From: Pantoea endophytica
Lineage (GTDB): Bacteria; Pseudomonadota; Gammaproteobacteria; Enterobacterales; Enterobacteriaceae
Direction of reading: 5' to 3'
Length of the DNA stretch: 64,000 bases
Assembly: GCF_002858935.1 (NCBI RefSeq)
Contig: NZ_PJRT01000001.1
Location: forward strand, 1 to 64,000
Below the pieces are notes generated by a model that worked only from the letters and a program-made list of their open reading frames with translations, had not been told where the DNA came from and did no database searches. Positions 1 through 64,000 of this stretch are shown piece by piece; positions within the stretch are counted from its first letter, which is position 1; each line of letters starts with the position of its first letter. A program made the position numbers and the translations under genes.

Positions 1-145
1 ACGTCATAATGAATTTCATTATGTGTTCACTCGTGAGGCTTTGATATTTTTTTGCGTCCGGAGACGCGGATATCAATCCTGCGAGTGCCCACACAGATTG
101 TCTGATAAATTGTTAAAGAGCATGCCGCGATTTCTCTAGCGGCGC
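1..145 (-). other. Leader of a ribosomal RNA operon, with BoxA antiterminator
   Basis: Read on the minus strand this is the 5' leader of an rRNA transcript. The BoxA antitermination element TGCTCTTTAACAA (110-122) is followed by the conserved leader stretch TTTATCAGACAATCTGTGTG, as in E. coli rrn operons. The 16S gene itself lies beyond position 1, outside the window. Placement downstream of murI matches E. coli, where murI precedes rrnB. The leader binds the Nus antitermination complex in E. coli. Confidence 0.93.
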
Positions 146-154
146 GGGATGCGT

Positions 155-182
155 ATATTACGCTTTCCGCATTCTCAGTCAA
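155..182 (-). promoter_or_regulatory. rRNA operon promoter P2
   Basis: On the minus strand a -35 TTGACT (177-182) and a -10 TAATAT (155-160) are separated by 16 bp. Position just upstream of BoxA and similarity to E. coli rrnB P2 identify it. Confidence 0.9.
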
Positions 183-273
183 GCATTTATTTTTGCTTTT
201 CTGAAGGTTGCCTTGAAGACCACCTCCTGAACACTTCGCTTCGTAAGCCGTTGTTCCGTGTCAGTGGAGGCGC

Positions 274-345
274 AGTATAGGGATTTCTTCGGAGCTGACA
301 AGCGCTAATTTCAAATTAATTTCCGAGTGCTGATTTTTTCGTCGA
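274..345 (-). promoter_or_regulatory. rRNA operon promoter P1 with AT-rich UP element
   Basis: On the minus strand a -35 TTGTCA (296-301) and a -10 TATACT (274-279) are separated by 16 bp, followed by the GCGCC discriminator and CCACTGACACGG start region of E. coli rrn P1 promoters. Immediately upstream (302-325) is an A/T-rich stretch (AAATTAATTTGAAATTAG) of the type that binds the RNA polymerase alpha C-terminal domain. Fis sites would lie further upstream, inside the murI end, but were not resolved. Confidence 0.9.
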
Positions 346-352
346 AACGCCA

Positions 353-1204
353 CTAAACTGCTAATTTTTCCAGCAACGGGAAGCCATAACGCTGCAAAAT
401 CGGTGACAATTTCGTCACTTCATCATCTATACGCGTACAGAACGCTAAATTCTGACCGGATGAAACCGCCTGCGGTGCTTCATGCTCTAATAACCAAACG
501 GTACGACGCGCAATCGCCGCGCCCGAATCCACCAGCCTTGTCCCTTCCGGTAGCACCAATTGCAGCTCATCACGTAGTAAAGGGAAATGCGTACATCCGA
601 GAACCACGGTATCAGGTGGCTCTTTCATCCGTAGCCAGGGTTGCACAGCACGGCGTACATCAGCGAGCTCAACATCTTCGCCATGCAGCTTGGCTTCCGC
701 CAGCTCCACCAGCTCAGCAGAGCCGAGCATTTCGATTTTGCAGTCACGGGCAAATTGCGCCACTAACTCATGGGTATAAGGACGTTTCACCGTGCCGCGC
801 GTGGCCAGCAATCCCACTACGCCGTTACGCGTCAGACGCGCAGCAGGTTTTATCGCAGGCACCACACCCACAACCGGGAATTCGAAACGTTCACGCAGAG
901 CCGGCAAAGAGATGGTGCTGGCCGAGTTACAAGCAATGATCACCAACGCAAGCGGGAAACGCTGAGTGATAGCCGTCACCACCGCCACCACGCGCTCGAC
1001 AATAAAGGCTTCGGATTTTTCGCCGTACGGGAACCCTTCATTATCAAAGGCGTAGAGATAGTGAAGATCCGGCAGTAAATGCCGGACCTCATCATAAACG
1101 GAGAGCCCACCCACGCCGGAGTCAAACACCAGCACGGTGGGACGCAGATCAGAAGCTGTAGCTGGCGCTGAGGTAGTACTCCGTTCCTGGAGTTGGATAG
1201 CCAT
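353..1204 (-). CDS. murI: Glutamate racemase
   Basis: Interconverts L- and D-glutamate in the cytoplasm, supplying D-Glu for peptidoglycan. The protein is 283 aa, close to the 285 aa of E. coli MurI. The FDSGVGGLS motif lies near residue 27. The two catalytic cysteines sit in ACNSAST (Cys92) and in GCTHFPLL. The first motif reads NS where E. coli has NT. The ATG at 1204 is chosen because the protein then begins MAIQLQ, aligning with E. coli; an upstream in-frame start lies deeper inside btuB. The first 56 bp overlap the 3' end of btuB, an arrangement also found in E. coli that suggests translational coupling. Confidence 0.97.
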   Translation of the reverse strand: MAIQLQERSTTSAPATASDLRPTVLVFDSGVGGLSVYDEVRHLLPDLHYLYAFDNEGFPYGEKSEAFIVERVVAVVTAITQRFPLALVIIACNSASTISLPALRERFEFPVVGVVPAIKPAARLTRNGVVGLLATRGTVKRPYTHELVAQFARDCKIEMLGSAELVELAEAKLHGEDVELADVRRAVQPWLRMKEPPDTVVLGCTHFPLLRDELQLVLPEGTRLVDSGAAIARRTVWLLEHEAPQAVSSGQNLAFCTRIDDEVTKLSPILQRYGFPLLEKLAV

Positions 1205-3035
1205 ACGCTGTCTCATAATCTTTATCGAACAAGTTGGCAATTCTACCACGAACGGTGAGCTGTGATGTGACCGGATACGAGACCGCGAGATCTACCGTGC
1301 TGTAACTCGATAAACGACGCTGCTCGCTGGCATATTCGCTGGTGTTGTTATCGTAGCGCTTACCGAAGTACTGGTAGATGACATCAATATCAAAGTCATA
1401 CACCGTCATACCCAGCTGATATTTGGCCTGCTCACGCGCACGACGCGCCAGCGTTTCACCATCTGAATCACGACGCGCATCCAGATAACCCAAGGTGATC
1501 TGGTGATGAAGGAAGCGGGTATCAAAATCAGCGGTGGCTTCAATACCTTTCAGCGTAACGGCTTTTTCATTGTAATAGCCGCCCTCAAAAGTCACAGGAT
1601 CAGAAGCATAGGTAATGAGATTGCTGACTTTATTGTGATACGCAGCAACACGCCAATTAACCGGACCGGTTAAACCTTCCAGCGCGGCTTCCCACTGTTT
1701 TGATTTCTCAGGATTGAGATCGGGATTAGAGCTAATACCAAAGCGCTTCAGACCATATAGCTGGCCTAACGTCGGCGCCTGGAAACCCGTGCCGTAAGAG
1801 AGTGATGCCTTGTAACCCGGCACAAACTCCCAACCCGCAGCCGTTTGCCAGGTGCCATGACGGCCAAAGTCCTGGTTATCATCGCCACGCGCCGAACCTT
1901 CAAGCGTAACATTGCCAAACTGCTGCTGAGCCGTCAGGTAAGCACCGGTGTTGTCTTGCTTGTAAACATCTTTATCACGCGGTGCGCCAGAATAGAGTTG
2001 TCCAATCGAACTCAATTTCTGCTGCTGCCAATCCAGACCGGCGCTGACCATGCCATGCCCCACCGCAAAGGTGTTGCCCCATTGCAGGTTGCGCTGCTCC
2101 ATGTCATCCAGACTATTGGAATCTGCATAGCGGCTGTCAGACCCAACGTAGTTATAGATTTTGTACTTTTGATAACTGGCGGTCAGCTGCGAGGAGTATT
2201 CCTCTTTATTAAAGCGCAGACCGGTATCAAACGAGTGATTATAGATCTGTTGCTCATCCTGACCACCGACATAACCCGCGTCGTAATCTGAGTTCGCGGC
2301 GTAACCGTAACCCCGGAAGAAGCCAGAAAACGCCTCGTTAAACTTGTGGTCAACGCCAGCCCAGAACGCCTTATTGCGCCAGCCATCACGATCGCGATCG
2401 GTCGGAGACGTTGAGCCCGGCTGAACGTTGTAGCCGTTGGTGGCCTGATAAGAGCCCGCCACCGTTACGCGCGTCTGGTCCGTGACATTTTGATTGATGC
2501 CGCCGCTGTATTCCTGATAGCCCTTCGAACCAAAGCCAGCCGTCAGCGAGTTTTGATTATTCGGGTTTTGCGTAATGACATTCACCACGCCGCCAATCGC
2601 ATCTGCGCCGTAAACCGCAGAGCGCGGGCCACGAATGAACTCAACGCGCTGGATGATGGAAACAGGGATTTGGTTGAAGTCAGCAACGCCGGTAATGCCA
2701 GGTTTAGAGAACGGCACACCGTCAACCAGAATTAGCGTATGGCGCGCTTCCGAACCACGTACATACATAGAAGCGCTTTGCCCAATGCCGCCGCTTTGCG
2801 CGATATCCACGCCCGGCAAGCGGCGTAACACTTCCAGTAGGTTCTTGGATTGCCACTGATCGATCTCATCACGGGTGACAACAGAAGTCGAAGCCAGCAC
2901 CGACGAGACCGGCTGCGCGAAGCGGTTAGCGGTAACGATTTGCGTATCATCATTCTGCTGCGCGTAGCCAAATTGCGCCCAGAGAGACAACGCCGTTGCA
3001 CTGAAGGCAAACAGCGAAGCGTGTGTTTTTTTCAT
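1149..3035 (-). CDS. btuB: Vitamin B12 outer-membrane receptor
   Basis: TonB-dependent transporter that carries cobalamin across the outer membrane. The precursor is 628 aa (E. coli 614). A Sec signal peptide ends around YAQ (residues 24-26), followed by a TonB box (DTQIVTA, about 30-36), a plug domain (conserved RRLPGVDI, RGPRSAVYG, DAIGGVVNVIT) and a 22-strand barrel whose last strand ends in the outer-membrane signature YSF. The start at 3035 gives MKKTH and a normal signal peptide; the upstream in-frame ATG (3050) would put charged residues before it and lies in the riboswitch expression platform. Expression is very probably controlled by the upstream cobalamin riboswitch. Confidence 0.97.
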   Translation of the reverse strand: MKKTHASLFAFSATALSLWAQFGYAQQNDDTQIVTANRFAQPVSSVLASTSVVTRDEIDQWQSKNLLEVLRRLPGVDIAQSGGIGQSASMYVRGSEARHTLILVDGVPFSKPGITGVADFNQIPVSIIQRVEFIRGPRSAVYGADAIGGVVNVITQNPNNQNSLTAGFGSKGYQEYSGGINQNVTDQTRVTVAGSYQATNGYNVQPGSTSPTDRDRDGWRNKAFWAGVDHKFNEAFSGFFRGYGYAANSDYDAGYVGGQDEQQIYNHSFDTGLRFNKEEYSSQLTASYQKYKIYNYVGSDSRYADSNSLDDMEQRNLQWGNTFAVGHGMVSAGLDWQQQKLSSIGQLYSGAPRDKDVYKQDNTGAYLTAQQQFGNVTLEGSARGDDNQDFGRHGTWQTAAGWEFVPGYKASLSYGTGFQAPTLGQLYGLKRFGISSNPDLNPEKSKQWEAALEGLTGPVNWRVAAYHNKVSNLITYASDPVTFEGGYYNEKAVTLKGIEATADFDTRFLHHQITLGYLDARRDSDGETLARRAREQAKYQLGMTVYDFDIDVIYQYFGKRYDNNTSEYASEQRRLSSYSTVDLAVSYPVTSQLTVRGRIANLFDKDYETAYGYPTPGTEYYLSASYSF

Positions 3036-3042
3036 TGTTATA

Positions 3043-3280
3043 GCATCCAAAAGACGAAGCAGGATGCCGCACGACTACGACCAATAGCTCGCGATGGTCG
3101 TATGTATTGCGACGTCACACCGGCAGGTCTTCGGGCTGAGAATCATAAATGGTGAAAAAACTTCCCATCCGGCAGGACAGTGTTTGTAATTGCCATCACC
3201 ACGACATTCTTTACCGCTGCGCGTCAGCTCCAGATTCACACTGGATTCCCTTTTAACTCAAGGAGGCCGGCAGGCGCAGT
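3043..3280 (-). promoter_or_regulatory. Cobalamin riboswitch upstream of btuB
   Basis: Read on the minus strand the leader closely matches the E. coli btuB leader: GCCGG opening near 3269, the segment GGGAATCCAGTGTGAATCTG, GCTGACGCGCAGCGGTAA, and the B12 box AGCCCGAAGACCTGCCGG at 3120-3137. Adenosylcobalamin binding folds this aptamer and reduces btuB expression in E. coli. A hairpin GCATCC/GGATGC (3043-3067) immediately before the btuB start is placed to sequester the ribosome binding site, as in E. coli. Confidence 0.95.
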
Positions 3281-3335
3281 CTACGGCCAGGAAGGCCGGA
3301 AATCCAGACTTCCAGCCATCTTGTTTTCCGCAGGG

Positions 3336-3364
3336 CTGGACATCAGCAGTTGAATGCCTACAAT
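3336..3364 (+). promoter_or_regulatory. Probable trmA promoter
   Basis: CTGGAC (3336-3341) and TACAAT (3359-3364) are 17 bp apart, with a G/C-rich discriminator CGCCCGG just after the -10. This resembles the stringently controlled, rRNA-like trmA promoter known in E. coli. The assignment rests on position and motif only. Confidence 0.55.
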
Positions 3365-3398
3365 CGCCCGGCAAGCCAGCTTATTACCAGGATTAAAG

Positions 3399-4502
3399 AT
3401 GACACCCGAACAGCTCCCGATTGAACAATACGACGCGCAACTGGCGGAAAAAGTCAGCCGCTTACAGGCGATGATGGTGCCCTTTGCCGCGCCCGACGTG
3501 GAGGTGTTCCGTTCGCCGGTCAGCCACTATCGGATGCGTGCCGAATTCCGCATCTGGCACGACGGAGACGATCTTTACCACATCATCTTTGATCAACAGA
3601 CCAAGCAACGAATCCGCGTCGATCAATTCCCGGCGGCCAGTGAATTGATCAACCAGCTGATGCCAAAACTGATCGCGGCGATCCGTGACAACCGCGCGCT
3701 GCGTTTCAAACTGTTCCAGATCGATTACCTGTCGACGATGAGCCACCAGATTGTTATCTCGCTGCTCTACCACCGTAAGCTGGAAGAGGAGTGGACCGCC
3801 GCCGCCAGCGCCCTGCGCGACAGCCTGCGTGCCGAAGGCTTTGACGTGCAGCTGATCGGCCGCGCCACCAAAACCAAAATCTGCCTCGATCGCGATTACG
3901 TGGATGAGCGCCTGCCGGTCGCGGGGAAAGAGATGATTTATCGTCAGGTGGAAAACAGCTTCACCCAGCCAAACGCGGCGATGAATATTCAGATGCTGGA
4001 GTGGGCGCTGGACGTCACGCAGGATTCGCAAGGCGATCTGCTGGAACTCTATTGCGGTAACGGCAACTTCTCGCTGGCGCTGGCGCGTAACTTCCGCAGC
4101 GTGTTGGCCACGGAGATTGCCAAGCCGTCGGTCGCGTCCGCGCAATACAACATTGCCGCCAACCATATTGATAACGTGCAGATTATTCGTATGGCCGCTG
4201 AAGAGTTTACCCAGGCGATGACGGGCGTACGTAGCTTCAATCGTTTAGAAGGCATCGACCTGAAGAGCTACCAATGCGAAACCATTTTTGTTGATCCGCC
4301 ACGTAGCGGGCTGGATGAGGAAACTGTGAAGATGGTGCAGGCCTATCCGCGCATCATTTATATCTCCTGCAACCCGCAAACGCTGTGCGACAACCTCGCG
4401 GTGCTGGGAGAAACGCATGACGTCACGCGTCTGGCGCTGTTCGATCAGTTCCCGTATACCCATCATATGGAATGCGGCGTGCTGCTGACGCGCAAGGCCT
4501 AA
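3399..4502 (+). CDS. trmA: tRNA (uracil-5-)-methyltransferase (T54)
   Basis: S-adenosylmethionine-dependent enzyme making ribothymidine at position 54 in the T-loop of tRNA. The protein is 367 aa, against 366 in E. coli. Visible motifs are the AdoMet-binding [14 protein letters not shown], the [10 protein letters not shown] motif and the nucleophile Cys324 in YISCNPQTL; the C-terminal MECGVLL carries the conserved catalytic glutamate. The start at 3399 aligns with the E. coli N-terminus; a longer frame from 3354 would cover the promoter. The gene is divergent from btuB, the same arrangement as in E. coli. Confidence 0.97.
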
Positions 4503-4510
4503 ACAACAAC

Positions 4511-4535
4511 GGGAACCCCAAGGTTCCCGTTTTTT
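4511..4535. terminator. Intrinsic terminator between trmA and yijD
   Basis: Stem GGGAACC / GGTTCCC (4511-4517 and 4522-4528) with a CCAA loop is followed by a run of T (4530-4535) on the plus strand. It terminates trmA and ends at the last base of the convergent yijD stop codon. Confidence 0.88.
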
Positions 4536-4891
4536 CACTGCTTGCTCTTCGCGCGGCGAAAACGCATACCAATCCAGAACACCAGCGCCACCATCAGAAT
4601 CGTCGGGATGAAGTTAGAGCCGATATCCGGATATTCAGCCCGCACCAGCGCGCTATAAACCAAAATACCCAGCAGGAAGAACGCCGCCGCCAGTGAAGGC
4701 ATGCCGTCTGGCATATTGCGGTTGAGGTAACGCTGATGCAAACACCAGGCCGCGAGGCCAAGCGCAATCAGCGGGAATATCGAAAAGGGGACAAACGTGC
4801 TGAACAGCACCGAAAAGGAGCCGTTGATCGCTAAACCGGTGATAAAAGCCAATAAAAGCGTTCCTTTATCGCGTGGGTTTTGCTCAATCAT
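4535..4891 (-). CDS. yijD: YijD family inner-membrane protein (DUF1422)
   Basis: Small integral membrane protein of unknown function, 118 aa against 119 aa in E. coli. About four hydrophobic segments are visible (roughly residues 10-30, 34-50, 66-84 and 93-110) and the conserved stretch [11 protein letters not shown] and [11 protein letters not shown] identify the family. It lies 18 bp downstream of fabR on the same strand, so the two are probably co-transcribed as in E. coli; this hints at a membrane-lipid connection but shows no function. Confidence 0.93.
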
Positions 4892-4909
4892 TTCATTATC
4901 CTTATCACA

Positions 4910-5554
4910 TTACTCTTCGGGTTTTTCCAGGGTAACCGCCAGACGCTCTTGCTCCCGGCGATACCAGTAATAAGCGCCTTTGGCGATCATGCGCAGCTGC
5001 AGCACTAATCGATCCTCAAGCTTACGGCGCTGCTCAATATCAACGTCCAGCGCTTCGGCACCCGCGCTAAACACAATCGTCACCATGGCTTCGGCCTGCG
5101 CTTCGGTGAAGCTGCGCGGCATGCGATTTTCTAATTCAAGATAATCGGCCAGTTCGGCGATGAAGTGCTGAATCTCACGCGCGACTGCGGCACGAAAGGC
5201 CGCCGAGGTTCCGGAGCGCTCGCGTAGTAAGAGCCGAAAAGCGTTGGGATTGTTCCCGATGAACTCCATAAAAGTTGCCACCGAGGTTTTAATAATGCTG
5301 CCACCCTTGGCAATACGCTGGCGCGCCTGACGCATTAACTGGCGCAGCATCAAGCCGCTTTCGTCCACCATGGTCAGGCCCAGCTCATCGACATCGCGGA
5401 AGTGACGATAAAATGAGGTCGGCGCAATCCCCGCTTCGCGTGCAACTTCGCGCAAACTCAGGCTGGCAAAACTCCTTTCTGCACTTAACTGACTGAAGGC
5501 AGCTTCAATCAGTGAACGTCGTGTACGTTCTTTTTGTAGCGCTCTGACGCCCAT
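4910..5554 (-). CDS. fabR: TetR-type repressor of unsaturated fatty acid synthesis
   Basis: DNA-binding repressor of fabA and fabB that senses unsaturated acyl thioesters in E. coli. The protein is 214 aa. The N-terminal helix-turn-helix ([20 protein letters not shown], about residues 31-50) and most of the ligand domain match E. coli FabR almost residue for residue ([40 protein letters not shown]). The gene is divergent from sthA and followed by yijD. A half-conserved FabR-like motif lies upstream (around 5602-5620), which could mean autoregulation. Confidence 0.96.
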
Positions 5555-5748
5555 TTTCCCGGCCTTTTAGGTGATTTGGCAGGCACTATAACAAACTTTT
5601 CAGCGTACAGCGGTGCAAACTTTGTGAACGCCTGTGAACCTCACGCTTTGTCAAACTTCAGCAATTTACGCTGTTAGAATTCAGATGTGCGCGGCGAGAT
5701 GTTAGAATCTCGTTGTAAAAATGTGATAAAAAAATAGGACGTACTGGT

Positions 5749-7149
5749 ATGCAAAAGTCTTACGATTACGATGCCATTGTGATTGGCTCCGGTCCGGGCG
5801 GCGAAGGTGCGGCGATGGGGCTGGTGAAGCAGGGAGCGCGTATTGCAGTGATCGAACGCTACCACAACATCGGCGGCGGTTGTACACACTGGGGAACCAT
5901 CCCTTCCAAAGCCCTGCGTCACGCTGTTAGCCGTATCATCGAGTTCAATCAAAACCCACTTTACAGCGATCACACTCGCCTCCTGCGCTCCTCATTCGCC
6001 GACATTCTCAACCACACCGAGAACGTGATCAGTCAGCAAACCGCGATGCGTCAGGGCTTCTACGAGCGCAACCGCTGTGAACTTTATCAGGGCGATGCCC
6101 GATTTGTTGATGCCAACACCATCGAAGTGGAACAACCCGACGGCACCCGCGAGCGATTAACCGCGGCGAAATTCGTGATCGCCTGCGGTTCTCGTCCGTA
6201 TCATCCCGCAGATGTCGATTTCACCCATCCGCGCGTTTACGATTCCGACTCCATCCTCAACCTGCATCATGAACCTGGTCACGTCATCATTTATGGCGCC
6301 GGCGTAATTGGCTGTGAATATGCCTCGATTTTCCGCGGCCTGAACGTCAAGGTTGACCTGATCAACACCCGCGACCGTCTGCTGGCATTCCTCGATCAAG
6401 AGATGTCAGATTCCCTCTCCTATCACTTCTGGAACAGCGGCGTGGTGATTCGTCACAACGAAGAGTTCGAGAAGATTGAAGGCGTTGATGACGGGGTGAT
6501 AATTCACCTTAAATCGGGCAAAAAAGTGAAAGCCGATTGCCTGCTGTACGCAAACGGTCGAACCGGTAACACCGATTCACTGGCGCTGGAAAACGTCGGA
6601 CTGGAAGCGGATGGTCGTGGCCTGCTGAAGGTGAACAGCATGTATCAAACCGCGCTGCCGCATATCTACGCGGTTGGCGACGTGATTGGTTATCCAAGCC
6701 TGGCTTCTGCTGCTTACGATCAGGGCCGCATTGCCGCGCAGGCGATCATCAAAGGTGAAGCCACCGCGCATCTGATCGAAGATATTCCAACCGGGATTTA
6801 CACCATTCCGGAGATCAGCTCAGTGGGTAAAACCGAACAGCAGCTGACGGCGATGAAAGTGCCGTATGAAGTGGGTCGTGCGCAGTTTAAACATCTGGCG
6901 CGTGCGCAGATTGTTGGCATGCACGTCGGCAGCCTGAAGATTCTGTTCCACCGCGAAACCAAAGAGATTTTAGGGATTCACTGCTTTGGCGAGCGTGCTG
7001 CGGAGATCATTCACATCGGCCAGGCCATCATGGAACAGAAGAACGGCGGCAACACGATTGAGTACTTCGTGAATACCACCTTCAACTATCCCACCATGGC
7101 CGAAGCCTATCGCGTGGCAGCGTTAAACGGCTTAAACCGCCTGTTTTAA
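5749..7149 (+). CDS. sthA: Soluble pyridine nucleotide transhydrogenase
   Basis: FAD enzyme of the cytoplasm that moves reducing equivalents between NADPH and NAD+, mainly re-oxidising excess NADPH. The length, 466 aa, equals the E. coli protein. Seen are the FAD-binding [10 protein letters not shown] at residues 13-22, a second dinucleotide-binding [11 protein letters not shown] and the FAD motif IYAVGDVIG. In the region that carries the redox disulfide of related lipoamide dehydrogenases the sequence is [13 protein letters not shown], with a single Cys, as expected for SthA. The last 18 bp overlap the end of the convergent oxyR. Confidence 0.97.
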
Positions 7150-8049
7150 CGAGGTATCCAGATAACCCTTCATGTGGGTTTTGATTGCTTCTGCCAACTG
7201 CTCATAGCGGCTGCGCAGAGGCGATCCTGGACGATAGACCAACGCGATGGTGCGCTGCGGCACCGGCTTGTAACACGGTAAATAGCGGACGCCATCACGT
7301 TCGCGTTCATTCGGCACGGACAACGCAGGTAACAAGGTAATGCCGCTACCAGCGGCAACCATGTTGCGCAGCGTTTCCAGGCTGGTGGCGCGGAAGTGCG
7401 TATCTTCATCGGCACCGGCTTCGAAGCAGAAGCCCATCGCCTGATCGCGCAGGCAGTGCCCATCTTCCAGCATCAGTAATTTCTCACCGGCCAGATCCGA
7501 CATCGGCACGCGATCGCGATCGCGCCACGGATGATCGGCATACACCGCCAGCGTCATTGGCTCATCAAACAGCGGCACCTCAATAAAGGCTTCACTCTCT
7601 TTCACCAATGCCACGATGGCGCAATCCAGCTTGCCGCTGTCGAGCTGTGCCAGCAGTTGCTGCGTCTGCGCTTCATGCAGGTACATTTCGAGTTTGGGGA
7701 AGGTTTTGTGCAGCATCGGAATGATGTGCGGCAGCAGATACGGCCCGGTGGTTGGAATCAAACCAATGTGCAGCGGTCCAGACATCGCTTCGCCTTGCTG
7801 GCTCGCCATCTCCTTCAGCACTTTCACTTCGCGCAGCACGGTTCGCGCTTGATCCACCAGCAACAGTCCAGCCTGAGTAAACAACACCTTACGGCTGGTT
7901 CGCTCCAGCAGCATCACGCCAAGTTCATCTTCCAGCTTACGAATCTGTCCACTTAAGGTAGGTTGGCTGACATGACATGCGTCAGCTGCACGCCGGAAAT
8001 GGCGATGCTCTGCAAGTGAAACCAGGTATTCGAGATCACGAATATTCAT
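7132..8049 (-). CDS. oxyR: Peroxide-sensing LysR-type regulator
   Basis: Activator of the hydrogen peroxide response. It has 305 aa like E. coli OxyR. The N-terminal winged helix-turn-helix is visible ([20 protein letters not shown], about residues 18-37). The two redox-active cysteines are present: Cys199 in EDGHCLRDQ and the partner nine residues on in GFCFEAG, so disulfide switching should work. The ATG at 8049 gives MNIRDLEYL as in E. coli; an upstream in-frame start to 8097 would run into the oxyR operator region. The gene converges on sthA with an 18-bp overlap. Confidence 0.98.
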
Positions 8050-8065
8050 TGAAATCCTCCAAACC

Positions 8066-8137
8066 ACGATAGCCCGTGGCGATAGATAGAATAGCAATGA
8101 ACGATTGGCCCTATCAAGGCGTGAGCGGGAATAATGC
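8066..8137. promoter_or_regulatory. Divergent oxyR / OxyS-like promoter region with OxyR half-sites
   Basis: Several ATAG and CTAT tetranucleotides typical of OxyR contacts occur here (8069-8072, 8082-8085, 8091-8094, 8111-8114). The block CAATGAACGATT...CCCTATCAA strongly resembles the oxyR-oxyS intergenic region as recalled from E. coli. A -10-like TAATGC (8132-8137) would drive rightward transcription. The exact footprint cannot be drawn from sequence alone. Confidence 0.6.
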
Positions 8138-8143
8138 GCGCAT

Positions 8144-8291
8144 CAAATGATCTGGAGCAGAACCTGCAAACTGCTTAAAACCAATCACTGTGCTGGCCGG
8201 GAGTGGCCTGCCCTTGATGATGTGCCTATAACAAAATGTAATTCCGAAGCTAGAGGTTGGCGGGCTACCGAAGAGGTGCCCGCTTTTTTTT
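8144..8291 (+). ncRNA. Candidate OxyS-like peroxide-induced small RNA
   Basis: An orphan intrinsic terminator (stem GCGGGC 8260-8265 with GCCCGC 8278-8283, inner ACC/GGT, then eight T 8284-8291) ends a plus-strand transcript that contains no convincing gene. The only upstream promoter signal is the OxyR-type region divergent from oxyR, where E. coli encodes OxyS. The inferred RNA is about 147 nt, longer than the 109 nt of E. coli OxyS, and the body shows little recognisable similarity by eye. The call is therefore positional. The rest of the 8050-8390 gap holds no gene that I can see. Confidence 0.5.
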
Positions 8292-8390
8292 GCTTGTCGC
8301 TCGCCTGCTGGATATCAACAGAGCGCGATAAATCGCGCCGCTACGCATTCCTGCTCATACCGCAGCGGCGCAATCCAATGCGCATAGCTT

Positions 8391-9764
8391 TTAACCCAAA
8401 CGCTTCTGCGCTTCGCTGATGGCGAAGGCGACCTGTTGAGGAGCGACACCACCTTGCGCATTACGCTTATCCAGGCAAGATTGCAGCGACAGAATTGGAT
8501 ACACGTCATCCTCAATCACCGCGCTGAACTGCTTCAACTGCGCCAGAGTGAGCGCTTCCAGCGCCACGCCTTGCTTGATCGCTTCCACCACGGTTTCACC
8601 CACAATGTGGTGGGCTTCGCGGAACGGAACGCCTTTTGCCACCAGATAATCGGCCAGCTCGGTCGAGTTGGCGTAGCCCTGCTCAGCGGCTTCCTGGCAA
8701 CGCGGACGTTTTACCTGAATGCCGTCCAGCACCAGCACCGACATATGCAGGCAGTCGAGCCAGGTATCCAGCGCATCGAACAGCCCTTCTTTGTCTTCCT
8801 GCATATCTTTGTTGTACGCCAGCGGCAGGCCTTTCAGCGTCATCATCATGCCGGTCAGCGCACCTTGCACACGGCCACATTTGCCACGGATCAGCTCCAG
8901 CGCATCCGGGTTTTTCTTCTGCGGCATCAACGACGATCCGGAAGTGACTTTATCCGACAGCTCAAGGAAGCCCGCTTCACCGGTGTTGAAGAAGATCAGG
9001 TCTTCAGCAAAGCGCGACAGATGCACCATGCCAATCGAGGCGTCTGACAGCAGCTCGAGCACGTGATCGCGATCGGAAACGGTATCGAGGCTGTTACGCG
9101 TGGCAGAGGCAAAACCTAACCAGCCGGCCAGCTGTTGACGATCGATCTCGTAGGCGGTACCCGCCAGCGCGCCGCAACCCAGCGGACTGACATCCATACG
9201 CTTCAGTGCATCCTGCAGACGGCTCTCGTCACGCGCCAGCATCTCAACGTACGCCAGGCACCAATGCGCGAACGTCACCGGTTGCGCACGCTGCAGGTGC
9301 GTGTAACCCGGCATCACCGCGTCCTGATTGGCTTGTGCCGTGGCGACCAGCGCCGATTGCAGCTCACGCGTCGCCTCCAGCAGCACGGCAACCTGCTCTT
9401 TGCACCACAGTTTTAGATCGGTCGCGACCTGATCGTTACGGCTACGGCCGGTGTGCAATTTCTTGCCCAGCGCGCCGACTTTGTCGATCAGCTTGCCTTC
9501 CACCCAGCTGTGAATATCTTCCGCATCGCTTTGCAGAATCTGCTCAGGATTGGCGCGTACCTCGGCCAGCAGTTCATTCAACGCGCTTTCCAGCTGTTGC
9601 TGCTCTTCATTGGTCAGCACGTTGACCGTCACCAGCGCTTTTGACCAGGCAATCGAGCCGGTAATGTCCTGCTCGGCCAGGCGATAGTCAAAACGCAGCG
9701 AGTCGTTGAACTGTTTGAACCGTTGGTCTGCTGCCTGCGAAAAACGTCCGCCCCAAAGTGCCAT
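8391..9764 (-). CDS. argH: Argininosuccinate lyase
   Basis: Last step of arginine synthesis: splits argininosuccinate into arginine and fumarate. The protein is 457 aa, the usual length. The fumarase/aspartase-superfamily signature [12 protein letters not shown] is present, as are [12 protein letters not shown] and the catalytic-region [16 protein letters not shown] motif ([13 protein letters not shown]). Two ATG codons lie six bases apart (9770 and 9764); the Shine-Dalgarno AGGAG is only 2 nt from the first but 8 nt from the second, so 9764 (MALWGG, as in E. coli) is preferred. Last gene of the leftward argCBGH unit, separated from argG by a hairpin. Confidence 0.97.
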
Positions 9765-9790
9765 CTGCATTACTCCTGAATCTGTTATAG

Positions 9791-9811
9791 AAAAGGCGGC
9801 CCGAAGCCGCC
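9791..9811 (-). terminator. Terminator-like hairpin between argG and argH
   Basis: On the minus strand the stem GGCGGC / GCCGCC (9806-9811 and 9795-9800) with a TTCGG loop is followed by TTTTC (9794 downward). It lies in the 75-bp gap between argG and argH, so it could reduce read-through into argH or protect an mRNA end. The U-run is short. Confidence 0.55.
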
Positions 9812-9839
9812 CTTGCAAAATAGGTCGATTGCCGCGGTA

Positions 9840-11057
9840 TTACTTCTTCTGCTCGTTCAGCGCGCGAATGCGTGAAGAGAGTGAGAACAAGCGGATAAAG
9901 CCGCCCGCGTGACGGTGATCGTAAACTTCGTCTTCGCCAAAGGTGGCGAACTCTTCTGAGTACAGGCTGTTAGCAGAGGTTTTCTGAATCGCCGTGGCCT
10001 GGCCTTTATACAGCTGCAGTACCACTTCGCCATTCACCTCTTCTGCCAATGATTCAGCTGCGGCCTGGATAGATTTACGCAGCGGCGCGAACCAGCGACC
10101 ATCGTAAACCACGTAAGACATTTCATGGCCCAGCTGCTCACGCCATTTGAAGCTATCGCGATCCAGCACCAGCTGTTCAACCGCACGCAGCGCGTTAACC
10201 ATGATGGTGCCGCCTGGAGTTTCGTAGCAGCCGCGGGACTTGATGCCTACCAGACGGTTTTCCACGATGTCGATACGGCCGACGCCGTGTTTGGCGCCCA
10301 GCACGTTGAGTTTTTCCAGGCACTGGAACGGGCTCAGCGTCTCGCCATTCACCGCCACCACACGACCTTTCTCCACGGTGACCGTGACATTTTCTGGCTG
10401 ATCGGGCGCTTCCAGCGGATCAACGGTCCACACCCAGCAATCTTTGTTCGGTGCATTGGCTGGGCTTTCCAGCACGCCGCCTTCGGTAGAGATGTGCCAT
10501 GCGTTCTCGTCACGGCTGTAGATTTTTTCCAGCGACGCGGTGGTCGGGATATTGCGCTCTTTCAGGTAATCCAGCAGCGCTTCACGTGAACGCAGGTCCC
10601 ACTCACGCCATGGCGCAACCACTTTCAGTTGTGGAGCCAGCGCGGTGTAGGTGGTTTCGAAACGCACCTGATCGTTACCTTTACCGGTTGCGCCGTGGCA
10701 CAGCGCATCTGCGCCCACTTTCAGCGCCAGCTCAACCTGGGCTTTAGCGATAATCGGACGCGCCATAGACGTACCCAGCAGATAAGTGCCTTCGTACAGG
10801 GCGCCAGTCTGCAGAACCGGATACACGTATTCGCTGATGAACGCTTCACGCAGATCAACCACGTGGCACTCAGACGCACCTGACTGCAGCGCTTTCTTCT
10901 CAACGCCTTCCAGATCGGCGGGATCCTGGCCAATGTTCGCCACGAACGCCACCACTTCACAGCCGCCATAGTTCTCTTTCAACCATGGAATGATGGCTGA
11001 AGTATCCAGACCGCCGGAGTAGGCCAGAACGATTTTTTTGATGTTTTGCGTGCTCAT
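9840..11057 (-). CDS. argG: Argininosuccinate synthase (type 1)
   Basis: ATP-dependent condensation of citrulline with aspartate to argininosuccinate. The protein is 405 aa with the N-terminal PP-loop AYSGGLDTS (about residues 12-20), [22 protein letters not shown] and [11 protein letters not shown]. This is the shorter type-1 form found in most bacteria; E. coli K-12 ArgG is the 447-aa type 2 and maps away from argCBH. Here it sits between argB (14-bp gap) and argH, so the cluster encodes five consecutive arginine enzymes. Regulation presumably follows the ARG boxes at the argC/argE divide. Confidence 0.96.
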
Positions 11058-11071
11058 GTCTTAATCCTTGA

Positions 11072-11845
11072 TTATGCGAGAATCCGGGTGCCAATCGACA
11101 CGCCGTTGAAAAGGGTTGGCAGTTGTTCAGCATGACGCCAGCTGGCGATATCGACCGGGCGACCGAGCGTGCGGGCGGCATCAAGCGCCGCGTTCACTTT
11201 CACGATCATGCCATCGGTGATGATGCCCTGCGCAATCAGCTGCTCCGCTTTCGCGGCGGTCATCTCTTCGATGCGCTGACCTTTGCCGTCGAGAATACCG
11301 CTGACATCAGACAACAGCACCAAATTGGCACCGATGGTCGCAGCCAGCGCGGTTGCCGCCTGGTCAGCGTTGACGTTCATCAACTCGCCGCCATCGGTGA
11401 TACCGATTGAGCTGATCACCGGCATATAGCCTGCACTCAGCAGCGTGTTCACCAGCGCCGGGTTGCCTGGCGTCGCGTTGCCAACGTGTCCCAGCTCTTC
11501 ATCGAACTGCGCCACGTTGACCAGACCGGCATCGCCGAGGCACAAACCCACCGCGCCGATGCCATATTTCTTCGCCCACGCCAGCAGCGTTTTGTTGGCT
11601 GTACCGGCTAACGCACCGGTAATAATGTCAATCTGATCGGCTGGCGTCACGCGCAAACCGTTCTTCTTTTTCACCGGCAGCGCGAGCTTCTTCATCAGCT
11701 CGTCCACCACGCAACCACCGCCGTGCACAATGATCAGCGGACGCTGATGTTCATTGCGGTACGCCAGCAGGGCATCAAACAGACGGGCCAGCGCTTCTTC
11801 GCTATCCAGCAGCACGCCACCCAGTTTAATGATTAATGGATTCAT
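11072..11845 (-). CDS. argB: Acetylglutamate kinase
   Basis: Phosphorylates N-acetyl-L-glutamate in the second step of arginine synthesis. The protein has 257 aa, one fewer than E. coli ArgB. The amino-acid-kinase fold signature is visible: [10 protein letters not shown] at the N-terminus, [12 protein letters not shown] around residue 39, [12 protein letters not shown] and [11 protein letters not shown] for nucleotide binding, and [10 protein letters not shown]. It starts 15 bp after argC and ends 14 bp before argG, consistent with one operon. It belongs to the short, arginine-insensitive class lacking the extra N-terminal helix. Confidence 0.97.
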
Positions 11846-11860
11846 TGCGTTATCCGTTCG

Positions 11861-12865
11861 TTAAATCAGAGACAGCGTTTCGGGGAAGCCGAAACGAATG
11901 TTTAAACACTGAACCGCCTGCGATGAGGCGCCTTTCAGCAGGTTATCTTCGGCAGCCACCACAATCAGGTGCTGGCCTTGCATGGCGAAGCCGATGTCGC
12001 AGAACGGCAAACCGACCACCGCTTTCAGCGCCGGTACGCCTTTGTCATAGACGCGCACCAGCGGTTTGTCGTGGTAAGCGTTATGGAAGGCATCCGCCAC
12101 ATCCTGCTGCGTCACGCCCGCTTTCAGGCGGCAAGTGGTGGTCGATAAAATCCCGCGTGGGAAGCTGCCCAGATGTGGCGTGAAGATCACCGGCGTACCG
12201 AGATGCGCCACAATTTCCGGGTGATGACGATGATTAAACAGGCCGTACGGCTGCAAGCTCACTTCACAGAAGCTGGTGCCAACGTTGGCTTTGCGCCCTG
12301 CGCCGCTCACGCCGCTGGTGGCGTTAATCACCGGCCACTGTGCATCGTTAAGCAGGCCCGCTGCGATCAGCGGTTTCAGCGAAAGTTGGGCTGCGGTTGG
12401 GTAGCAACCCGGCACCGCAACCAGCTCCGCATCTTTAATTTTGTCGTGCTGCCATTCGGCCAGGCCGTAAACCGCCTTGTCCAGCCAATCCTGATGCTGA
12501 TGACTGAAACCGTAATATTGCGTATAGAACGCATCGTCGTTTACGCGGAACGCGCCGGAGAGATCGAACACCACGCAACCAGCTTTGAGGAATTCAGGTG
12601 CCAGATCGTGGCTGACTTCGTGGGCAGTGGCGAGGAACACCACATCCACTTTGTCGGCCCATTCGGCGGCGTCGCTCAGCGGCTGCAGCGGCAAATCGAC
12701 AATGCCTTTGAGCTGCGGATGCAAATCCGACAATAACTTTCCAGCATCCGGGCTTTGCGCTGAAACCGCCAAAGCGGTTATGTTCATATGCGGATGGCGA
12801 TTCAGGTAGGTGGCAAGCTCTACGCCAGCGTAACCACTGGCACCAACGATCAGCGTATTCAACAT
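11861..12865 (-). CDS. argC: N-acetyl-gamma-glutamyl-phosphate reductase
   Basis: NADPH-dependent reduction of acetylglutamyl phosphate to the semialdehyde. The 334 aa equal the family norm. The N-terminal Rossmann motif [10 protein letters not shown] (residues 8-17) and the catalytic cysteine in [13 protein letters not shown] are present. It is the promoter-proximal gene of the leftward arg operon and is divergent from argE across a 169-bp region that holds the arginine operators. Confidence 0.97.
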
Positions 12866-12971
12866 CAGGCTGTATACCTTATTACAGTCACACGTATCGG
12901 GTCGCGGCCTTGCCCCGTTGCCCAGAATGCCGTTTGCAGAAGATTTGATGCTTCACATGCAAGCGACGTTA

Positions 12972-13012
12972 TTGTATTTTTATTCACTATTAATGCATGA
13001 ATATTGATACAT
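12972..13012. promoter_or_regulatory. Twin ARG boxes (ArgR operator) between argC and argE
   Basis: Two adjacent 18-bp ArgR sites are readable: TTGTATTTTTATTCACTA (about 12972-12989) and TGCATGAATATTGATACA (about 12994-13011). Both match the TGAATwwwwATTCA-type consensus and the E. coli argE/argCBH operator. They overlap the divergent promoters, so arginine-bound ArgR would repress both directions. Confidence 0.9.
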
Positions 13013-13034
13013 CCTAACCCAAGGACCGTCAACA

Positions 13035-14183
13035 GTGAAGACAAAATTACCACCTTTTATCGAACTCTACCGCCAGTTGATTGCCACGCCATCAATCAGC
13101 GCAACCGATAGCGCACTGGATCAGAGTAATGAAACTTTAATCAATTTGCTGGCCGGCTGGTTCCGCGATATTGGCTTCAGTGTAGAAGTGCAGCCGGTGC
13201 CTGGCACGCGGCATAAATTCAACATGCTGGCGCGCAGCGGATTGGGCGCAGGCGGCTTGTTATTGGCGGGCCATACCGACACCGTACCGTACGACGACGG
13301 CCGCTGGACGCGCGATCCGTTCACGCTGACCGAACACGACAACAAGCTGTACGGCCTCGGCACCGCCGATATGAAAGGCTTCTTCGCCTTTATTCTGGAC
13401 GCGCTGCGTGACGTTGACGTGACCAAACTCAGCAAGCCGCTCTACGTCCTCGCCACCGCCGATGAAGAGACCACCATGGCGGGCGCGAAATATTTCTCTG
13501 AATCCACCCAATTGCGTCCGGATTGCGCCATCATCGGCGAGCCCACCTCACTTAAGCCGGTGCGCGCGCATAAAGGTCATCTGTCGAATGTGATTCGTAT
13601 TCAGGGACAATCAGGCCACTCCAGCGATCCGTCACGCGGCGTCAACGCTATTGAACTGATGCATGAATCCATTACCCAGCTGATGCAGCTGCGTAACACG
13701 CTGAAAGAGCGTTACAACCACGATGGTTTTGCCATTCCTTATCCAACCATGAACTTTGGGCATATTCACGGTGGCGACGCCGCCAACCGCATCTGCGCCT
13801 GCTGTGAATTGCACATGGATATTCGTCCGCTGCCGGGCTTAACCCTGAGCGATTTGGATGGTCTGCTAAATGACGCGCTGGCGCCGGTAAGTGCGCGCTG
13901 GCCGGGACGTCTCACCGTAGGCGAGCTGCATCCGCCGATTCCAGGCTACGAATGTCCGGCCGATCATGAGCTGGTGCAAGTGGTGGAGAAGCTGCTGGGC
14001 GTGCCAACCGAAGTGGTGAACTATTGCACTGAAGCGCCTTTTATCCAGCAGTTGTGCCCAACGCTGGTATTAGGCCCGGGATCTATCAATCAAGCCCATC
14101 AACCTGATGAGTTTATTGATACCGCATTTATCAAGCCGACTCATGCGCTTATCACCCAAGTCGTACAGCATTTTTGTCATTGA
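13035..14183 (+). CDS. argE: Acetylornithine deacetylase
   Basis: Zinc-dependent M20-family hydrolase releasing ornithine from N-acetylornithine in the linear arginine route. It has 382 aa. Metal and catalytic motifs are [33 protein letters not shown] and [15 protein letters not shown]; the last conserved histidine is in [11 protein letters not shown]. The reading frame opens with GTG at 13035, preceded by AAGGA nine bases upstream, and then matches the E. coli N-terminus (KTKLPPFIE); no ATG fits. Presence of argE implies no argJ-type recycling is needed. Confidence 0.96.
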
Positions 14184-14430
14184 TGAACAACAAATGGGGC
14201 ATTTCACTGTTAAATCAGCAAATTGCCCCGTCATTGTTCGGGATTTGATAATAAGAATAACTTATCTCGCTTCGCTGCAAGCAAATTCTTTGAATTTCCG
14301 CCATTTAGCAGCACATTTACGTAGATTTAAGGCAATTGACGCGCAGGAAGATACGTGGCTAGATAAAAGACGATGTTATGCCCGTTGGGCGTAAGAGTAT
14401 TAAAAAAGACGATAAGGGTGTCAGGGTCCA

Positions 14431-17082
14431 ATGAACGAACAATATTCCGCAATGCGAAGTAATGTCAGTATGCTCGGCAAACTGCTCGGGGATACGATTA
14501 AGGATGCACTAGGAGAGAACATCCTCGACCAGGTGGAGACCATCCGTAAACTCTCTAAGTCATCCCGCGCGGGAAATGACACTCATCGTCAGGAACTGCT
14601 GACCACGCTGCAAAATCTCTCGAACGACGAGCTGCTGCCGGTGGCGCGTGCGTTTAGCCAGTTCCTTAATCTCACCAACGTCGCTGAACAGTATCAAACC
14701 ATTTCGCGTAGCGGCGATGGCGCGAACCATCCTGAACTGCTGAAAAAGACTTTCGAACGTCTGAAACAGCAAGGCGATATCAGCGAAGCGGCGATCCGCC
14801 AGTCGATTGAAGAGCTGTCGCTGGAGCTGGTGCTGACTGCGCACCCCACCGAAATTACCCGCCGCACGCTGATCCATATGCTGGGCGAAGTGAACAGCTG
14901 TTTGCAGCAACTCGATCATAGCGATATCTCTGACTACGAACGCACCCAGGTGATGCGCCGTCTGCGCCAGCTGGTGGCACAAGCGTGGCATACCGACGAA
15001 ATTCGCAAATATCGTCCAACGCCGATCGATGAAGCCAAATGGGGCTTTGCCGTGGTCGAAAACAGCCTGTGGCAAGGCGTGCCAGCCTTCCTGCGTGAGC
15101 TGAATGAGCAAGTGGAAGAGACTTTTGGCATTAAGCTGCCGGTCGATTTCGTGCCGATTAAATTTACCTCGTGGATGGGCGGCGACCGTGACGGCAACCC
15201 GAACGTCACTGCACCGATTACCCGCCACGCGATGCAGCTGAGCCGCTGGAAGGCCGCGGACCTGTTCCTGCGCGATATCGGCGTGCTGATTTCCGAGCTG
15301 TCGATGTCCGAATGCAGCGACGAAGTGCGCGAGCTGTGCGGCGATGCGGAAGCGCTGGAGCCGTACCGCATGGTGCTGAAGCGCCTTCGCGGCCAGCTGA
15401 TGACCACGCAGGCTTATCTTGGCCGTCGTCTTAAAGGCGAGCGCCTGCCGCGTCCGGCCGATTTGCTGGTCTCTAACGATCAGCTGTGGGATCCGCTGTT
15501 CGCTATCTATCAATCTCTGCAGCAGTGCGGCATGGGCATCATCGCCAATGGTCAGCTGCTGGACACGCTGCGCCGCGTGAAGTGTTTCGGCGTGCCGCTG
15601 GTGCGCATCGATATCCGTCAGGAGAGCACCCGCCATACCCAGGCGATTGCCGAAGTAACGCGCTATCTCGGCCTCGGTGATTACGAAAGCTGGTCAGAAG
15701 CGGATAAACAAGCCTTCCTGATTCGCGAACTGAATTCCAAGCGTCCGCTGTTGCCGCATCAGTGGGAACCAGGCGATGAGACGCGCGAAGTGCTGGATAC
15801 CTGCAAAGTGGTGGCCGAAGCGCCGCAGGGTTCAATTGCTTCCTACGTGATCTCCATGGCGAAAACGCCGTCGGACGTGCTGGCCGTGCATCTGCTGCTG
15901 AAAGAAGCCGGCATTCCTTACGCCATGCCGGTTGCGCCGCTGTTTGAAACCCTTGATGACCTGAACAATGCCAACGACGTGATGACACAGTTGCTGAACA
16001 TCGACTGGTATCGCGGCTTTATCAATGGCAAACAGATGGTGATGATTGGCTATTCCGACTCGGCGAAAGATGCCGGCGTGATGGCCGCCAGCTGGGCGCA
16101 ATATCAGGCGCAGGACGCACTGATCAAAACCTGTGAAAGCGCGGGCATCACGCTGACGCTGTTCCACGGACGCGGCGGCTCAATCGGTCGTGGCGGCGCG
16201 CCAGCCCATGCGGCGCTGTTGTCACAACCGCCGGGCAGCCTGAAAGGTGGCCTGCGCGTGACCGAACAGGGCGAGATGATTCGCTTCAAATACGGTTTGC
16301 CCGAAGTCACCATCGCCAGCCTGTCGCTGTACACCGGTGCGATTCTGGAAGCCAACCTGCTGCCACCGCCGGAACCCAAGCGCGAATGGCAGGAGATCAT
16401 GAATGGTCTGTCGGCGCACTCCTGCGCGATGTATCGCGGCTATGTGCGTGAGAATCCGGACTTCGTGCCCTATTTCCGCTCAGCCACGCCAGAGCAGGAG
16501 CTGGGCAAATTGCCGCTGGGTTCACGTCCGGCTAAACGTCGCCCAACCGGCGGTGTGGAATCGCTGCGTGCCATTCCGTGGATCTTCGCCTGGACGCAGA
16601 ACCGCCTGATGCTGCCAGCCTGGCTGGGCGCGGGTGCCGCGTTGCAGAAAGCGATGGATGAAGGTCATCAGGATGAGCTGGAGAACATGTGCCGCGAGTG
16701 GCCATTCTTCGCCACACGTCTTGGCATGCTGGAGATGGTGTTCTCGAAAGCCGATCTGTGGCTGGCGGAGTACTACGACCAGCGTCTGGTGGATAAATCA
16801 CTGTGGTCGCTCGGCAAGCAGCTGCGCGATCAGCTGGATGCGGATATCAAAGCGGTGCTGACTATCGCCAACGATGCGCATCTGATGGCTGACCAACCGT
16901 GGATTGCTGAGTCCATCGCGCTGCGTAACGTTTATACCGATCCACTGAACGTGTTGCAGGCTGAACTGCTGCATCGTTCACGTGCGCAGGAAGAGCGCGG
17001 TGATGAGCCAGATGCGCGTGTAGAACAAGCGCTGATGGTGACGATCGCGGGTGTTGCAGCGGGTATGCGTAATACCGGTTAA
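14431..17082 (+). CDS. ppc: Phosphoenolpyruvate carboxylase
   Basis: Replenishes oxaloacetate by carboxylating phosphoenolpyruvate with bicarbonate. The 883 aa equal E. coli Ppc. Catalytic His138 lies in [12 protein letters not shown], the glycine-rich loop is [14 protein letters not shown], and the conserved C-terminal MRNTG is present. Further conserved blocks are [13 protein letters not shown] and [10 protein letters not shown]. It follows argE as in E. coli but here its other neighbour is metF, tail to tail, without the katG-to-frw segment of E. coli. Confidence 0.98.
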
Positions 17083-17100
17083 TCGAGTGACATGATGTGA

Positions 17101-17127
17101 AAAAGGAGCCAACTGGCTCCTTTTTTA
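17101..17127. terminator. Bidirectional terminator between ppc and metF
   Basis: Stem GGAGCC / GGCTCC (17106-17111 and 17116-17121) is flanked by A5 on the left and a T-run on the right, so it can stop both ppc and the convergent metF transcript. Confidence 0.88.
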
Positions 17128-17167
17128 TTGGATTTTGTAAGGCCGCCATTCATGGCGACCGCCAATC

Positions 17168-18076
<909 letters not shown>

Positions 18077-18114
18077 TCATCACATATCGATTGTTTTGCG
18101 GCCTTCGAACATCC

Positions 18115-18138
18115 ATACGTTTAGACGTCCAGATGCAC
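18115..18138. promoter_or_regulatory. MetJ operator upstream of metF (three tandem met boxes)
   Basis: Three consecutive 8-mers resemble the AGACGTCT met box: ATACGTTT (18115-18122), AGACGTCC (18123-18130) and AGATGCAC (18131-18138). They sit 51 bp before the metF start. MetJ with S-adenosylmethionine binds such arrays cooperatively. Confidence 0.8.
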
Positions 18139-18282
18139 AAAATGAACGATTCGCACGCTATCGTCAACTGAAAATTAATGAACAGGCGTGACAAATTTTC
18201 ACTCAAGGTGAAAGCGTTTCATGATGCGCGAGGGGAAGGTGAAGAATGCAGACGGACGATGCCGTCTGCAAAGTGAGGCAGT

Positions 18283-20715
18283 TTACAGCAGCTGTGCGAG
18301 GCGGTTGATATCCGATTGCAACGCGCCGGCCGTAACGTCACGGCCTGCGCCCGGTCCGCGAATCACCAGCGGATTATCACGATACCAGCGGCTTTCGATG
18401 GCAAACACGTTATCGCACGGCAGTAACGCAGCCAGCGGATGCTCTGGTCGCACCGCTTCCACGCCGACGCGCGCTTTGCCATTGGCATCGAAACGCGCCA
18501 CGTAACGCAGCACTAAGCCCATCTCTTGCGCCGCTTCCAGACGCTGCAGCATCTGATCATTCAGCTCGTCGGCGTTTTCGAAGAAGTGATCAATCGACTC
18601 ACCGTCGCAAATTGCCGGCACCAACGACTCGACACGCACTTGATCCGGCTCGATGTCGTAGCCCGCTTCACGCGCCAGAATCACCAGCTTGCGCATTACG
18701 TCCTGCCCGGACAAATCCACGCGCGGGTCTGGTTCGGTCAGGCCTTGCTGCCACGCCTGATCAACCAGCTCGCTAAACGGCACCGTGCCATCAAATTGCA
18801 GGAACAGCCACGACAGCGTGCCGGAGAAGATGCCGCTGATGGCCAGAATGCTATCGCCGCTTTCGCGTAAATCGCGCACCGTATGATTGACCGGCAAACC
18901 GGCACCGACGGTGGCGTTATACAGCCAGTGACGACCGGTTTTGGCGAAAGCATCGCGCACCTGACGCCAGCTCTGACCGCTCGACGCACCGGCAACCTTG
19001 TTGGCGCTGATAACATGGAAACCGTGACTGGCGAAATCATGATACTGCTGCGCCAGCTGCTCGCTGGCGGTGACGTCCAGCACCACTAAATCATCGAACG
19101 GGTGCGCACGCATCCACAGGAACAGCGACTCTTCATCGCGCTCGACCGCTTCATCATCAAAGAACGCCAATGCGCGGCTGGCTTCCAGACCGTCGTAGCT
19201 CAGCAAACTGCGGCTGCTGTCTGCCACGCCCGCCAGCACATACTCAAATCCCGTACGCGCCGACAGCGTTTCCTGCTCGCGGGCAAACAGCTCCAGCCAG
19301 CGTGAACCGATGTTGCCTTTGCCGAACAACATCAAACCGATGCGTTTTTCTGCGCGGAACAGCGACTGATGCAGTCCCTGAATCAGGTGCTGCGTCGGGC
19401 CGACGCGCAGTACCGCCACGATGCTGATGTGATCTTCCGATTGCCAGACAAACTCCACCGGCTGATCTTTGATCTGCTGCCAGAAGCGGTGGCTGTGCAG
19501 CGGATTACGCGTCACGCCCGCGCCCACCAGCGCCACCAGCGCCAAGCCGTCGCGCAGCTGCAGATGGCCCGGCAGTGCGGCGTCCTGCAACAGGTTGAAG
19601 GCGCTATTCACCACTTCCGAGGTGTAACACAGCTGCAGCAGGCGACGATCGGGATGCACGCCGATTGCCAGCGGACGCAGCTGCGCGCGCTTCAGCAGCA
19701 GATCGATCTCTTTCTGCTGGGTTTTGAAATCGTGATTGTCGGGAATTTGAATCTCCACCAGACACACATCATCGTGGCTGGTGACGATTCGCGCGCCGGT
19801 GCCGGAGGCTAGCACGCGTTCAATACGCGTCGAGCCTTGCTCAGGTTGATAGCTGCAACGCAGCTGCAAATCGATGTCGCTGTTGGAAACCGGCTGCAAG
19901 GTGCGGGTGTGCAGCACCGGCGCAGCCAGACGCGCCAGCTCGCTGGCTTCATCAAGACGCAGCAGCGGCAGCAGGCACGCATCAGAGACTTTACGCGGAT
20001 CGGCGCTGTAAACGCCTGCCACATCGCTCCAGATGGTCACGCGACCGACGCCCGCCAGCGCACCAATCTGCGTTGCCGAGTAGTCCGAGCCGTTACGGCC
20101 GAGCAGCACGGTTTCACCCGCTTCGCTGCGGCTGATAAAGCCGGTCACCACCAAACGCTTATGCGGATGCTGTGTTAACAGCTCCTGCAGCAGCGGCCAG
20201 GATTTGCCTTCATCAACCTGCGGCTGCGCGGCACGTTCAGCACGCAAGAAGTCACGCGCATCCAGCCAGGCGGCTTCGATCTCGCGCTGGCTCAAAACCG
20301 CAGCCATCAAGCGCGCTGACCAGATTTCGCCATGCCCCACCACTTCGGCATACACCGCGTCGGTGATGGTGCCATCGAGCAGCGCCGCCAGTCTTTCCAG
20401 ATCGCGTATAAAGGAAGACGTCAGGGTTTCGGCATATTCAGCAGGCAGCAGCGCAGCAATTAATTCGCTGTGAAAACGCCGTAAAGCCTGTTGCACCTGA
20501 TGGGCAGATAAGCGATCGCTCTGGCTCAATTTCAGCCAGCTGATCAACTGGTTAGTGGTGCTGCCTGCGGCAGAGACCACCATTAAGTCGCCTGGCTGGC
20601 TGTAATCCGCCATGATGCTGGCCACGCGCTGATAGCAACGTGCGTCGGCCAGGCTACTGCCACCAAATTTATGCAACTGCTTGATCGGCGTTCCCGCGCC
20701 CACTGAACTCGTCAT
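18283..20715 (-). CDS. metL: Bifunctional aspartokinase II / homoserine dehydrogenase II
   Basis: Carries out the first and third steps of the aspartate-family pathway for methionine. The protein has 810 aa, as E. coli MetL. The N-terminal kinase shows LHKFGGSSLAD (residues 14-24) and FISRSEAGETVLLGRNGSDY-type motifs; a central ACT-like interface precedes the dehydrogenase half, which shows LFGKGNIGSRW, ISANKVAGA, YNATVGAGLPV and DLSGQDVMRKL. It begins 2 bp after metB and is surely co-transcribed. A hairpin with stem GCAGACGG/CCGTCTGC (18248-18269) follows its stop and may end the transcript, although its T-run is poor. Confidence 0.97.
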   Translation of the reverse strand: MTSSVGAGTPIKQLHKFGGSSLADARCYQRVASIMADYSQPGDLMVVSAAGSTTNQLISWLKLSQSDRLSAHQVQQALRRFHSELIAALLPAEYAETLTSSFIRDLERLAALLDGTITDAVYAEVVGHGEIWSARLMAAVLSQREIEAAWLDARDFLRAERAAQPQVDEGKSWPLLQELLTQHPHKRLVVTGFISRSEAGETVLLGRNGSDYSATQIGALAGVGRVTIWSDVAGVYSADPRKVSDACLLPLLRLDEASELARLAAPVLHTRTLQPVSNSDIDLQLRCSYQPEQGSTRIERVLASGTGARIVTSHDDVCLVEIQIPDNHDFKTQQKEIDLLLKRAQLRPLAIGVHPDRRLLQLCYTSEVVNSAFNLLQDAALPGHLQLRDGLALVALVGAGVTRNPLHSHRFWQQIKDQPVEFVWQSEDHISIVAVLRVGPTQHLIQGLHQSLFRAEKRIGLMLFGKGNIGSRWLELFAREQETLSARTGFEYVLAGVADSSRSLLSYDGLEASRALAFFDDEAVERDEESLFLWMRAHPFDDLVVLDVTASEQLAQQYHDFASHGFHVISANKVAGASSGQSWRQVRDAFAKTGRHWLYNATVGAGLPVNHTVRDLRESGDSILAISGIFSGTLSWLFLQFDGTVPFSELVDQAWQQGLTEPDPRVDLSGQDVMRKLVILAREAGYDIEPDQVRVESLVPAICDGESIDHFFENADELNDQMLQRLEAAQEMGLVLRYVARFDANGKARVGVEAVRPEHPLAALLPCDNVFAIESRWYRDNPLVIRGPGAGRDVTAGALQSDINRLAQLL

Positions 20716-20717
20716 GA

Positions 20718-21878
20718 TTACTCCTCGGCTGCGATCCGGAATGCATTATCCAGATCGGCGATTAAATCTTCGTGATCTTCAATCCCAACAGAAATACGCA
20801 GCAGTGTTTCCGAAATTCCCGCTGCCGCGCGCGCTTCTGCAGACATGCCGGCATGCGTCATGGTCGCGGTATGCGAAATCAAACTCTCTACGCCGCCCAG
20901 CGATTCGGCCAGTGTGAACAGCTGCAGCGCTTTCAGGAAGCGGCGCAGGCGAGCCTCATCGGCATCGATTTCGAAACTCAGCATGGCACCAAAACCACGC
21001 TGCTGACGTACCGCAAACTCATGACCGGCATTTTCCGGCAGGGACGGATGATACAGTTTTTTCACCAGCGGTTGTTGCTTCAGGTAATCAACTATCGCCA
21101 ATGCATTGCGTTGTGCGGCGGCGATGCGCGGTGACAGCGTGCGCAAACCTCGCAGCAGCAGGTAGCTATCAAACGCCGCGCCGGTTACACCAATATTATT
21201 CGCCCACCACGCCAGATCGGTGGCCATCGCTGGATCTTTCGCAATCACCGCGCCCGCCACCACATCAGAGTGACCATTGAGGTATTTGGTGCAGGAGTGA
21301 ACAACCAAGTCGGCACCCAGCGCCAGCGGGTTTTGCAGCGCCGGGCTGAGGAAGGTGTTGTCTACCACGCTAATGGCGCCAGCTTCACGCGCGGCGGCGC
21401 AGATGCTGGCGATATCGACCACACGCAGCAGTGGATTACTTGGGCTTTCAACCAGCACCAGTTTTGGCTTCTCGGCCAGAGCAGCGGCCAGCGCCGCTTT
21501 GTCGCCCTGATCGACAAACTTCACGCGATAGGCGCCGCGCTTGCTCAGGCTATCGAACAGGCGATAGCTGCCGCCGTAACAGTCGTGTGGCGCCACCAGC
21601 AGATCGCCCGGCTTCAGGAACACGGTTGTCACCAGATGAATCGCTGACATGCCGGTATTGGTCAATACCGCGCCTGCGCCACCTTCCAGCTCTGCCAGCG
21701 CGCGCTGAACCACATCGCGCGTTGGATTACCACGACGTGAATAGTCATGCGCACGCGGCTCATTGAAGTCGAGGAAGTTATAGGTGCTGGAGAGATGAAT
21801 CGGTGGGACAACGCAGCCATATTGCTCGTCATCATTCAAACCGCTACGTACTGCGATGGTTGCCTGTTTACGCGTCAT
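20718..21878 (-). CDS. metB: Cystathionine gamma-synthase
   Basis: PLP enzyme joining O-succinylhomoserine and cysteine to cystathionine. The protein is 386 aa, like E. coli MetB. The PLP lysine is in HSCTKYLNGHSDVVAG, with conserved YSRRGNPTRD, TGMSAIHLV and SLGGVESLISH. The start at 21878 gives MTRKQATIA as in E. coli; a 35-residue in-frame extension would run through the MetJ operator and is rejected. First gene of metBL, divergent from metJ. Confidence 0.97.
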   Translation of the reverse strand: MTRKQATIAVRSGLNDDEQYGCVVPPIHLSSTYNFLDFNEPRAHDYSRRGNPTRDVVQRALAELEGGAGAVLTNTGMSAIHLVTTVFLKPGDLLVAPHDCYGGSYRLFDSLSKRGAYRVKFVDQGDKAALAAALAEKPKLVLVESPSNPLLRVVDIASICAAAREAGAISVVDNTFLSPALQNPLALGADLVVHSCTKYLNGHSDVVAGAVIAKDPAMATDLAWWANNIGVTGAAFDSYLLLRGLRTLSPRIAAAQRNALAIVDYLKQQPLVKKLYHPSLPENAGHEFAVRQQRGFGAMLSFEIDADEARLRRFLKALQLFTLAESLGGVESLISHTATMTHAGMSAEARAAAGISETLLRISVGIEDHEDLIADLDNAFRIAAEE

Positions 21879-21932
21879 GGTGCTTACTGTTCCTGAAGAA
21901 AAAGAAGAGCAACAGGATAACATTCCGCACAT

Positions 21933-21980
21933 AGACGTCAATACATCTGGACATCTAAATGTCTTTGCGTATAGATTGAG
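21933..21980. promoter_or_regulatory. MetJ operator array between metB and metJ (five to six met boxes)
   Basis: Tandem 8-mers resembling AGACGTCT run without gaps: AGACGTCA, ATACATCT, GGACATCT, AAATGTCT, TTGCGTAT and a weak AGATTGAG. This closely matches the E. coli metJ-metB operator. Repression of both directions by MetJ-AdoMet is expected. Confidence 0.92.
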
Positions 21981-22152
21981 CAAATCATCAATAACCGCTA
22001 AAATTGTCCGTCATCGCCTGGTGTTCAGCGCGCTTTCCTTTGCAGAAGCGGTGCTCAAGCATAAAACCTGCGGTTTAAGGGGTCAGGCATCGAAAAATCG
22101 GGCATAATCAACGGATTTCCCCATATTCAACTTTTATTGATTAAGGTAACCC

Positions 22153-22470
22153 ATGGCTGAATGGAACGGCGAATATATCAGCCCTTACGCTGAACATGGC
22201 AAGAAGAGCGAGCAGGTTAAGAAAATCACAGTTTCTATCCCGCTAAAAGTGCTGAAGATTTTAACGGACGAGCGCACCCGCCGTCAGGTGAACAACCTGC
22301 GTCACGCCACCAACAGCGAACTGCTGTGTGAAGCCTTTTTGCATGCTTTCACCGGGCAGCCTCTGCCGAACGATGTCGATTTGCGTAAAGAACGCAGCGA
22401 TGAGATTCCGGAAGAAGCGAAACAGATTATGCGTGAAATGGGCATCGATCCCGATAGTTGGGAATACTGA
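22153..22470 (+). CDS. metJ: Methionine regulon repressor
   Basis: Ribbon-helix-helix repressor that uses S-adenosylmethionine as corepressor. The 105 aa equal E. coli MetJ, and the N-terminal half is almost unchanged ([40 protein letters not shown]). The DNA-contacting beta strand is KKITVSI at about residues 23-29. Divergent from metBL with the shared operator between them. Confidence 0.98.
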
Positions 22471-22480
22471 AGCCAGAAAT

Positions 22481-22508
22481 AAAAAAACCCAGCCGAGGCT
22501 GGGTTTTT
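22481..22508. terminator. Bidirectional terminator between metJ and rpmE
   Basis: Stem CCCAGCC / GGCTGGG (22488-22494 and 22497-22503), preceded by seven A and followed by six T, works for metJ rightward and rpmE leftward. Confidence 0.9.
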
Positions 22509-22547
22509 TCTTGCTGCCGAATCGCGAAGATTCGACGGCCAAAAATC

Positions 22548-22763
22548 TTATTTCTTGCTTGCTGGAACGCTGAAACGCTTGTTGAAGCGATCTACACGGC
22601 CACCGGTGTCAGCAATACGCTGCTTACCAGTGTAGAACGGGTGGCATTTGCCGCACACGTCCAGGTTCAGACCAGAAGCCATGGTTGAACGGGTGTTGAT
22701 CACGTTACCGCAAGAGCAAGTCATGGTTACTGCTTCGTACTTAGGGTGAATACCTTGTTTCAT
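22548..22763 (-). CDS. rpmE: 50S ribosomal protein L31 (zinc form)
   Basis: Large-subunit protein L31, 71 aa. Four cysteines of the zinc ribbon are present (CSC at 16-18 and CGKC at 37-40), so this is the C+ form that is replaced by the zinc-free paralogue under zinc starvation. Start [10 protein letters not shown] aligns with E. coli. Divergent from priA across a 210-bp gap in which no further gene is seen. Confidence 0.97.
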
Positions 22764-22895
22764 GGGAGAACCTCATAAAAGGCCGTGTCGCTCTCCGTGC
22801 CAGGCTCAGCCTGCACAGCACCACACGCGGTTGAACATTAAGTGTATGCTCCGACAAGTGTTCTCATCGAAGGCGGCATAGTATACAGAAATTAA

Positions 22896-25172
<2,277 letters not shown>

Positions 25173-25338
25173 GCCACGCCACAACTGCGAGCCAGATCGA
25201 AAAAAGTCGCACAAGTCACAATTTTTATGCAAATTAAGTAACAACCCGACGCGACCTTGGGTTAACAATAGTGCCGACCCGGTTGAAGCCCGGTAATGTC
25301 TGAAAATCAATGCGCTGTACCGCGTCAGGAGTTATACG

Positions 25339-26376
25339 TTGGACCAGAAGCAACCCTCCACCGCCGCCACCATGAAAGATGTGGCCGAGAAAGCAGGCGT
25401 TTCAACCGCTACGGTTTCACGTGCGTTGATGAATCCAGAAAAAGTCTCTGCTGCTACCCGGCTCAAGGTCGAAAAAGCCGTGATTGCCGTGGGTTATGCG
25501 CCGCACGGTTTGGCGCGCAATGCCAAACGCGGTGAAACACAAACCATTCTGGTGATTGTGCCGGACATCTGCGATCCCTTCTTCAGTGAGATCATTCGCG
25601 GCGTGGAAGTCACCGCTGCGCATGAAGGTTATCTGGTACTGATTGGCGATTGCGCGCATCAGAATAAACAGGAAAAAACCTTTCTGAATTTAATGCTGAC
25701 GCGACAGATCGACGGCATGGTGCTGTTGGGTTCACAGCTGCCGTTTGAGGCGGGCATTGAAGATCAGCGCAACCTGCCGCCGATGGTGATGGGCAACGAA
25801 TTTGCGCCGGAGATGGCATTACCCACGGTCCATATCGATAACCTCACCGCCGCTTTTGAAGCGGTGAATCACCTGCTGCAGCTTGGTCATCGCCAAATTG
25901 CCTGCATCACCGGGCCAGAACACATTCCGCTGAGCCAGTATCGTTTGCAGGGCTACATACAGGCGCTGCGTCGCAGCAGCATCGCCATCGACCCAACGAT
26001 GATTGTGCATGGCGATTTCACCTTTGAAGCCGGCGCGAATGCGCTTAAGCAGTTGATGAGTTTGCCGCAGCCGCCGAAAGCGATTTTCTGCCATAGCGAT
26101 TTGATGGCGCTGGGCGCGATGAACCAGGCGCGTAAACTTGGCATGCGCATTCCGCAGGATCTGTCGGTGGTGGGCTTTGATGATATCGAACTGGCGCAAT
26201 ACTACGATCCGCCGCTGACCACCGTGGCCCAGCCGCGTTTTGCCATCGGCCGAGAAGCGATGCTGCTGTTACTTGATGAGCTGCAGGGTAAACGCGTGAA
26301 TAACGGTTCGCGCCTGCTGGATGCGGAGCTGCGCGTGCGCGGCAGTACGGCACCGGCGGCAAAACGGGAGAAATAG
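25339..26376 (+). CDS. cytR: LacI-type repressor of nucleoside utilisation
   Basis: Cytidine-responsive repressor that cooperates with CRP at nucleoside genes. The protein is 345 aa. The N-terminal HTH is TMKDVAEKAGVSTATVSRAL (about residues 11-30) and the conserved core LVIVPDICDPFFSEIIRG matches E. coli CytR. The start is probably TTG at 25339, preceded by AGGAG seven bases upstream; the first ATG (residue 12) would cut into the HTH and lacks a good site. Position between priA and ftsN is as in E. coli. Confidence 0.94.
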   Translation: MDQKQPSTAATMKDVAEKAGVSTATVSRALMNPEKVSAATRLKVEKAVIAVGYAPHGLARNAKRGETQTILVIVPDICDPFFSEIIRGVEVTAAHEGYLVLIGDCAHQNKQEKTFLNLMLTRQIDGMVLLGSQLPFEAGIEDQRNLPPMVMGNEFAPEMALPTVHIDNLTAAFEAVNHLLQLGHRQIACITGPEHIPLSQYRLQGYIQALRRSSIAIDPTMIVHGDFTFEAGANALKQLMSLPQPPKAIFCHSDLMALGAMNQARKLGMRIPQDLSVVGFDDIELAQYYDPPLTTVAQPRFAIGREAMLLLLDELQGKRVNNGSRLLDAELRVRGSTAPAAKREK

Positions 26377-26527
26377 TGCGTAGACGCCTGCATTTTCAGC
26401 GGATTCTGAAGGCAGACTGTGCTGGTCAAAGTTCCAGCCCTTGCGTAACATGGCGCATTCATTGCCGGGCAATTAACAGCACATTTACATGCCCATTGGC
26501 ATTTTTTTGAAGGGTAGCAGAACGAAA

Positions 26528-27421
26528 GTGGCACAGAAAGATTATGTAGGCCGCGGGCGTTCAACAGGGACGCGTCGCAAAAAACCCGCCAGCCGCAGCA
26601 AGAAAAGCAAAGGCGGATCAGGCACTTCAAAGCTCATGATGGTACTGGCCGCGGCCGTGCTGGTCACCTTTGCCGGTGGTTTATGGTTTATCTCGCATCA
26701 TAAGAAAGAAGAGATTGAGGTCATTCCAAACCACAAAGCCAACGGTAACGGCCTGCCGCCGAAGCCGGAAGAGCGCTGGAAGTACATCAAAGAGCTGGAA
26801 AATCGCCAAATTACCGTTCCGTCGCCAACTGAGCCTTCGGCTGGTGGCGTGCAATCACAAACTCAGCTGACCGATGAACAGCGCCAGCTGCTGGAGCAGA
26901 TGCAGGCCGATATGCGCCAGCAGCCGACGCAGTTGAACGAAGTGCCGTGGAACGAACAAACCCCGGCGCAGCGCCAGCAAACGCTGCAGCGTCAGCAGGT
27001 GCAGCAACAGCAGGTTCAGCAACAACAACAGCAGCAGTTGCAACGTCAGCAGCAGCAGCGCCAGCAACAGTTGCAGCAACAACAGGCCGCGCGTCAGCAG
27101 CAGCAACAGCAAGCTGCGCCGATCACGCGTGAGCCAACGCAGCAAACCAAGCCGCAGGAAACGGCCAAGGCGAAAGCGGAAGAGAAAGCCGCTTCACAAC
27201 GCTGGATGGTGCAGTGTGGTTCGTTCAAAGGTACCGATCAGGCGGAATCCGTGCGCGCCGGTCTGGCATTTGAAGGATTTGAGAGCCGCATTACCACCGG
27301 CGGTGGCTGGAATCGCGTGGTGATCGGGCCGTTCAAAGATCGCAGCAGCGCCGACAGCACAGTCAAACGCTTACACAGTTCCGGCCACGGAAGTTGTATT
27401 CCCCTCGCTGCTGGGGGTTGA
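26528..27421 (+). CDS. ftsN: Cell division protein FtsN
   Basis: Late divisome protein that triggers septal peptidoglycan synthesis. From the GTG at 26528 the protein is 297 aa and begins VAQKDYV, like E. coli. It has a basic cytoplasmic segment, one transmembrane helix (about 36-56), the essential periplasmic region with conserved NGLPPKPEERWKYIKELENR, a glutamine-rich linker (about 150-200) and a C-terminal SPOR domain (RWMVQCGSFKG onward) that binds denuded glycan. The upstream in-frame ATG (26489) is not supported by family alignment. The linker is almost pure Gln/Arg, more extreme than in E. coli. Confidence 0.95.
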   Translation: MAQKDYVGRGRSTGTRRKKPASRSKKSKGGSGTSKLMMVLAAAVLVTFAGGLWFISHHKKEEIEVIPNHKANGNGLPPKPEERWKYIKELENRQITVPSPTEPSAGGVQSQTQLTDEQRQLLEQMQADMRQQPTQLNEVPWNEQTPAQRQQTLQRQQVQQQQVQQQQQQQLQRQQQQRQQQLQQQQAARQQQQQQAAPITREPTQQTKPQETAKAKAEEKAASQRWMVQCGSFKGTDQAESVRAGLAFEGFESRITTGGGWNRVVIGPFKDRSSADSTVKRLHSSGHGSCIPLAAGG

Positions 27422-27444
27422 AACCCCTTTTTCCTACCCCATAT
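27418..27444 (+). promoter_or_regulatory. Heat-shock (sigma-32) promoter of hslVU
   Basis: TTGAAA (27418-27423) and CCCCATAT (27437-27444) are 13 bp apart, an excellent match to the RpoH consensus. The -35 element overlaps the ftsN stop codon. Confidence 0.88.
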
Positions 27445-27457
27445 CTGGTTGCATGAT

Positions 27458-27480
27458 ACTCCGCGCCGAGTGCGCGGAGT
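27458..27480 (+). other. 5' stem-loop of the hslVU mRNA
   Basis: ACTCCGCGC / GCGCGGAGT pairs perfectly around a short CGAGT loop, close to the expected transcript start. E. coli hslVU has a 5'-terminal stem-loop reported to stabilise the message; position and shape fit the same role here. Confidence 0.75.
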
Positions 27481-27510
27481 TCCTTTTCTACTGCAACAAG
27501 GGGTCTGCCC

Positions 27511-28047
27511 GTGACAACAATAGTAAGTGTACGACGCAACGGCCAGGTAGTGATTGGCGGTGATGGCCAGGCTACGCTCGGCAATACCGTAATGAAAGGC
27601 AACGTTAAAAAAGTCCGTCGTCTTTACAACGATAAAGTGATCGCCGGCTTTGCTGGCGGTACCGCAGATGCCTTCACCCTGTTTGAACTGTTTGAGCGCA
27701 AGCTGGAAATGCACCAGGGCCATCTGGTGAAAGCGGCGGTCGAACTGGCTAAAGATTGGCGTACCGATCGCATGCTGCGCCGCCTTGAAGCGCTGCTGGC
27801 GGTGGCCGACGAAAACGCCTCATTAATCATCAGCGGCAACGGCGACGTTATCCAGCCGGAAAATGACCTGATCGCAATTGGTTCTGGTGGGCCTTACGCC
27901 CAGGCAGCGGCACGCGCGCTGCTGGAAAACACCGACATTGGTGCACACGATATCGTGGAGAAAGCGCTGAACATCGCTGGCGATATCTGTATCTACACCA
28001 ACCACAATATTAACTTCGAAGCATTACCGTCTAAGGCTAAGGACTAA
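27511..28047 (+). CDS. hslV: HslV peptidase subunit of the HslUV protease
   Basis: Threonine protease forming a double hexamer capped by HslU; degrades SulA, RpoH and misfolded proteins. The protein is 178 aa (E. coli 176). The start is GTG at 27511; after removal of Met the exposed nucleophile is Thr2 in TTIVSVRR. The conserved GDGQATLG and [11 protein letters not shown] are unchanged. Five bases separate it from hslU. Heat-shock control is expected from the upstream promoter. Confidence 0.98.
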
Positions 28048-28052
28048 ACATC

Positions 28053-29390
28053 ATGTCTGAGATGACTCCACGCGAGATTGTCAGCGAGCTTAACCGCTTT
28101 ATCATCGGCCAGGACGGCGCAAAGAAGGCGGTCGCGATCGCCCTGCGTAATCGCTGGCGCCGCATGCAGCTCGACGAAGAGCTGCGCCACGAAGTGACGC
28201 CAAAAAACATTCTGATGATTGGTCCAACCGGTGTCGGTAAAACCGAAATCGCCCGTCGCTTAGCCAAACTGGCGAACGCACCGTTCATCAAAGTGGAAGC
28301 CACCAAATTCACCGAAGTCGGTTACGTCGGTAAAGAGGTTGATTCCATCATTCGCGATCTGACCGATTCTGCCATCAAGATGGTGCGCAGCCAGGCAATC
28401 GAGAAGAACAAGTACCGCGCGGAAGAGATGGCGGAAGAGCGCATCCTGGATGTGCTGATCCCACCCGCGAAAAATAACTGGGGCCAGGCTGAACAAGCGG
28501 CTGAGCCATCGGCAGCGCGTCAATCCTTCCGCAAGAAACTGCGCGAAGGCCAGCTGGATGACAAAGAGATTGAGATCGATCTGGCCGCTTCATCGGCTGG
28601 CGTTGAGATCATGGCGCCTCCGGGCATGGAAGAGATGACCAGCCAGCTGCAATCGATGTTCCAGAACCTCGGTGGGCAGAAGCAGAAACCGCGTAAGCTG
28701 AAAATCAAAGAAGCCATGAAGCTGCTGATTGAAGAAGAAGCGGCCAAGCTGGTGAACCCGGAAGAGCTGAAGCAGGATGCCATCGATGCGGTTGAGCAGC
28801 ACGGTATCGTGTTCATCGACGAAATCGACAAAATCTGTAAGCGTGGCGGCCAGAATGCGGGCGGTCCAGACGTGTCACGCGAAGGCGTACAGCGCGACCT
28901 GCTGCCGCTGGTGGAAGGTTGCACCGTTTCCACCAAGCACGGCATGGTGAAAACCGACCACATTCTGTTTATCGCTTCCGGCGCGTTCCAGGTCGCCAGC
29001 CCGTCAGATCTGATCCCAGAACTGCAAGGCCGTCTGCCGATTCGCGTTGAACTGCAGGCGCTGACCGTCAATGACTTCGAGCGCATTCTGACCGAGCCAA
29101 ACGCCTCGGTTACTGTGCAGTACAAAGCGCTGATGGGCACCGAAGGGGTCAATATCGACTTCACCGATGACGCAGTGCGGCGTATCGCCGAAGCCGCATG
29201 GCAGGTGAACGAGACCACCGAGAACATCGGTGCGCGTCGTCTGCATACCGTGCTGGAGCGTCTGATGGAAGATATCTCCTATGACGCCAGCGATCGTAAC
29301 GGTGAGTCGATCACTATCGATGCCGAGTACGTTGGTAAGCATCTGGATGAGCTGGTGGCCGACGAAGATCTCAGCCGCTTCATTCTGTAA
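28053..29390 (+). CDS. hslU: HslU ATPase subunit of the HslUV protease
   Basis: AAA+ unfoldase that feeds substrates into HslV. The protein is 445 aa (E. coli 443). Walker A GPTGVGKT is at 57-64 and Walker B FIDE at 254-257; the intermediate (I) domain lies between. The pore motif GYVG (90s) and the sensor-2 arginine region IGARRLHTV are present, and the C-terminal LSRFIL tail that docks into HslV is conserved. Followed by a terminator rather than menA. Confidence 0.98.
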
Positions 29391-29410
29391 GCTTCACCCG
29401 CGAAATCTCT

Positions 29411-29438
29411 GCCCGGCCACTGTGCCGGGCTTTTTTTT
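29411..29438 (+). terminator. Intrinsic terminator after hslU
   Basis: Stem GCCCGGC / GCCGGGC (29411-29417 and 29424-29430) with eight T (29431-29438). Confidence 0.92.
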
Positions 29439-29481
29439 ACGCAGGATATTGATGCAACGCTTTTTTTGGCGGTTGATGATT

Positions 29482-29511
29482 TTGCCAACAATCGCCAGAT
29501 AGCGATATACT
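29482..29511 (+). promoter_or_regulatory. Possible rraA promoter
   Basis: TTGCCA (29482-29487) and TATACT (29506-29511) are 18 bp apart, 34 bp before the rraA start and after the hslU terminator. Motif and position only. Confidence 0.5.
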
Positions 29512-29544
29512 TAGCGCTCCTGTGGCAAACAGACGAAAACCCTC

Positions 29545-30030
29545 ATGAAATACGATACATCTGAACTCTGTGACATCTACCACGAAGCTGTGAATGTTGT
29601 TGAACCGCTTTTTTCGAACTTTGGTGGGCGCAGCTCATTCGGTGGTCAAATCACCACAGTGAAATGTTTCGAAGATAACGGCTTACTCTACGATTTGCTG
29701 GAAGAGAACGGTCGGGGTCGCGTATTGCTGGTGGATGGCGGCGGTTCGGTCCGTCGCGCACTGGTCGATGCTCAGCTGGCGAGTCTGGCGGCGCAAAATG
29801 AGTGGGAAGGCATTGTGGTGTACGGCTCGGTGCGTCAGGTTGACGATCTCGAAGAGCTGGAAATCGGCATTCAGGCGATTGCGGCGATTCCGGTGGGTGC
29901 AGCGGGTGAAGGCATTGGCGAAAGTGACGTGCGCGTTAACTTCGGCGGCGTGACTTTCTTCTCTGGCGACCATCTGTATGCCGACAATACCGGCATCATC
30001 CTGTCTGAAGACGCGCTCGACATCGAGTAA
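29545..30030 (+). CDS. rraA: Regulator of RNase E activity A
   Basis: Trimeric ring protein that binds the C-terminal half of RNase E and inhibits mRNA turnover. The 161 aa equal E. coli RraA. Conserved segments: [54 protein letters not shown]. Some relatives of this fold are aldolases or methyltransferase-like by old annotation (MenG); the enterobacterial protein is the RNase E regulator. In E. coli menA precedes it; here it has its own upstream region after the hslU terminator. Confidence 0.97.
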
Positions 30031-30041
30031 GCCGCAACAAA

Positions 30042-30063
30042 AACGGGTGCCGCGGCACCCGTT
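30042..30063. terminator. Hairpin between convergent rraA and zapB
   Basis: A perfect palindrome AACGGGTGCCGCGGCACCCGTT lies 12 bp after rraA. A4 precedes it and TTGGTTT follows it, so it is probably a terminator for both genes, although the T-runs are imperfect. Confidence 0.7.
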
Positions 30064-30080
30064 GGTTTAAGCATTGACGC

Positions 30081-30320
30081 TTAAACTTCTTCCATTTTTC
30101 CCAGCAGTGCCCGCAGACGATCCTGCCAGACATGCTGCTCTTCTTTCAGATGCTGATTTTCACGCACCAGTGCATCCTGGTTGCCTGAAGCCTGGCTGAC
30201 TTCGTTTTTCAGCGTGTTGTTTTGCTCTTTCAGCTCTTCAATTTCCATCTGCAGCAGAGTGATGGTATCAATCGCCTGCTGTACTTTCGCTTCCAGTTTC
30301 TCGAACACTTCAAATGACAT
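30081..30320 (-). CDS. zapB: Cell division coiled-coil protein ZapB
   Basis: Stimulates Z-ring assembly and links FtsZ/ZapA to MatP at mid-cell. The protein is 79 aa (E. coli 81) and almost wholly coiled coil; [20 protein letters not shown] is identical to E. coli. The ATG at 30320 is preceded by GGAGAGG eight bases away, so the nine-residue longer frame is rejected. Confidence 0.96.
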
Positions 30321-30592
30321 CTTTCTGACCTCTCCTAAATCTTGCAAGGCGTTGATGGGGCTAGTGCATGCCTTATTACAGTGCGCTCAGCCACGATGAC
30401 TCGATTGTATGTAGCCAAACCCAGCAAGTCCAGCGGCACAAGGCCTGCGAGGGCAGTCTGTAACACTTTTCAGTCTATGCCTAAAAAAATGCGCATCTTC
30501 GCGCATCTGTGTGCGCGATCACGTCAGCATCGACCAGTAAAGCGCGGTGAATGGGCCTTAAAGAAACGCAAAAGACGCGAAAACGCGCATTT

Positions 30593-30660
30593 TTATGACA
30601 CAGTACACAGTTTTCAATTTCGCTATTTCTCGTTTATGCTCGTTAACGATAAATTCACAT
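30593..30660 (+). promoter_or_regulatory. glpF promoter region with GlpR and CRP-type sites
   Basis: The stretch TTTCGCTATTTCTCGTTTATGCTCGTTAACGATAAATT (in the interval 30617-30653) aligns closely with the E. coli glpFK operator region: ATGCTCGTTAACGATAAA is a clear GlpR site, with a second weaker one before it. TATGACACAGTACACAG (30595-30611) matches the position of the E. coli CRP sites. The rest of the 30321-30740 gap shows no gene; it must also hold the zapB promoter. Confidence 0.8.
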
Positions 30661-30740
30661 CAACCCTACATTGATAGCTGGGCGACTCATGGATGAGAAC
30701 AAAAACTGATAAAATTTAACCTCGCTTCAGGAATGCCATT

Positions 30741-31589
30741 ATGAGTCAGACAACTAACACACTAAAAGGTCAGTGCATCGCTGAATTTCTCGGTACAGGT
30801 TTGATTATCTTCTTTGGTGCAGGCTGCGTTGCTGCACTAAAACTGGCCGGTGCGTCATTCGGTCAGTGGGAAATTTGTATTATCTGGGGTTTAGCCGTCT
30901 CCATGGCAGTCTATCTGAGCGCAGGCGTTTCCGGTGCGCATCTTAACCCAGCCGTTACCGTCGCGCTGTGCCTGTTTGCTAATTTTGAAGGTCGTAAAGT
31001 TGTTCCCTATATTCTGGCGCAGGTTGCCGGCGCGTTCTGCGCTGCCGCGTTGGTTTACGGTCTCTACTACAATCTGTTCTTCGATTACGAAGCGGGCCAT
31101 CAAATGGTGCGCGGCAGTGTTGAAAGCCTCGATCTGGCCGGTATCTTCTCGACTTACCCGAACCCGCACATCAGCGTAGCTCAGGCGTTCCTGGTTGAGA
31201 TGGTGATTACAGCGGTGTTGATGGCGGTGATCATGGCGCTGACCGATGACGGCAACGGTGTGCCGCGTGGTCCGCTGGCTCCGCTGTTGATTGGTCTGCT
31301 GGTGGCGGTCATCGGTGGCTCAATGGGTCCACTGACCGGCTTCGCACTCAACCCGGCGCGTGACTTTGGTCCAAAACTGTTCGCCTTCTTCGCTGGTTGG
31401 GGCAACGTCGCCTTCACCGGTGGCAAAGATATTCCTTACTTCCTGGTTCCGATTTTTGGCCCGCTGGTCGGTGCTTGCCTCGGAGCCTTTGGTTACCGTT
31501 CGCTGATTGGCCGCCATCTGCCAGTTAACGTTGCGGAAGCCAGCACAGCAGAAAAACCGGTTGCGCGCGCTCAGCAGCGTAAAGCGTAA
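30741..31589 (+). CDS. glpF: Glycerol uptake facilitator (aquaglyceroporin)
   Basis: Inner-membrane channel for glycerol diffusion. The protein is 282 aa, E. coli 281. Six transmembrane helices plus two half-helices carrying the NPA motifs (Asn69 in HLNPAVT and Asn204 in ALNPARDFGPK). The second motif followed by Asp is diagnostic of glycerol rather than water channels. First gene of glpFK-X, with glycerol-3-phosphate induction expected from the GlpR sites. Confidence 0.98.
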   Translation: MSQTTNTLKGQCIAEFLGTGLIIFFGAGCVAALKLAGASFGQWEICIIWGLAVSMAVYLSAGVSGAHLNPAVTVALCLFANFEGRKVVPYILAQVAGAFCAAALVYGLYYNLFFDYEAGHQMVRGSVESLDLAGIFSTYPNPHISVAQAFLVEMVITAVLMAVIMALTDDGNGVPRGPLAPLLIGLLVAVIGGSMGPLTGFALNPARDFGPKLFAFFAGWGNVAFTGGKDIPYFLVPIFGPLVGACLGAFGYRSLIGRHLPVNVAEASTAEKPVARAQQRKA

Positions 31590-31619
31590 GTTTCATCGAT
31601 ACCACATCAGGACAGCACA

Positions 31620-33128
31620 ATGACTACTGATAAAAAATATATAGTTGCACTCGATCAGGGCACAACCAGCTCACGCGCCGTGGTGCTTGATCATGATGCC
31701 AACATCGTTGCGGTTTCTCAGCGCGAATTTACCCAGATCTACCCGAAAGCGGGTTGGGTGGAACATGACCCAATGGATATCTGGGCGTCACAAAGCTCGA
31801 CGCTGGTGGAAGTGCTGGCGCACGCCGATATTAACTCCGATCAAATCGCGGCGATTGGTATCACCAACCAGCGTGAAACCGCCATCGTGTGGGATAAAGA
31901 GACCGGCAAACCGGTTTACAACGCTATCGTCTGGCAGGATCCGCGCACCGCAGATTACTGTAACAAACTGAAGAAAGAGGGTCTGGAAGAGTACATCCAG
32001 CACACCACCGGTTTGGTGATTAACCCGTACTTCTCCGGCACCAAAGTGAAGTGGATTCTTGACCACGTTGAAGGCGCACGTGAGCGTGCAAAACGCGGCG
32101 AACTGCTGTTCGGTACCGTTGATACCTGGCTGATTTGGAAAATGACGCAGGGACGTGTGCACGTCACCGATCACACCAACGCCTCACGTACCATGATGTA
32201 CAACATCCACAAGCTGGAGTGGGATGAGCGCATGCTGGAGATCCTCGATATCCCGCGTGAAATGCTGCCAGAAGTGAAAGGATCTTCCGAAGTGTACGGC
32301 CAGACCAACATTGGTGGTAAAGGCGGTACGCGTATTCCTATCGCCGGAATCGCCGGTGACCAGCAAGCGGCGCTGTATGGCCAGCTGTGCGTACAACCGG
32401 GTATGGCGAAAAACACTTACGGCACCGGCTGCTTTATGTTGATGAACACCGGCACCGAAGCCGTGACGTCTACGCACGGCCTGCTGACCACCATCGCTTG
32501 CGGCCCACGCGGCGAAGTGAACTATGCGCTGGAAGGTGCGGTGTTTATCGGTGGTGCGTCGATTCAGTGGCTGCGCGATGAGATGAAGCTGATCAGTGAT
32601 TCAACCGACTCTGAATACTTCGCGTTGAAAGTGAAAGACACTAACGGCGTATATATGGTGCCGGCCTTCACCGGTTTGGGCGCGCCTTATTGGGACCCGT
32701 ATGCACGCGGCGCGATTTTCGGTCTGACGCGCGGTGCGAACGCTAACCACATCATCCGTGCCACGCTGGAGTCGATTGCTTACCAGACGCGCGATGTACT
32801 GGAAGCGATGCAGAACGATGCCGGCACCCGCCTGCAGTCACTGCGCGTGGATGGTGGTGCGGTCGCCAACAACTTCCTGATGCAGTTCCAGTCTGACATT
32901 CTCGGCACGCGCGTTGAGCGTCCGGAAGTGCGTGAAGTCACGGCGATGGGTGCGGCGTATCTGGCTGGCCTGGCCGTTGGCTTCTGGGGCGACCTGGAAG
33001 AAGTTCGCGCTAAAGCGGTGATTGAGCGTGAGTTCCGCCCAAGCATCGAAACCACCGAACGTAACGTCCGTTATGCGGGCTGGAAAAAAGCCGTCGCTCG
33101 CGCCAAAGCGTGGGAAGACGAAGAGTAA
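31620..33128 (+). CDS. glpK: Glycerol kinase
   Basis: Phosphorylates glycerol to glycerol-3-phosphate, trapping it in the cell. The 502 aa equal E. coli GlpK. FGGY-kinase signatures are seen: [15 protein letters not shown] at the N-terminus, [17 protein letters not shown], and the ATPase [11 protein letters not shown]. The IIA-Glc-binding surface around residue 475 (PSIETTERN) is kept, so inducer exclusion is likely. It starts 30 bp after glpF. Confidence 0.98.
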
Positions 33129-33139
33129 CATCCTGCTGA

Positions 33140-33165
33140 CCCGCGGTGCCCTGCCGCGGGTTTTT
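33140..33165 (+). terminator. Terminator between glpK and glpX
   Basis: Stem CCCGCGG / CCGCGGG (33140-33146 and 33154-33160) is followed by five T. Read-through into glpX is known in E. coli; this hairpin may make it partial. Confidence 0.75.
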
Positions 33166-33224
33166 CCCCCGTCCCGCTTCCCCGCTGTGTTAAACTGCCT
33201 GCCTGTTTTTTGTCAGGTGCCACC

Positions 33225-34235
33225 ATGAAACGAGAACTCGCGATTGAATTTTCCCGCGTGACTGAAGCCGCCGCTCTGGCGGGCTATCACTGGTTAGGAC
33301 GCGGCGATAAAAATGCGGCCGACGGCGCAGCCGTTCACGCCATGCGGATTATGCTCAACACTATTGATATCGATGGCCAGATTGTGATTGGCGAAGGCGA
33401 AATCGACGAAGCGCCGATGCTGTATATCGGTGAGAAAGTCGGTACCGGCCGTGGCGACGCGGTGGATATCGCGGTCGATCCGATTGAAGGCACACGCATG
33501 ACGGCGATGGGCCAGGCCAATGCGCTGGCGGTGCTGGCGGTTGGTGATAAGGGCAGTTTCCTGCACGCACCTGATATGTACATGGAAAAGCTGATTGTTG
33601 GACCGGGCGCACGTGGCGCCATCGACCTCAATCTGCCGCTTGATATCAACCTGAAAAACATCGCGCTGGCATTGGGCAAACCGCTCAGCCAGTTAACGGT
33701 ATCGATTCTGGCCAAGCCCCGCCACGATGCGGTGATTGCCCAGCTGCAGCAGCTCGGCGTGCGCGTGTTCACCTTCCCGGATGGCGATGTCGCGGCCTCG
33801 ATTCTGACCTGTATGCCGGATAGCGAAGTGGATGTGATGTACGGCATCGGCGGCGCGCCGGAAGGTGTGGTGTCGGCGGCCGTGATCCGTGCGATGGACG
33901 GCGACATGCAGGCACGCCTGCTGGCGCGTCACCAGGTGAAAGGGGATAGCGAAGAGAATCGTCGTCTGGGCGAGAATGAACTGCAACGCTGCGCCGAGAT
34001 GGGCATTGAAGCGGGTCAGGTACTGAAGCTGGATCAGATGGCGCGCAACGATAACGTTATCTTCGCGGCCACCGGCATCACCACCGGCGATTTGCTGAAA
34101 GGCATCACGCGTAACGGCAACATCGCCACCAGCGAAACCCTGCTGGTGCGCGGTAAATCGCGCACCATTCGCCGCATCCAGTCAATCCACTATCTGGATC
34201 GCAAAGACGCGGCGCTGCATCAATTTATCCTGTAA
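33225..34235 (+). CDS. glpX: Fructose-1,6-bisphosphatase, class II
   Basis: Mg/Mn-dependent, lithium-sensitive phosphatase for gluconeogenesis from glycerol. The protein is 336 aa like E. coli GlpX. Metal-site motifs GEGEIDEAPM, DIAVDPIEGT and GIGGAPEGV are intact. The ATG at 33225 (MKRELAIEFS) aligns with E. coli; an in-frame start 15 bp upstream is rejected. Its last 11 bp overlap the end of convergent emrD. Confidence 0.97.
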   Translation: MKRELAIEFSRVTEAAALAGYHWLGRGDKNAADGAAVHAMRIMLNTIDIDGQIVIGEGEIDEAPMLYIGEKVGTGRGDAVDIAVDPIEGTRMTAMGQANALAVLAVGDKGSFLHAPDMYMEKLIVGPGARGAIDLNLPLDINLKNIALALGKPLSQLTVSILAKPRHDAVIAQLQQLGVRVFTFPDGDVAASILTCMPDSEVDVMYGIGGAPEGVVSAAVIRAMDGDMQARLLARHQVKGDSEENRRLGENELQRCAEMGIEAGQVLKLDQMARNDNVIFAATGITTGDLLKGITRNGNIATSETLLVRGKSRTIRRIQSIHYLDRKDAALHQFIL

Positions 34236-35421
34236 TCGCCTGCTTGCCGCTCTCCGGATGACGTGAGAGCGGCCACCAGCACAGCAGCATCACCAGCGAC
34301 GTCGCGAACATCAGCATGCCAAGGCTGGATTGATCGTGCTGCGGCAACAGCGCAGAAAGCCACGCCACCACGCCGGAACCGAGATTCTGCAAGCCTCCGA
34401 TTAACGCACCCGCGCTGCCCGCCAGCCACGCATATGGCTCCATCGCGCCCGAGGTTGCCAGCGGAAACAGCATGCCCGCGCCAAAGAAGAACAGCGCAGC
34501 CGGCACCAGCAACGTCCAGATGTTCATCACGCCAAACCAGGCCGGAACCCACATCAGCAAGCCCGCTAACAGGCAGCTGTTCACGCCGTACCACATCAGC
34601 GTGTGCCAGGATTTCTGCTCACGTCCGGCAAACCAGGCGCCAAAGAACGCCGCCGGAATCGGCAGGATAAACAGGATGCTGACGGTTAATCCATCCAGCC
34701 CCAACACGCCGCCCATCAGCACGCCACAGCTGGCTTCAAACACCGCGATGCCCGCCAGCGCGCCAATCAGTAGCAGCAGATAACGCACAAAGTTGCCGTC
34801 GCTCAGCAAAGTGGCATAACGGCGCAGGAACGGCGTGGCGGGCGTATCCGCTGGACGCGTTTCCGGCAGCCAGCGCGCCATCGACGCGGTGACGCCGACG
34901 CACAGCAGCAGCAGGAAGGCAAAACAGGCGTGCCAGCCAAACAGATGCGTCAGCAGCGCGCCAATCACCGGAGCCAGCAGCGGGCTGACCAGAATGCCCA
35001 TATTAAGCAAGCTGTTCGCCTGGCGCAGCGCGATGCCGGAGTAGAGATCGCGCGGCATGGTGCGCGCCATCACGCCCGCCACGCCGGTACCTAAACCTTG
35101 TACCGCGCTGCCCAGCACCAAAATATCCAACGAGGGCGCGAACATAGCGATCAACGCGCCGACGGCAAAGATCGTCATGCCAATCAGGATCACCGGACGG
35201 CGGCCAAAACTGTCCGACAGCGGGCCGTAGATCAACTGCGATCCGCCGTAGGTCATCAGATAGGCGGCCATCACCTGCTGGATCGCCCCGCTGCGCACAT
35301 TAAGCGTTTCGGCCATGTGGGCCATGGCTGGCACATAGATGGTTTGCGCCATCTGCCCAACCGCCACCAGCACGATCAGCATGAATAACAGAAAGCGATT
35401 TTGCGTTTTACTTATCAACAT
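34225..35421 (-). CDS. emrD: Multidrug efflux MFS transporter EmrD
   Basis: Twelve-helix major-facilitator drug/proton antiporter, 398 aa. The sequence tracks E. coli EmrD closely (VLVAVGQMAQTIY, SLLNMGILVSPLLAP, SILFILPIPAAFFGAWFAGR, ALFFFGAGMLFPLATSGAM). The motif-A loop is PLSDSFGRRPVI. The ATG at 35421 is favoured because E. coli EmrD begins at about the same point; a TTG nine codons upstream is possible. In E. coli emrD maps elsewhere, so its place between glpX and fpr is a rearranged junction. The 35422-35704 gap to divergent fpr shows nothing further. Confidence 0.94.
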   Translation of the reverse strand: MLISKTQNRFLLFMLIVLVAVGQMAQTIYVPAMAHMAETLNVRSGAIQQVMAAYLMTYGGSQLIYGPLSDSFGRRPVILIGMTIFAVGALIAMFAPSLDILVLGSAVQGLGTGVAGVMARTMPRDLYSGIALRQANSLLNMGILVSPLLAPVIGALLTHLFGWHACFAFLLLLCVGVTASMARWLPETRPADTPATPFLRRYATLLSDGNFVRYLLLLIGALAGIAVFEASCGVLMGGVLGLDGLTVSILFILPIPAAFFGAWFAGREQKSWHTLMWYGVNSCLLAGLLMWVPAWFGVMNIWTLLVPAALFFFGAGMLFPLATSGAMEPYAWLAGSAGALIGGLQNLGSGVVAWLSALLPQHDQSSLGMLMFATSLVMLLCWWPLSRHPESGKQAITG

Positions 35422-35704
35422 GGAACAAAATGTCTGCCTGAGAAACAAAGAATAAGCAGCACAAAACAGGCCGCCTCGGATTTATGGCGGCAAAAATATC
35501 AGGATTCAGTGACAAATCGAGAGGCGCAGGCAAAGCTGTATGTCTCAAGCCGTCAAGCTGTTTGTCCAGATTGTAAACCGCCCGCTACAGTTGCTGATCT
35601 GTGCGCTGCGTTTGTCGCTGAGAGCCCTTTGCCCGTGCATGGACTGGAAATCCGTTAGGCCGATGGCGATGATGTACCTAACTAAACAATATTAAGGAGC
35701 CAAC

Positions 35705-36451
35705 ATGGCAGAGTGGATCAATGCTGAAGTGAAAGAGGTAAAAAACTGGACCGATGCACTGTTCAGCCTGCGCGTTGCAGCGCCGATTGATACCTTTACC
35801 GCGGGACAATTTGCCAAGCTGGCTCTGGAGATTGACGGTGAGCGCGTGCAGCGTGCCTATTCGTACGTCAACGCGCCGCAGGATCCGCTGCTGGAGTTTT
35901 ATCTGGTCACGGTGCCGGAAGGCAAACTGAGCCCGCGTTTGCAGGCGCTGCAGCCCGGCGAGCAGGTGATGATCACTAAAGAGGCGGCGGGTTTCTTTGT
36001 GCTCGACGAAATTCCAGATTGCCAAACGCTGTGGATGCTGGCGACCGGCACGGCGATCGGCCCCTATTTATCGATCCTGCAACAGGGCGAAGATCTGGAT
36101 CGTTTCGACAATATTGTGCTGGTACACGCCGCGCGCTTCGCCAATGATCTGAGCTTCCTGCCCTTGATGCAGGCGTTGCAGCAGCGCTATCAGGGCAAGT
36201 TACACATCCAAACGGTGGTGAGCCGCGAAGAGATCGCCGGTTCGCTGCACGGCCGCGTACCGCAGTTGATTGAAAGCGGAGAACTGGAGCGTGCGGTTGG
36301 CTTGCCGCTGACGGCAGAAACCAGCCATGTGATGCTGTGCGGCAATCCACAGATGGTGCGCGATACCCAGCAGCTGCTCAAAGATACGCGTGAGATGCGC
36401 AAACATTTCAAACGCAAACCCGGCCACATGACCAGCGAGCATTACTGGTAA
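35705..36451 (+). CDS. fpr: Ferredoxin/flavodoxin-NADP+ reductase
   Basis: FAD enzyme that transfers electrons from NADPH to flavodoxin or ferredoxin. The 248 aa equal E. coli Fpr. FAD motif RAYSYVNAP, NADP motif ATGTAIGPYLSIL, and the C-terminal HYW aromatic that stacks on the flavin are visible. It belongs to the SoxRS regulon in E. coli; I could not resolve a soxbox in the upstream 250 bp. Confidence 0.97.
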   Translation: MAEWINAEVKEVKNWTDALFSLRVAAPIDTFTAGQFAKLALEIDGERVQRAYSYVNAPQDPLLEFYLVTVPEGKLSPRLQALQPGEQVMITKEAAGFFVLDEIPDCQTLWMLATGTAIGPYLSILQQGEDLDRFDNIVLVHAARFANDLSFLPLMQALQQRYQGKLHIQTVVSREEIAGSLHGRVPQLIESGELERAVGLPLTAETSHVMLCGNPQMVRDTQQLLKDTREMRKHFKRKPGHMTSEHYW

Positions 36452-36557
36452 TCGGCGCGGAGCGAATAATCTGAGATTTTTCCCAGTGTGGGTTTTGACT
36501 TTGCCCGGTAAAAACCGTTCTAATCGTGGGCTAAGTGAATGATTTAGGGCCGAAGCA

Positions 36558-37148
36558 ATGAATAACCTGCCAGTCGCGCTGCTGCTTGGCCTCGCACTGA
36601 CATTTCCCGCCTGGGCGGACGATGCACCCGCGTTGGATCGTAGCGATCATCTGCCTGCAGCGCCCTATCTGCTCGCGGGTGCGCCGACGTTCGATATGAC
36701 CGTTGCTCAGTTCCGTGAGAAGTACAACGCGGCTAATCCCAATGCATTGCTGCAGGAGTATCGCGCGATTGATAGTCGCGGCGATAAAAGCAATCTGACG
36801 CGTGCCGCCAGCAAAATCAGCGAAACGCTGTATGCCTCAACTGCGCTGGAGCAAGGCACCGGAAAAATCAAAACCCTGCAAATCACCTGGCTGCCGGTTC
36901 CCGGCCCCGATATGAAAGCCGCGCAGGCTCGCGCCATGGATTACATGACCGCCCTGCTGCGCTTCTTCATTCCCGGCTTGTCGCCTGAAGAGGGGCGTAA
37001 AAAACTCGATTCCCTGCTGAGCGCCGGTAAAGGTGCGCGCTATTTTGCCCGCACCGAAGGTGCATTGCGTTTCGTGGTGGCAGACAACGGCGACAAGGGT
37101 TTGACCTTCGCCGTTGAACCGATAAAACTGGCGCTCGCGACGCCCTGA
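36558..37148 (+). CDS. yiiQ: YiiQ family periplasmic protein (DUF1454)
   Basis: Function unknown. 196 aa with a Sec signal peptide (about residues 1-20, cleavage after AWA). Family blocks APYLLAGAPTFD, NLTRAASKI, LYASTALE, EGALRFVVADNG and LTFAVEPIKLAL match E. coli YiiQ. It lies between fpr and tpiA as in E. coli, though yiiR and yiiS are missing here. Confidence 0.92.
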   Translation: MNNLPVALLLGLALTFPAWADDAPALDRSDHLPAAPYLLAGAPTFDMTVAQFREKYNAANPNALLQEYRAIDSRGDKSNLTRAASKISETLYASTALEQGTGKIKTLQITWLPVPGPDMKAAQARAMDYMTALLRFFIPGLSPEEGRKKLDSLLSAGKGARYFARTEGALRFVVADNGDKGLTFAVEPIKLALATP

Positions 37149-37268
37149 TCGCACCGGCAAAAATGACGAAAAGCAAAGCCAGCAACACATTTGATCTCTA
37201 TACTGTCTCGCAGACATCGCTGCCCGATGGCAGCGCTATTTCATGAATCGCGTTATGCGGAGGAAAGA

Positions 37269-38036
37269 ATGCGACATCCACTGGTTATGGGTAACTGGAA
37301 ACTGAACGGTAGCAAGCAGATCACCAAAGAGCTGATTGAAGGCCTGCGCAAAGAGCTGTCTGGTGTTGATGGTTGTGGCGTCGCGATTGCACCGCCAGCC
37401 ATCTATCTGGACCTGGCGAAACACGCCATTTCCGGTAGCCACATTGCTCTGGGTGCTCAGAACGTTGACGTTAATCTGTCTGGCGCATTCACTGGCGAAA
37501 CTTCCGCAGACATGTTGAAAGACGTTGGCGCGAAATACATCATCATCGGCCACTCTGAGCGCCGCACCTACCACAAAGAGAGCGACGAGTTCATCGCGAA
37601 GAAATTTGCCGTAGTGAAAGAAGCGGGTCTGGTGCCGGTTCTGTGCATCGGTGAAACTGACGCAGAAAACGAAGCGGGCAAAACGGAAGAAGTGTGCGCA
37701 CGTCAGATCGACGCCGTGCTGGAAACGCAGGGCGCCGCGGCGTTCGAAGGCGCAGTCATCGCTTATGAGCCAGTTTGGGCTATCGGTACCGGCAAATCTG
37801 CTACGCCAGCGCAGGCTCAGGCGGTGCATAAATTCATTCGTGACCATATCGCGAAGAAAGATGCGGCTATCGCTCAGCAAGTGATCATTCAGTACGGCGG
37901 TTCGGTCAACGACAAAAACGCCGCTGAGCTGTTCACCCAGCCAGATATCGATGGCGCGCTGGTTGGCGGTGCTTCACTGAAAGCGGATGCTTTTGCGGTG
38001 ATCGTGAAAGCGGCAGCAGCAGCGAAAAACGCGTAA
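37269..38036 (+). CDS. tpiA: Triosephosphate isomerase
   Basis: Interconverts dihydroxyacetone phosphate and glyceraldehyde-3-phosphate. The 255 aa equal E. coli TpiA. Catalytic Lys11 (GNWKLNG), His in IIGHSERR and Glu in [11 protein letters not shown] are present, as is the phosphate-binding GGSV and GGASL. The ATG at 37269 has the Shine-Dalgarno GGAGG just upstream; the longer frame from 37191 is rejected. Confidence 0.98.
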
Positions 38037-38059
38037 CTTAGCGTTTAGGTGCAGATTAA

Positions 38060-38083
38060 GGCGGCTGATTAGCCGCCTTTTTT
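38060..38083 (+). terminator. Terminator after tpiA
   Basis: Stem GGCGGCT / AGCCGCC (38060-38066 and 38071-38077) with a GATT loop and six T. Confidence 0.9.
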
Positions 38084-38120
38084 ATTGGCCGCTATTAATT
38101 GCGCCCCTACGAAAAAAGGG

Positions 38121-38879
38121 TTATTGCGGCAATATGCTGCAGTTATGATCCTGCAGCTCTTCCGCCGAACCGCTGTTCAGTTTCAGCCAGTTACGTTCCA
38201 GCGCCAGCAGCGCTAAACGGCCATCCGGCAGCTGTGCCAGCGCCAGGCCATATTTCCCCATCTCGCTGCGCGCATGCGGCACTTCATCCGCCAGACGGAT
38301 AAACGCACTCTGCTGCGCCAGCTCTTGCTTAGAAAGCGCCCGCACCAGATAACCATGCTTACGCAGCGTTTCACTCTGCCACTGCGCATTCAGTCTCGGT
38401 GCCAGCGCATCCAGCTGCTGGCGCACATCCGGACGCAGACAGGAAATATGAATATGCAGCTGATTCTGCGTACGCCCGTATTGCGCATTGATGGCCAGCG
38501 ACAGCGCGCTATCGGGAATCGGCGCGCCGTGCCTTTGCGCCAGTAATGCGCGCTGTTGCCAGGCCTCGGCAAACAGATTTGGTGTAGCAGGTTCAAGAAT
38601 GATGGGACTTTCCATGCCGGTGATTTTTTCGATCGGCATCAGCAGATACTGCAACGGCCCGTTGAGATCTTTCAGCGTGACGTAACCCTGCGCGCTATTC
38701 ACCTGCTGGCATGGCGCTGGGTTGCCCGTCGCCGCCATATTCGGCACGCACTTTTCGCTGATGATCTGCCATAAGGCGTTAGAGTTTTTATGGAAATGGA
38801 TGGCGCCGGCGATCAGTCCGACAATCAACAGCACCAATAAAGCGGTAAGTAACTTCAGGGTACGACGACTGCCCTGCAT
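38121..38879 (-). CDS. cdh: CDP-diacylglycerol pyrophosphatase
   Basis: Hydrolyses CDP-diacylglycerol to phosphatidate and CMP at the inner membrane. 252 aa, one hydrophobic N-terminal anchor (about residues 9-27), then the HIT-like domain with the catalytic HIHISC block and conserved LKDLNGPLQYLLMP. The start at 38879 is chosen because GAGGA lies eight bases upstream; a longer frame to 38939 reaches the next gene. It is the left flank of the catabolic island; in E. coli sbp is its next neighbour. Confidence 0.93.
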   Translation of the reverse strand: MQGSRRTLKLLTALLVLLIVGLIAGAIHFHKNSNALWQIISEKCVPNMAATGNPAPCQQVNSAQGYVTLKDLNGPLQYLLMPIEKITGMESPIILEPATPNLFAEAWQQRALLAQRHGAPIPDSALSLAINAQYGRTQNQLHIHISCLRPDVRQQLDALAPRLNAQWQSETLRKHGYLVRALSKQELAQQSAFIRLADEVPHARSEMGKYGLALAQLPDGRLALLALERNWLKLNSGSAEELQDHNCSILPQ

Positions 38880-38942
38880 AGCCCGATTCCTCTGTTCATC
38901 ACCTGCCAGCATCCTCGCCTGGCAGGTGATGAAAGTCACGGA

Positions 38943-40241
38943 CTAATCCTCCGCGCCACGCAGGATGGCGTCGAGTTTTTCTGGCTGCAAACGAATCTGC
39001 GCTGCACGACGATGCGCCTGCATCCCTTCGGTACGGCTCTGGCGCACCGCAGGAGCAGCGATGGCGGCGATGCCCTGATCGTCAATCCATTGATGCGTGC
39101 AGGTTTTCAGATACGCACCGACCCACAATCCGCCGGTGTAACGTGCCGCCGCCATGGTGGGCAGCGTGTGGTTGGTGCCGCAGCATTTATCAGAAAACAC
39201 CACGCTGGCGTTTTGCCCGATAAACAGCGATCCGTAATTGCGGATGCGCGCCGCCAGCGCATGGGGATCGCGCGCATGGATTTGCAGATGCTCAGTGGCG
39301 ATCTCATCGGTGTACGCCACCATCGCATCCTCGTCGGCACAGAGAACAATTTCGCCCTGACGCTGCCACGCCTCACCAGCCGTTTTCGCCGTCGGCAAGG
39401 ATGCCAGCTGCGCCTCAATTTCCCGCAATGTTGCATGCGCCACGCGCTCGCTGGTGGTGGCCAGCCCAACACGCGTGCGCACGTCATGCTCCGCCTGCGC
39501 CAGCAGATCCGCTGCCAGCACGCGCGGATCAGCACTGTCATCGGCGACGATAAAGATTTCGCTCGGCCCCGCCAACGCATCAATACCCACTTTGCCAAAT
39601 ACCTGACGCTTCGCCTCATTGACGAAAGCGTTGCCCGGCCCGACGATCTTGTCCACCGCCGGCAGCGATGCGGTGCCGTATGCCATCGCGGCAATGGCCT
39701 GCGCACCACCAACTTTGAAAATGCGGTGCGCTCCGGCCAAGTGGCAAATTGCAATCATTGCCGGATGAGCGCCCGGCGGCAGACAGGCGATGATGTTATC
39801 GCAGCCCGCCACCACCGCTGGCACGATAGACATCACCGGCGCGGAGAGGATCGGATAGCGTCCGCCCGGCACATAGCAGCCCACGGTTTCAATCGGGATG
39901 ATGCGATGCCCCAGATGAACGCCCGGCAACGTCTCAATCTCCAGCGGCTGCAAGGTGGCGCGCTGCGCTTCGGCGAAGCGGCGCACCTGCGCAATGGCAA
40001 ACTCACTGTCCTGGCGGGTTTGATCGGCGAGTTGCGCCAGCGCCTGCTCGATCTCTGCTGCCGAAACTTCCAGCTGCTCCGGCGCGACACCATCAAATTT
40101 CTGCGAGTAATCACGCAGTGCCGCGTCTCCGCGCTGACGCACGTTGCTAATAATGTCGCTCACGGTGGCGATCAGGCTGGCATCCGCCTGCGCATCCTCG
40201 CCCGCGGCTTGCTTGATAAACTGCACGCGTTGTTTGCTCAT
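38943..40241 (-). CDS. HisD-like (histidinol dehydrogenase family) NAD-dependent dehydrogenase, copy 1
   Basis: 432-aa member of the histidinol dehydrogenase family. Residues matching the HisD active site are kept: the general bases Glu317-His318 (TEHLQ), the zinc-site QAEH, the Asp in [13 protein letters not shown], and a C-terminal His in EGMQAHRRAA. It is not in a his operon, so a catabolic role oxidising an alcohol to an acid is more likely, as for the HpsN-type sulfopropanediol dehydrogenases of the same family. The ATG (40241) overlaps the preceding gene's stop by 4 bp (ATGA). It differs clearly from copy 2 on the other arm. The substrate is unknown. Confidence 0.85.
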   Translation of the reverse strand: MSKQRVQFIKQAAGEDAQADASLIATVSDIISNVRQRGDAALRDYSQKFDGVAPEQLEVSAAEIEQALAQLADQTRQDSEFAIAQVRRFAEAQRATLQPLEIETLPGVHLGHRIIPIETVGCYVPGGRYPILSAPVMSIVPAVVAGCDNIIACLPPGAHPAMIAICHLAGAHRIFKVGGAQAIAAMAYGTASLPAVDKIVGPGNAFVNEAKRQVFGKVGIDALAGPSEIFIVADDSADPRVLAADLLAQAEHDVRTRVGLATTSERVAHATLREIEAQLASLPTAKTAGEAWQRQGEIVLCADEDAMVAYTDEIATEHLQIHARDPHALAARIRNYGSLFIGQNASVVFSDKCCGTNHTLPTMAAARYTGGLWVGAYLKTCTHQWIDDQGIAAIAAPAVRQSRTEGMQAHRRAAQIRLQPEKLDAILRGAED

Positions 40242-41392
40242 GCTTCCGTCTCCGCCAGTTGTCCCAATTTGATCTGCGCCAGCATCGCAAGGTGATCGTA
40301 AACCACCCATTCATCAACAATTTTGCCGTTCACCACGTGATAGTGGCTCATACCCATCACCAGCAGACGCTGTCCCGTTGGTTTACCCAACTCGCCGTAG
40401 CCAAGATGATGCCCTTCCATTACCCAGCGCACCGCCACTTTGGTGCCGCCCTCTTCACATGGATTGGAGCAGATATGCTGCGGCATCCATGCGCCGTCTG
40501 GGATCATGCCGATCAGCGCCAGCGTCTGATGGATCACCGATGCCTGACCATATAACTCTTTCATCAGTGGGCCGTGCCACTGCACATTGCTGGCGTAAAC
40601 CTCTTTCACTTTGCCCAGCATGCGTTTGTTGTAAATCTCGTGCAGCCAGCCCAGCACCTGTGCTTCGGTATCAGTGTGCGCCAGCGTGTAATCCGGATCG
40701 CTTTCTGGCGGATACTGGCCGAGCAGACGACGGTTTTCGCCAATCTCCGTCAGTCGGAAACCCTTATCAAACTGCTCTTTCGCCATGTTGTACGCGATCT
40801 GGTCGGTATCCAGCCCCAATTGACGCATCAGCGACATGTTGTCGCTCACCACCCATTCGCGGTAAATCTTGTTTTCCAGAATCATGCAGTCCGCCACGGT
40901 GCGCGTGGTGAAGGTGCGGTTGGTGGGTTTACCGTATTGGCTTGATTGTGTATGCCGGCCGCTACCGGTAACCAGATGCGAGGTGTAAAAACCGTCAACG
41001 TCGTTGCCGTTCCAGATCACCTGCGTTGCCATGCCGCGACGTTCCGGGAAGGCGACCAAACGTTGCAAGGTATCGAGCACCACTTGTTCACGGGTATAAA
41101 TGGTGCCCAATGCGTTGTATAACACGCAGTTATGGGTGTAATGGCTGTAGATCAGCCCGACATCGCGCTCATCCCAGATCTTGTGGGTACAACGCACAAT
41201 GTAATCAACGATATCGGTATAGCAGGGATCGAAACCGCGCATTGGCTGCACCCGCGCGCGGTTTTCTGGAACCAGATCGACAAAATCCCGTCGCTCAACC
41301 TGCAAAACCGGTTCGGCCTGGGTGCGTGCTGAGGTTTTTTCTGCGCTCTTTTCACTGGCGGTGGCTTTATTAGCCGTGTCCGTTGTAGACAT
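40238..41392 (-). CDS. Protein with two tandem SnoaL-like (NTF2-fold) domains, copy 1
   Basis: 384 aa, with no signal peptide. After a low-complexity Ser/Thr/Lys-rich N-terminus (about 1-45) come two SnoaL-like domains (about 60-200 and 235-375), each ending in the family pattern of a Met/His-Tyr-x-V strand followed by an Asp-Glu-Trp strand (SHYHVVNGKIVDEWVVYDHL). Such folds act as cyclases, isomerases or hydrolases. ATG at 41392 is preceded by AGGAG. A 152-bp gap separates it from the upstream gene, in which I see no operator. Homologous by eye to copy 2. Confidence 0.8.
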   Translation of the reverse strand: MSTTDTANKATASEKSAEKTSARTQAEPVLQVERRDFVDLVPENRARVQPMRGFDPCYTDIVDYIVRCTHKIWDERDVGLIYSHYTHNCVLYNALGTIYTREQVVLDTLQRLVAFPERRGMATQVIWNGNDVDGFYTSHLVTGSGRHTQSSQYGKPTNRTFTTRTVADCMILENKIYREWVVSDNMSLMRQLGLDTDQIAYNMAKEQFDKGFRLTEIGENRRLLGQYPPESDPDYTLAHTDTEAQVLGWLHEIYNKRMLGKVKEVYASNVQWHGPLMKELYGQASVIHQTLALIGMIPDGAWMPQHICSNPCEEGGTKVAVRWVMEGHHLGYGELGKPTGQRLLVMGMSHYHVVNGKIVDEWVVYDHLAMLAQIKLGQLAETEA

Positions 41393-41544
41393 AAACACTC
41401 CTGCTTTTGACGAATTAAGGGTGAGCGCGGTCCTCGCAATCAAGCGCTGCCGATTCACCCGGCTGAATTCAGGGTGCAGAACGCCGTCGGTAATTAAGGG
41501 ATTAATTGCCGTGACGTGATGCGTTATTTAAAAGTGCTGATTAA

Positions 41545-42513
41545 TCAGCTGAGTAGCTGTAACCAGATTGAGAGTTCATCGATACCTAAATATTCCCGCA
41601 TGATGACGCCATCACGTAATTCCAAATGAGAAATACCGGAAATACACACTGGCTTGCGCGACGGCGGACCAAACTTTCCGTAGCCGTCATGCCAGCTCAA
41701 CAGTGACCAGCGCAGGCTGATGCGCACCGGTTCGTTGGCATCGCGGCGCACCACCAAATGATGCAGCTGCGTTTCGCTGTCAGCGAATGAGGCGCGATAG
41801 CCGGAAAGGAAGCTGCCAATCTCCAGCTCGCCGGTAAAGCTGCTGTGGCCCGGTCCGTGCAAGGTGGCGGCGGGATGATAAACACCAGGCACCACACCGC
41901 TGTTGCCGCCGGCCCACATGCTGAGATAGCGCTCAATCAAACCCGCGATGGTTCCTTCGGCATCATCGCCATCCGGGCCGCCAGCCCAACGCGCTTCCAG
42001 CTCTTCGGGCGCGGGCATCTCCAGCCCTTGCTGCTGGCGCATCTGCGTTAGATGCTGGGCAAACTCCGCCACGTTGGTACCAATCTGCGCAAGAATGCCC
42101 GCGCGATCCTGCAGCAGCCACTCTTGCTCCACCAGCCCATCACGACAAATACGATCGGCGAAAGTACGTACCCAAACCGTTTTGCCACTCGGCGCGCCAA
42201 AGAAGCCTTCGCCCAGATGCTGAATACGTGCCTGCGTGCGCTGCGAGGCGTACCAACAGGTATCGCCTTCACGCGCGGTGAGAATATCTTCGGTCAGCAC
42301 CTGACGCTGCGGGAAGCAATGTAACGCTTCCAGCGTCAAACGCATGAAATCGCTGAGTTCGGTCAGGCGCTTTTCCGGCGTGTGAAATACCACCGGCGTG
42401 GCGTAGAAATCAGCCAGCTGCCCGATATCCTTCTGCTCCCATACCACGTGGGTTAACGTCAGAATAAACTGCTGAATAGAATCAAACTGGGGACTGAAAC
42501 CCGGCAATCGCAT
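41545..42513 (-). CDS. Protein with two tandem SnoaL-like (NTF2-fold) domains, copy 2
   Basis: 322 aa, cytoplasmic. Two SnoaL-like domains (about 12-150 and 185-320). Motifs shared with copy 1 are a THxxW near the start of domain 1 (THVVWEQKDIG against THKIWDERDVG), the RTxAD segment, the YxxxxxxHGP element of domain 2, and GISHLELRDG before the last strand. It lacks the N-terminal tail of copy 1. Its start codon overlaps the stop of the LacI gene (TAATG), so the two are translationally coupled. The reaction cannot be inferred. Confidence 0.8.
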   Translation of the reverse strand: MRLPGFSPQFDSIQQFILTLTHVVWEQKDIGQLADFYATPVVFHTPEKRLTELSDFMRLTLEALHCFPQRQVLTEDILTAREGDTCWYASQRTQARIQHLGEGFFGAPSGKTVWVRTFADRICRDGLVEQEWLLQDRAGILAQIGTNVAEFAQHLTQMRQQQGLEMPAPEELEARWAGGPDGDDAEGTIAGLIERYLSMWAGGNSGVVPGVYHPAATLHGPGHSSFTGELEIGSFLSGYRASFADSETQLHHLVVRRDANEPVRISLRWSLLSWHDGYGKFGPPSRKPVCISGISHLELRDGVIMREYLGIDELSIWLQLLS

Positions 42514-43580
42514 TACTCAACCTCCTCTGAACGAAATAGCAGCTGGCCGTTCTCTTCTACCACGCCGTGACGCGGACGCCGCGCGGAGTGGCGTACTACC
42601 AACGTGCCGGGAATAACAATTTGCTCGGGTGCCATCACCGCGCTGTCGATTTGCTGCATTAGCAGGCCAATGGTGCGTTGCACCATCACTTCAACCGGCT
42701 GACAGATAGACGTCAGCGCATACGAAGGCCAGCCCGCTGGACCAACATCGTCATAACCCACCACCGACACATCCTGCGGAATGCGCAGACCAAACTCGTA
42801 ACGCGCCACATCCATAACCGTCAGCGCCATATGATCGTTGACGGCAAACACCGCATCGGGCGGCGTGCCGCTGCTGAACAATTGACGCGCCGCCTGTGCG
42901 GTTTGCTCGCTGTCGTTTTGACCCGCTAACACCGTGACGTCGATGTTGCGCGCGCGCAATGCCTCGCGAAAACCGTCCAGCCGTAGCTGATTTACCGAAG
43001 CGTTGTCCGCGCCGGTAATGCAGGCAAAGCGTTGATGTTCGCCTGCCAACAGAAATTCGGCGATCTGACGTGCGGCGGCACGGTTATCGGTATTCACGCT
43101 TGACGCCATTTCGCTTTCGGCGGTGCGGTTGAACAGCACCACCGGAATGCCCGCGCCGTGGCACTCTTCGGATAACGCATCGGATAACGCGCCGGATGCC
43201 AGCACAATGCCATCCACGCGGTACTGCATGATCTGATCGAAAATGCGGTCAACATTGCTATCCCGATCGCTGACGAACAGCAGCAGATGGTAGTTAAGCG
43301 CATCCAGTTCACGCCCCAACGCTTCCAGCACATGGGGATAAAACGGATTATCGAAACAGGAGATCACCACACCAACGATGCGCGAACGTGCGGTGTTCAG
43401 CGATCGCGCCAACGCGTTGGGTCGATAACCCAACTCACGGGCAGACTGCAGCACCTTTTCACGCGTGGCCGGTGAAATACTGGCGCCCGGCGTGAAGGTA
43501 CGCGATACCGCAGACTGTGAAACGCCGGCGTGCTGCGCAACTTGTTGTGAGGTCACTGGACCGAAGGTCTTACGTTTCAT
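42513..43580 (-). CDS. LacI-family transcriptional regulator of the island
   Basis: 355 aa. N-terminal HTH (TSQQVAQHAGVSQSAVSRTF, about residues 10-29), hinge helix with RPNALARSLNT, then a periplasmic-binding-protein-like effector domain (VGVVISCFDNPFYPHVLEAL, ITGADNASVNQLRLDGF, VVGYDDVGPAGWPSY). ATG at 43580 has AGGAAG eight bases upstream; the longer in-frame extension to 43748 covers an operator and is rejected. Divergent from the first transporter. Three palindromes with the central CG typical of LacI-family operators are found only at this island's promoters, so it most likely represses both arms. Confidence 0.92.
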   Translation of the reverse strand: MKRKTFGPVTSQQVAQHAGVSQSAVSRTFTPGASISPATREKVLQSARELGYRPNALARSLNTARSRIVGVVISCFDNPFYPHVLEALGRELDALNYHLLLFVSDRDSNVDRIFDQIMQYRVDGIVLASGALSDALSEECHGAGIPVVLFNRTAESEMASSVNTDNRAAARQIAEFLLAGEHQRFACITGADNASVNQLRLDGFREALRARNIDVTVLAGQNDSEQTAQAARQLFSSGTPPDAVFAVNDHMALTVMDVARYEFGLRIPQDVSVVGYDDVGPAGWPSYALTSICQPVEVMVQRTIGLLMQQIDSAVMAPEQIVIPGTLVVRHSARRPRHGVVEENGQLLFRSEEVE

Positions 43581-43694
43581 GGCGTTATCTTCCTGTTTAG
43601 CACACTGATGCACGGGTGACTGCCGGGCATTGTAGCCAATTTCATCAACCGGACTCACCTGCTTCGGTGTGTGTTTTTTACTCTTACACCTTTT

Positions 43695-43710
43695 TTGCAT
43701 GCGTATGCAA
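43695..43710. promoter_or_regulatory. Operator palindrome A of the LacI-type regulator
   Basis: TTGCATGCGTATGCAA is a near-perfect 16-bp palindrome with central CG, 115 bp before the regulator gene. It matches sites B and C in the core TTGnATnCGTATnCAA. Confidence 0.8.
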
Positions 43711-43782
43711 CACTCAATAACTTTTTTTTCACATTGCCAAGCACACACTTTACAAACATGAAATCATTTCGTAACTTCGGCC

Positions 43783-43800
43783 ATTGAATACGTATTCAAT
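43783..43800. promoter_or_regulatory. Operator palindrome B of the LacI-type regulator
   Basis: ATTGAATACGTATTCAAT is a perfect 18-bp palindrome, 79 bp before the MFS gene and about 89 bp centre to centre from site A, so looping between A and B is conceivable. The rest of the 43581-43878 gap holds no gene. Confidence 0.82.
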
Positions 43801-43878
43801 GCATGCAACATAACCGACCCGGACTCAGGATGAAACCCGCGTTTTTAGTCACTTATCTGCGTTGATAAGAGGTTTAAC

Positions 43879-45114
43879 ATGTTTCGAGCACTGTTTAGCC
43901 GTCCCGAGCTGTTGACGTTTTTCACCATGAGCGTGCTGTTTTTTATCTGCATTCACGGCTTCGATGCCTTCATGGCGCCTTACATGGTGAGATTAGGCAT
44001 TGAACCGCAAACCATCGGCATGATCATGGGCGCCTCTGGTTTGGCATCGCTGTGTATCCGTTTTCCGCTCAGCGTCATCTCTGACGTGATGAAAAATCGC
44101 AAAGTGTTTATGCAGTTCGCCCTGCTGCTGCCGGTGATTGCCTGGCCGCTGGCATGGATGTTCCCCGCTGCGCTGACATTCTGGCTGGCCAAGCTGGCCT
44201 GCGGCATCGCTGCCGCGAGTTGGGTGCTCTACAACATCATTTTCATCCGCTATTTTCCTCGTGATGACGCGCCGGCTGCAGTGGCGCTGTTGGCATTGGC
44301 CGGGCCGATTGGCGTATTTATTAGCAATGCCATTTGCGGTGCCGTTGCCCTATGGCTGGGCAGTACGCAGGCGTTTTTTGTGCCAGCGATTGCCGGTTGC
44401 CTGGCGCTGCTTCTCAGCCTGCGCGTTCGTGAAGAGGAAGATAGCCACAAAGCGCCGCACCTCAAAGCCTGTATCGACAGCGCTAAACGCCAGCTAGCGG
44501 ACCGCTCAATTTGGTTTATTGGGCTGCTGGCGACGGTGGTGATTTTGGTCCCGTTTGCCACTCGCGACACGCTCACGCCCATATACGCTCAGCAGTTAGG
44601 TGCCAAGGCGGGCACGCTGGCAGTGCTGAGTAATATCCACTTGTTGTTTTATGGTGTGGCCGTGGCATTGTGCAGTTCCGTGTTTTATCAGCGGCTGGGC
44701 TTGGTTAACACCGCGCTGGTGGGCATCGGATTACAAATCATCTCGTCAATTTTCGTCCCCTTGACCAGCAACATGTGGCTGATTTACCTGTGGCAAGGTC
44801 TGGCCGGTTTTTCCTTTGGCATGGCGTTTGCCGTGTTTATGTCCTTAAGCGTGGTTAACACTTCGGAACATGAACAAACCACCCGGATGGGGCTGTTTCA
44901 AACCATCTATTCGTGCGGCATGTTTTTCGGCCCGGTGCTGATGGGCGTGTTGTTGCAACACGTCAATGTCTACGCGGGTTATTGGGTGATTGGTGGCTTG
45001 TGTCTGATCGCTGGCGTGTTAACACCGCTAGCGGCAAAACGGGTGCAGCAGCGTCAGTTGCCGCCAGCGGCACGTGAAGCGAGCGGCATGCTGTCGCAGG
45101 ATGCGGTGAAATGA
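43879..45114 (+). CDS. MFS transporter, island copy 1
   Basis: 411-aa major-facilitator permease with about twelve transmembrane helices. The substrate is unknown; motif-A equivalent is PLSVISDVMKNRK. It is a clear paralogue of the second transporter of the island (shared FATRDTLTP, IHxFDxFxAPYxxxL and QxIYSxGxFFGPVLxG). First gene of the rightward arm; the stop overlaps the amidase start by 4 bp (ATGA). Confidence 0.9.
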   Translation: MFRALFSRPELLTFFTMSVLFFICIHGFDAFMAPYMVRLGIEPQTIGMIMGASGLASLCIRFPLSVISDVMKNRKVFMQFALLLPVIAWPLAWMFPAALTFWLAKLACGIAAASWVLYNIIFIRYFPRDDAPAAVALLALAGPIGVFISNAICGAVALWLGSTQAFFVPAIAGCLALLLSLRVREEEDSHKAPHLKACIDSAKRQLADRSIWFIGLLATVVILVPFATRDTLTPIYAQQLGAKAGTLAVLSNIHLLFYGVAVALCSSVFYQRLGLVNTALVGIGLQIISSIFVPLTSNMWLIYLWQGLAGFSFGMAFAVFMSLSVVNTSEHEQTTRMGLFQTIYSCGMFFGPVLMGVLLQHVNVYAGYWVIGGLCLIAGVLTPLAAKRVQQRQLPPAAREASGMLSQDAVK

Positions 45115-46412
45115 GTGCCGCGCGTCTGCAACCGCAGCGCAACAGTGCGGAAGAGGTTGAACGCCGCTTAGCCGCTATCAACGCAGGTCGCGCGCTCAAC
45201 GCGATTATCAGTATTAATCCCCAGGTGATGAAAGAGGCACAGCGCTGCGATCGCTTATGGCGTAGCGGCGCGCCGGTTGGCGTGCTGCACGGCATTCCGC
45301 TGGTGATAAAAGATAATATTGATTGCGTCGGCATGGCTACCACGCTCGGCTGCCGGGCGCTGGCCGAAGCACAGCCACGTGCAGATGCGCGCGTAATTGC
45401 ACGCCTGAGAACTGCGGGTGCGCTGATTCTCGCCAAAGCGAATCTGTCTGAGTTCGCCTTTGACGTACGTTCGCGCAGTTCGCTCGGCGGCGATGTGCGC
45501 AATCCCCTGAATCCACAGCTGACCGCCGGTGGCTCAAGCGGCGGCAGCGCAGCGGCGGTGGTGGCCGGTATGGCGGATGCGGCACTCGGCAGCGATACTG
45601 GCGGATCGATCCGCATTCCCGCGGCATGGACCGGTCTGGTGGGACTGCGTCCGGCATTTCGCCGCCGCCAGCTGCGCGGCGTCGCGCCGCTTTCGCTCAG
45701 CAAAGACACCGTTGGGCCGATGACATGGTGCGTGGCTGATGCGGCGCTGCTGCATCAGGTAACGCATGGGCTGCCGGTGCGCCCGCTAGCGCAGCGAACC
45801 TTGCGGGGTGTGCGGCTGGGCATGGTTAGCGATCTGCCAGGCGATGATGACGCGCAACGTCAGGCATTAGCACAGGCTTTCTCTCGTCTGCGGCGGGCGG
45901 GCGCCACACTGATTCCGCTGCGGTTACCGCTATCATCGCGCGTGGCGCAGGAACCTTGTCTCAGCCTGCGCGAATTCCATCCGGCGATGTCCCGCTGGCT
46001 AAGCAAAATGGACCATGCGCCTGCTTCGCTTTCGGATCTGCTGGCACGAGGCGAACATCTCGCCGAGTTCGATGAACTGCTGCAATTACACCTCACGCGC
46101 AGCGCGCTGGTGTGTGCCGCATGGCGCGAGCAACGCCGTTTTCAACGCCATTTGCGTCAGCAACTGCAACAGCAGATGCAGGATCAGCGGCTGGATGCGC
46201 TGATTTATCCCACCAGCCAGCGCACTCCGATTTCACTGGAGAAGATGCCGCCGGGCTGGGCGCCGGAGCTGGCGGCCATCAGCGGCTTACCCGCCGTAAC
46301 GTTGCCGTTTGGTCAATTAGCTAACGGTTTGCCGCTGGGGCTGGAACTGCTCTATCCAGCGCCTGATGAAGAAGCATTGCTGGCGCTCGCTTTGGCGATA
46401 GAGCGACTGTAA
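45111..46412 (+). CDS. Amidase-signature family hydrolase
   Basis: 433 aa. The Ser-cisSer-Lys triad of the amidase family is complete: Lys67 (VIKDN), Ser142 (GGSSGG) and nucleophile Ser166 (GSDTGGSIRIPA). It should hydrolyse an amide (or similar) bond in the cytoplasm. Translationally coupled to the transporter, so it may act on the imported compound first. It is not GatA: no gatB/gatC neighbours, and this is a catabolic context. A weak hairpin CCCCG/CGGGG (46437-46451) follows. Confidence 0.88.
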   Translation: MSAARLQPQRNSAEEVERRLAAINAGRALNAIISINPQVMKEAQRCDRLWRSGAPVGVLHGIPLVIKDNIDCVGMATTLGCRALAEAQPRADARVIARLRTAGALILAKANLSEFAFDVRSRSSLGGDVRNPLNPQLTAGGSSGGSAAAVVAGMADAALGSDTGGSIRIPAAWTGLVGLRPAFRRRQLRGVAPLSLSKDTVGPMTWCVADAALLHQVTHGLPVRPLAQRTLRGVRLGMVSDLPGDDDAQRQALAQAFSRLRRAGATLIPLRLPLSSRVAQEPCLSLREFHPAMSRWLSKMDHAPASLSDLLARGEHLAEFDELLQLHLTRSALVCAAWREQRRFQRHLRQQLQQQMQDQRLDALIYPTSQRTPISLEKMPPGWAPELAAISGLPAVTLPFGQLANGLPLGLELLYPAPDEEALLALALAIERL

Positions 46413-46529
46413 AACCAGAAAATTCATCATGTTAATCCCCGTTCTGCGGGGCTTTCTGCTGCCTGCAATTTGAAAAAACTGCGCACATTCTCACTTTTCA
46501 TCTTTTCCCCTTTCAGCCTCTTTACGCTC

Positions 46530-46547
46530 TTTGCATACGTATGCAAA
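46530..46547. promoter_or_regulatory. Operator palindrome C of the LacI-type regulator
   Basis: TTTGCATACGTATGCAAA is a perfect 18-bp palindrome in the 170-bp gap before the second HisD-like gene, ending 35 bp before its start. It suggests an independent but co-regulated promoter for the distal six-gene unit. Confidence 0.82.
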
Positions 46548-46582
46548 CCTGATTAACAGCAATCAATGATGAGGAAAAGAGC

Positions 46583-47902
46583 ATGGCAATCTGGTTAAAA
46601 CAGGCGGCAGCGAAAGCAGAACGCCAACAGCAGCAACAGCGCGTTCGCAGCGATGTGGAAGCAGTGCTGGCGCAAATTGAAGCGCGCGGCGATGACGCGG
46701 TGCGCGAACTCTCGATTAAGTTCGATGGCTTTGCCCGCGATGATTTCCGCTTAACGCCGCAGGAGATCAATGCCTGCCTGCAACAGCTGACCAAACAAGA
46801 TATTCGCGACATCGAATTCGCTCAGGAGCAGGTGCATAACTTCGCTCAGGCGCAAAAAAATTGCCTGACCGATTTGGCGATTGAAACGCGTCCGGGCGTG
46901 ATACTTGGCCATCGCAACATTCCCATCAGCAATGTCGGCTGTTACGTGCCGGGCGGCAAATACCCGCTGCTGGCTTCGGCGCATATGTCGATCATTACCG
47001 CCAAAGTCGCAGGCTGCGATCGCATCGTGAGCTGCGCCCCGCCGTTTCACGGTAAACCGGCTGCAGCCATTGTTGCGGCGCAGTCGATGGCCGGCGCCGA
47101 CGAGATCTATGCGCTCGGCGGCATTCAGGCGGTGGGCGCCATGGCGATTGGTACTGAGCGGATTGCGCCGGTCGATATGTTAGTCGGGCCGGGCAACGCG
47201 TGGGTGGCCGAAGCCAAACGCCAGCTATTTGGCCGCGTTGGCATCGACCTGTTCGCTGGCCCGACCGAAACGCTGGTGATCGCCGATGACAGCGTTGACG
47301 GTGAACTCTGCGCAACCGATCTGCTCGGCCAGGCGGAACATGGCCCCACCTCACCCGCGATTCTGCTGACCTGCTCGCGCCAGCTGGCACAGGAGACCGA
47401 GCGCTATATCCACCAGCTGTTGCTGCAACTGCCTACCGCCGATGTGGCGCAACAAGCCTGGCACGATTATGGCGAAATCATTCTCTGTGCCGATCACGAT
47501 GAGATGCTGGCAGAAGCCAACCGCATCGCTTCTGAACACGTGCAGGTGATGACCGATCGCGATGACTGGTATCACCAGAACATGCGCAATTACGGCGCGC
47601 TGTTTCTCGGGCCGCGTACCAATGTGGCTTATGGCGACAAGGTGATCGGCACCAACCATACGCTGCCCACGCTGGGTGCATCGCGTTATACCGGCGGCTT
47701 GTGGGTGGGCAAATTTATGAAAACCTGCACCTGGCAGCGCGTCACCAGCGATGCGGCTTCGGCAGAAATCGGCGCTTACTGCTCGCGCCTGGCGCTGCTG
47801 GAGGGCTTTGCCGGTCATGCCGAACAGGCCAACATTCGCGTGCGCCGCTACGGCCAGCAGGAAGTGGCCTACGCCGCACCCGCGCCGGTTACGGTGAAAT
47901 AA
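46583..47902 (+). CDS. HisD-like NAD-dependent dehydrogenase, copy 2 (HpsN-like)
   Basis: 439-aa histidinol-dehydrogenase-family protein. Active-site equivalents are Gln250/His253 (QAEH), Glu318/His319 (SEHVQ), Asp352 ([14 protein letters not shown]) and His412 (FAGHAEQA). The C-terminal pattern [18 protein letters not shown] and RVRRYG resembles the sulfopropanediol 3-dehydrogenase (HpsN) branch rather than biosynthetic HisD, but the partner genes of that pathway are absent. Likely oxidises a primary alcohol through an aldehyde to a carboxylate. Start ATG with GAGG nine bases upstream; operator C lies just before. Confidence 0.87.
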
Positions 47903-47912
47903 GGAGGCGCGC

Positions 47913-48674
47913 ATGGTTCCGACTACCCCTTTATTTCGCCTGGATGGACAGCGCGCGCTGGTGACCGGCGGCTCGCGCGGTATCGGTTTTGCCGCCGCTA
48001 TCGCGCTGGCCGACGCCGGAGCGCAAGTGTGGATTGCCGCGCGCGACGCCGATCGCCTGGCGCACGCCGTGCAGCAGGCGGCGAGCGCCGGCCTGACATT
48101 GCATCCGCTGCCGCTCGACGTCTGCAACACGCGCGCGGTGCGCCAGACACTACACGATTTGCCGAGCTTTCATGTGCTGGTCAACAGCGCCGGGCTGGCG
48201 CGCCATCAGCCGTTTAGCGAGGTCAGCGAAGCCAACTTTGATGCGGTGATGGACGTAAACCTGCGCGCCACGTTTTTCCTGTCGCAGCGGGTCGCGGCCG
48301 GTATGCAGGCCGCCGGACAAGGCGGCAGCATTATCCATCTCTCTTCGCAGATGGCGCACGTCGGCGGCCCGCAGCGCAGCGTCTACTGCGCATCAAAAGC
48401 GGCGCTGGAAGGGCTGACGCGTGCCATGGCGCTGGAGCTGGGACGCGACGGCATTCGCATCAACACCTTGTGCCCCACCTTTATCGAAACCGAACTGTCG
48501 CAGGCCTCGCTGGCAGATGAAGCGTTTCGCCAGCAGGCGCTGCGCCGCATTCAGATTGGTCGTCTTGGCACGCTGGAAGATGTGATGGGGCCGGTGGTGT
48601 TTCTGGCATCACCGGCCGCAGCGTTGGTCACCGGCAGCTCGCTGAAGGTGGATGGCGGCTGGACGGCTTATTGA
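47913..48674 (+). CDS. Short-chain dehydrogenase/reductase
   Basis: 253-aa classical SDR. Cofactor motif TGGSRGIG (18-25), NSAG, catalytic Ser in LSSQ, Tyr158 and Lys162 (YCASK), and the C-terminal VDGGW. An AARD after the second strand favours neither cofactor strongly. AAGGAGG precedes the ATG by six bases. It probably oxidises or reduces a hydroxyl/keto group of the same pathway as the HisD-like enzyme upstream. Confidence 0.9.
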   Translation: MVPTTPLFRLDGQRALVTGGSRGIGFAAAIALADAGAQVWIAARDADRLAHAVQQAASAGLTLHPLPLDVCNTRAVRQTLHDLPSFHVLVNSAGLARHQPFSEVSEANFDAVMDVNLRATFFLSQRVAAGMQAAGQGGSIIHLSSQMAHVGGPQRSVYCASKAALEGLTRAMALELGRDGIRINTLCPTFIETELSQASLADEAFRQQALRRIQIGRLGTLEDVMGPVVFLASPAAALVTGSSLKVDGGWTAY

Positions 48675-48684
48675 GGAACTCATT

Positions 48685-49866
48685 ATGAAAGCGTTATTGC
48701 GTCGTGATGTGCTGCTGTTTTTCATTATTAGCTTGCTGTTTTTTATCAGCATTCACGCCTTTGATCCGTTTCTCGCCCCCTACATCATGTCGCTGAATGT
48801 CGAGGCGCGCGTGATGGGAATCATCATCGGTGCTACCGGATTGGCCTCGATGCTGTTGCGTTTTCCGACCGGCATTCTGTCGGACCGCTTTCGCCGCCGC
48901 AAACGCATTATCCAGATTGGCTTATTGTTTACGCTTATCGCCTGGCCGGTGGTTTACCTTTGGCCGACACCGGAAACACTGTTTATCGCCAAGCTCGCCG
49001 ATGGCGTCACCAGCGCGACATGGGTGGTGTATAACGTGATGTTCGTGGCTTACTTCCCGCCGCTGGAAGCCGCCGCCGCGATCGCCATGCTGAGCGTCAC
49101 CTCGCCGGTAGGCACTTTTATCGGGATTTCGGTGGCGGGATTTATTGCCCGTCATTTCGGTGCCGAATCGAGCTTTTTGGTGGCGTCCGCTGCCGCGCTG
49201 CTGGCTTTTTTGCTGACATTCTTTATCCGTGAAAAACGCCCGGAAGCGATGCCCACGGCACAACGTCTCTCTGCGGTTCGCACTCAGCTGCGTGATCCTT
49301 CGGTGTGGTATCTCGGCGGACTCTGTGCACTGGTGATGATGGTGCCATTTGCCACGCGCGACACGCTGACGCCGCTGCTGGCAGAAGGCTTTGGCATGGC
49401 GGCCGCCTCGCTGGCTACGCTAAGCGGTATCCATCTGTTCTTCTATGCGCTGGCCACCGCGCTGTGCGCGCCCTTCTTCTATCGCCTGCTGGGCTTACGC
49501 AACACGGCAATTATCGGCGGCGTGCTGCAAGGGGCCGTAGCGATAGCCATGCCTTACGCGCCCAATATCTGGCTGCTGTATGGCTTGCAGGCGCTGGCGG
49601 GCTGTGCCTTCGGCATGATCTCCACCGTGCTGAATTCTCTGATCGTCACCCGCACGCCCGCCTGGCAGCAATCCACTCGCGTTGGGCTATATCAAAGCAT
49701 CTACTCCGCCGGGATTTTCTTTGGCCCGGTGCTGGTCGGCTACATCAAATATTACTTCGCGATGCAGCAGGGCTTTATGGTGATTGGCATTATTTCATTG
49801 CTGTCGCTGCTGCTGGTGCGCCATGTGATGCGGATGGTGAATGCCCGTCCTGTGGCGGAGGGCTAA
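48685..49866 (+). CDS. MFS transporter, island copy 2
   Basis: 393-aa twelve-helix permease, paralogous to the first island transporter. Motif A is GILSDRFRRRKR, more canonical than in copy 1. GAGGA is placed nine bases before the ATG at 48685; an upstream start inside the SDR gene is unlikely. Two permeases in one regulon suggest two related substrates or import plus export. Confidence 0.9.
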   Translation: MKALLRRDVLLFFIISLLFFISIHAFDPFLAPYIMSLNVEARVMGIIIGATGLASMLLRFPTGILSDRFRRRKRIIQIGLLFTLIAWPVVYLWPTPETLFIAKLADGVTSATWVVYNVMFVAYFPPLEAAAAIAMLSVTSPVGTFIGISVAGFIARHFGAESSFLVASAAALLAFLLTFFIREKRPEAMPTAQRLSAVRTQLRDPSVWYLGGLCALVMMVPFATRDTLTPLLAEGFGMAAASLATLSGIHLFFYALATALCAPFFYRLLGLRNTAIIGGVLQGAVAIAMPYAPNIWLLYGLQALAGCAFGMISTVLNSLIVTRTPAWQQSTRVGLYQSIYSAGIFFGPVLVGYIKYYFAMQQGFMVIGIISLLSLLLVRHVMRMVNARPVAEG

Positions 49867-49868
49867 TC

Positions 49869-50585
49869 ATGTCACTGCCTTTGGTGTTACTGGGCGGTAC
49901 CTTGTGCGACGGCGCGTTGTGGCAACCGCTTTGCCGCCATCTACCGCCGCAGCCGATGATCATTCCCGAGATGAGCGGTGCTGACAGCGCCGAACAGCTC
50001 GCGGCGCAGCTGCTGACTGACTTGCCGGCGCGCTTTTTACTGGTGGGATTCTCGCTGGGTGCGCTGGTGGCGCTGGAGATGCAGGCGCAAGCCGCGCAAC
50101 GCATCGCGGGCCTCGCGCTGCTGGCGGTGAATCCGTTGGCGGATGCGCCGGTCAACGCTGCGGGACGTATTGCCTTGCTTGATCGAGCTGCGAAAAACGG
50201 TATGCGATCGGTGATTGAGCAACTCTGGCCGCGCTATGTGCATGCATCGCGGCTGGCGGATCGCGAGCTGCTTGGCGCGCTGGTGACGATGGCAGAACGC
50301 AGCAGCGTTGAGCGCTTTCGTCAACAGACCGCCATCGCCATACAACGTCGCGATTTACGGCATACCTTACCGGCGCTGCAGGCACCGCTGTTGATCCTCA
50401 ACGGCGACAGCGACGCCATCTGCACCCCCGAACACCATCACCTGCTTGTCAAAGCGGCTCCCGCCGCACGCCACATCACGCTTGAACAGTGCGGACACTT
50501 TCTGCTGCTGGAGCAGCCGCAAGCCTGTGCCCGCGCGCTGCAAACCTGGATTAAGAGGAGTGAATTATGCGTATCAACCCTTTAA
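49869..50585 (+). CDS. Alpha/beta-fold hydrolase
   Basis: 238 aa. The nucleophile elbow is GFSLG with Ser62; the catalytic acid is probably in GDSDAIC and the histidine in CGHFLLLEQP. Likely an esterase or lactonase of the pathway. The real start is ATG at 49869, two bases after the transporter's stop; the open frame extends far upstream but only as a shadow of that gene. Its last 19 bp overlap the start of the aldolase gene, whose Shine-Dalgarno (AGGAG) lies inside it. Confidence 0.87.
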   Translation: MSLPLVLLGGTLCDGALWQPLCRHLPPQPMIIPEMSGADSAEQLAAQLLTDLPARFLLVGFSLGALVALEMQAQAAQRIAGLALLAVNPLADAPVNAAGRIALLDRAAKNGMRSVIEQLWPRYVHASRLADRELLGALVTMAERSSVERFRQQTAIAIQRRDLRHTLPALQAPLLILNGDSDAICTPEHHHLLVKAAPAARHITLEQCGHFLLLEQPQACARALQTWIKRSELCVSTL

Positions 50586-51349
50586 AACAACGCCGTGAAC
50601 CGATTATTAACGGCTGGCTGGCGATCCCCAGCAGCTACAGCGCCGAGATTGCCGGGCATCAGGGCTTTGATGCAGTCACCGTTGACCTGCAACATGGCCT
50701 GATCGATTTCGCCGCCGCGCTCAGCATGTTGCAGGCGCTATCCTCCACACCCGCGACGCCGCTGGTGCGCGTCTCGCACAACGAGCCGGCGCAGATTATG
50801 CGCATGCTGGATGCCGGCGCCTACGGCATTATCTGCCCGATGATCAACGATGCCGCCGAAGCGCAGCAGTTTGTCGATGCCTGCCGCTATGCGCCGCAAG
50901 GTTCGCGCTCGTTTGGTCCAGCGCGTGCGCTGCTGTATGGCGGCAAAGATTATCCGCAGCATGCTAACCAGCAAATTCTGACGCTGGCGATGATTGAAAC
51001 ACGCGCGGGGTTGGCCAATCTTGATGCCATTCTCGACGTCGAGGGATTGGACGGCGTGTTTATCGGCCCCAACGATCTGTCTCTCACGCTCACCGGCCAG
51101 GCCAGCGCCGAATCGCAGCATCCTGAGATGTTAAATGCCATTGAACGGGTGCTGAGCCGCACCCGCGCCGGCCACAAACTGGCCGGTATTTTTTGTACCA
51201 GCGGAGAAGCCGCCGCACAGCGCATCGCACAGGGCTTTCAGTTGGTGACCCCCGCCAATGATGTGATGCAGCTAACGCATGCCGCACGCCACGCTGTCGC
51301 CACCGCGCGCGGTGAGGCGTTGCCTGTTCGTTCTGGTTCGGGTTATTGA
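50567..51349 (+). CDS. HpcH/HpaI-family class II aldolase
   Basis: 260 aa. Active-site residues of HpaI are matched: His43 (VDLQHG), an Arg in VRVSHNEP, metal ligands Glu144 (MIETRAG) and Asp170 (IGPNDLS), plus GSRSFGPAR. Enzymes of this family cleave 4-hydroxy-2-oxo acids to pyruvate (or oxaloacetate) and an aldehyde. It would be the carbon-carbon cleavage step of the island's pathway. The aldehyde product and chain length cannot be told. Confidence 0.9.
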   Translation: MRINPLKQRREPIINGWLAIPSSYSAEIAGHQGFDAVTVDLQHGLIDFAAALSMLQALSSTPATPLVRVSHNEPAQIMRMLDAGAYGIICPMINDAAEAQQFVDACRYAPQGSRSFGPARALLYGGKDYPQHANQQILTLAMIETRAGLANLDAILDVEGLDGVFIGPNDLSLTLTGQASAESQHPEMLNAIERVLSRTRAGHKLAGIFCTSGEAAAQRIAQGFQLVTPANDVMQLTHAARHAVATARGEALPVRSGSGY

Positions 51350-51359
51350 GGAGAAGAAG

Positions 51360-52529
51360 ATGAAACAGCAAACATTGTCCGCTACAGCAGCACGTGCGCG
51401 CCTGATCGCGCCGCAAGATATGGTGTCGTGCAATCTGGCGTTTATCGACTGCAAACTGCCGGGTTCGCATCTCAAGCAGAATTACTCATTTATCGGGCCG
51501 GGCGTGACGCAGTCGTCTGAGCAGGTGATCAATATTCCTGAAGCGCACGGTTTTAACATTGGCGCGGCAGCGATGCCAAAAGGCGTGACCAATAATCTGC
51601 ATCTGCATTTCACTGCCGAAGTCTTCCTGATCCATGAAGGCCGCTGGCGTTTCCGCTGGGGGAATAAAGGCGAAGAGTCGCTGGAGCTCGACGCTCCGGC
51701 GATTGTCAGCCTGCCAACATGGATTTTCCGTGGCTTCACCAATGTGTCGGCTACCGATACCGATGGCTGGGTATTTACCGTGCTGGGCGGCGATAACACC
51801 GGCGGCATTATCTGGCATCCCGATGTGATGTCGGCGGCGGCGGAATATGGACTCTATCTCAGCCCCAATAACATGCTGATCGATACCTCAACCGGCGCGG
51901 CGATCCCGCCGGTTGCAGAGCGTATGCCGCCGCTGCCCGAGGCGGAGATGGCGCAGTTACAGCATTTTACGCCCGCGCAGATGGCGCAGTTTGCCGTCAC
52001 TGGTGAGCAGCGCGCCTGGAGCGATCACGCGCTACTGGATGCCATGTTGCCAGGTCACGGTGCGCGTATGGCGCCCGTCATCGGCTATGGCATTAATCAG
52101 GATCGTCAGGCCGCTCCGCCCATCAACACGCCACACGGCTTCTCGGTAGAGTGGCTGGCTTTGCCACAAGCGGGCGAGATGGGTACGCACCGCTGCGCAC
52201 AGGTGCAAGTACTCATGGTGTTTAAGGGCACGCTTACTGTGACCTTCAATCGTGATGGTGAAGAAGTGACGATGACCGCGCCGGAGCGTTCGGTGATTTC
52301 CGTGCCGGCAGGCAGCTGGCGTCGCTATCAGGCATCCGATCATGCGTGTGAAGTGGTGATTACCACTGCGGGTGACGGACGGAAAAAACTGGAATGGGAT
52401 AAAGCGATTGTCGATGCCGCTGCTGCGTTAGGTTGGGGGCTGGATCCAGATGGCTATCTGGTACGTCAGGCATTGTTGCCGCTGGTGGCCCAGCGTGCCG
52501 GTCGGCGGTTGGCGACGCAAGAGGCGTAA
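51360..52529 (+). CDS. Two-domain cupin protein (bicupin)
   Basis: 389 aa. Domain 1 has the cupin motif HxH-x3-E (His81, His83, Glu87), but the expected third His of motif 2 is Arg124 (PTWIFRGFTN). Domain 2 has lost nearly all ligands: His277-x-Cys279-x3-Gln283, and Arg321 in PAGSWR replaces His. Only domain 1 therefore looks able to bind metal. Not a gentisate dioxygenase by motif. It could be an isomerase, epimerase or dioxygenase; no function is assigned. Last gene of the rightward arm, GAGGAG before the ATG at 51360. Confidence 0.82.
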   Translation: MKQQTLSATAARARLIAPQDMVSCNLAFIDCKLPGSHLKQNYSFIGPGVTQSSEQVINIPEAHGFNIGAAAMPKGVTNNLHLHFTAEVFLIHEGRWRFRWGNKGEESLELDAPAIVSLPTWIFRGFTNVSATDTDGWVFTVLGGDNTGGIIWHPDVMSAAAEYGLYLSPNNMLIDTSTGAAIPPVAERMPPLPEAEMAQLQHFTPAQMAQFAVTGEQRAWSDHALLDAMLPGHGARMAPVIGYGINQDRQAAPPINTPHGFSVEWLALPQAGEMGTHRCAQVQVLMVFKGTLTVTFNRDGEEVTMTAPERSVISVPAGSWRRYQASDHACEVVITTAGDGRKKLEWDKAIVDAAAALGWGLDPDGYLVRQALLPLVAQRAGRRLATQEA

Positions 52530-52537
52530 TGGTATGT

Positions 52538-52562
52538 AAAAAGGTCGCCATAAATGGCGACC
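52538..52562 (-). terminator. Terminator of sbp
   Basis: On the minus strand the stem GGTCGCCA / TGGCGACC (52555-52562 and 52543-52550) is followed by five T. It lies between the bicupin gene and convergent sbp; rightward the T-run is absent, so the island transcript may rely on the hairpin alone. Confidence 0.8.
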
Positions 52563-52574
52563 TGACAATGTACG

Positions 52575-53564
52575 TTATGGCTTCATCACCTGGTCGTAGC
52601 TGCCGCCATCGGCGAAGTGAGTTTTCTGGGCTTGCGTCCAGCCACCAAACTTGTTGTCGATAGTGAACAGTTTTACCGGGGCGAATTTATTGGCAAATTT
52701 CTCCGCAACGGCTTTATCACGTGGACGATAGAAATTTTCCGCCGCGATAGTCTGACCTTCCGGCGAGTAGAGATACTTGAGGTAATCTTCAGCTACTTTG
52801 CGGGTGCCCTGCTCGTCGACCACTTTATCCACCACCGAAACCGTTGGCTCTGCCAGAATAGATTCGCTTGGGGTGACGATCTCAAACTTGTCTTTACCCA
52901 GCTTATTTACCGCCAGATAGGCTTCGTTTTCCCACGCTATCAGCACATCGCCAATGCCGCGTTCCACGAAGGTGTTAGTGGCACCACGTGCGCCAGAATC
53001 CTGCACTTCTACGTTCTTAAACAGCGATTTCACGTAAGCCAGCGCTTTGGCTTGATCGCCGTTGTTTTGATCCAGCGCCCAGCCCCATGCAGCCAGATAA
53101 TTCCAGCGTGCACCGCCTGACGTTTTCGGGTTTGGCGTGATGACGGAAACGCCCGGTTTGATCAGATCTGGCCAATCATGAATGCCTTTCGGGTTGCCTT
53201 TGCGCACCAGGAACACGATGGTTGAGGTGTAGGGTGCGGAGTTGTCCGGCAGGCGCTTAATCCAGTCTTTATTGATACGACCACGGTCAGCAATAGCATC
53301 GACATCAGATTGCAGCGCCAGCGTAACCACATCAGCACGGATGCCATTGATCACTGAGGTTGCTTGTTTACCTGAACCGCCGTGCGACTGGCGAATCACC
53401 ACGTTGTCGCCGGTTTCCTGCTTGTAATGCGCGCTAAACGCTTTGTTGTACTGCTCGTACAGCTCACGGGTTGGATCGTAAGAGACGTTTAACAGCTGAA
53501 TATCCTTTGCCAGAACACTGGTTGAAGCCAGTAACAGGGTGACACCAATACTCCACTTATTCAT
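52575..53564 (-). CDS. sbp: Periplasmic sulfate-binding protein
   Basis: Delivers sulfate to the CysTWA ABC transporter. The 329 aa equal E. coli Sbp, with a signal peptide (about 1-19, ending VLA). Conserved [28 protein letters not shown] and [22 protein letters not shown] at 53564 has GGGAG upstream. Right flank of the catabolic island. CysB control is expected but no site was resolved. Confidence 0.97.
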
Positions 53565-53670
53565 TGCTTGCTCTCCCGAGGTCGTTATAGAACAAGACTG
53601 ACACAAACTTATCCACGGATTAAAGAATTAAAAATAAGCTGTTATAACCGCACGGAATATGAGCAGGCAT

Positions 53671-53696
53671 AAAAAAGGCGCGAATCGCGTCGCGCC
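53671..53696 (-). terminator. Terminator of pfkA
   Basis: On the minus strand stem GGCGCGA / TCGCGCC (53690-53696 and 53677-53683) is followed by six T (53676-53671). It lies just before the sbp promoter region. Confidence 0.88.
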
Positions 53697-53710
53697 TTGA
53701 TGCTGAATAA

Positions 53711-54673
53711 TCAGTAGAGTTTTTTCGCGGTATCCAGCCAGTCGCGTTTGAATGGACGCTTCATATTTTCAATCGCATCGATGATGTCGTGATGCACCAT
53801 CTTCTCGTTCTGAATACCGACGCAGCGGCCGCCGTAGCCTTGTAGCAGCAGCTCGATGGAGTAGGAACCCATGCGCGAGGCCAGAATGCGGTCATAGGCA
53901 CAAGGTGCGCCGCCACGCTGAATGTGACCGAGAACGGTAGCGCGGGTTTCGCGTTTGGTTTCAGCTTCGATGAAGTGCGCCAGATCGTCGATATCGCAGA
54001 TGTGCTCGGTGATCGCCACGATGGCGTGCTTTTTACCTTTGGCAATGCCGGCTTTGATTTCAGCAACCAGCTCTTCGCGGGTATACGGGATTTCAGGCAG
54101 CACGATAAACTCGCAACCACCGGCAATCGCTGCCGCCAGGGTTAAATCGCCGCAGTAACGGCCCATCACTTCCACGATGGAGATACGCTGGTGGGAAGAT
54201 GAGGTGTCACGCAGGCGGTCAATCGCTTCAACCACGGTTTCCAGCGCAGTGAAATAACCGATGGTGTAATCAGTACCTGCTACGTCGTTATCAATGGTGC
54301 CAGGCAGGCCGATGCACGGGAAGCCCATTTCAGTCAGGCGCTTAGCACCCATGTAGGAACCATCACCGCCGATAACCACCAGCGCATCAATACCACGCTT
54401 TTTCATGTTATCAATCGCGGTCTGGCGCACTTCATCGTTGCGGAATTCTGGGAAGCGGGCGGAACCGAGGAAGGTGCCGCCGCGGTTGATCATGTCTGAC
54501 ACGCTGTAGCGGTCAAGGTTGATCATGCGATCTTCGTACAATCCCAGATAGCCGTCGTAAATACCAAAAACTTCCAGTCCTTCACTCAGCGCGGAACGTA
54601 CAACTCCGCGAATGGCTGCGTTCATGCCTGGGGCGTCGCCGCCGCTGGTCAGTACTCCGATTTTTTTGATCAT
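53711..54673 (-). CDS. pfkA: 6-Phosphofructokinase I
   Basis: ATP-dependent phosphofructokinase, key step of glycolysis. The 320 aa equal E. coli PfkA. ATP motif [13 protein letters not shown] at the N-terminus, the substrate/catalytic [14 protein letters not shown] with the catalytic Asp, and [12 protein letters not shown] are intact. The ATG at 54673 ([10 protein letters not shown]) has AGAGGT upstream. Confidence 0.98.
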
Positions 54674-54882
54674 GACAACCTCTGGATTGTTCAAAAACTA
54701 AGGATTATTCCTGCCATGTGTCCGGCGTGGACCAGCTCGCGATCGCATGGCTTAATAGTTGCAAAATAGTATATCAAACGCTTGATGCTGAATTGATTCA
54801 GGTCAGACAAGTTTTCGCTAATTTTTTACAGAGTTGTTAGCGTTACGTCACTTTTTTTGTGTAATTGCATGATTTTAAGTCG

Positions 54883-55785
54883 CTAACCTTGAAAAAATCC
54901 ATGTTGATTGCTCGGCACAACAGAACAGGGATCTTGATGGATGATGACGTCTGAGCCGGGAAACCTCTTGAGTAACGCCTGCTCAATTTGATCGGCCACA
55001 TGATGGGCCTGCACCAGCGGCAGCTGATCTTCCATCTCCAGATGCAGCTGGATAAAACGCGTGGGGCCCGATTGTCGCGTGCGTAATGCATGCGCGCCAC
55101 GTACGCCCGGCCAGTTGGTCACCATGTTGATAATCTCCTGCGTTTCATGCTCGGGCAAAACACGATCCAACAGCGCCTGTACCGCGTCATAACCCATCCG
55201 CAACGCGTTATAGAGAATGTAAACGCCGATGCCGAGCGCGAACAACGCATCCGCCCGTACAAAACCATAGCTGCTCAAACCGAGAGCGACCAATATTGCG
55301 CCGTTCATCACCACGTCAGATTGATAGTGCAGCATGTCTGCGCGAATCGCCTGGCTGCGCGTGCGTCGCACCACCCAGCGCTGGAAAGCAACCAACGTCA
55401 GGGTTGAAAACAGCGCAATCACCGTCACCACAATACCCACCAGCGGCGCATGTAAGGTTTCGGGTGAGGCCAGATGCTGAATGCCGGTGAGAAACAGAAA
55501 CAGCGCCGAGCCGGAGATAAACATGCTTTGCGCCAGCGCGGCCAGGGATTCGGCTTTACCGTGGCCGAAGGTGTGATCGTCATCGGCCGGCTGCAGTGAA
55601 TAGCGCACCACCAGCAAATTGGTGAGTGAAGCGGCGATATCCACCAATGAATCTACTAACGCCGCCAACATACTGACTGAACCGGTATGCCACCAGGCGA
55701 AAATTTTTACGATTAACAGCAATGTCGCCAGCGTAGTTGCCGCCAGCGCCGCCCGATTCACTAACTTTGCATAGGAAGAATCCAT
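54883..55785 (-). CDS. fieF: Ferrous-iron/zinc cation-efflux pump
   Basis: Cation diffusion facilitator exporting Fe2+ and Zn2+ in exchange for protons. The 300 aa equal E. coli FieF (YiiP). Six transmembrane helices; the transport site ligands LVDSLVD (Asp45, Asp49) and HYQSD (His153, Asp157) are conserved. The C-terminal cytoplasmic domain holds [14 protein letters not shown] and DVIIHQDPC. The ATG at 55785 has GAGG upstream; a longer frame is not conserved. The adjacent 54674-54882 gap holds nothing recognisable. Confidence 0.97.
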
Positions 55786-55916
55786 GCTATGCCTCGCCGG
55801 GTCGCACGCTTCATAGGTGCGGCCTTTAGGTCTCAAGATGGCTAAAGTTTATCATCGGCATAAGTGTGCTGCGTGATTGAATTTTAAGGCAATGATGTTA
55901 GAGAGAAATGACAGGC

Positions 55917-55974
55917 AAAAAAAACCCCCGCATCATGCGGGGGAAGACAGGGATGGTGTCTATGGCAAGGAAAA
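55917..55974 (-). ncRNA. cpxQ: CpxQ small RNA from the cpxP 3' UTR
   Basis: On the minus strand the sequence TTTTCCTTGCCATAGACACC followed by ATCCCTGTCTTCCCCC and a terminator hairpin (CCCCCGC/GCGGGGG plus eight T) is nearly identical to E. coli CpxQ. From the TTTTCC processing site to the last T it is 58 nt, the length of E. coli CpxQ. In E. coli it is cut from cpxP mRNA by RNase E, binds Hfq and represses envelope-protein mRNAs. The hairpin also terminates cpxP. Confidence 0.93.
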
Positions 55975-55987
55975 CAGGGATACTATG

Positions 55988-56500
55988 TTACTGGTTACTG
56001 CTGGTACTACTCACTGCTTGCAGCGGTGATGATGGCTGCAATCCTGAGAGCCGACGAACTTCAGCTAATCGTCGCTCATAATTTTTCTGCAATGTCGCTT
56101 GCTGTGCAGGCGTTAGCAGGTGATACATCTGATTACGAACCCGAGCCATCTCGACTTGCTGTTCTACCGCTGCGCGGGCTTGTTTCTCTGCCTGCTGTCG
56201 GATAGCCGATTCGTTAAATTTGTCTGCAATGACAAGGTCATGCATAGTTTCTATATCTTGAACGCTGATGGTTGGGCGTTCGTGTCGCGCTTGCTGCATC
56301 AGGTCTCGCATCTGTTGCCGCTGTTGTTCAGTCAGCTCAATGCCATCGAACATGTAGCTTTGCGGATTTTGCGTCATACTGCCTGTCGTCAATCCGCTGT
56401 TCGGATGCATCTCGTCAATCGTCGTCGTGTCTGCTGCTTCGGCGCTGGCGTGACTGAGAACCATCGCTGAGGCAATGACGACGGCGGTTAAGTAGCGCAT
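55988..56500 (-). CDS. cpxP: Periplasmic adaptor and inhibitor of the Cpx pathway
   Basis: Binds the CpxA sensor and keeps it off; consumed with misfolded proteins by DegP. 170 aa with a signal peptide (about 1-22) and two LTxxQ motifs (LTEQQRQQM and LTPAQQATL) of the Spy/CpxP fold. ATG at 56500 has GGGAG upstream; the longer frame covers the CpxR operator and is rejected. Divergent from cpxR; its 3' end carries CpxQ. Confidence 0.95.
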   Translation of the reverse strand: MRYLTAVVIASAMVLSHASAEAADTTTIDEMHPNSGLTTGSMTQNPQSYMFDGIELTEQQRQQMRDLMQQARHERPTISVQDIETMHDLVIADKFNESAIRQQAEKQARAAVEQQVEMARVRNQMYHLLTPAQQATLQKNYERRLAEVRRLSGLQPSSPLQAVSSTSSNQ

Positions 56501-56580
56501 CGTTAACTCCCAGTTCGTTCCGTTTTGCGATTCAACGAGAGCCAGTGTACGGCGGTGGCTGCAAACATCCGTCAGGGGGT

Positions 56581-56595
56581 GTAAAACTACGTAAA
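56581..56595. promoter_or_regulatory. CpxR-binding box in the cpxP-cpxR region
   Basis: GTAAA-N5-GTAAA (56581-56585 and 56591-56595) is an exact match to the CpxR consensus. It lies about 80 bp before cpxP and 55 bp before cpxR, and should activate cpxP strongly and cpxRA mildly. Confidence 0.9.
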
Positions 56596-56650
56596 GCGTT
56601 GGATTGCAAGTCAAGGAACACGGTATTTTGCCTGCGGAGGGCAATAAAAA

Positions 56651-57349
56651 ATGAATAAAATCCTGTTGGTTGATGACGACCGCGAATTAACTTCGCTGCT
56701 TAAAGAACTGCTTGAGATGGAAGGTTTTGAAGTCATTGTGGCAAGCGATGGTGAGCAGGCGCTTAACCTGCTAGACAACACCGTGGACTTGCTATTGCTT
56801 GATGTGATGATGCCGAAGAAGAACGGTATCGACACTTTGAAAGAACTACGCCAACAGCACCAAACTCCGGTCATTATGCTGACTGCACGTGGCAGCGAAC
56901 TGGACCGCGTTCTGGGCCTTGAACTGGGCGCAGATGACTATCTGCCTAAACCGTTTAACGATCGTGAACTGGTAGCGCGTATTCGTGCCATTCTGCGCCG
57001 TTCAAACTGGAGCGAGCAGCAACAGCAGCACGATAACAGCTCACCAACGCTGGAAGTCGACTGCCTGCGCCTGAATCCGGGTCGTCAGGAGGCCAGCTTC
57101 GACAGCGAAACTTTGGATCTCACCGGCACCGAGTTCACCCTGCTCTATTTGCTGGCACAGCATCTGGGTCAGGTGGTATCGCGTGAGCACCTTAGTCAGG
57201 AAGTGCTGGGCAAACGTCTGACACCGTTTGACCGCGCTATCGATATGCACATTTCTAACCTGCGTCGTAAATTGCCGGAACGTCGTGATGGTCATCCGTG
57301 GTTTAAAACCCTACGCGGACGCGGCTATCTGATGGTTTCGGCATCATGA
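56651..57349 (+). CDS. cpxR: Envelope-stress response regulator
   Basis: OmpR/PhoB-type response regulator of the Cpx system. The 232 aa equal E. coli CpxR. The receiver has the phospho-acceptor Asp51 (LLLDVMMPKKNG), acidic DDD near the start and Lys in YLPKPF; the C-terminal winged helix shows LTGTEFTLLYLL and RGRGYLMV. The stop overlaps the cpxA start by 4 bp (ATGA). Confidence 0.98.
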   Translation: MNKILLVDDDRELTSLLKELLEMEGFEVIVASDGEQALNLLDNTVDLLLLDVMMPKKNGIDTLKELRQQHQTPVIMLTARGSELDRVLGLELGADDYLPKPFNDRELVARIRAILRRSNWSEQQQQHDNSSPTLEVDCLRLNPGRQEASFDSETLDLTGTEFTLLYLLAQHLGQVVSREHLSQEVLGKRLTPFDRAIDMHISNLRRKLPERRDGHPWFKTLRGRGYLMVSAS

Positions 57350-58722
57350 TTGGAAGTTTAACCACCCGCATCTTCGCCATCTTCTGGCTCACGCTAGCGT
57401 TGGTGTTGATGCTGGTTCTCATGGTGCCTAAACTCGATTCGCGCCAGATGACCGCGTTACTGGAAAGCGAGCAGCGTCAGGGCACCATGATTGAACAGCA
57501 CGTTGAAGCGGAGCTGTCTCAGGATCCGCCGAACGACTTAATGTGGTGGCGTCGCCTGTTCCGCTCCATCGACAAATGGGCGCCGCCCGGTCAGCGTTTA
57601 TTATTAGTGACCAGCGAAGGCCGGGTGATTGGCGCGCAGCACAATGAAATGCAGATCATCCGCAACTTTATTGGGCAGTCGGATAACGCCGACCACCCAC
57701 AAAAGAAAAAGTATGGTCGCGTGGAGATGGTTGGACCTTTCGCGGTCCGCGATGGCGAAGACAACTATCAGCTCTACCTGATTCGTCCTGCCACCAGCTC
57801 GCAGCTCGATTTCGTTAATCTGCTGTTTGACCGCCCGCTACTGCTGCTGATTGTCACGATGCTGATCAGCTCGCCGCTGCTGCTGTGGCTGGCGTGGAGC
57901 CTGGCGCGCCCCGCGCGCAAACTTAAATATGCGGCGGATGAAGTGGCAAGCGGCAATTTGCGCCAGCATCCGGAACTGGAATCGGGGCCGCAAGAGTTTC
58001 TGGCTGCGGGTTCCAGTTTCAACCAAATGGTGAGCGCGCTCGAACGCATGATGACGGCGCAACAGCGTCTGCTATCCGATATCAGCCATGAATTGCGTAC
58101 GCCGTTAACTCGCTTGCAGCTGGCAACCGCGCTCCTGCGTCGCCGTAACGGTGAAGGCAAAGAGCTGCAGCGCATTGAAACGGAAGCGCAGCGTCTGGAT
58201 GGCATGATTAACGATCTGCTGGTGCTGTCGCGAACGCAGCACAATAACGCGCTGGTTAGCGAAGCGATGAAGGCCAATCAGCTTTGGAATGGCGTGCTGG
58301 AAGATGCCAAATTTGAAGCCGAGCAGATGGGCAAACTGATGGAAGTGCCCTATCCGCCTGGCCCGTGGCCGCTGTACGGTAATCCCCATGCGTTGGAGAG
58401 TGCGCTGGAAAATATCGTGCGTAATGCGCTGCGCTATTCGAATTCGCACATCAGCGTCAGCTTCTCGGTAGATATTGCGGGCATCACCATTCATGTCGAT
58501 GATGATGGTCCAGGAGTCAGCCCAGAAGATCGCGAGCAGATTTTCCGTCCGTTCTACCGCACCGATGAGGCGCGCGATCGTGAGTCAGGCGGCACCGGAT
58601 TAGGCCTGGCGATTGTCGAAACCGCCATCCAGCAGCATCGCGGCTGGGTTAAAGCGGATGACAGCCCTCTTGGCGGTTTACGCCTCACGCTGTGGCTGCC
58701 ACTGTACTCCGCCCGTCAATAA
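57346..58722 (+). CDS. cpxA: Envelope-stress sensor histidine kinase
   Basis: Inner-membrane sensor kinase/phosphatase. 458 aa: transmembrane helix near the N-terminus (about 8-28), periplasmic sensor, second helix (about 164-185), HAMP, DHp domain with His248 ([11 protein letters not shown]), and ATPase domain with N box ([11 protein letters not shown]), DDDGPGV and [10 protein letters not shown]. All catalytic boxes are complete. In E. coli cpxA ends this locus; here trmL follows in the same direction. Confidence 0.98.
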
Positions 58723-58757
58723 TTTGTTATGCTTCGGCCCTCGTTTCTGGGGGCCTT

Positions 58758-59231
58758 ATGCTAAACATTGTCTTATTTGAACCTGAAATTCCGCCAAATA
58801 CCGGCAACATCATTCGCTTGTGCGCAAATACCGGTTTCCAGTTACACCTGATTGAACCGCTGGGCTTTGCCTGGGATGACAAGCGCCTGCGCCGCGCCGG
58901 GCTGGATTACCACGAATATACCGCCTTAAAAAAACACGCCAATTACGCAGAGTTTCTGGCAACAGAAACGCCACAGCGCATGTTCGCCCTCACCACCAAA
59001 GGAACGCCTGCGCACAGCGCGGTGAGCTATCAGAAGGGTGATTATTTGGTGTTTGGTCCGGAGAGTCGCGGTTTACCCGCAGAAATTCTCAACGCGCTAC
59101 CCGCTGAGCAGAAAATCCGCATTCCGATGATGGCGGAGAGCCGCAGCATGAACCTGTCTAATGCAGTATCAGTGGTGGTGTATGAAGCGTGGCGCCAACT
59201 CGATTATGCTGGCGCACTGATCAAAGGCTAG
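58758..59231 (+). CDS. trmL: tRNA (cytidine/uridine-2'-O-)-methyltransferase, wobble position 34
   Basis: SPOUT-family enzyme that methylates the 2'-OH of nucleotide 34 in leucine tRNAs. The 157 aa equal E. coli TrmL. Knot motifs [26 protein letters not shown] and [16 protein letters not shown] are unchanged. ATG at 58758 ([11 protein letters not shown]) is preferred over an upstream start within cpxA. Its stop overlaps the stop of convergent cysE by 3 bp. Confidence 0.97.
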
Positions 59232-60043
59232 ATGCCGTCACCGTACTCAAAGCCTGCGCCGTTGAAGTGCTGATCCATATCCATCGACGGTTTATCGCTG
59301 GTCGGTTTACCGACAATGCGCGCTGGTACGCCGGCCGCCGTGGTATGCGGCGGTACAGGCTGCAGGACAACTGAACCGGCTCCGATTTTTGCGCCGCGCC
59401 CCACTTCAATGTTGCCCAGAATCTTGGCGCCGGCGCCAATCATCACACCTTCACGGATCTTCGGATGGCGATCGCCGCTGGTTTTACCAGTACCGCCGAG
59501 CGTCACCGATTGCAGAATTGAAACATCATTTTCAATGATTGCCGTTTCGCCGATGACAATGCCGGTAGCATGATCAAGCATGATGCCGCGACCAATGCGT
59601 GCCGCCGGGTGAATATCCACGGCAAATGAGACGGAGATTTCGTTCTGCAGATAGACAGCCAGCGCTCGGCGGCCCTCTTTCCACAGCCAATGGCCGATGC
59701 GATAAGCCTGCAAGGCGTGGAAACCTTTGAGGTAAAGTAGCGGCGTAGAGTATTTATCAACGGCGGGATCGCGCTGGCGTACAGCCTGAATATCGTAGGC
59801 CGCAGAGACAATCATCTCTGGGTCTTCACGATAGGCTTCTTCCACGATTTCGCGAATAGCGATAGCGGGCATGATCGGGTTCGCCAGCTTGTTAGCGAGC
59901 ATGTAGCTGAGCGCGCTGCCGAGGTTTTCGTGTTTGAGCAGTGTCGCATGGTAAAAGCTGGCCAGCATCGGTTCACAGTCGGCCAGGGCTCTGGCTTCGG
60001 CTTTGATATGGTTCCAGACCAGTTCTAACTCTTCAGACGACAT
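59228..60043 (-). CDS. cysE: Serine O-acetyltransferase
   Basis: Makes O-acetylserine, the committed precursor of cysteine; feedback-inhibited by cysteine. 271 aa (E. coli 273). The N-terminal helical domain is followed by the left-handed beta-helix of hexapeptide repeats ([20 protein letters not shown] onward) with catalytic Asp/His in LDHATG, and the C-terminal tail that regulates the synthase complex ends in GDGI. A terminator-like hairpin separates it from gpsA upstream. Confidence 0.97.
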
Positions 60044-60060
60044 TGCTGTTTGCTCCCGAT

Positions 60061-60084
60061 AAAAAAAGCGCCTGATGGGGCGCT
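60061..60084 (-). terminator. Terminator-like hairpin between gpsA and cysE
   Basis: On the minus strand stem AGCGCC / GGCGCT (60079-60084 and 60067-60072) is followed by seven T. It could separate cysE from the gpsA-secB transcript, giving cysE its own promoter in the 60044-60060 vicinity or within the gene end. Confidence 0.75.
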
Positions 60085-60112
60085 ACAGGTGGTGACGCTG
60101 GCGCATCCTGCT

Positions 60113-61132
60113 TTAGCTTTGGCTGTTTTCGTCCTTCCTTGCACGGCCAAGTAAGGTCAATGCTGCCTCTCGCGCTGATTTTCCGCAATAGAGCACCTGA
60201 TAAATCTGCTCGGTAATCGGCATTTCTACGCCGACGCGCGCGGCCAACGCTTTGACTTCTTTGGTGTTTCTGTAGCCTTCTACAACTTGTCCGATAATGC
60301 GTTGCGCCTCGTCTACGCTCTCGCCTTGCCCCAGCATCATGCCGAAACGACGGTTGCGCGACTGATTATCGGTACAGGTCAGCACCAGATCGCCTAAACC
60401 GGCCATGCCCATAAAGGTGGTGGCATCGGCGCCCAGCGCTGCGCCAAGACGGCTCATTTCCGTCAGGCCGCGAGTGATCAAGGCGGTACGCGCGTTGGCA
60501 CCAAAGCCAATGCCGTCAGAAATCCCCGCACCAATCGCAATCACGTTCTTCACCGCGCCGCCTAACTGCACGCCGATGAAATCCTGATTGTTGTAGACGC
60601 GGAAACTTTTGCCGCAGTGCAGCTTCTGCTGCAGGTCTTCAGCGAACTCCGCATCGGTGGATGCCAGTGCGATGGCCGTTGGCATGCCGGCTGCCAGCTC
60701 TTTTGCAAAGGTAGGTCCGGAAATCACCGCGAGTGGAATCGCATCGCCGAGGATTTCACGCGCCACATCCTGCAGCAACCGGCCGGTCTCTTTTTCCAGC
60801 CCCTTAGTCGCCCAGACAATCCGCGAATCGGCACGCAAATGCGGCTTAAGCTGCGTCAGCACGTCGCCAAATACATGGCTCGGCACGACGACCAGCAGAT
60901 CGCGACTGGCGTTAACCACGGTTGCCAGATCGGCTTCAGGAACGAGATTATCAGGGAAAGGGACATCGGGCAGGAAAGCAGCATTGCAGCGGTCAGCTTG
61001 CAGCTGCGCCACGCTTTGAGGATTGTGGCCCCAGAGCAGAACCGGATGGCCGTTGCGGGCCAGCGTGATGGCCAATGCGGTGCCGTACGAGCCGGCACCG
61101 ATGACGCTAATTGAAGCGTTGAGTGTAGTCAT
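60113..61132 (-). CDS. gpsA: Glycerol-3-phosphate dehydrogenase (NAD(P)+), biosynthetic
   Basis: Reduces dihydroxyacetone phosphate to glycerol-3-phosphate for phospholipid synthesis. The 339 aa equal E. coli GpsA. Rossmann motif [10 protein letters not shown] (about 12-21), [14 protein letters not shown], catalytic Lys in [13 protein letters not shown], and GLGDLVLTC. Its ATG overlaps the secB stop by 1-2 bp (TGATG), implying coupling. Confidence 0.97.
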
Positions 61133-61596
61133 CAGGCATCCTGATGTGGCGCTTCGCCTTCACCTTGCTGCTGCAGATAGTTCATGAACAGCGCATCAAA
61201 GTTCACTGGCGCCAGGTTGAGCTGCGGGAAAGTACCACGAGACACAAGGCTGGTTACGCATTCGCGTGCATACGGGAACAGAATGTTCGGGCAGTACGCG
61301 CCGAGGCAATGCGCCATCTGCGTGCCTTCGATACCGCTAATGGTGAAAATGCCCGCTTGCTGTACTTCACACAGGAATGCGGTTTCTTCGCCAACGGTTG
61401 CCGTTACGGTAACGCGCAGAACGACTTCAAAAACGCCATCAGCTAACTGAGAAGAGGCGGTGTCCAGATCCAGCTTCACTTCCGGTTCCCACTCTTTCTG
61501 GAAAACCTGCGGTGCGTTTGGCGCTTCGTAAGAAACATCTTTGGTGTAAACACGTTGAATCTGGAACTGCATTTCGCTGCTGCTTTGCTCTGACAT
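61132..61596 (-). CDS. secB: Protein-export chaperone SecB
   Basis: Tetrameric cytoplasmic chaperone that keeps preproteins unfolded and hands them to SecA. 154 aa (E. coli 155). Conserved [19 protein letters not shown] near the start, [14 protein letters not shown] and [20 protein letters not shown]. Ordered grxC-secB-gpsA leftward as in E. coli. Confidence 0.97.
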
Positions 61597-61636
61597 GTGA
61601 CTAAATCCTGTGAGTTAAAATTGTCTGACCGAAAAG

Positions 61637-61891
61637 TTATGCCTGGAGTAAAGGATCAAGTCCCTGACGCCCATCCAGCGCGTAAAGATCGTCACAGCCG
61701 CCAATGTGCTGCGCATCAATAAAAATCTGTGGCACCGTAGTGCGGCCGCTGCGTTGAATCATCTCTTCACGTTTCGCCGCGTTCCCGTCAATGGGAATCT
61801 CCTGGAACGACACGCCTTTCTGATCCAACAACGCCTTTGCACGGTGGCAATAAGGACAAGTGACTTTGGTGTAGATCTCTACATTCGCCAT
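61637..61891 (-). CDS. grxC: Glutaredoxin 3
   Basis: Small dithiol glutaredoxin that reduces protein disulfides with glutathione. 84 aa (E. coli 83). The active site is CPYC at residues 12-15, with TVPQIFIDAQHIGGCDD forming the glutathione-binding cis-Pro and GG segments. It lies 18 bp after yibN and 40 bp before secB. Confidence 0.97.
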   Translation of the reverse strand: MANVEIYTKVTCPYCHRAKALLDQKGVSFQEIPIDGNAAKREEMIQRSGRTTVPQIFIDAQHIGGCDDLYALDGRQGLDPLLQA

Positions 61892-61909
61892 ACGGTTACC
61901 TCTGAGAAG

Positions 61910-62341
61910 TTATTTACCGCGCACCAGTGGCAGATTTTCACCACTCCAGCCGCTCACGCCATCTTTCAGTACAGAGACTTTTTCAAAACCCGCTGCGCTC
62001 AATTTCGCTGCAGATTCACCCGCACTTTGACCGGTAGCGCAAACTACAATTATGTGCTGTGACTTGTGCTTTTCCAGCTCGCCCAAGCTCTCTTTTTTGA
62101 TGTCTGCTGCCGCTACGTTGATAGCCCCAGAAATGTGTCCTTTGCGGTAATCGTCACGTGAACGCACGTCTACCACCACCGCGTCCTCTTTGTTTATCAG
62201 GTGGGTAGCTTCACCACGGCTGATAGTTTTTACTTTAGAGAACATACCTTTAACGGTGGTCACAATCACGAGAACGAGTAAAGCGACCCATGCCAGACTG
62301 AGGATGGGGTGATTGCTTGCAAACTGCATAATTTCTTGCAT
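61910..62341 (-). CDS. yibN: Membrane-anchored rhodanese-like protein YibN
   Basis: 143 aa. One N-terminal transmembrane helix (about residues 13-32) and a cytoplasmic rhodanese domain ([20 protein letters not shown] onward, ending ENLPLVRGK like E. coli). The active-site loop reads VCATGQSAG and keeps a Cys, while E. coli YibN as I recall it has no Cys at that place. Function unproved. ATG at 62341 gives MQEIMQF as in E. coli. Divergent from envC across 255 bp with no gene between; gpmM, found here in E. coli, is absent. Confidence 0.93.
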
Positions 62342-62596
62342 GAGGGGTAACGACTCCAAACCGGGCTGATAAGCTAAAACAAGGGTTCTGAGTATACCTG
62401 CGCCACTTCGCATGTACAGTCGCTAAGGGGACAGAGTTACGATTTGTGCGTCATTTTCCAAAAAAAGTGTTCTAATCCCAAAATTAAGACAAAGTTTATG
62501 CCGGTAAGCTCGGTACAGACATTTTTAGTATTAGTAAAGTAAAACCCGGCCGGGCTAACTGGTAAGCGGCTGTTCATCGTGGAATAATTATCGACT

Positions 62597-63898
62597 ATGA
62601 AGGGAAAAGCGACCGTTACACACACAAGGACCCGTTACAACGGCACTGCGCTTCCGTTGTCATTTCGCTGGTCCGAAATCTCCCTGAGTCTGCTTCTGGC
62701 GGGCACATTATTACTTCCTGCCGCCGCTCACAGTGCGGACGACAGTAAAACGCAGTTGAAGTCCATTCAGCAGGACATTGCCGAGAAAGAAAAGAGCGTT
62801 AAAGCGCAGAAAGTGCAGCGCAGTAAGTTGTTGGATCAGCTGCAAAGCCAGGAAAAAGTGATTGCGCAGGCCAGCCGTCAGCTGCGCGAAACGCGTAACA
62901 GCCTCAGCACGCTCGAGGGTGAAATCGCGCAGGTCACCTCTTCTATCTCGCGGCTGGAAAAGCAGCAAGCACAGCAGGAAAAACTGCTGGCACAACAGCT
63001 TGATGCCGCCTTCCGTCAGGGACAGCATAATGGTCTGCAGTTGCTGCTCGGAGGCGAAGAAGCCCAGCGCAGTGAGCGTATTCTTGCCTATTTCGGCTAT
63101 CTCAACGCCGCACGCCAGAAAAACATCGACGATCTCAAACAAACCCAGCAGCAATTAGCGGAACAGCGTCAATCATTGCAGGGCAAACAGGAGCAGCAAA
63201 AATCGTTGTTGGCCCAGCAGCAGACGCAGCAAAGCAAGCTGGAAGTCGCCAGCGCGGCGCGTAAGAAAACGCTCACCATACTGGAAAGCTCGCTGGAGAA
63301 AGATCAGGCGGACCTGGTTGAAATGCGTGAGAACGAAAGCCGCCTGCAAAGCAAAATCGTTAAGGCAGAGCGTGAAGCACGCGAACGTGCGGAACGCGAA
63401 GCGCGCGAGGCGGAAAAAGTGCGTCAGCGTCAGGCGCAGGCGAAAGCCAAAGGATCAAGTTATCAGCCAACGCAGAGTGAGCGCGAGCTGATGGCGCGTA
63501 CCGGCGGATTAGGCAAGCCCGGCGGGCAAGCGGTTTGGCCGGTACGGGGACGTATTGAACATCGCTTCGGTGAATCGATGCAGGGCGAATTGCGCTGGAA
63601 AGGTCTGGTGGTCGATGCGCCAGAAGGTACCGAAGTGAAAGCCATCGCTGATGGACGCGTATTGATGGCCGACTGGCTGCAAGGCTATGGTCTGGTTGTC
63701 GTTCTGGAACACGGTAAAGGTGATATGAGCCTTTATGGCTACAACCAAAGCGCACTGGTGAGCGTGGGTGCTCAGGTGAAGGCAGGACAGCCTATCGCCC
63801 TTGTGGGCACCAGCGGCGGCCGCGGCACGCCTTCGCTCTACTTTGAAATCCGACGCCAGGGACAGGCCGTCAATCCACTACCGTGGTTAGGAAGATAA
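62597..63898 (+). CDS. envC: Septal amidase activator EnvC
   Basis: Periplasmic activator of the peptidoglycan amidases AmiA and AmiB at the septum. 433 aa (E. coli 419). Signal peptide around 26-47, two long coiled-coil stretches (about 50-270, Gln/Arg/Glu-rich), then a degenerate LytM domain (VWPVRGRIEHRFGE, GLVVDAPEGTEVKAIADG, LVGTSGGRGTPSLYFEIRRQ) lacking the metal His of active LytM enzymes. An alternative later start would shorten the N-terminus before the signal; the choice is uncertain by about 20 residues. Confidence 0.95.
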   Translation: MKGKATVTHTRTRYNGTALPLSFRWSEISLSLLLAGTLLLPAAAHSADDSKTQLKSIQQDIAEKEKSVKAQKVQRSKLLDQLQSQEKVIAQASRQLRETRNSLSTLEGEIAQVTSSISRLEKQQAQQEKLLAQQLDAAFRQGQHNGLQLLLGGEEAQRSERILAYFGYLNAARQKNIDDLKQTQQQLAEQRQSLQGKQEQQKSLLAQQQTQQSKLEVASAARKKTLTILESSLEKDQADLVEMRENESRLQSKIVKAEREARERAEREAREAEKVRQRQAQAKAKGSSYQPTQSERELMARTGGLGKPGGQAVWPVRGRIEHRFGESMQGELRWKGLVVDAPEGTEVKAIADGRVLMADWLQGYGLVVVLEHGKGDMSLYGYNQSALVSVGAQVKAGQPIALVGTSGGRGTPSLYFEIRRQGQAVNPLPWLGR

Positions 63899-63901
63899 GT
63901 T

Positions 63902-64000
63902 TTGTTTCAACCCTCTAAGCTCTCGGCCGCCCTGTGCGGCCTGTTTCTGTCACTTTCCGCCCATGCGGGAAAACTCTCAATCGTGATTGATGACTTTGGT
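63902..64000 (+). CDS. yibQ: Divergent polysaccharide deacetylase family protein YibQ (5' part)
   Basis: The first 33 codons of a gene cut by the window edge. The frame opens with TTG at 63902, has a signal peptide (ending SAHA) and reads KLSIVIDDFG, the start of the YibQ deacetylase-like domain. AGGAAG lies upstream at the end of envC, three bases after whose stop it begins. Same order as E. coli envC-yibQ. No ATG start fits in the visible part. Confidence 0.85.
   Translation, partial: MFQPSKLSAALCGLFLSLSAHAGKLSIVIDDFG

Follow-up and report, generated by a model that had tools for sequence, protein, structure and literature searches.

Gene content and organization of the island

In the window, that is, the whole stretch of 64,000 nucleotides of Pantoea endophytica DNA analysed here, twelve genes lie at positions 38943-52529 between cdh and sbp, in two divergent arms. 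All are open frames and, in Pfam profile searches, each matches the family named by the first-pass annotation, whose account of the 12-gene content, of the divergent arms and of the overlapping starts and stops is thus borne out by profile matches and coordinates. On the reverse strand, the left arm comprises a LacI-family regulator (42513..43580), which has a LacI HTH domain (PF00356, 42 bits) and a periplasmic-binding-like domain (PF00532, 104 bits); SnoaL_A (40238..41392), with two NTF2/SnoaL domains (PF07366, 96 bits, two stretches); a second double-SnoaL protein, SnoaL_B (41545..42513), matching PF07366 at residues 20-144 and PF12680 at 193-306, both above cut-off; and HisD_L, a histidinol-dehydrogenase-family enzyme (38943..40241; PF00815, 470 bits). 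The forward strand carries the transporter MFS1 (43879..45114; PF07690, 117 bits), an amidase of the amidase-signature family (45111..46412; PF01425, 270 bits), a second HisD-family enzyme, HisD_R (46583..47902; PF00815, 455 bits), a short-chain dehydrogenase (SDR, 47913..48674; PF13561, 199 bits), the transporter MFS2 (48685..49866; PF07690, 142 bits), an alpha/beta hydrolase (49869..50585; PF12697, 55 bits), an HpcH/HpaI-type aldolase (50567..51349; PF03328, 125 bits versus a gathering score of 25) and a bicupin (51360..52529), the cupin profile score of which, 27.7 bits, is barely above the 27.2 cut-off. Likely starts of HisD_L, SnoaL_A, MFS2 and the bicupin were chosen by sequence. Genes overlap by 4 bp (SnoaL_A/HisD_L and MFS1/amidase), 1 bp (LacI/SnoaL_B) and 19 bp (hydrolase/aldolase).

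Within the 5.1-Mb genome, the palindrome TTGNATRCGTATNCAA is matched exactly at three sites only, each of them in the island. Two of these predicted operators adjoin the LacI gene, operator 1 (TTGCATGCGTATGCAA, 43695..43710) and, 89 bp from it, operator 2 (TTGAATACGTATTCAA, 43784..43799); operator 3 (TTGCATACGTATGCAA, 46531..46546) is found upstream of HisD_R.

Insertion between cdh and sbp

Comparison by blastn with an empty cdh-sbp site (G432/L104) delimits an inserted segment at 38947..52572, the alignment stopping at 38946 and restarting at 52573. The genus sample consisted of the window's genome and 19 others, 17 of which were fetched (G436 and G441 were left out). In all 17, the distance separating the cdh and sbp matches does not exceed 249 bp and the interval contains no island gene. 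A further congener from a separate search, G374, carries the island at the same site. The proposal that the genes had been inserted between cdh and sbp is therefore upheld, and congeners with and without the island provide a natural experiment.

Co-occurrence and distribution of the genes

With SnoaL_A, the larger SnoaL protein, as the anchor, 80 loci were collected in which the island genes travel together. Counts rely on our own gene calls in stretches of at most 10 kb per side, and families not counted as cluster parts each occur in at most five of the 80 loci. Among the 23 gammaproteobacterial loci with more than 20 kb, SnoaL_B, HisD_L, LacI and MFS1 are each present in all 23, SDR, hydrolase and aldolase in 21 each, the bicupin in 20, HisD_R in 18 and the amidase in 10. 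For the 34 alphaproteobacterial and other loci with more than 20 kb, the figures are 32 for LacI, 31 for HisD_R, 29 for SDR, 17 for HisD_L, 16 each for bicupin and hydrolase, and 15 each for the amidase and any aldolase. MFS2 is seen in only 2/28 gammaproteobacterial loci; transporters vary between clusters, with MFS, sugar-type ABC, TRAP and sodium-solute symporter forms. Across 295 genomes of the order, SnoaL_A was found in five (the window's own included), always with a close bicupin within 13 kb (threshold for both, E <= 1e-60). Seven more of these genomes have a diverged bicupin without SnoaL_A at E <= 1e-60; in the stretches retrieved from all seven, HisD_R lies in the same stretch in five, and aldolase and hydrolase without HisD in two. 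The 80 loci and the 5/5 bicupin co-occurrence show that the genes do travel together, as had been presumed, and this co-travel supports the earlier view of a catabolic unit.

Individual clusters nevertheless differ, which counts against the regulon reading, and the patchy presence of single genes is what might be expected of chance neighbours forming no unit. Bicupin and any aldolase are each seen in fewer than half of the full alphaproteobacterial and other loci. HisD_R is absent from the otherwise intact-looking right arms of L004 and L010; L022 and L023 keep only MFS1 and LacI/left arm; L014 appears broken; and L125 and L126 associate TRAP, bicupin, aldolase and hydrolase with no HisD or SDR in 20 kb. 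Against chance stand the co-occurrence across loci and genomes and the recurrence of the operator; because the operator is shared, we hold a fortuitous assembly to be improbable in the extreme.

A shared predicted operator and its presumed regulator

Near-matches of the operator occupy the same place in 27/28 gammaproteobacterial loci, as a pair 88-90 bp apart. These loci hold 54 matches in 27 loci versus 0-2 in three shuffles, and the alphaproteobacterial and other loci hold 74 matches in 41/52 versus 0-1 in three shuffles, the shuffles (three per set) keeping base composition only. Sixty-six of the 74 matches (37 loci) are outside predicted genes. Near-matches also stand at the same place in two genomes of the same order and on a Deinococcus plasmid. 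Twelve additional genomes or records gave 27 operator places, of which 26 are in or at clusters and the remaining one precedes an amidase. No operator match was seen in 11/52 alphaproteobacterial and other loci, nor in L125, L126, L129 and L131. The conserved palindrome thus sits at the genes supposedly controlled by the island LacI, and the genes, accompanied by one type of operator, form a unit that reappears in Gammaproteobacteria, Alphaproteobacteria and Deinococcus. That so widespread a regulon keeps one operator type across phyla suggests a common environmental molecule as the substrate.

The operator also bears on the amidase. With a threshold of E <= 1e-90, no amidase homologue was detected in 9 of the 13 gammaproteobacterial genomes whose cluster stretch has none; the enzyme is accessory. 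In the 4/4 genomes where an amidase gene was found outside the cluster, the same operator lies upstream of it. Since the amidase is under the same operator even when encoded elsewhere, amide hydrolysis, already invoked in the first reading, would indeed be part of the pathway.

The palindromic operator tied to the island is new in this analysis. The main text of a study of LacI regulons (Ravcheev et al., 2014; PMC4052901) has no occurrence of histidinol, SnoaL, cupin, amidase or TTGCAT. Among the open-access matches listed there was no pathway with this gene set, in line with the earlier remark that no described pathway was recognised; a description in papers beyond those listed, in subscription journals or in preprints is possible.

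The HisD-like enzymes

As judged from alignments, HisD_L and HisD_R keep the Zn and catalytic residues Gln248, His251, Glu318, His319, Asp352 and His411 of HpsN, the closest solved relative of HisD_R (396 bits to structure 8v35). Because these catalytic residues are kept, the HisD-like oxidation step put forward earlier is supported at the sequence level. HpsN is a DHPS 3-dehydrogenase whose His126 recognises the sulfonate (PMC11382572). Its resemblance to HisD_R could indicate organosulfonate (DHPS) catabolism. Yet the HpsN motif GRY[AS]H is replaced by GRYPI in HisD_L and by GKYPL in HisD_R, and the sulfonate-recognising His is found in none of the 99 cluster HisDs whose motif could be read (three more were unreadable), all 99 having Ile, Leu or Met at the His126 position. 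In addition, none of the 12 island genes encodes a sulfolyase (SuyAB, Xsc or CuyA). We therefore consider a DHPS pathway very improbable. A true HisD, with the motif GSAPL, is encoded on another contig of the same genome, and neither island copy has GSAPL. The island HisDs define a branch of the family separate from HisD and HpsN.

SnoaL proteins, hydrolase, aldolase and bicupin

The predicted structure of SnoaL_A (pLDDT 86) has two similar halves, and the folds nearest to it are polyketide cyclases such as IdmH. Such folds may evoke a biosynthetic or antibiotic-modifying cluster in which SnoaL would act as a polyketide cyclase. However, the 12 genes include no synthase or carrier protein, the NCBIfam SnoaL_meth_ester model gives 20.8 bits versus a cut-off of 200, and the transporters are of the uptake type, with LacI control; a biosynthetic role is accordingly very unlikely, and a catabolic use of SnoaL-like proteins is probable. 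Among 120 listed homologues, Pfam matches reveal 8 in which an alpha/beta hydrolase and SnoaL_A form a single fused protein; the island hydrolase is PcaD/BioH-like, under NCBIfam cut-offs.

The aldolase scores 219 bits against the hydroxyketoacid aldolase 6r62 and stays below the cut-off of the NCBIfam equivalogs for HpaI (184/369 bits), GarL (147/407) and rhamnonate aldolase (141/441). In other clusters it is replaced by different HpcH types or, in alphaproteobacteria, by an RraA-like protein (PF03737). An aldolase-type step, as foreseen, is supported since clusters contain an HpcH-type or RraA-like protein. The more precise assignment of its products as pyruvate plus an aldehyde finds no support in that form: the RraA-like protein would equally suit pyruvate plus a keto acid, or decarboxylation. 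The rearrangement role given to the SnoaL and cupin proteins in the first reading likewise gained no support.

In the bicupin, H81, H83 and E87 are invariant in 20/20 aligned rows; by the usual cupin motifs they would be the motif-1 metal ligands. Such residues are kept in domain 1 only, and Arg124 occupies the usual place of the fourth ligand. The island bicupins would form a family whose metal site is unusual. The fold is near that of quercetinase YxaG (rmsd 3.3 over 247), with oxalate decarboxylase and seed globulins ranking equal to it.

A probable catabolic regulon and its possible substrates

Taken together, the segment is probably a regulon for catabolism that has spread horizontally and is controlled by a single LacI-type regulator, whose binding is predicted. 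A small, polyhydroxylated, amide-bearing molecule would be taken up and its amide cut by the amidase. HisD_L and HisD_R would each oxidise a CH2OH beside an OH or NH as far as the carboxylate, by NAD-dependent four-electron steps. Acid-base chemistry on an activated carbonyl compound, either hydrolysis or dehydration, would fall to the NTF2-fold (SnoaL) proteins. The SDR, the bicupin and the alpha/beta hydrolase may finish the conversion to a 4-hydroxy-2-oxo acid, which the HpcH aldolase, or the RraA-like protein in many alphaproteobacteria, would split into pyruvate and a carbonyl compound. The order of the steps is guesswork.

The plant-derived substrate suggested in the first reading gained no support from the analysis. 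What the substrate may be can be envisaged in two ways. In the first, a sugar-acid or branched-polyol pathway, HisD and SDR would make a keto-aldarate from a polyol, SnoaL or bicupin would dehydrate or isomerise it, and the aldolase would split a 2-keto-3-deoxy acid. Clusters with TRAP transporters or ABC transporters annotated as sugar-type agree with this, as do the TRAP binding protein of L127, whose nearest structures are 7bbr, 4p9k and 4pdh (with sugar acids as ligands), the 3-oxo-tetronate genes adjoining L126, above NCBIfam cut-offs, and the kinship of the island aldolase with HpaI/GarL and rhamnonate aldolases. Such a pathway would offer no task to the amidase or to several SnoaL proteins, however, and the recurring cluster families contain no kinase or canonical dehydratase; we regard it as possible but doubtful.

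A second idea, a specific form of the catabolic-regulon reading that we put forward tentatively as less likely still, is that the island is a complete pathway for mycosporine-type sunscreens (mycosporine-glutaminol, a mycosporine-like amino acid or gadusol) of fungi, algae and cyanobacteria. The amidase might cleave the side-chain amide of the glutaminol and HisD_L might oxidise the amino alcohol; the SnoaL proteins could conceivably hydrolyse the enaminone, and HisD_R oxidise the ring CH2OH beside the tertiary OH. With O2, the bicupin might turn the 2-methoxy-1,3-dione into the methyl ester of 4-carboxy-4-hydroxy-2-oxoadipate, from which the hydrolase could perhaps take off methanol before the aldolase gave pyruvate and oxaloacetate. 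All steps would be under one LacI operator type, common to bacteria as distant as Deinococcus. Every enzyme except SDR receives a step. Moreover, the RraA-like replacement is reminiscent of aldolases of the LigK/GalC type, whose substrates are tertiary 4-hydroxy-2-oxo acids; the quercetinase-like fold and invariant H/H/E of the bicupin would fit; and 8/52 alphaproteobacterial and other loci encode a protein weakly matching a methionine-synthase-type family (PF01717, 37 bits versus a cut-off of 21), which adjoins the bicupin in seven of these loci. Bacteria have been reported to hydrolyse mycosporine-like amino acids (PMC3083659). On the other side, the fit was reached by reasoning, SDR has no role in it yet occurs in most full loci of both sets, and the rank shared by oxalate decarboxylase and seed globulins weakens the quercetinase analogy. 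No mycosporine gene or annotation was seen in the annotated cluster regions examined, nor any paper tying the gene set to mycosporines among the open-access matches listed. Fungal and algal compounds resembling sunscreens are thus one candidate substrate, though an unlikely one; if this reading proved correct, the island would illustrate the recycling of a UV-screening nitrogenous carbon pool. Whatever the substrate, the island has the look of a degradation kit that is mobile and carries its own regulation, and it is also present in distantly related bacteria.

Comparison with known systems

The island HisDs resemble HpsN in belonging to the HisD family and in keeping the Zn ligands and the catalytic Glu-His and Asp-Lys. 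The hpsRNOUP-suyAB cluster likewise encodes 2-oxidoreductases, together with an MFS protein for uptake, but no SnoaL, bicupin, aldolase or amidase is named for it in the passages of PMC11382572 covered here. Histidinol dehydrogenase belongs to the same family and differs from the island enzymes by its GSAPL motif. NTF2 polyketide cyclases of the SnoaL/IdmH type share their fold with each half of SnoaL_A, which is distinguished by two domains per chain, its catabolic setting and a score well under the curated cyclase model. The island aldolase is of the same family as the class II HpcH/HpaI aldolases (HpaI, GarL, rhamnonate aldolase, 6r62) but falls under every listed equivalog cut-off. Finally, in LacI-family regulons the regulator adjoins its own operon and binds palindromic sites; the island, with its LacI gene next to the operon and to the palindromes, is organized in the same way.

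Gene content and insertion of the island

The island (38943-52529) consists of 12 open genes in two divergent arms flanked by cdh and sbp, a layout already proposed in the first-pass annotation. From the centre leftwards, the left arm encodes a LacI regulator, SnoaL_B and SnoaL_A, each with two SnoaL domains, and HisD_L, a protein of the histidinol dehydrogenase family. The right arm encodes MFS1, an amidase, a second HisD-family protein (HisD_R), a short-chain dehydrogenase (SDR), MFS2, an alpha/beta hydrolase (ABH), an HpcH/HpaI aldolase and a two-cupin protein (bicupin). Families were assigned using Pfam and NCBIfam and matched the proposed ones; among the matches listed, the broad hisD domain model was the only NCBIfam model whose cut-off an island protein reached.

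The view that the island was inserted is borne out by comparison with congeners. The alignment with a near relative, G432, stops at 38946 and restarts at 52573, the two ends being separated by 39 bp in G432, and cdh adjoins sbp without the island in all 17 congeners fetched from the 19 others of the genus sample. In the congener G374, the island occupies this cdh-sbp site too. Since the flanks are closer to those of the island-free G432 (93-95% identity) than to those of G374 (92%), and since the island itself (38947-52572) is only 87% identical to the corresponding G374 stretch (L116), comparison of these sequences suggests that G432 may have lost the island or that the island may have moved between lineages. 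It was observed that the island is less alike than its flanks between the window and G374, as if evolving faster or exchanged. G+C content is 58.5% in the island and 55.4% in the remainder of the window. At the right edge (52530-52574), a terminator-like hairpin differs, by eye, from one common to the empty site and G374.

Co-occurrence of the genes

An alignment of SnoaL_A was scanned against one genome per species; 314 stretches were confirmed and the best 80 kept (28 gamma and 52 alpha/other loci), locus counts being conditional on SnoaL_A, the anchor of the scan. A survey of 295 genomes of the same order examined both SnoaL_A and the bicupin. SnoaL_A was found in 5 of them, including the window's own, with a close bicupin within 13 kb in 5/5. 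These data show that the genes travel together. Ten extra families, to which the swapped parts described below belong, were counted among the cluster parts because they recur inside clusters; each remaining family occurs in at most 5 of the 80 loci, the best of the 314 stretches.

In many alpha/other loci parts are swapped: a sugar-type ABC transporter replaces MFS, an RraA-like protein (PF03737) takes the place of the gammaproteobacterial HpcH aldolase, the amidase belongs to a different branch and additional SnoaL-type proteins are present. One protein in 8/52 of these loci weakly matches the methionine synthase type; in Devosia-type clusters such a protein lies between the bicupin and RraA (L071:5707-6837), a hint of a methyl-transfer step. 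The set on a Deinococcus plasmid resembles these: four of its genes bear the annotation ester cyclase, and the place taken in other clusters by the amidase is occupied by a carbon-nitrogen hydrolase (PF00795). Clusters also occur on one Pantoea dispersa plasmid and one Roseibium plasmid.

A predicted operator

A 16-bp palindrome recurs in both of the window's main intergenic regions. As the pattern was taken from the window, it is tested only by the other sequences. Across all 5.1 Mb of the genome (G000), exact TTGNATRCGTATNCAA occurs at 43695, 43784 and 46531 only, and one mismatch adds two places, G000:C27:549883 and G000:C31:365879. Using TTGNATACGTATNCAA with up to two mismatches, a pair of sites 88-90 bp apart was found between MFS1 and LacI in 27 of the 28 gamma loci; the other, L024, is a short piece beginning within LacI. 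With the same search, 41 of the 52 alpha/other loci have matches (74 in total, 8 within predicted genes) and 11 have none; 37 have at least one match outside predicted genes. The matches mostly lie ahead of SnoaL_A, HisD_L, the bicupin, the ABC binding protein and HisD_R. Four sites lie within the clusters of each of two genomes from the same order (L127, L128), and two on the Deinococcus plasmid.

At one mismatch, 12 further genomes or records showed 27 places, 26 of them in or at clusters and the last before an amidase on a separate contig of the G019 assembly. Fourteen gamma genomes lack an amidase in the locus stretch; a homologue (53-56% identity) was found in 4 of 13 of these, one being the same G019 assembly, and the operator lies directly upstream, with 0-1 mismatch, in 4/4. 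In the other nine, no homologue was found at E <= 1e-90. A second palindrome, ATGGATACGTATCCAT, was seen at L160:3796 and L167:1069, near a stand-alone amidase of a Buttiauxella agrestis record (the assembly of L005). Judging from the predicted operator sites, the two arms look like one regulon.

Partial clusters and possible substrates

Two loci, L022 and L023, keep only MFS1, LacI and the left arm. L023 (CACSKA010000011.1), whose record is named Chryseobacterium sp. 18061, has the layout of the Citrobacter locus L022 and is possibly mislabelled or a mixed assembly. HisD_R is absent from L004 and L010, where the right arm otherwise looks complete. L014 also lacks HisD_R and has HisD_L, SDR and the hydrolase as short pieces, reflecting decay or sequencing error. 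At L129, a sodium-solute symporter (PF00474) accompanies HisD_R, SDR, bicupin, ABH, HpcH aldolase and SnoaL-type proteins. Only a TRAP transporter, bicupin, aldolase and ABH are present at L125 and L126. We infer that the left arm would form an upper pathway and the bicupin-ABH-aldolase trio a lower one.

At L126 (5085-7758 and 8028-13901), the trio and the TRAP genes (receptor PF03480) have as neighbours genes for 3-oxo-tetronate kinase, decarboxylase and isomerase, each of which scores over its NCBIfam cut-off; no island-type operator was found there with up to two mismatches. These tetronate neighbours, together with the transporters, favour a sugar-acid or branched-polyol route, which would not account for the amidase or the numerous SnoaL proteins. 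Beforehand, this route is at least as likely as mycosporine degradation, the most specific reading constructed. In the deoxygadusol ring, a tertiary OH sits next to CH2OH and there is a 2-methoxy-1,3-dione; the glutaminol side chain of fungal mycosporines carries both an amino alcohol and an amide. With such substrates, each island enzyme but the SDR would get a step. The RraA-like protein standing in for the HpcH aldolase would also be accounted for, because LigK/GalC-type relatives of RraA cleave tertiary 4-hydroxy-2-oxo acids. Mycosporine degradation is nevertheless held to be unlikely, since the genomes carry nothing naming such compounds. The best supported interpretation is that the island would serve as a regulon for the breakdown of a small, polyhydroxylated molecule that bears an amide, with a final aldolase step that would form pyruvate.

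HisD-like enzymes and known systems

HisD_L and HisD_R share 49% identity; with the genome's own HisD as root, a tree places them in separate groups (47/47 and 55/55 tips, support 0.99 and 0.89). According to PMC11382572, the sulfonate in HpsN, the DHPS 3-dehydrogenase of the HisD family, is recognised by His126 in the motif G-R-Y-A/S-H, and the motif of true HisD is G-S-A-P-L. Neither occurs in the island, where HisD_L has GRYPI and HisD_R has GKYPL. As in HpsN, both proteins retain the aligned zinc ligands and catalytic residues, whereas the sulfonate-recognising histidine is found in none of the 99 readable cluster members (3 were unread). From these residues, we infer that both enzymes would use NAD to oxidise a CH2OH group adjacent to an OH or NH that binds the metal, and that their substrate would be non-sulfonated.

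Limited searches of the open-access literature turned up no paper describing this set of genes, in line with the earlier statement that no described pathway was recognised with this combination. The predicted regulon belongs to a known kind, that of LacI-controlled catabolic islands.
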